Shown: piece by piece, positions 1 through 14,577 of the stretch
Numbering within the stretch: position 1 is the first letter of the stretch
Layout: the number at the start of each line of letters is the position of its first letter
Assembly (NCBI GenBank): GCA_021159785.1
Contig: JAGHDU010000067.1
Coordinates: 1 to 14,577, forward strand
Source: Staphylothermus sp.
GTDB lineage: Archaea > Thermoproteota > Thermoprotei_A > Sulfolobales > Desulfurococcaceae
Length of the DNA: 14,577 bases
Direction: 5' to 3'
Program-made: the position numbers and the translations under genes
The notes under the pieces: generated by a model
Database searches by the model: none
What the model saw: only the letters and a program-made list of their open reading frames with translations
What the model was told of the DNA's origin: nothing

Positions 1-198
1 GTATATATCATATCTATTACTGAGTATATTTGTCACGCACTTATAGGGGAACTTGTCTATTTCAAATAACACGATTTTATCTCTATGTTTATAGGATAAT
101 CTTGTTACTTCATACTCGCTGGGTATCTTACCAGCGTTTAGAACTTCTTTCTCGGTTTTTATTAAGTTTAATATGTTGGTTTCATAGTGACTACCCAT
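1..198 (-). CDS. Unrecognised protein, N-terminal 66 residues, cut by window edge
   Basis: On the minus strand an ATG at 198-196 opens a frame with no stop through base 1, so only the first 66 residues are present. It begins MGSHYETNILNLIKTEKEVL and contains a hydrophilic, probably mixed alpha/beta segment with no signal peptide or membrane helix. The ATG directly follows the TAA of the upstream polynucleotide kinase gene (stop at 201-199), with no gap, so the two are almost certainly co-transcribed and possibly translationally coupled. I do not recognise the family. The position behind a nuclease-like protein and an RNA/DNA kinase suggests, as inference only, a role in nucleic acid processing. 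The reading frame being open over its full visible length, and the operon spacing, are the main support. Confidence 0.7.
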   Translation of the reverse strand, partial: MGSHYETNILNLIKTEKEVLNAGKIPSEYEVTRLSYKHRDKIVLFEIDKFPYKCVTNILSNRYDIY

Positions 199-1446
199 TT
201 ATTCTATTAATTGTTCTTGAAAATCTTCTGTGAGCTTAATTTTTGAAAACTTGATGATCCATGGTTTTATATTGTATTTACATCGATAATAAATAGTCCT
301 ATTTACAAAATCTATTTTATCAATTAACCCGGGATACTCGTCATTGTTTTGATCGACTATGGATACATATGTACGATTCTCGAAACCAGAGACGAGAATT
401 CTTGTTTTGGGGACATTGAATCTTGTTTTCAATTGTTCGAATCCCTGTAGCCTCACAGTTTCACTAAGAACAAGATATAGTGTGTCAAATGTTCTTGACG
501 CATACAAGACTTTGTCTCTAGGCTCCACTCCAAGTTCATTTACGTTTATTTCTTCACCTAGAAAAACCGGCATATTTGCTATTAATACATCATCAAGCCC
601 CACTTTTCTCAATGGAGCATCATATAAGAATTCCCTATACTTATCACTTCTAAGCATTCTTCTTTCTTCTCTATTCCTAGTTTTTCTGTTTTCTGGCACA
701 CTTAAGTTAATGATATTGATCCCTAATTTTGCGAATCTTTTGAAATATGGATATAGTTCTTTTCCAAGAACAATTAGGACGTCTGGCCTTAGTTCTAGCA
801 ATAATTTTGCTTTATATAGAAGAGAAGGTATATCGTTGATCCATCCATCAGTATCTATGATTACTGGTTCTCTATTATCACGGAGTGCTATTTGAACGAA
901 TTCTTTTACTTTATATATAATGTTACTTGTATTGTTCTGCGGTTTAATATCCCCTATGAATTTCATCTTGGCTGGTTTGAGGAATCTCATCCAAATAACT
1001 TGTTCACTGGGATATGCCATTGATATGAAGCAAGGTGGCCCTATATCTGCTTGTCCTACATCAGCATCAATTATACTTGGATTAAGCCCTTTTTCTAGAG
1101 CTAAATTACTTAACAGTATTGAAAACGATGATTTACCACTATCTACCCCGCCAACTATGGCTATTGTTTTGTATTTTTTATCAATGATTTCTTCGGCCTT
1201 AGAAAACCATTCGAGGTAAGGATCATTCTCTTCAACACCCTGTATTTGAGCATTTGGTGCCAATGTGAAATCTAGCTCAGAATCCATGAGTGCTCTTATT
1301 ATATAGCTCTTAGTCTTGTGAACCACGAACCTATTGCTTTCAGTAAATCTCTTCCCCAGGACCTCTACCTCGCCCTTAACAACATGCACTGATGCTGGAC
1401 CAAAGATCTTTAGCATTTCATCTTTTTTCATCTTTACAACAGGCAT
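199..1446 (-). CDS. Clp1/GRC3-type polynucleotide 5'-hydroxyl kinase
   Basis: This 415-residue protein matches the archaeal Clp1/GRC3 polynucleotide kinase family, which transfers the gamma phosphate of ATP to the 5'-OH end of RNA or DNA. The family members act in tRNA splicing, mRNA 3' processing or rRNA processing. Residues 1 to about 75 form the N-terminal beta-rich domain typical of the family. The Walker A motif GGVDSGKS lies at residues 99-106, followed by the characteristic IIDADVGQADIGPP segment (about 125-138), which carries the acidic and Gln residues conserved in this group. The C-terminal third is a second beta-rich domain. The length fits archaeal members. It starts 2 bases after the stop of the RuvC-like gene and ends immediately before the next ATG, so it is the middle gene of a tight operon. 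The exact substrate cannot be read from the sequence. Confidence 0.88.
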   Translation of the reverse strand: MPVVKMKKDEMLKIFGPASVHVVKGEVEVLGKRFTESNRFVVHKTKSYIIRALMDSELDFTLAPNAQIQGVEENDPYLEWFSKAEEIIDKKYKTIAIVGGVDSGKSSFSILLSNLALEKGLNPSIIDADVGQADIGPPCFISMAYPSEQVIWMRFLKPAKMKFIGDIKPQNNTSNIIYKVKEFVQIALRDNREPVIIDTDGWINDIPSLLYKAKLLLELRPDVLIVLGKELYPYFKRFAKLGINIINLSVPENRKTRNREERRMLRSDKYREFLYDAPLRKVGLDDVLIANMPVFLGEEINVNELGVEPRDKVLYASRTFDTLYLVLSETVRLQGFEQLKTRFNVPKTRILVSGFENRTYVSIVDQNNDEYPGLIDKIDFVNRTIYYRCKYNIKPWIIKFSKIKLTEDFQEQLIE

Positions 1447-1448
1447 CT

Positions 1449-2108
1449 TTATTCAACCTCAATACCTTTCCTCAGAGCTATTCTGAGAGCAGCATAGGCG
1501 TCTTTGTTCCTATATGGTTTCAATATTTTTACAAGTCTCTTGTCTAGATAATTAATATCATTGACGACTCTACTCCTAGGGGTTGTTTCATGTTCGTCGA
1601 CAACCTCGATCTTAACATTATTAATTGTTTTCTTTAATATATAGATTATATCGAATCCATTAAGACCTGAACCTACCCGGATTATTTTCTCTCTAGAAGG
1701 AATATTGTGTAGTAAATAATTGATTTTTTCACAAATCTTCTCCAGAGAAACATATCCGTGTTCAATTACTTCTCCATCACCAATGACTAGATAATAGGGT
1801 TTTGAACCGGGATCTATTCCTATGGTTAAAGTATTGTATTTCTCTTTAAACCTTGTAGCTAGTATGGATATTTCTAATCCTATACGTGTATCTTCGGGAT
1901 CATACACTATCAATACATCATTTCTGCTAATAGTTTCTTTAACAAAGTCATAGTAGTCTGTATAAAACACACTATAGTAGGGTATAGTATCTTTATCTTC
2001 GTAAACACTATAGTCTATTTTTCTAGCATTGAGTATGTCCTTAATTCTCATAAACCATCTGGGTTCATAAATCCCTATTACCAGTGGTCTCTTATACATG
2101 TATTTCAT
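1449..2108 (-). CDS. RuvC/YqgF-like RNase H-fold protein
   Basis: The 219-residue protein has an RNase H-like domain in its second half. LTIGIDPGSKP (residues 94-104, Asp99) resembles the first catalytic strand of RuvC/YqgF proteins, VVDEHETT (169-176, Glu172) resembles the YqgF signature DERLTT, and KDAYAALRIAL (202-212, Asp203) resembles the last acidic helix. These three acidic positions are in the right order and spacing for a metal-dependent nuclease active site. Residues 1-90 form a separate N-terminal domain with no recognised motif. It is the first gene of the minus-strand operon with the polynucleotide kinase, and AGAGG about 12 bases before the ATG is a possible Shine-Dalgarno site. 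The fold assignment is by motif reading; whether it cuts Holliday junctions, other branched DNA or RNA is unknown. Confidence 0.6.
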   Translation of the reverse strand: MKYMYKRPLVIGIYEPRWFMRIKDILNARKIDYSVYEDKDTIPYYSVFYTDYYDFVKETISRNDVLIVYDPEDTRIGLEISILATRFKEKYNTLTIGIDPGSKPYYLVIGDGEVIEHGYVSLEKICEKINYLLHNIPSREKIIRVGSGLNGFDIIYILKKTINNVKIEVVDEHETTPRSRVVNDINYLDKRLVKILKPYRNKDAYAALRIALRKGIEVE

Positions 2109-2209
2109 AACATATTTTTCCTCTGCAAAATAATTCTTGAAAACGCTATCATTTTATTATCTTTAATCGATTTTATCATTATGTGATTTAGGCTCTATTT
2201 AATACTATT

Positions 2210-2860
2210 GTGAAGAGCAGTGGAAATACGATGATTACTGGGAACAGATATATCGACGAAGTAATCGGTGAAGGAAAGACCATATTATTCTATGGAGTTG
2301 CTGGTAGTGGTAAAACAACTATGTTAATGATGATTGCATCAAATATTTGTCGGAACACTACAGATAAATGCCTGTATATCAGTACTGAAGAAACATTACA
2401 CTATGAAAGGGTAGCAAAAAACACCCTTAGATTCGCGAATGTATGGTTTATGGAAATATACGATTTCGATGAACTTTTGGACTTCGCTCTTTTAAAACTG
2501 CCATATATTCCTCTAAAACACGTATTTGTTGATAGTATTAACTCTTTGTACAGAGTCATTTCTTATGAAGAAGAATCTATAACCAAATATGGTTTATTAC
2601 TCGCCACATTAAGACATAAAGTAAGAGAAACTGGCGGTAAATTATTTGCTTCTGCACAAGTTAGAGTTGGTTATGAAGAGGATGAAGAAGAACTCACAGC
2701 TAGTGGAATGAATATATTAAACTATTGGTTTGATGTAATTATTTTTCTCAGCTGGAAAGACAATGGCAGGGTAGCTAGGCTCGTGAAACCGACTGATAAG
2801 GAGAAAGAGGCTTTGTTTGAAATAACAGATGAAGGGGTTGAGTGGATCAATGAACAATGA
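2210..2860 (+). CDS. RecA-superfamily ATPase (RadA paralogue / KaiC-like)
   Basis: This is a 216-residue single-domain RecA-fold ATPase. Walker A is GVAGSGKTT (residues 29-37) and Walker B is HVFVDSI (104-110, Asp108); the STEE segment at 59-62 fits the RadB/KaiC group. There is no N-terminal helix-hairpin-helix domain, so it is not the main recombinase RadA but a short paralogue of the RadB/aRadC type, which usually assists recombination or repair. The start is uncertain: GTG at 2210 gives the longest frame, but a TATA-like CTATTTAATA at 2194-2203 lies about 30 bases before the ATG at 2231, which would favour the 209-residue form. It diverges from the RuvC-like operon across about 100 bp, and its 3' end overlaps the next gene. 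Confidence 0.8.
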   Translation: MKSSGNTMITGNRYIDEVIGEGKTILFYGVAGSGKTTMLMMIASNICRNTTDKCLYISTEETLHYERVAKNTLRFANVWFMEIYDFDELLDFALLKLPYIPLKHVFVDSINSLYRVISYEEESITKYGLLLATLRHKVRETGGKLFASAQVRVGYEEDEEELTASGMNILNYWFDVIIFLSWKDNGRVARLVKPTDKEKEALFEITDEGVEWINEQ

Positions 2861-3368
2861 CTTAATTTATTTCATCTATTGGTTTATCAAATACTATTTA
2901 CCACCTATGATCGCAAATTCTTCACCTTTATTGGTTAAGGGAGATAAAAGAATCGATCGCGGAAAATCATTCTTAGATCACAAGCCATTATTCGGTAAGA
3001 ATAAGACCATGGAAGGTTTAATCATTGGTGTATACATGGGTTCACTAGCAGGGCTGGTCCTTGGATTTGTCCATTGTGATTCATCACTATTCTATATAGG
3101 TTTTATTGGTTCTCTTAGTGCATTAATAGGTGATCTTATTGGTTCTTTTATAAAGAGACGTCTAAGTATTCCTAGTGGTAAACCTCTTCCAGTCATTGAT
3201 CAACTTGATTTTGCTCTTGCATCCACACTTGCTTACTATTTATTAGGATTGAGAGAGTTTTATGAAGAACCATTGTTTATTTTATATGCTTTGTCAATTA
3301 TATTGCTTCTCCACATAGTAACGAATAATATAGCTTATTACCTCGGAGTCAAAGACACGAGGTGGTAA
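2850..3368 (+). CDS. carS: CDP-archaeol synthase
   Basis: CarS transfers CMP from CTP to digeranylgeranylglyceryl phosphate, making CDP-archaeol for archaeal ether phospholipids; it acts in the cytoplasmic membrane. With the ATG at 2850 the protein has 172 residues, normal for the family. Three family hallmarks are present: the GDKRIDRGKSFLDHKPLFG and KNKTMEG region near the N-terminus, GDLIGSFIKRR in the middle, and PVIDQLDF after it. About four to five hydrophobic segments fit the membrane topology. An in-frame ATG at 2829 would add seven residues (MKGLSGS), but the 2850 start lies just behind a GAGTGGATC stretch that could pair with 16S rRNA and overlaps the upstream ATPase gene by 11 bases, suggesting translational coupling. 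The pairing with a RadA paralogue has no obvious functional logic. Confidence 0.93.
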   Translation: MNNDLIYFIYWFIKYYLPPMIANSSPLLVKGDKRIDRGKSFLDHKPLFGKNKTMEGLIIGVYMGSLAGLVLGFVHCDSSLFYIGFIGSLSALIGDLIGSFIKRRLSIPSGKPLPVIDQLDFALASTLAYYLLGLREFYEEPLFILYALSIILLLHIVTNNIAYYLGVKDTRW

Positions 3369-3445
3369 ATATATTAAACCCATTAGATTTTTAATAGTGT
3401 TAGTATATCTTGTGAAAAATAGGTATATCGGCAGGGGTATGAGTT

Positions 3446-3733
3446 ATGAAGATACCAAAAATGTTAGTAACGTACTGTCCAAGATGCAGATCACATACGC
3501 CGCACACGGTCACTATTTACAAGCATGGTAAGCGTAGGTCTATGGCTGAGGGTGAACGTAGATATAGAGCTAAGAAGAAGGGTTATGGTTCTAAGAGAAA
3601 GTCAGAACAAAAGAGATTTGCTAAGGTAACAAAGAAAGTAGTATTGAAACTAAAATGCAGAAAATGCGGATATATTCTCCACAGAGAAGGCATTAGAATG
3701 AAGAAGTATGAACTAGTAGAGGTGACTAGGTAA
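3446..3733 (+). CDS. rpl44e: 50S ribosomal protein L44e
   Basis: The 95-residue basic protein is the archaeal/eukaryotic large-subunit protein L44e (eL42), which sits near the E site of the ribosome. Two CxxC pairs, CPRC near the N-terminus ([15 protein letters not shown]) and CRKC near the C-terminus ([19 protein letters not shown]), form a zinc-binding site. The central [17 protein letters not shown] stretch is the conserved Lys/Arg-rich linker. Its length and order match the family exactly. Its TAA stop shares the last base with the ATG of S27e, so the two are one transcript. About 77 bases separate it from carS; A+T-rich stretches there (for example TTTTTAATAG near 3389) could be a separate promoter, not provable by eye. 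Confidence 0.97.
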
Positions 3734-3942
3734 TGGTTAAGAAGAGAAAAATACTCATACCACAACCTAGGAGCAAGTTCTTAAAGGTAGTATGTAAAGT
3801 ATGCGGTGCTGAAAACATAGTCTTTAGCCACGCAACATTTCCAGTAAGATGTAAAGTATGTGGAACAATAATGGCAAGACCAACAGGTGGAAAAGCCCAA
3901 ATACTCAGAGATAGAGCAGAAATAGTAGCTGAATTAGGTTAA
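3733..3942 (+). CDS. rps27e: 30S ribosomal protein S27e
   Basis: This 69-residue protein is the small-subunit protein S27e (eS27), with a four-cysteine zinc ribbon: CKVCG at about residue 21 and CKVCG at about residue 40, separated by the conserved [14 protein letters not shown] segment. The following PTGGKA and the C-terminal tail match archaeal members. Its ATG overlaps the stop of L44e by one base (TAATG), the usual arrangement for this pair in archaea. In many archaea the translation factor aIF2-alpha and Nop10 genes follow; here tRNA-Leu comes next, so the cluster ends after S27e. Confidence 0.97.
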
Positions 3943-4024
3943 AACTTAGAGTATTTGTTCATAAATATCCAATTTCATGATAGTTAAGACTTAATACCTC
4001 TAATTCTTAAAACTCTCTAATGGT

Positions 4025-4112
4025 GCGGGGGTGCCCGAGCCTGGCCAAAGGGGTCGGGCTTAGGACCCGATGGCGTAGGCCTGCGTGGGTTCAAATCCCA
4101 CCCCCCGCACCA
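4025..4112 (+). tRNA. tRNA-Leu (anticodon UAG)
   Basis: The acceptor stem GCGGGGG (4025-4031) pairs with CCCCCGC (4102-4108), followed by A73 and an encoded CCA. The anticodon stem TCGGG/CCCGA encloses the loop CTTAGGA with anticodon TAG at 4061-4063. The T arm GTGGG-TTCAAAT-CCCAC spans 4085-4101. A long variable arm (about 4071-4084) makes it a class II tRNA, as expected for leucine, and A73 agrees. There is no intron. Confidence 0.97.
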
Positions 4113-4162
4113 TTTCTTTGAATAAGGCTTTAATTCATAGAATCCATGGGTTGTAAATAGTA

Positions 4163-5829
4163 GTGAATGGCGAATACTACTACTATTTAATCTTTGGACT
4201 AATGCTAGGTCTAGCATTTCTTCTTGGTACTCTTATGAAAAAGATTAGGTTATCAGCAAGTATTGGTTACTTGTTTGCAGGAGTTATTCTTAGCTTTTTC
4301 CTCCACATACCAAGCGATCTAATGGATTTACTCGAATTTTTCTCGGAAATAAGTATTATCCTATTGTTCTTTGAGATAGGGTTTGAAGTACATATTGACA
4401 ATATTGATAAGATCGCTGGTTTCCCAACGTATCTTTCACTCTTGGAGCTAGTTTTAGCTCTTTCAATGACGTTGGGATTGTGTTCCATCTTAGGCATAGA
4501 TGCAAGGGTTGCGTTAATCTATGGGTTAATGACTGCTTTTTCAAGTACTGTTTTACATATAAACTTCTCGAGGAAAAACCACCTACACGAAATGAAGTCC
4601 GAGAGACTGTTCTTATGGTTGCAGCTGTAGAAGACATTATCATTGTAACTATACTTACTCTTATGAGCGGTGGTAATAGTAATGTATTCATTCACTTATT
4701 ATATACTATCTCAGTAGGAATCGCTATATTCATACTATCATATGAGTTTGCCAAGAAAGTCCTTAATAGAATTATCAGTATTGATGATAATGGATTAATA
4801 TTACTTATCTCTTATGGTTTACTGATAAGTACAGCTTCAAGTATTCTAGGTTTATCAAGTGCTCCTGGTGCATTTATAGCAGGGCTGACCTCTTCCCATA
4901 TTGAGAAATCTGCTGATTTAATAAGAATGCTTAAACCTATAAGATTTATCTTCCTTACTCTCTTCCTTATCTCGATGGGCCTGGGCATGTTTATTTACAA
5001 AACGGATCTTCAAACATACATATTTAGCATAGGTATTGGTATCCTCATAGTCTTTATCCATGTAGTAACGACTATAACATCATCAATAATTGCTGGGGGT
5101 TTAGGTTTAAAATATGGTTTAGAAACTGGATTTTACTTATCGACTTCTAGCGAGTTATCGCTGGTTATTGCTTACTATGCGTTAATGCATATGAAGCTGG
5201 AACTACCCCTCGTACTTACTGCTTCGATAGCAATTATTGTTGGTTCAATTATTTCATCTAAATTGACGTATAATAGAGATCACTATATTCCCTTAGTACT
5301 CAAAAAGATCTCATATGAAAGATACAGCGTTATAGATACCACGCTATTAAGAATTAGGGCATTCATAAATAAGCACCAAGGCAGAATCTATTTTCTATTT
5401 AAACAACTTATGATTAGTCTCGTGGAACTCTTGATCTCTACTTTAATATTGGGTACTGTAATAGGCATAATGTATTCATTAACTAGTAATCAAACATTAT
5501 TCATTTCACTAATAGTCTTCTCTATTTACATTGTGGTATTTCTACGAATATACAAACGTTCAAGAAACATTCTCTATAGAATACTGATGGAGACAACTCA
5601 GGCTATAGGTGAACTACAATTAAGAATTATTGATAGAATATATGCTTCATTAATAATAATCATTACAATAGTGTTATCCTTTATAACAGTATATGTTATG
5701 CATAGAGGAATTTACGAAGTATTAGCAAGTGTTGTCGATCCCAGTATATTGTTCTTCATAGCTTTGTTCATGGTTCCTTTAGCTGAGATGATTTTCATTC
5801 TCTATGAGTTATTGCAGATAAAAAGATAA
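4163..5829 (+). pseudogene. CPA2-type cation/proton antiporter, broken by a -1 frameshift
   Basis: Two overlapping frames together make one Na+/H+ (or K+/H+) exchanger of the CPA2/KefB type. The first frame (GTG 4163 to stop 4630) carries the opening membrane helices through GLMTAFSSTVLHI. The second frame (open through 4480-5829) carries the rest: KLLEEKPPTRNEVRE, the AAVEDIII motif, SAPGAFIAGLTSS, FLISMGLG and GFYLSTSSELSLV. Joining at A4561 (re-reading one base, ATA then AAA) gives 555 residues. From SST to the ED pair there are 29 residues, the same number as from SST to QD in KefC as I recall it, so nothing is missing except the frame. The last 180 or so residues add four more membrane helices instead of a TrkA nucleotide-binding domain. 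The cause may be a real one-base deletion, recoding or a sequencing error. It is convergent with the next gene, 3 bases apart. Confidence 0.82.
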
Positions 5830-5832
5830 CCA

Positions 5833-6621
5833 TTAAAAAACACTACTTAACACACCGCCATCAATGGGTATTGATACTCCATTAATAAAACTTGCATATC
5901 TACTGATTAGAAACGCTACTAGATAACCTATATCTTCTGGCTTACCCAAGCGCTTCAAAGGAACTCTTTCTTTGAATCCCCTGAGAATTTCTTCTTCAGT
6001 TCTATTTTCTCGTCTAGCTATATCCTGAGCTAGTTGTCTTAGTCTATCTGTCAAAATATACCCGGGAAGGACTGTATTTACTCTAATACCCTTGGGGCCA
6101 AATTCTTTGGATAAAGACTTAGCTAGCCCTTGTATGCTTATTCTTAAGGCGTTTGATAACACTGTGTTAGGTATAGGTTCTTTCACAGCTATACTTGTAA
6201 CGTATACAATTGAGGGATTACGTGATTCTAACAAGTAGGGAAGAACAAGATACGTTAATCTCACAGGACTTACTACTAATTGTCTTATACCATAATCCCA
6301 GTCATCAAATGAGAGTTCTTTGAAGTACCCTGGTTTGGGAGGACTAGGAATGTATACAAGGGCATCAAGTCCATTTAAGTATTCTATAGTTTTCTTTACT
6401 AATACCTCGAGTTCTTCTGGAACTGTTAAATCAGCTCTAACACCATATACTTGTCCAGAACCAATCTTTTTGAGTTCTTCGACAGCTTTCATTAATCTCT
6501 CTTTATTTCTACCATTTATTACAACTTTACAACCTTCTCTTACTAGAACTTTTGCTATTCCATATCCTATTCCTCTACTAGAGGCTGTTACAAGTACTCT
6601 CATTCCTTCTAAATCAAACAT
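5833..6621 (-). CDS. Short-chain dehydrogenase/reductase-like protein lacking catalytic Tyr/Lys
   Basis: The 262-residue protein has the SDR Rossmann fold: the cofactor motif VTASSRGIGYG at residues 11-21, the GRNKERL loop at 37-43 that suggests NADP(H), and GPKGIRVNTVLPGYILTD at 175-192, with a C-terminal IPIDGG. The first catalytic residue, Ser143 in VTSIA, is present. However, where the family has YxxxK, the sequence reads SNALR (156-160), so Tyr is Ser and Lys is Arg; the usual NNAG motif is also replaced by YIPS. The length is normal and the fold looks intact, so this is a divergent subgroup rather than a broken gene. It may use another proton donor or only bind cofactor. GGTTGAG about 5 bases before the ATG is a likely ribosome-binding site. 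It diverges from the HprK-like gene. Confidence 0.82.
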   Translation of the reverse strand: MFDLEGMRVLVTASSRGIGYGIAKVLVREGCKVVINGRNKERLMKAVEELKKIGSGQVYGVRADLTVPEELEVLVKKTIEYLNGLDALVYIPSPPKPGYFKELSFDDWDYGIRQLVVSPVRLTYLVLPYLLESRNPSIVYVTSIAVKEPIPNTVLSNALRISIQGLAKSLSKEFGPKGIRVNTVLPGYILTDRLRQLAQDIARRENRTEEEILRGFKERVPLKRLGKPEDIGYLVAFLISRYASFINGVSIPIDGGVLSSVF

Positions 6622-6699
6622 TTTCTCAACCTATCATAAATTATATCAAAGAACATGTTTTTATTCAGTAGCTTCACTACTAAGAAATTGTGATGCATA

Positions 6700-7632
6700 T
6701 TGATAGTTCTTGAAAGTAGCGGTGTAAGAATAGGTCTGACAATAAATGATAAAATTGGAGAAGTATTTAATGGTTTAAAGGATATCTTTGGGTATAGGTA
6801 CATTCCAGAATACAGTGTAGAGATCACAGAAGATAATAATGAAGAAATAGATGCTCTTGTCAAGTGGAACTTAGGGAAAGGATTTGAAGTAAAACAAGCG
6901 ATTCTACGCGATAATGATATCGACGAATATATTGTAGTGACAAACCCTCCTGGTCCCTATGTTAATGAATCACCATACTTTTTCTTATTACAAGTACTTT
7001 CTCGTAGTCTTGCCAAGAAGAGGTATCTTGTGATTACAGATAGTATTAGTTTCTACAAAAATGGTAAGGCTTATCTCCTTATGGGATATCCACATAGTGG
7101 TAAGAGCACTATTTTATCGATCGCTATAAGTGATGAAGCAATTCCGTTATCAACAGAAAACACCATTGTCGAAGTAAGAAAAGATGGTTTGTATATTGTT
7201 AATGGAACAAAAATCCTTGTCTATGATCCAGTTATTGAAGAAAAATACTCGGTGAAGCTACCATATATTGGTGTCACAAAGCATGGTTATAGAATAGTAG
7301 ATATTAAATCGCTTAATAATAAATACAATAAAGAATATCGTGTAGACGAGATCTATGTTCTTCATTGCTCCTTTAGTTCAACTGGATCTGATACCGAAAT
7401 AATTAAGGGCAGAAAGATCAGAAAGATCCTCTGGCATTTTGCATACTCGCTCATCCGTGGTCTCGATTATTACGATCCATATCCTCTATCATTATCAACC
7501 AAGCTAATCGACAAAAATGTATCGGAAATGATCTCTGAAATAGCTAATCAATATAGGGAAATCTACGAGATCTTTGGAAGACCCGACCATGTTTACGAAT
7601 ATATAGTTAACAAGCACAGAGTTATTAAATAG
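6700..7632 (+). CDS. HPr kinase-like P-loop protein of unknown role
   Basis: The 310-residue protein has a Walker A motif GYPHSGKS at residues 129-136 preceded by KAYLLMG, the context seen in HPr-kinase/phosphorylase-like P-loop proteins, where a small phosphate-binding domain follows an N-terminal region. After it come STENTIVEV (151-159) and VLHCSF (220-225). Residues 1-110 show no recognised domain. Crenarchaea lack the classic sugar phosphotransferase HPr, so the substrate is likely different; it could also be a GTP/ATP switch. The start is TTG at 6700, because an in-frame TGA lies 9 bases upstream. It is the first gene of a three-gene operon (11 bases to NfeD, then 27 to SPFH), which points to a membrane-related job by context only. 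Confidence 0.6.
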   Translation: MIVLESSGVRIGLTINDKIGEVFNGLKDIFGYRYIPEYSVEITEDNNEEIDALVKWNLGKGFEVKQAILRDNDIDEYIVVTNPPGPYVNESPYFFLLQVLSRSLAKKRYLVITDSISFYKNGKAYLLMGYPHSGKSTILSIAISDEAIPLSTENTIVEVRKDGLYIVNGTKILVYDPVIEEKYSVKLPYIGVTKHGYRIVDIKSLNNKYNKEYRVDEIYVLHCSFSSTGSDTEIIKGRKIRKILWHFAYSLIRGLDYYDPYPLSLSTKLIDKNVSEMISEIANQYREIYEIFGRPDHVYEYIVNKHRVIK

Positions 7633-7636
7633 GTGA
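7631..7636 (+). promoter_or_regulatory. Ribosome-binding site AGGTGA for the NfeD-like gene
   Basis: AGGTGA lies 7 bases before the TTG at 7644, directly after the stop of the HprK-like gene. It is a strong match to the archaeal anti-Shine-Dalgarno sequence and decides in favour of the TTG start. Confidence 0.8.
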
Positions 7637-7643
7637 AAATCTT

Positions 7644-8105
7644 TTGTTAAGCATAGGTTTAATCCTATTATTACTTGGTGCCATACTCATAGTAATTGAA
7701 ATAACAACACCGGGTTTCTTCATAGCCGTTCCAGGAACCATTCTCATAATATATGGTTTAATTCTTACAGCTTTTCCATGGCTATTAGAGAACCCATATA
7801 TCCCATGGATAATGCTCTTCCTATCCTTCCCAATAGGGTATCTAACCTATTTGATATATAGAAAACTTTCACCCCCATCACCTCCTGTTACTGAGAGTTA
7901 TGAAGGATTAATAGGAAAGACTGGAGTTGTAGTAGAAACTGTTAAACCTTATAGTCTCGATGGAAAGGTGAAGATCGATAGTGATATATGGAGTGCTACT
8001 AGTGATGAAGTCATAGAACCAGGAAAAAGAGTTATTGTCACTGGTGTTGAAGGGGTTCATTTAATTGTTAAACCTTTAAAGGAAGAAGAACAAAGTAATA
8101 ATTAG
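7644..8105 (+). CDS. Short NfeD-like membrane protein
   Basis: The 153-residue protein is of the short NfeD type (without the ClpP-like protease domain). Three hydrophobic helices lie at about residues 3-22, 25-45 and 52-73, with the TTPGFFIAVPG motif between the first two. A C-terminal OB-fold domain follows at about 87-146 (EGLIGKTGVVVETVKP, then GKRVIVTGVEG). Such proteins pair with stomatin/SPFH partners, which is the case here: the SPFH gene follows after 27 bases. Their proposed role is to build or organise membrane protein assemblies. The start is TTG at 7644, supported by the AGGTGA site. Confidence 0.9.
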   Translation: MLSIGLILLLLGAILIVIEITTPGFFIAVPGTILIIYGLILTAFPWLLENPYIPWIMLFLSFPIGYLTYLIYRKLSPPSPPVTESYEGLIGKTGVVVETVKPYSLDGKVKIDSDIWSATSDEVIEPGKRVIVTGVEGVHLIVKPLKEEEQSNN

Positions 8106-8132
8106 TTATTATGAGGTTAAGGCGTATAGGTA

Positions 8133-9242
8133 ATGATCGACCCTATTACATTCATTCTCTTAATATTCTTAACAATTATAATTGTGTATCTCATAGCACG
8201 AGGTATTGTTGTTATCAAACCATATGAGGTAGGAATATATATTAGGCTAGGAAAATTTGTTGGAATACTGAAACCTGGTGTTCACTGGGTTCCTCCCTTC
8301 ATAAGCGTAGTCCATAGAATGGATCTCCGTACCCAAGTAGTAGATGTACCACGTCAAGATGTTATTACTAGGGATAACAGCCCGGTCAGTGTTGATGCAA
8401 TCGTCTATTTCAGAGTAATTGATCCAAAGAAAGCCTTCTTCGAAGTAACTGATTATAGAGCAGCTATAATAGCTTTAGCACAGACAACGCTTCGTAGCGT
8501 TATAGGTGATATGGAGCTTGACGAGATACTATACAATAGAGCAGCTCTAAATACTAAGCTCAGAAAAATACTTGATGAAGCAACTGATAAATGGGGTGTA
8601 CGTGTAGAAACTGTTGAAATAAGGGAAGTTGAGCCTAGTCCACGTGTTAAGAAAGCTATGGAGGAACAAACAAGTGCTGAGAGAGAACGTAGAGCCGCAA
8701 TACTTAGAGCCGATGGTGAGAAAAGAGCTGCAATACTACGTGCAGAAGGTGAGAAAACAGCACAAATACTAAAGGCTGAAGGAGAAAGAATGGCCAAAAT
8801 ATTAAAAGCTGAGGGTGAAAGACTAGCAACTATACTGAAGGCACAAGGTGAAGCCCAGAGGCTTAGAATACTAAGTCTAGGTGCTGCAAGCCTACATAGT
8901 CATGCATTAACAGCTATGAGTCTCGAGACATTGAAAGCAATGGCAGACGGTAAAGCAACAAAGATAATTGTTCCATTCGAGGTTTCCAGATTAGTTGAAG
9001 CACTATCAACATATATTGGTAAAGGAGTCAGAGAACCACAAGTGGCGGAAACAGATATTGAGAAACTCATTAAACTCATAGGAGAACCGGAGAAAATACT
9101 GGGCAAAATACCCAGCTACGAAGAACTATCGAGTGAAGTTAGGAAGGCAATAGAGGAAGCAAAGAAGAAAAAACTATCGCCATCCGAGTTATCAAAGGAA
9201 GAGAAAGAACTAATTGAAGAACTGGAAAAAGAAAAACAATAA
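8133..9242 (+). CDS. SPFH/stomatin-like (slipin) membrane protein
   Basis: The 369-residue protein has one N-terminal membrane helix (about residues 5-23), then an SPFH/band 7 domain (about 24-185) with typical segments VVIKPYEVGIYIRLGKF, LKPGVHWVPPF, RTQVVDVPRQDVITRDN and VDAIVYFRV. A long coiled coil (about 180-245) contains five 11-residue repeats of the form AxILKAEGEkx, and a charged C-terminal tail follows ERE/EKK-rich to the end. Stomatins oligomerise on membranes and often regulate or chaperone membrane proteins and proteases. Upstream is its usual partner NfeD. ATG at 8133 is preceded by AGGT at a short distance. The gene ends 34 bases before tRNA-Ser. Confidence 0.95.
   Translation: MIDPITFILLIFLTIIIVYLIARGIVVIKPYEVGIYIRLGKFVGILKPGVHWVPPFISVVHRMDLRTQVVDVPRQDVITRDNSPVSVDAIVYFRVIDPKKAFFEVTDYRAAIIALAQTTLRSVIGDMELDEILYNRAALNTKLRKILDEATDKWGVRVETVEIREVEPSPRVKKAMEEQTSAERERRAAILRADGEKRAAILRAEGEKTAQILKAEGERMAKILKAEGERLATILKAQGEAQRLRILSLGAASLHSHALTAMSLETLKAMADGKATKIIVPFEVSRLVEALSTYIGKGVREPQVAETDIEKLIKLIGEPEKILGKIPSYEELSSEVRKAIEEAKKKKLSPSELSKEEKELIEELEKEKQ
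8694..8858 (+). repeat. Five tandem 33-bp units encoding 11-residue coiled-coil repeats
   Basis: Residues 188-242 of the SPFH protein are five consecutive units: AAILRADGEKR, AAILRAEGEKT, AQILKAEGERM, AKILKAEGERL and ATILKAQGEAQ. The periodicity of 11 fits a hendecad, right-handed or straight coiled coil. The DNA copies are diverged at synonymous sites, so the repeat is kept at the protein level. Confidence 0.9.
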
Positions 9243-9276
9243 ACACCCCAAAACAATAACGTTTAATAATGAAGAG

Positions 9277-9410
9277 CCGGGGTGCCCGAGCGGCCTAAGG
9301 GGGTAGGCTCGAGACTCCTCCGTAAAAGTACTTTTCCGGCTAAGAAGTAGTCCGAGAGACCTACTGCCCCGTGGAGGGGTGCGCGGGTTCGAATCCCGCC
9401 CCCGGCGCCA
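9277..9410 (+). tRNA. tRNA-Ser (anticodon CGA) with a 45-nt intron
   Basis: Acceptor GCCGGGG (9277-9283) pairs with CCCCGGC (9400-9406), followed by G73, typical of archaeal serine tRNAs, and an encoded CCA. The T arm GCGGG-TTCGAAT-CCCGC is at 9383-9399. The anticodon stem GTAGG (9303-9307) pairs with CCTAC (9360-9364) only if an intron is removed; the mature loop then reads CTCGAGA with anticodon CGA at 9310-9312. A long variable arm (about 9365-9382) fits class II tRNA-Ser. Confidence 0.95.
9314..9358 (+). other. Archaeal tRNA intron (position 37/38) with bulge-helix-bulge
   Basis: The 45-nt intron sits between G37 (9313) and A38 (9359), the canonical archaeal site. CTCG (9308-9311) pairs with CGAG (9353-9356) as the 4-bp central helix, flanked by two identical 3-nt bulges AGA (9312-9314 and 9357-9359); both cuts fall as AG|A. 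Inside the intron CCG-T-AAAAGTACTTTT-C-CGG can fold as a hairpin. The inner helix next to the 5' bulge is not well paired, so this is a relaxed motif. Confidence 0.88.
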
Positions 9411-10269
9411 CTTTTTTCTTAACAATTATAGAAGCTATGGGTCTTGACAAGAGGACTACTAGACTAAATAATAAACCACTCAGTAGAATCAGTGGGAAAT
9501 AATCTGTTGATTCAAGTATGAGTGTTAATAAGAGGCCTGCGAAACTTATTATTAATGTTGTTATTCTGTAAATGTTTTCCTTCCTATACAGGTAGTCTCC
9601 TCTATGCCGCACCATGTACGCACCTGCTAATAGAATACCAATTGTTAATCCTAGTAGTAGATGGGAATCCTTATATTCAGGCATTTTGTAGGAAGCAATT
9701 GAGGACATTAACATAGAAGGAATGCTTACAGTTATTAAGTATCTGGGGGGATCACTTACTCTTATATAAAGGTAAACAGATGATAATGCTGTAACCACAC
9801 CTATAATAGCTCCTCCAATAACATCTACAGGATAATGTACATGGAGAACAAGTCTTGAATTACTAACAGCAAGTGAATGAATGAGCAGAGCTAATCCCAA
9901 TAATTTATCCCGTGCAACATATGCTGCGAGAAGAGCGAAGGAAAAACTCATTGCAGCATGTCCACTGGGAAATCCGGGCCCATCAGCTTCTACAAGCCAT
10001 TCAGATGCCGGGGGTCTAGGCATGTTCAATACAGTCTTTAACAATACATCGAGAGAAGCAGTTAAACTCAAACCACCAATTAAGAACAACCCAATATCCC
10101 CGGAAAAGATACAATAGGTCAAAACACCTAAAACCATATAGAAAACACTCTCACCAACACGACTAGCAACTATAGCAAAATCAACATTACCAGACAATAC
10201 TCCAATTAACTCAACAATAGATAAGAACAACAATAAATAAACCAAAACTCTCCTAGCCAACACCAACAC
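9361..10269 (-). CDS. PAP2-family membrane phosphatase
   Basis: The 302-residue membrane protein carries all three phosphatase motifs of the PAP2 (type 2 phosphatidic acid phosphatase) superfamily: KTVLNMPRP (residues 78-86), PSGH (101-104) and SRLVLHVHYPVD (138-149) with the catalytic His. Several hydrophobic helices surround them. Likely substrates are isoprenyl diphosphates or lipid phosphates at the membrane. GTG at 10269 is the start; the nearby ATG at 10273 is in a frame that stops quickly. The last 16 or so residues (VAPGAGFEPAHPSTGQ) are encoded antisense to the 3' half of tRNA-Ser, because no stop occurs before 9361. The functional protein probably ends near VLLSRPIASIIVKKK. The gene diverges from tRNA-Arg across 90 bp. 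Confidence 0.92.
   Translation of the reverse strand: MLVLARRVLVYLLLFLSIVELIGVLSGNVDFAIVASRVGESVFYMVLGVLTYCIFSGDIGLFLIGGLSLTASLDVLLKTVLNMPRPPASEWLVEADGPGFPSGHAAMSFSFALLAAYVARDKLLGLALLIHSLAVSNSRLVLHVHYPVDVIGGAIIGVVTALSSVYLYIRVSDPPRYLITVSIPSMLMSSIASYKMPEYKDSHLLLGLTIGILLAGAYMVRHRGDYLYRKENIYRITTLIISFAGLLLTLILESTDYFPLILLSGLLFSLVVLLSRPIASIIVKKKVAPGAGFEPAHPSTGQ
9412..9420 (+). terminator. T-rich terminator after tRNA-Ser
   Basis: TTTTTTCTT begins two bases after the encoded CCA end. Runs of T are the usual archaeal transcription stop. The same bases read on the minus strand as Lys codons of the PAP2 gene. Confidence 0.55.
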
Positions 10270-10359
10270 CCATTAGATCAATTATGAGTATAAAATATAA
10301 AATAATAACTCAACAAAACACAATATTAAAACACCTTGGAAAACATATAAACATAAAAA

Positions 10360-10438
10360 GGGCCCGTAGCCTAGCCAGGACCAAGGCGCCGGCCTTCGGA
10401 GCCGGAGATCCCGGGTTCAAATCCCGGCGGGCCCGCCA
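10360..10438 (+). tRNA. tRNA-Arg (anticodon UCG), probable integration site
   Basis: Acceptor GGGCCCG (10360-10366) pairs with CGGGCCC (10428-10434), then G73 and an encoded CCA. The anticodon stem CCGGC/GCCGG (10389-10393 and 10401-10405) encloses CTTCGGA with anticodon TCG at 10396-10398. The T arm is CCGGG-TTCAAAT-CCCGG. The mature part is 76 nt before CCA, with no intron. Its 3' half is repeated at 11396-11445, making it the likely attachment site of an integrated element. Confidence 0.97.
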
Positions 10439-10560
10439 CAAAATACTCCACATATAAGCTTTGTCTTTCCAGTAAACCTCATTATTAACTTCGCCTCCGG
10501 AAGAGGAATTATGTTTATTCTTCCCCATTAGAGATAATCATAACTGATAATTCCGGTTGG

Positions 10561-11007
10561 CTAGGGGACTACTTTGAGCCATGGTATACGCTTGAAATCC
10601 TCGTCGAAGGTTATAATAGTGTCTATACCGTAGTGTTTACAAGTCAGAGTTATAATGGCATCGCTTGGCGTGAGCCTGTACTTCTTCATGGTTTCTAGTA
10701 ACTCGCGTGGCTCTGCATAGTCCCTTAATATTGTTATTTCGAATTCTTGTAGCATGTTAGTGTATTTTTCTAGTGCATCAAGCGCGAAATCGAGGCCTCT
10801 TGACCTAATGTATTCTTTCAGCTTCTTTAGAGACCTAATTCCAAGCCTCCTCTTTGCTAGTCGCCTTATTATAACGAATTCCACTTCATCTATAATGCCG
10901 ATTGTAACCGCTAGGTCAGGGTAGGACACTAGCAGTTTCTCAGCCTCAGCGGCTCGGTCTCCGTCGAGAAGATATTGTATAAAGATATTTGTGTCAACAA
11001 CCTTCAT
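10561..11007 (-). CDS. vapC: PIN-domain toxin ribonuclease (VapC-like)
   Basis: The 148-residue PIN-domain protein begins MKVVDTNIFI, with the first metal-binding Asp at residue 5, and has acidic residues in DEVEFVI (Glu41/Glu43), PSDAIIT (Asp116) and TFDEDF (Asp135/Asp137). These make up the PIN nuclease site that cuts RNA, often tRNA, in VapC toxins. The protein has normal length. It lies 18 bases after its antitoxin gene on the same strand, so the pair is one operon. Base composition is visibly richer in G+C than the neighbours and it sits between tRNA-Arg and its partial copy, pointing to horizontal arrival. What target it cuts cannot be told from sequence. Confidence 0.9.
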   Translation of the reverse strand: MKVVDTNIFIQYLLDGDRAAEAEKLLVSYPDLAVTIGIIDEVEFVIIRRLAKRRLGIRSLKKLKEYIRSRGLDFALDALEKYTNMLQEFEITILRDYAEPRELLETMKKYRLTPSDAIITLTCKHYGIDTIITFDEDFKRIPWLKVVP

Positions 11008-11025
11008 ATTCTGGGCGCCTCGATG

Positions 11026-11235
11026 TTACAGCCTCTCAAACTCGGCCTCAAGCAACAACTCCTCTATCTCCTCCTTACTGGCCTTGCCAAGAATTCCACG
11101 GTACTTGCGGAGTCTTCTAAGCCTATCCTCATAAGTCTCTAGCCTTACTATTACTTCCTCACCTTCCCTAAGGTCTACGGGTTCAAGAAGCTTCAGCACA
11201 CCCCTTTCATACCTGGCTCTAACAACCTTTGACAA
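11026..11235 (-). CDS. DUF104 / AF2212-like antitoxin (VapB-type)
   Basis: The 69-residue protein begins with the DUF104 signature: VVRARYERGVLKLLEPVDLR followed by EGEEVIVRLE, a small beta domain. A charged helical tail (YEDRLRRLRKYRG to the end) would wrap the toxin. In archaea this family is typically found just upstream of PIN toxins, as here, and normally represses its own operon as a complex with the toxin. The start is TTG at 11235, chosen because the N-terminal strand must begin there and GGGGAT lies a few bases upstream. Confidence 0.85.
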   Translation of the reverse strand: MSKVVRARYERGVLKLLEPVDLREGEEVIVRLETYEDRLRRLRKYRGILGKASKEEIEELLLEAEFERL

Positions 11236-11281
11236 CTCTATCCCCGCTTATACTCTATGTGTAATGGGACAATTAGCCTTT

Positions 11282-11376
11282 TTTCCAGGCCAAGTGTTTC
11301 CAGATTATCTATACTGAAACCCCTAACGATAATCAGCTGTGAGGAGTGTTTTCCAGTTGATGGTTTCCTCTGGAAA
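11282..11376. repeat. Cluster of TTTCCAG motifs, three direct and one inverted
   Basis: TTTCCAG occurs on the plus strand at 11282-11288, 11297-11303 and 11350-11356, and inverted as CTGGAAA at 11370-11376. The last two can form a 7-bp hairpin with a 13-nt loop. The cluster lies between the antitoxin start and the tRNA-Arg copy. It may be an operator for the toxin-antitoxin operon or arm-type binding sites of an integrase; this is inference. Confidence 0.55.
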
Positions 11377-11395
11377 CATCATTTATATATATTAT

Positions 11396-11445
11396 CGGCC
11401 TTCGGAACCGGAGGTCTCGGGTTCAAATCCCGGCGGGCCCGCCAC
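11396..11445 (+). repeat. Partial copy of tRNA-Arg 3' half (putative attR)
   Basis: These 50 bases match 10390-10439 of tRNA-Arg at 47 positions, running from the anticodon stem through T arm, acceptor strand and CCA. There is no 5' half, so it is not a working tRNA. One mismatch breaks the last anticodon-stem pair, another turns a T-stem pair into a wobble; the sequence has therefore drifted or came from a slightly different tRNA-Arg. TTTATATATATT directly upstream (11382-11393) resembles a TATA box. Confidence 0.93.
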
Positions 11446-11761
11446 CAATTCTATAATTCCATGTTCTTTTCTATTGATTTTGATATTCTTACCATGAAAG
11501 TGTAGATAAAAGTATTCATTCTTCTTGAAGTTCCAATGAAGGGTGTGTTGTTTCTCACATCTTCAGTCTAATTAAAACATGCTTGAGAATGGTGTAAGGA
11601 TAATCCTAAGGGTAACAACTTAATGAGTATAGTGTTATAGTTCTGGTTTTCTTGATGTATTTGCAGATTTATCAAAAATACTGGAAGGTATAATTCTTAC
11701 TCGTTTATCTATGTAATTATCATCGCTGTATTCATTAACCGACTAAATCATAATACTGGAT
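11446..11761. other. Gene-free A+T-rich spacer beyond the tRNA-Arg copy
   Basis: No open frame with a plausible start, no RNA gene and no repeat was found in these 316 bases. Short A+T-rich stretches just before 11762 could hold the promoter of the membrane protein gene that follows. Confidence 0.5.
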
Positions 11762-12511
11762 ATGCTTTTTATAGTATTTAATCCATGGTTTAATACAGGG
11801 TTTATCTTGCATAGAGCGATTGTACGGGATTTAATGTTTATTATACTCCTTTTTGTTGCAGTACCATTTGTATTAATATATTTATTGGGACTACCTAACG
11901 GGTTGATTTCTATGTTGATATATATGCAGTTACTAATCATATGGATCCAGCTAGAGCTTTCAATGAGGCAGCAGTTCCTTTATAGATCTCAGTTCATTCC
12001 AATATTGACTCTGAAAGTACTTTCAAAAACAATCTTAGTAGAGAGTGGAGAAAATAGTCGAGAGACAGAGACTATAACCATTACTGTTCGTAATCTGAGC
12101 GATAATCCTGCATTCAACGTTATGTTGAGCCGTATTCTTTCAGATGACTATACACCTCTAGAACCTCGTATGTGGACAAGCGTTCTTCGATGCAATATTA
12201 TTGATCATTTAGGGCCAAGAGATGAGAAACAATTATGTACAACAACTGCTAACGAACTTGAACAGCTCTTGAATAACACGAGAGTGCTTGAAGTAAGTTA
12301 TGTTGATAAATATGGTGAGTGGCATTCTACAGCATTCACGATAAACAAAAATAAGAAAACTGGTAAAGTAGAGATTATAACTATACCATATCTTGGGAAA
12401 TTAGAGGAAGTGGGTATACTATTACCCTTATTTAACACAGTAGTGCTATATTTTAGATCACGTAGAGTTCTTAGAAAGTTAAAGACAAAGAAAAGAGAGG
12501 TTGTCAACTAA
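11762..12511 (+). CDS. Unrecognised membrane protein with an extracytoplasmic-type beta domain
   Basis: I do not recognise this 249-residue protein. Two hydrophobic helices lie near the N-terminus (about residues 22-44 and 48-66), then a mainly beta-strand domain (about 75-200) containing ETITITVRNLSDNPAFNV, a pattern like Ig/CARDB-type domains. A third hydrophobic stretch GILLPLFNTVVLYF (about 218-231) precedes a basic tail ending KTKKREVVN. ATG at 11762 is the only good start. It stands alone in a gene-poor zone between the tRNA-Arg copy and the dipeptidase. The start of possible degenerate coding sequence overlaps its 3' end in another frame, so its true C-terminus may have been altered by a frameshift. 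It is likely a real gene because the frame is long and amino-acid patterns are coherent. Confidence 0.6.
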   Translation: MLFIVFNPWFNTGFILHRAIVRDLMFIILLFVAVPFVLIYLLGLPNGLISMLIYMQLLIIWIQLELSMRQQFLYRSQFIPILTLKVLSKTILVESGENSRETETITITVRNLSDNPAFNVMLSRILSDDYTPLEPRMWTSVLRCNIIDHLGPRDEKQLCTTTANELEQLLNNTRVLEVSYVDKYGEWHSTAFTINKNKKTGKVEIITIPYLGKLEEVGILLPLFNTVVLYFRSRRVLRKLKTKKREVVN

Positions 12512-12699
12512 TTCTAACAGCAAGGATCTTCTTTACATTACTGTATACTATGCCATTTGTGACTCTGTTTTTGAGTCTTGAAAGGATATCTGGTTATAAA
12601 AGTTTCCACGGGATTGAATCCATTCTTGGCACAATTCTCTTCTAAGCGCCTACGATCTTGTTTAGCGAACTAAAGATTTGGCTTTTATACAGGTAATAA
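12475..12699 (+). pseudogene. Possible degenerate coding fragment with one membrane helix
   Basis: In one frame the bases read KVKDKEKRGCQLILTARIFF, then TLLYTMPFVTLFLSLERISG and so on to a TAA at 12643, and the same frame stays open afterwards (APTILFSELKIWLLYR). The only ATG (12550) would give just 31 residues. The text is membrane-protein-like but short; it overlaps the end of the preceding gene by some 35 bases. It may be the lost C-terminal part of that gene, or chance. Confidence 0.2.
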
Positions 12700-13256
12700 G
12701 AATTTATTATTGTTCTTTCTATGTTCCAAGTAAAAAGACAAGTTAGTCATTAAATACATTTAATGCAGTGTTAGCAGAACCTTACTTTATTTTAGTGATT
12801 ATTTCGTAGAAATCCTTTTTGAGTATACTTATGGGCCGATGTCTTTCGTTCTTGGGTCCTTATAATTACGCTTAAATATCCATTTAAATTCAATAATATA
12901 TGTGATGTATATTTGAAATTACATGTTTTCGAATATAGGCCGCCCTTAAAAGCATCGTTCTTAGCCGCTATTTTGGGTATAGTATTCATTCTTATATTTG
13001 CATTTAGATACATATTACGGAGCCCCGCTGCTGTTTGTTAGAATTATTGCTGGGTTGTTAGGATTTATAGGTATTACTGTATGTATATGGAATTTCATTG
13101 TGGGTAGACGTTTGGCTAAGAAAGAACGCGGATTCTATGTGGTCAAGAAGTGAGGGATTCTGGGATTCAATAATACTCTCCATGAATCAATTATGAAAAT
13201 GTAGGCTTTTACATGAAGCAGTTAAATAATGATACTCGATTATACGCAGTATTTTT
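12512..13256. other. 745-bp stretch without an intact gene
   Basis: Between the unrecognised membrane protein and the convergent dipeptidase there is no intact frame with a good start. It holds two degenerate coding traces, described separately (12475-12699 and 12913-13153). The bases between, about 12700-12900, and 13154-13256 show only scattered A+T-rich sequence and no RNA gene or repeat that I could see. A minus-strand frame at 12792-13013 is low-complexity and basic and looks spurious. Confidence 0.6.
12913..13153 (+). pseudogene. Small two-helix membrane protein split by a one-base shift
   Basis: From a TTG at 12913 one frame reads LHVFEYRPPLKASF and a clear membrane helix LAAILGIVFILIFAFRYIL before stopping at 13041. 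The next frame (+1) takes over at the CCCC run around 13023-13026 and reads LLFVRIIAGLLGFIGITVCI with a second helix, ending WNFIVGRRLAKKERGFYVVKK-like basic tail and TGA at 13153. Joined, this is a coherent protein of about 79 residues with two membrane helices and a positively charged cytoplasmic end. An extra C in the run would explain the break. The family is unknown. Confidence 0.4.
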
Positions 13257-14264
13257 TCACTTGATCCAGTTCTTTAGTGCACGTAATGCGTTTTCATAAG
13301 CTATTTTTCTAATATCATGTTTACTTAGTCCTTGTTCTAGAAGCGTCTTCCATAATGCATTGATCTTATCTATAGTTTCTAAACCAGTCACTATATTGAG
13401 ATTTAGTGAGCCGAAGTAATCTGAGCCGATTGATATGATGTCTACGCCATAATTGTCTTTGATGTACATAATGTGTTTGATTAGGTCCTCTATACTAGCT
13501 CTTCGACTCTTCGAGACAAAAGGTTCTATGAACGTAATTCCAATTACTCCTTTACTTGAACTAATAATTTCTAATGTCTTATCACCTAGATTTCTATCTA
13601 CATTACATATATGTCTAGCATTCGCATGACTTACAATAATGGGTTTCTTCGTGAGATAATATACTTCTTCTACTGTATTCCTACTGGCATGAGCTAAATC
13701 TACTGCTACGCCTAGCTCCAATGCTTTCTCAATAAGTTTAACCCCTTCTCTTGTTAATCCACTATCGACCTTAGATTTACATGACGCAGCATATCTATTA
13801 TTATAGTTCCAAGTTAAGCCTAAAACCCTCAAACCTAAATCGTACAGTAATTCAAGATCATTAACATCGTATATAGGATCAGCCCCTTCTAGACCAAGCA
13901 TTATACCAACCTTGAAATTATTAGCATAAACCAAGTCTTGTAGAACACTATAATTAGTTACCATAACGAGCTCTTTATGTGAACGAATAAGCATTCTATA
14001 CAATTTCAAGTGCTCAAGAACTATATCCATTTTCGGATAATGTTTAAACGTTATACGTCCATTACTATACCATGGTAACCCCGGAAACACGGCACCAACA
14101 ACCATTCTTGTATTAGCCCTACGATACTTAGGTATATCAGCATGTCTATAACGTGTATCCATATCAAATGGTTCCAAAGGAAACGGGTTCAAAACACTGG
14201 CAGTCATGTAATATAATGAAATATCTTCATGAAGATCTATTAATGGTACATCAATTAATTCCAT
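13257..14264 (-). CDS. Membrane dipeptidase-type metallopeptidase (peptidase M19)
   Basis: The 335-residue protein matches peptidase family M19 (renal/microsomal dipeptidase), TIM-barrel enzymes with two zinc ions that split dipeptides. The metal ligands are visible: His12 and Asp14 in DLHED, Glu126 in GLEGADP, His192 in VDLAHAS and His213 in IVSHANARHI; the following VDRNLGD (222-228) and IGSDYFG (279-285, with Asp281) are also family motifs, as is LGLTWNYNNRYA (149-159). Length fits archaeal members. There is no signal peptide, so a cytoplasmic enzyme for peptide scavenging is likely. GGGTGAT a few bases before the ATG at 14264 confirms the start. It is convergent to the gene-poor zone and alone in its operon. 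Confidence 0.94.
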   Translation of the reverse strand: MELIDVPLIDLHEDISLYYMTASVLNPFPLEPFDMDTRYRHADIPKYRRANTRMVVGAVFPGLPWYSNGRITFKHYPKMDIVLEHLKLYRMLIRSHKELVMVTNYSVLQDLVYANNFKVGIMLGLEGADPIYDVNDLELLYDLGLRVLGLTWNYNNRYAASCKSKVDSGLTREGVKLIEKALELGVAVDLAHASRNTVEEVYYLTKKPIIVSHANARHICNVDRNLGDKTLEIISSSKGVIGITFIEPFVSKSRRASIEDLIKHIMYIKDNYGVDIISIGSDYFGSLNLNIVTGLETIDKINALWKTLLEQGLSKHDIRKIAYENALRALKNWIK

Positions 14265-14577
14265 TTAATCACCCTACACATATTAACACAATTAGCAGAA
14301 TATATTGCAAACACATTCTATCACTAATTCCATCATATAATATCAATATCATTTTAAATGTAAGGGAATAAATAAAGTTCAATAAAGATACCTTTTTGAC
14401 AAAATACTTTGAATACTCTATTAACGAAAACGTATTGATTATTAGTGCGACTATCTAACAGTCGTTTTACATAATAATATGCTCCCTTATAAAGAACCCC
14501 ATTAGAGGAGTTAGATCATTCCGACCAAATATTATTCATAATAATATATTAAACAAATGCTTATATTATTCTTGTAA
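14265..14577. other. Gene-free A+T-rich right edge
   Basis: These 313 bases have stops in every frame and no RNA gene that I could recognise. They hold the dipeptidase ribosome-binding site and presumably its promoter, and a small hairpin CGACT-ATCTAAC-AGTCG at 14448-14464. A TTATAAAG stretch near 14489 could be a TATA box of a gene beyond the window. Confidence 0.5.
14267..14274 (-). promoter_or_regulatory. Ribosome-binding site GGGTGATT for the dipeptidase gene
   Basis: On the minus strand GGGTGATT precedes the ATG at 14264 by 2 bases after the motif's final T (core GGTGAT about 4 bases away). It is a strong match to the 16S rRNA 3' end and confirms the start. Confidence 0.75.

Follow-up and report, generated by a model that had tools for sequence, protein, structure and literature searches.

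Exchangeable toxin–antitoxin cassettes joined at the 3′ half of tRNA-Arg in Staphylothermus and related archaea

Nearest described systems

The described systems nearest to the locus reported here are integrons, integrated elements of the pNOB8 and SSV types, and dif modules. Integrons, including archaeal ones, are arrays anchored at one site in which short units follow one another; every unit has its cargo and a single recombination site but no recombinase (PMC9668308), and sedentary chromosomal integrons carry toxin–antitoxin (TA) cassettes (PMC11551772). The cassettes described below share this organisation and a TA-rich cargo. They differ from integrons in having the 3′ half of tRNA-Arg as joint in place of attC and a tRNA gene as anchor in place of attI, in the PF16795 match of the associated integrases, and in the orientation of most TA operons, which is opposite to that of the half.

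Archaeal elements of the pNOB8 and SSV types insert in the 3′ half of a tRNA gene, the tRNA being restored and a 3′ fragment displaced (PMC8371274, PMC3293823), a layout that recurs here. The attP site of SSV1 is 44 bp of tRNA-Arg (PMC3293823), and strand exchange by IntSSV1 borders the anticodon loop (PMC8371274), which is where the right-flank homology at our locus starts. In the pNOB8 type an intact integrase lies beside the tRNA (PMC3293823), as it does in larger elements reported below. The cassettes themselves differ from both types: they are about 1 kb long, lack integrase and replication genes, and line up dissimilar TA operons in arrays. The dif/pdif modules of Acinetobacter plasmids are likewise small TA or resistance modules with no recombinase of their own, bounded by sites of a recombinase acting in trans (PMC12907356, PMC13141974); in their case these are Xer sites, plasmid-borne or chromosomal, whereas the boundaries here coincide with tRNA halves on an archaeal chromosome. 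The VapBC pairs of Sulfolobales are abundant and lie in variable parts of the genome, as here, but the available parts of the sources tie them to insertion sequences or large variable regions and not to tRNA-half joints (PMC3718332, PMC4390879). Among the titles and abstract openings listed for archaeal TA genes with tRNA fragments, an integrase or arrays in the open-licence PMC literature, we found no description of such a cassette system.

The cassette behind tRNA-Arg(TCG)

The window, the whole 14,577-nt stretch analysed here, is contig C58 of an assembly of 1.29 Mb that is 70% complete. The original prediction described a TA pair enclosed by tRNA-Arg and a 50-bp copy of its 3′ half, in the attL/attR layout of an integrated element, and the features agree with it.

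10360..10438, plus strand: intact tRNA-Arg(TCG), presumably the reconstituted target gene (ARAGORN; Rfam RF00005, 66.6 bits over 10360-10435)
10389..10405, plus strand: anticodon stem-loop CCGGC-CTTCGGA-GCCGG, putative recombination core (sequence; sister-haplotype right-flank homology; analogy with IntSSV1)
10390..10439, plus strand: first copy of the 50-nt repeat, the tRNA 3′ half
10561..11007, minus strand: predicted VapC-like PIN-domain toxin, 148 aa (PF01850, E 4.9e-17)
11026..11235, minus strand: AF2212-like antitoxin, 69 aa, TTG start as listed (PF01954, E 2.6e-20, on 11026-11247)
11282..11303, plus strand: 'third copy' region, in which the repeat word TTTCCAG recurs twice more in direct orientation, at 11282 and 11297
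11350..11377, plus strand: inverted pair TTTCCAG (11350) / CTGGAAAC (11370), module class S1
11382..11395, plus strand: A/T box TTTATATATATTAT, abutting the half on its left
11396..11445, plus strand: orphan tRNA-Arg 3′ half, right joint of the cassette (47/50 to the tRNA)
11446..14577, strand not given: right flank with a 249-aa ORF and an M19 peptidase; the contig ends there

The two copies of the repeat (10390-10439 and 11396-11445) begin with the anticodon stem, extend to the 3′ end and are identical at 47 of 50 positions, or 49 of 53 when extended. A chance origin is excluded, since the best match of the 50-mer in 20 shuffles of 10440-14577 reached 25/50 and its next-best real match 23/50. 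Between the tRNA and the orphan half lie 956 nt, in which the PIN and AF2212-like genes (the latter of a family called DUF104 in older usage) stand in tandem on the minus strand, a gene layout that, by Pfam matches, suits a type II VapBC system. The interior had been said to encode nothing else, and we found no further ORF of note of at least 60 aa; one 82-aa plus-strand ORF (11257-11505) crosses the right repeat. Its G+C content had been put at about 52–53%; we measured 42.4% (45.0% in the coding part), though this is above the left (35.7%) and right (33.0%) flanks. The expected lack of an integrase was borne out: tblastn with ten integrases found no relic in the window, its sole matches falling on a tRNA-Leu at about 4035-4112. 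The window thus has an intact tRNA and a direct 3′ repeat at opposite ends of the unit, as tRNA-targeting elements do, and has just the PIN and AF2212 genes inside, with no integrase of its own.

Several neighbouring features were also recorded. A tRNA-Ser(CGA) with a 45-nt intron, at 9276-9410, was missed by the default tRNA search, and the listed PAP2 frame (9361-10269) overlaps its 3′ part. To the right, the 249-aa ORF (11762-12511) has a relative in one of 24 other genomes (G031; 44% over about 95 aa), lying 76 nt from a PF16795 integrase, and the M19 peptidase (13257-14264) occurs in five of the 24, none of the same genus. The right flank matched none of the three other haplotypes of the genus at this locus. 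It looks foreign and is perhaps a second element; an array may continue beyond the end of the contig.

Exchange of cassettes and their arrays in relatives

Three genomes of the genus provide four haplotypes of the window locus, two of them (C450 and C89) in one bin, G002, that is 7% contaminated. Each haplotype holds a different cassette.

Window: AF2212/PIN
G001:C138: MazE-type/PIN and a deoxyribosyltransferase-like gene
G002:C450: AF2212/PIN and a methyltransferase-like gene
G002:C89: UPF0175/DUF3368

The flanks of these cassettes are conserved. The left flanks of G001 and G002_C450 are 93.8% identical (760 columns) as far as the tRNA end, and their right flanks 93.9% identical (2,379 columns) starting at nucleotide 2 of the half; the stretches enclosed show no match. 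Between G001 and G002_C89, identity is 94.7% on the left (456 columns) and 88.6% on the right (437 columns), from nucleotide 5 of the half. G002_C450 and C89 agree at 95.4% on the left and 85.0% on the right, where the likeness begins 91 nt left of the half and includes the repeat module described below. The window matches G001 at 80.5% over 6,492 columns of left flank, stopping at the tRNA 3′ end. Since right-flank homology among sister haplotypes starts 2–5 nt into the half, and IntSSV1 strand exchange borders the anticodon loop in the available part of PMC8371274, we take 10389..10405 as the probable recombination core. The tRNA-Arg(TCG) genes of G001 and G002_C89 contain a 16-nt intron just after the anticodon loop (L214 6385-6478; L071 2989-3083), and those of the window and G002_C450 have none. 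Such an intron should break the presumed integrase site, yet the cassettes differ there; the observation touches the proposal, in the part of PMC3293823 available, that tRNA introns guard against integration.

The same pattern occurs in the sister species G018 and G006, which belong to another genus than the window. They agree at 93.0% over 6,390 columns to the end of tRNA-Arg(TCG), then carry different cassettes, and their right flanks agree again at 93.0% from L035:13228 and L037:8042. At tRNA-Arg(CCG) they agree at 92.7% to the tRNA end, and the sole cassette in common there is TumE (90.6%). Sister loci thus carry different cassettes, and not the same TA genes and tRNA copy retained at syntenic sites.

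Homology between units also ends at the joints. Comparison of 63 units gave 22 homologous pairs in different loci, whose left ends fell in the site in 12 cases, inside the unit in 10 and beyond it in none; of the right ends, scored for 21 pairs, 15 lay at the half, five inside and one beyond, the last in an orthologous array pair. This half-to-half homology, together with the exchange between flanks at the window locus, contradicts the reading that the repeat is a duplication without element boundaries, and the attL/attR layout is supported by the different small cassettes between the same flanks.

Two origins had been offered for the window's unit: a miniature element moved in trans, or a larger integrated element that collapsed to its TA pair and was retained by addiction. 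The layout alone is compatible with collapse, and larger elements and integrase relics, described in the next section, count in its favour. Yet intact-ended units of about 1 kb recur in unrelated loci, alike exactly from half to half, and four haplotypes of one genus hold four cassettes at one site, so independent shrinkage to the same ends is improbable; we consider the collapse origin very unlikely. The miniature moved in trans is favoured because units of this size, for which a search among relatives had been proposed, recur as modular cassettes in many genomes and because the same flanks enclose different small cassettes in other haplotypes. The window's cassette is therefore no lone remnant; it belongs to an exchangeable family that uses the tRNA-Arg 3′ half as its joint.

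Further joints lie in the window's own genome, where contig C150 reads PIN, AF2212, half, a second PIN in the opposite orientation, half, and contig C189 reads PIN, AF2212, half; all three AF2212 antitoxins found there by Pfam adjoin a half. By DNA search of 41 genomes and the loci fetched from them, arrays stand behind tRNA-Arg(TCG), tRNA-Arg(CCG) and, once, tRNA-Arg(GCG). The longest, in G039, starts at the tRNA-Arg(CCG) of L127, which is followed by six halves there and by a weak seventh (13.4 bits) on the next stretch. In such arrays cassettes follow one another in tandem with one recombination site each, as in integrons; the window itself shows one cassette. Comparison of L034 with L038 illustrates their plasticity: the first cassette is common to both, the second of L034 is the fourth of L038, and two cassettes are missing between halves. 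Besides PIN/AF2212, cassettes carry UPF0175 with DUF3368 PIN, DUF433 with DUF5615, MNT with HEPN, TumE, PemK/MazF, HicA, and PIN with a MazE-type antitoxin; a ParE-like gene stands beside another half, and some units hold non-TA genes, such as aspartyl-protease-like and methyltransferase genes.

Orphan halves bearing the module occur in at least 14 of the 41 genomes, a minimum taken from fetched loci. A pattern scan of the genomes of 84,980 species returned 34 stretches, all from archaeal metagenome-assembled genomes by title and mostly from Desulfurococcales and allied Thermoproteota; one, a Nitrososphaeria record, resembles an intron-split tRNA. Rates among array loci are biased, as most were fetched through TA or tRNA DNA matches. 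Among loci fetched by tRNA match alone (L070-L149), an orphan-half call lay within 3.5 kb of 7 of 72 tRNA-Arg genes against 1 of 16 other tRNAs, with the L113 site, seemingly an intron-split tRNA, supplying one of the seven and the single other. Thirty loci retrieved by their AF2212 antitoxins divided evenly: 15 had a half at 116–184 nt (some weak, 13–16 bits) and 15 had none.

Many orphan halves are badly decayed. Decay was also considered as a possible sign of insertion beside the tRNA, and L031, L036, L038 and L127 show no steady decay with distance, so insertion beside the tRNA is not supported by this measure. Two annotations deserve comment. The tRNA-Arg called intact by ARAGORN at L030 8019-8095 is an orphan half, because the sequence upstream of it is the repeat module, and automatic tRNA annotation will over-count such sites. 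In L039, two tRNA-Arg(CCG) calls (5708-5786 and 14281-14361) flank about 8.5 kb with a PIN/AF2212 pair.

Given that some PIN toxins are nucleases that cleave tRNA, and that the half keeps the whole anticodon loop, one might see in the half a functional RNA, a toxin decoy or a piece of a split tRNA, selected beside TA genes. However, halves accompany unrelated TA families, the decay of many of them is advanced, and in sister haplotypes the half travels with the right flank. The split-tRNA variant is needless, as the window has an intact tRNA-Arg(TCG) adjoining the half. We regard a selected function of this kind as extremely improbable.

The repeat module, the integrases and a proposed mechanism

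Left of many orphan halves lies a module composed of three copies of one 7-mer and an A/T box. After removal of six duplicate loci we counted 113 orphan calls, some intron-split tRNAs among them, 109 of which had enough upstream DNA. The A/T box was present left of the half in 80 of the 113 and in none of 129 intact tRNAs. An inverted 7-mer pair accompanied 66 of the 109, against 13.1 by shuffle, and a third copy, in direct orientation and spaced according to class, was present in 40 of these 66, compared with 16.4 (maximum 27) when arms were dealt at random. The module falls into three sequence classes, GTTTCCA, TGTCCCA and GTTGCAT. Exact patterns for the first two found 11 sites in the 41 genomes, all next to a half, and none with reversed controls; the patterns were built from these same halves and are strict enough to miss the window itself. 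The G001 cassette has no recognisable module.

Cargo differs among the classes. Modules of class TGTCCCA (S2) go with several TA families, and three of the 16 S2 cassettes with assigned cargo face the other way, with the module still at the half. S1 and S3 modules, among cases with assigned cargo, accompany AF2212 only; cargo is unassigned in 13 of 29 S2, 4 of 24 S1, 2 of 5 S3 and 3 of 8 other modules. Since S1 and S3 were met just with AF2212 among the assigned cases, these modules could serve as AF2212 operators. Spacing between antitoxin and half is fixed, at 165–178 nt in 21 of 26 cases. A role as TA promoter was considered and set aside: a TATA-like word lies nearer the antitoxin's own start in 14 of the 26, and the flipped S2 cassettes also speak against it.

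Candidate enzymes occur at the same tRNA genes. PF16795 is found in 20 of the 41 genomes (19 above the cut-off) and PF00589 in 36. Intact PF16795 frames stand directly 3′ of tRNA-Arg(CCG) in L052 (457 aa), L054 (434 aa) and L055 (356 aa) and of tRNA-Arg(GCG) in L053 (428 aa). The L054 element spans 9.2 kb, with a PIN/AF2212 pair and a half at the distal end; in the fetched stretches, no distal end could be located for the elements of L052, L053 and L055. Integrase relics occur in arrays, in L035 right after an orphan half (54.5% over 55 aa), in L038 as pieces 86% and 94% identical to L052, and in L169 beside a half; L169 borders on L157 of the same contig, where an intact tRNA-Arg(CCG) lies. 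Weak helix-turn-helix (HTH) matches were seen in the N-terminal part of the integrases of L050, L053 and L054.

At their outer ends, integrase elements resemble TA cassettes in L044, which matches L052 at 93% over 30 nt and L054 at 19 of 19 nt; a weaker match of 15 nt lies at the tRNA of L035. The best match to the L054 outer end, at the L035 orphan (88% over 43 nt), was rejected as a TA-cassette match because that orphan leads into an integrase relic, so that the comparison is between two integrase elements. No free circle, virus or plasmid carrying the site came to light: an exact pattern had no match in viral_contigs, and one integrase used as query matched no phage or plasmid. Searches of solved structures with the toxin and one integrase gave no match.

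No integrase was seen at a tRNA-Arg in the window's own genome, at its 70% completeness, where PF16795 genes lie on one contig, one of them adjoining tRNA-Trp. There, an intron-bearing tRNA-Trp(CCA) is followed by two PF16795 frames, 448 and 292 aa long (L050 75-2697). The complete genome G030 has arrays with no PF16795 match and one PF00589 match; a visiting integrase, or that one PF00589 enzyme, could explain its arrays.

The G030 arrays would also be expected if homologous recombination between the 50-nt halves moved and swapped cassettes without an integrase, and the halves are indeed near-identical repeats; the two cassettes missing between halves in the L034–L038 comparison fit as well. 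Such recombination accounts neither for how cassettes first came to stand behind intact tRNAs, nor for the constant module to the left of the half, nor for the integrase genes adjoining the same tRNAs. As the explanation of the system it seems to us unlikely, but it may well be a second route of cassette loss or exchange.

Across these genomes the joints lie at tRNA halves, units are modular, whole cassettes are exchanged between conserved flanks, a common module accompanies them and integrases occupy the same sites. We think it likely that the window's unit is a non-autonomous, integron-like mobile cassette, for which a trans-acting integrase carries out recombination in the anticodon loop of tRNA-Arg. 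Several observations speak against this: the window's genome showed no integrase at a tRNA-Arg, G030 has arrays with no PF16795 match, no free form was found, halves lack a decay gradient, the window's right flank differs from those of its relatives, the G001 cassette has no recognisable module, right-hand homology of G002_C450 and C89 takes in the module, and the S1 and S3 modules could be operators. A cassette would comprise one TA operon, one attachment site (the anticodon stem-loop and 3′ half of tRNA-Arg) and the repeat module beside the half. PF16795 elements at the same tRNA-Arg genes would provide, in trans, a tyrosine integrase that joins a circular cassette to the tRNA in the anticodon loop; the cassette's own 3′ half would restore the tRNA, and the displaced chromosomal 3′ half would become the right orphan. 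Repeated rounds, with half-to-half exchange, would build and shuffle arrays, and the TA cargo presumably retains the cassette by penalising its loss.

More tentatively, at somewhat less than even odds, the cassettes may form a separate system of hyperthermophilic archaea in which PF16795 integrases that bear an HTH act in trans and use the three-copy 7-bp module as their arm site, each of its at least three classes having its own integrase; the module classes yield direct predictions of integrase binding. If the mechanism is true, it would amount to another way of building cassette arrays next to that of integrons, with an essential tRNA gene as its foundation, and would account for the spread of TA pairs without mobility genes among hyperthermophilic archaea. 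It bears on how small non-autonomous archaeal elements move, and on what repeated insertion does to an essential tRNA gene, whose 3′ half each insertion would replace.
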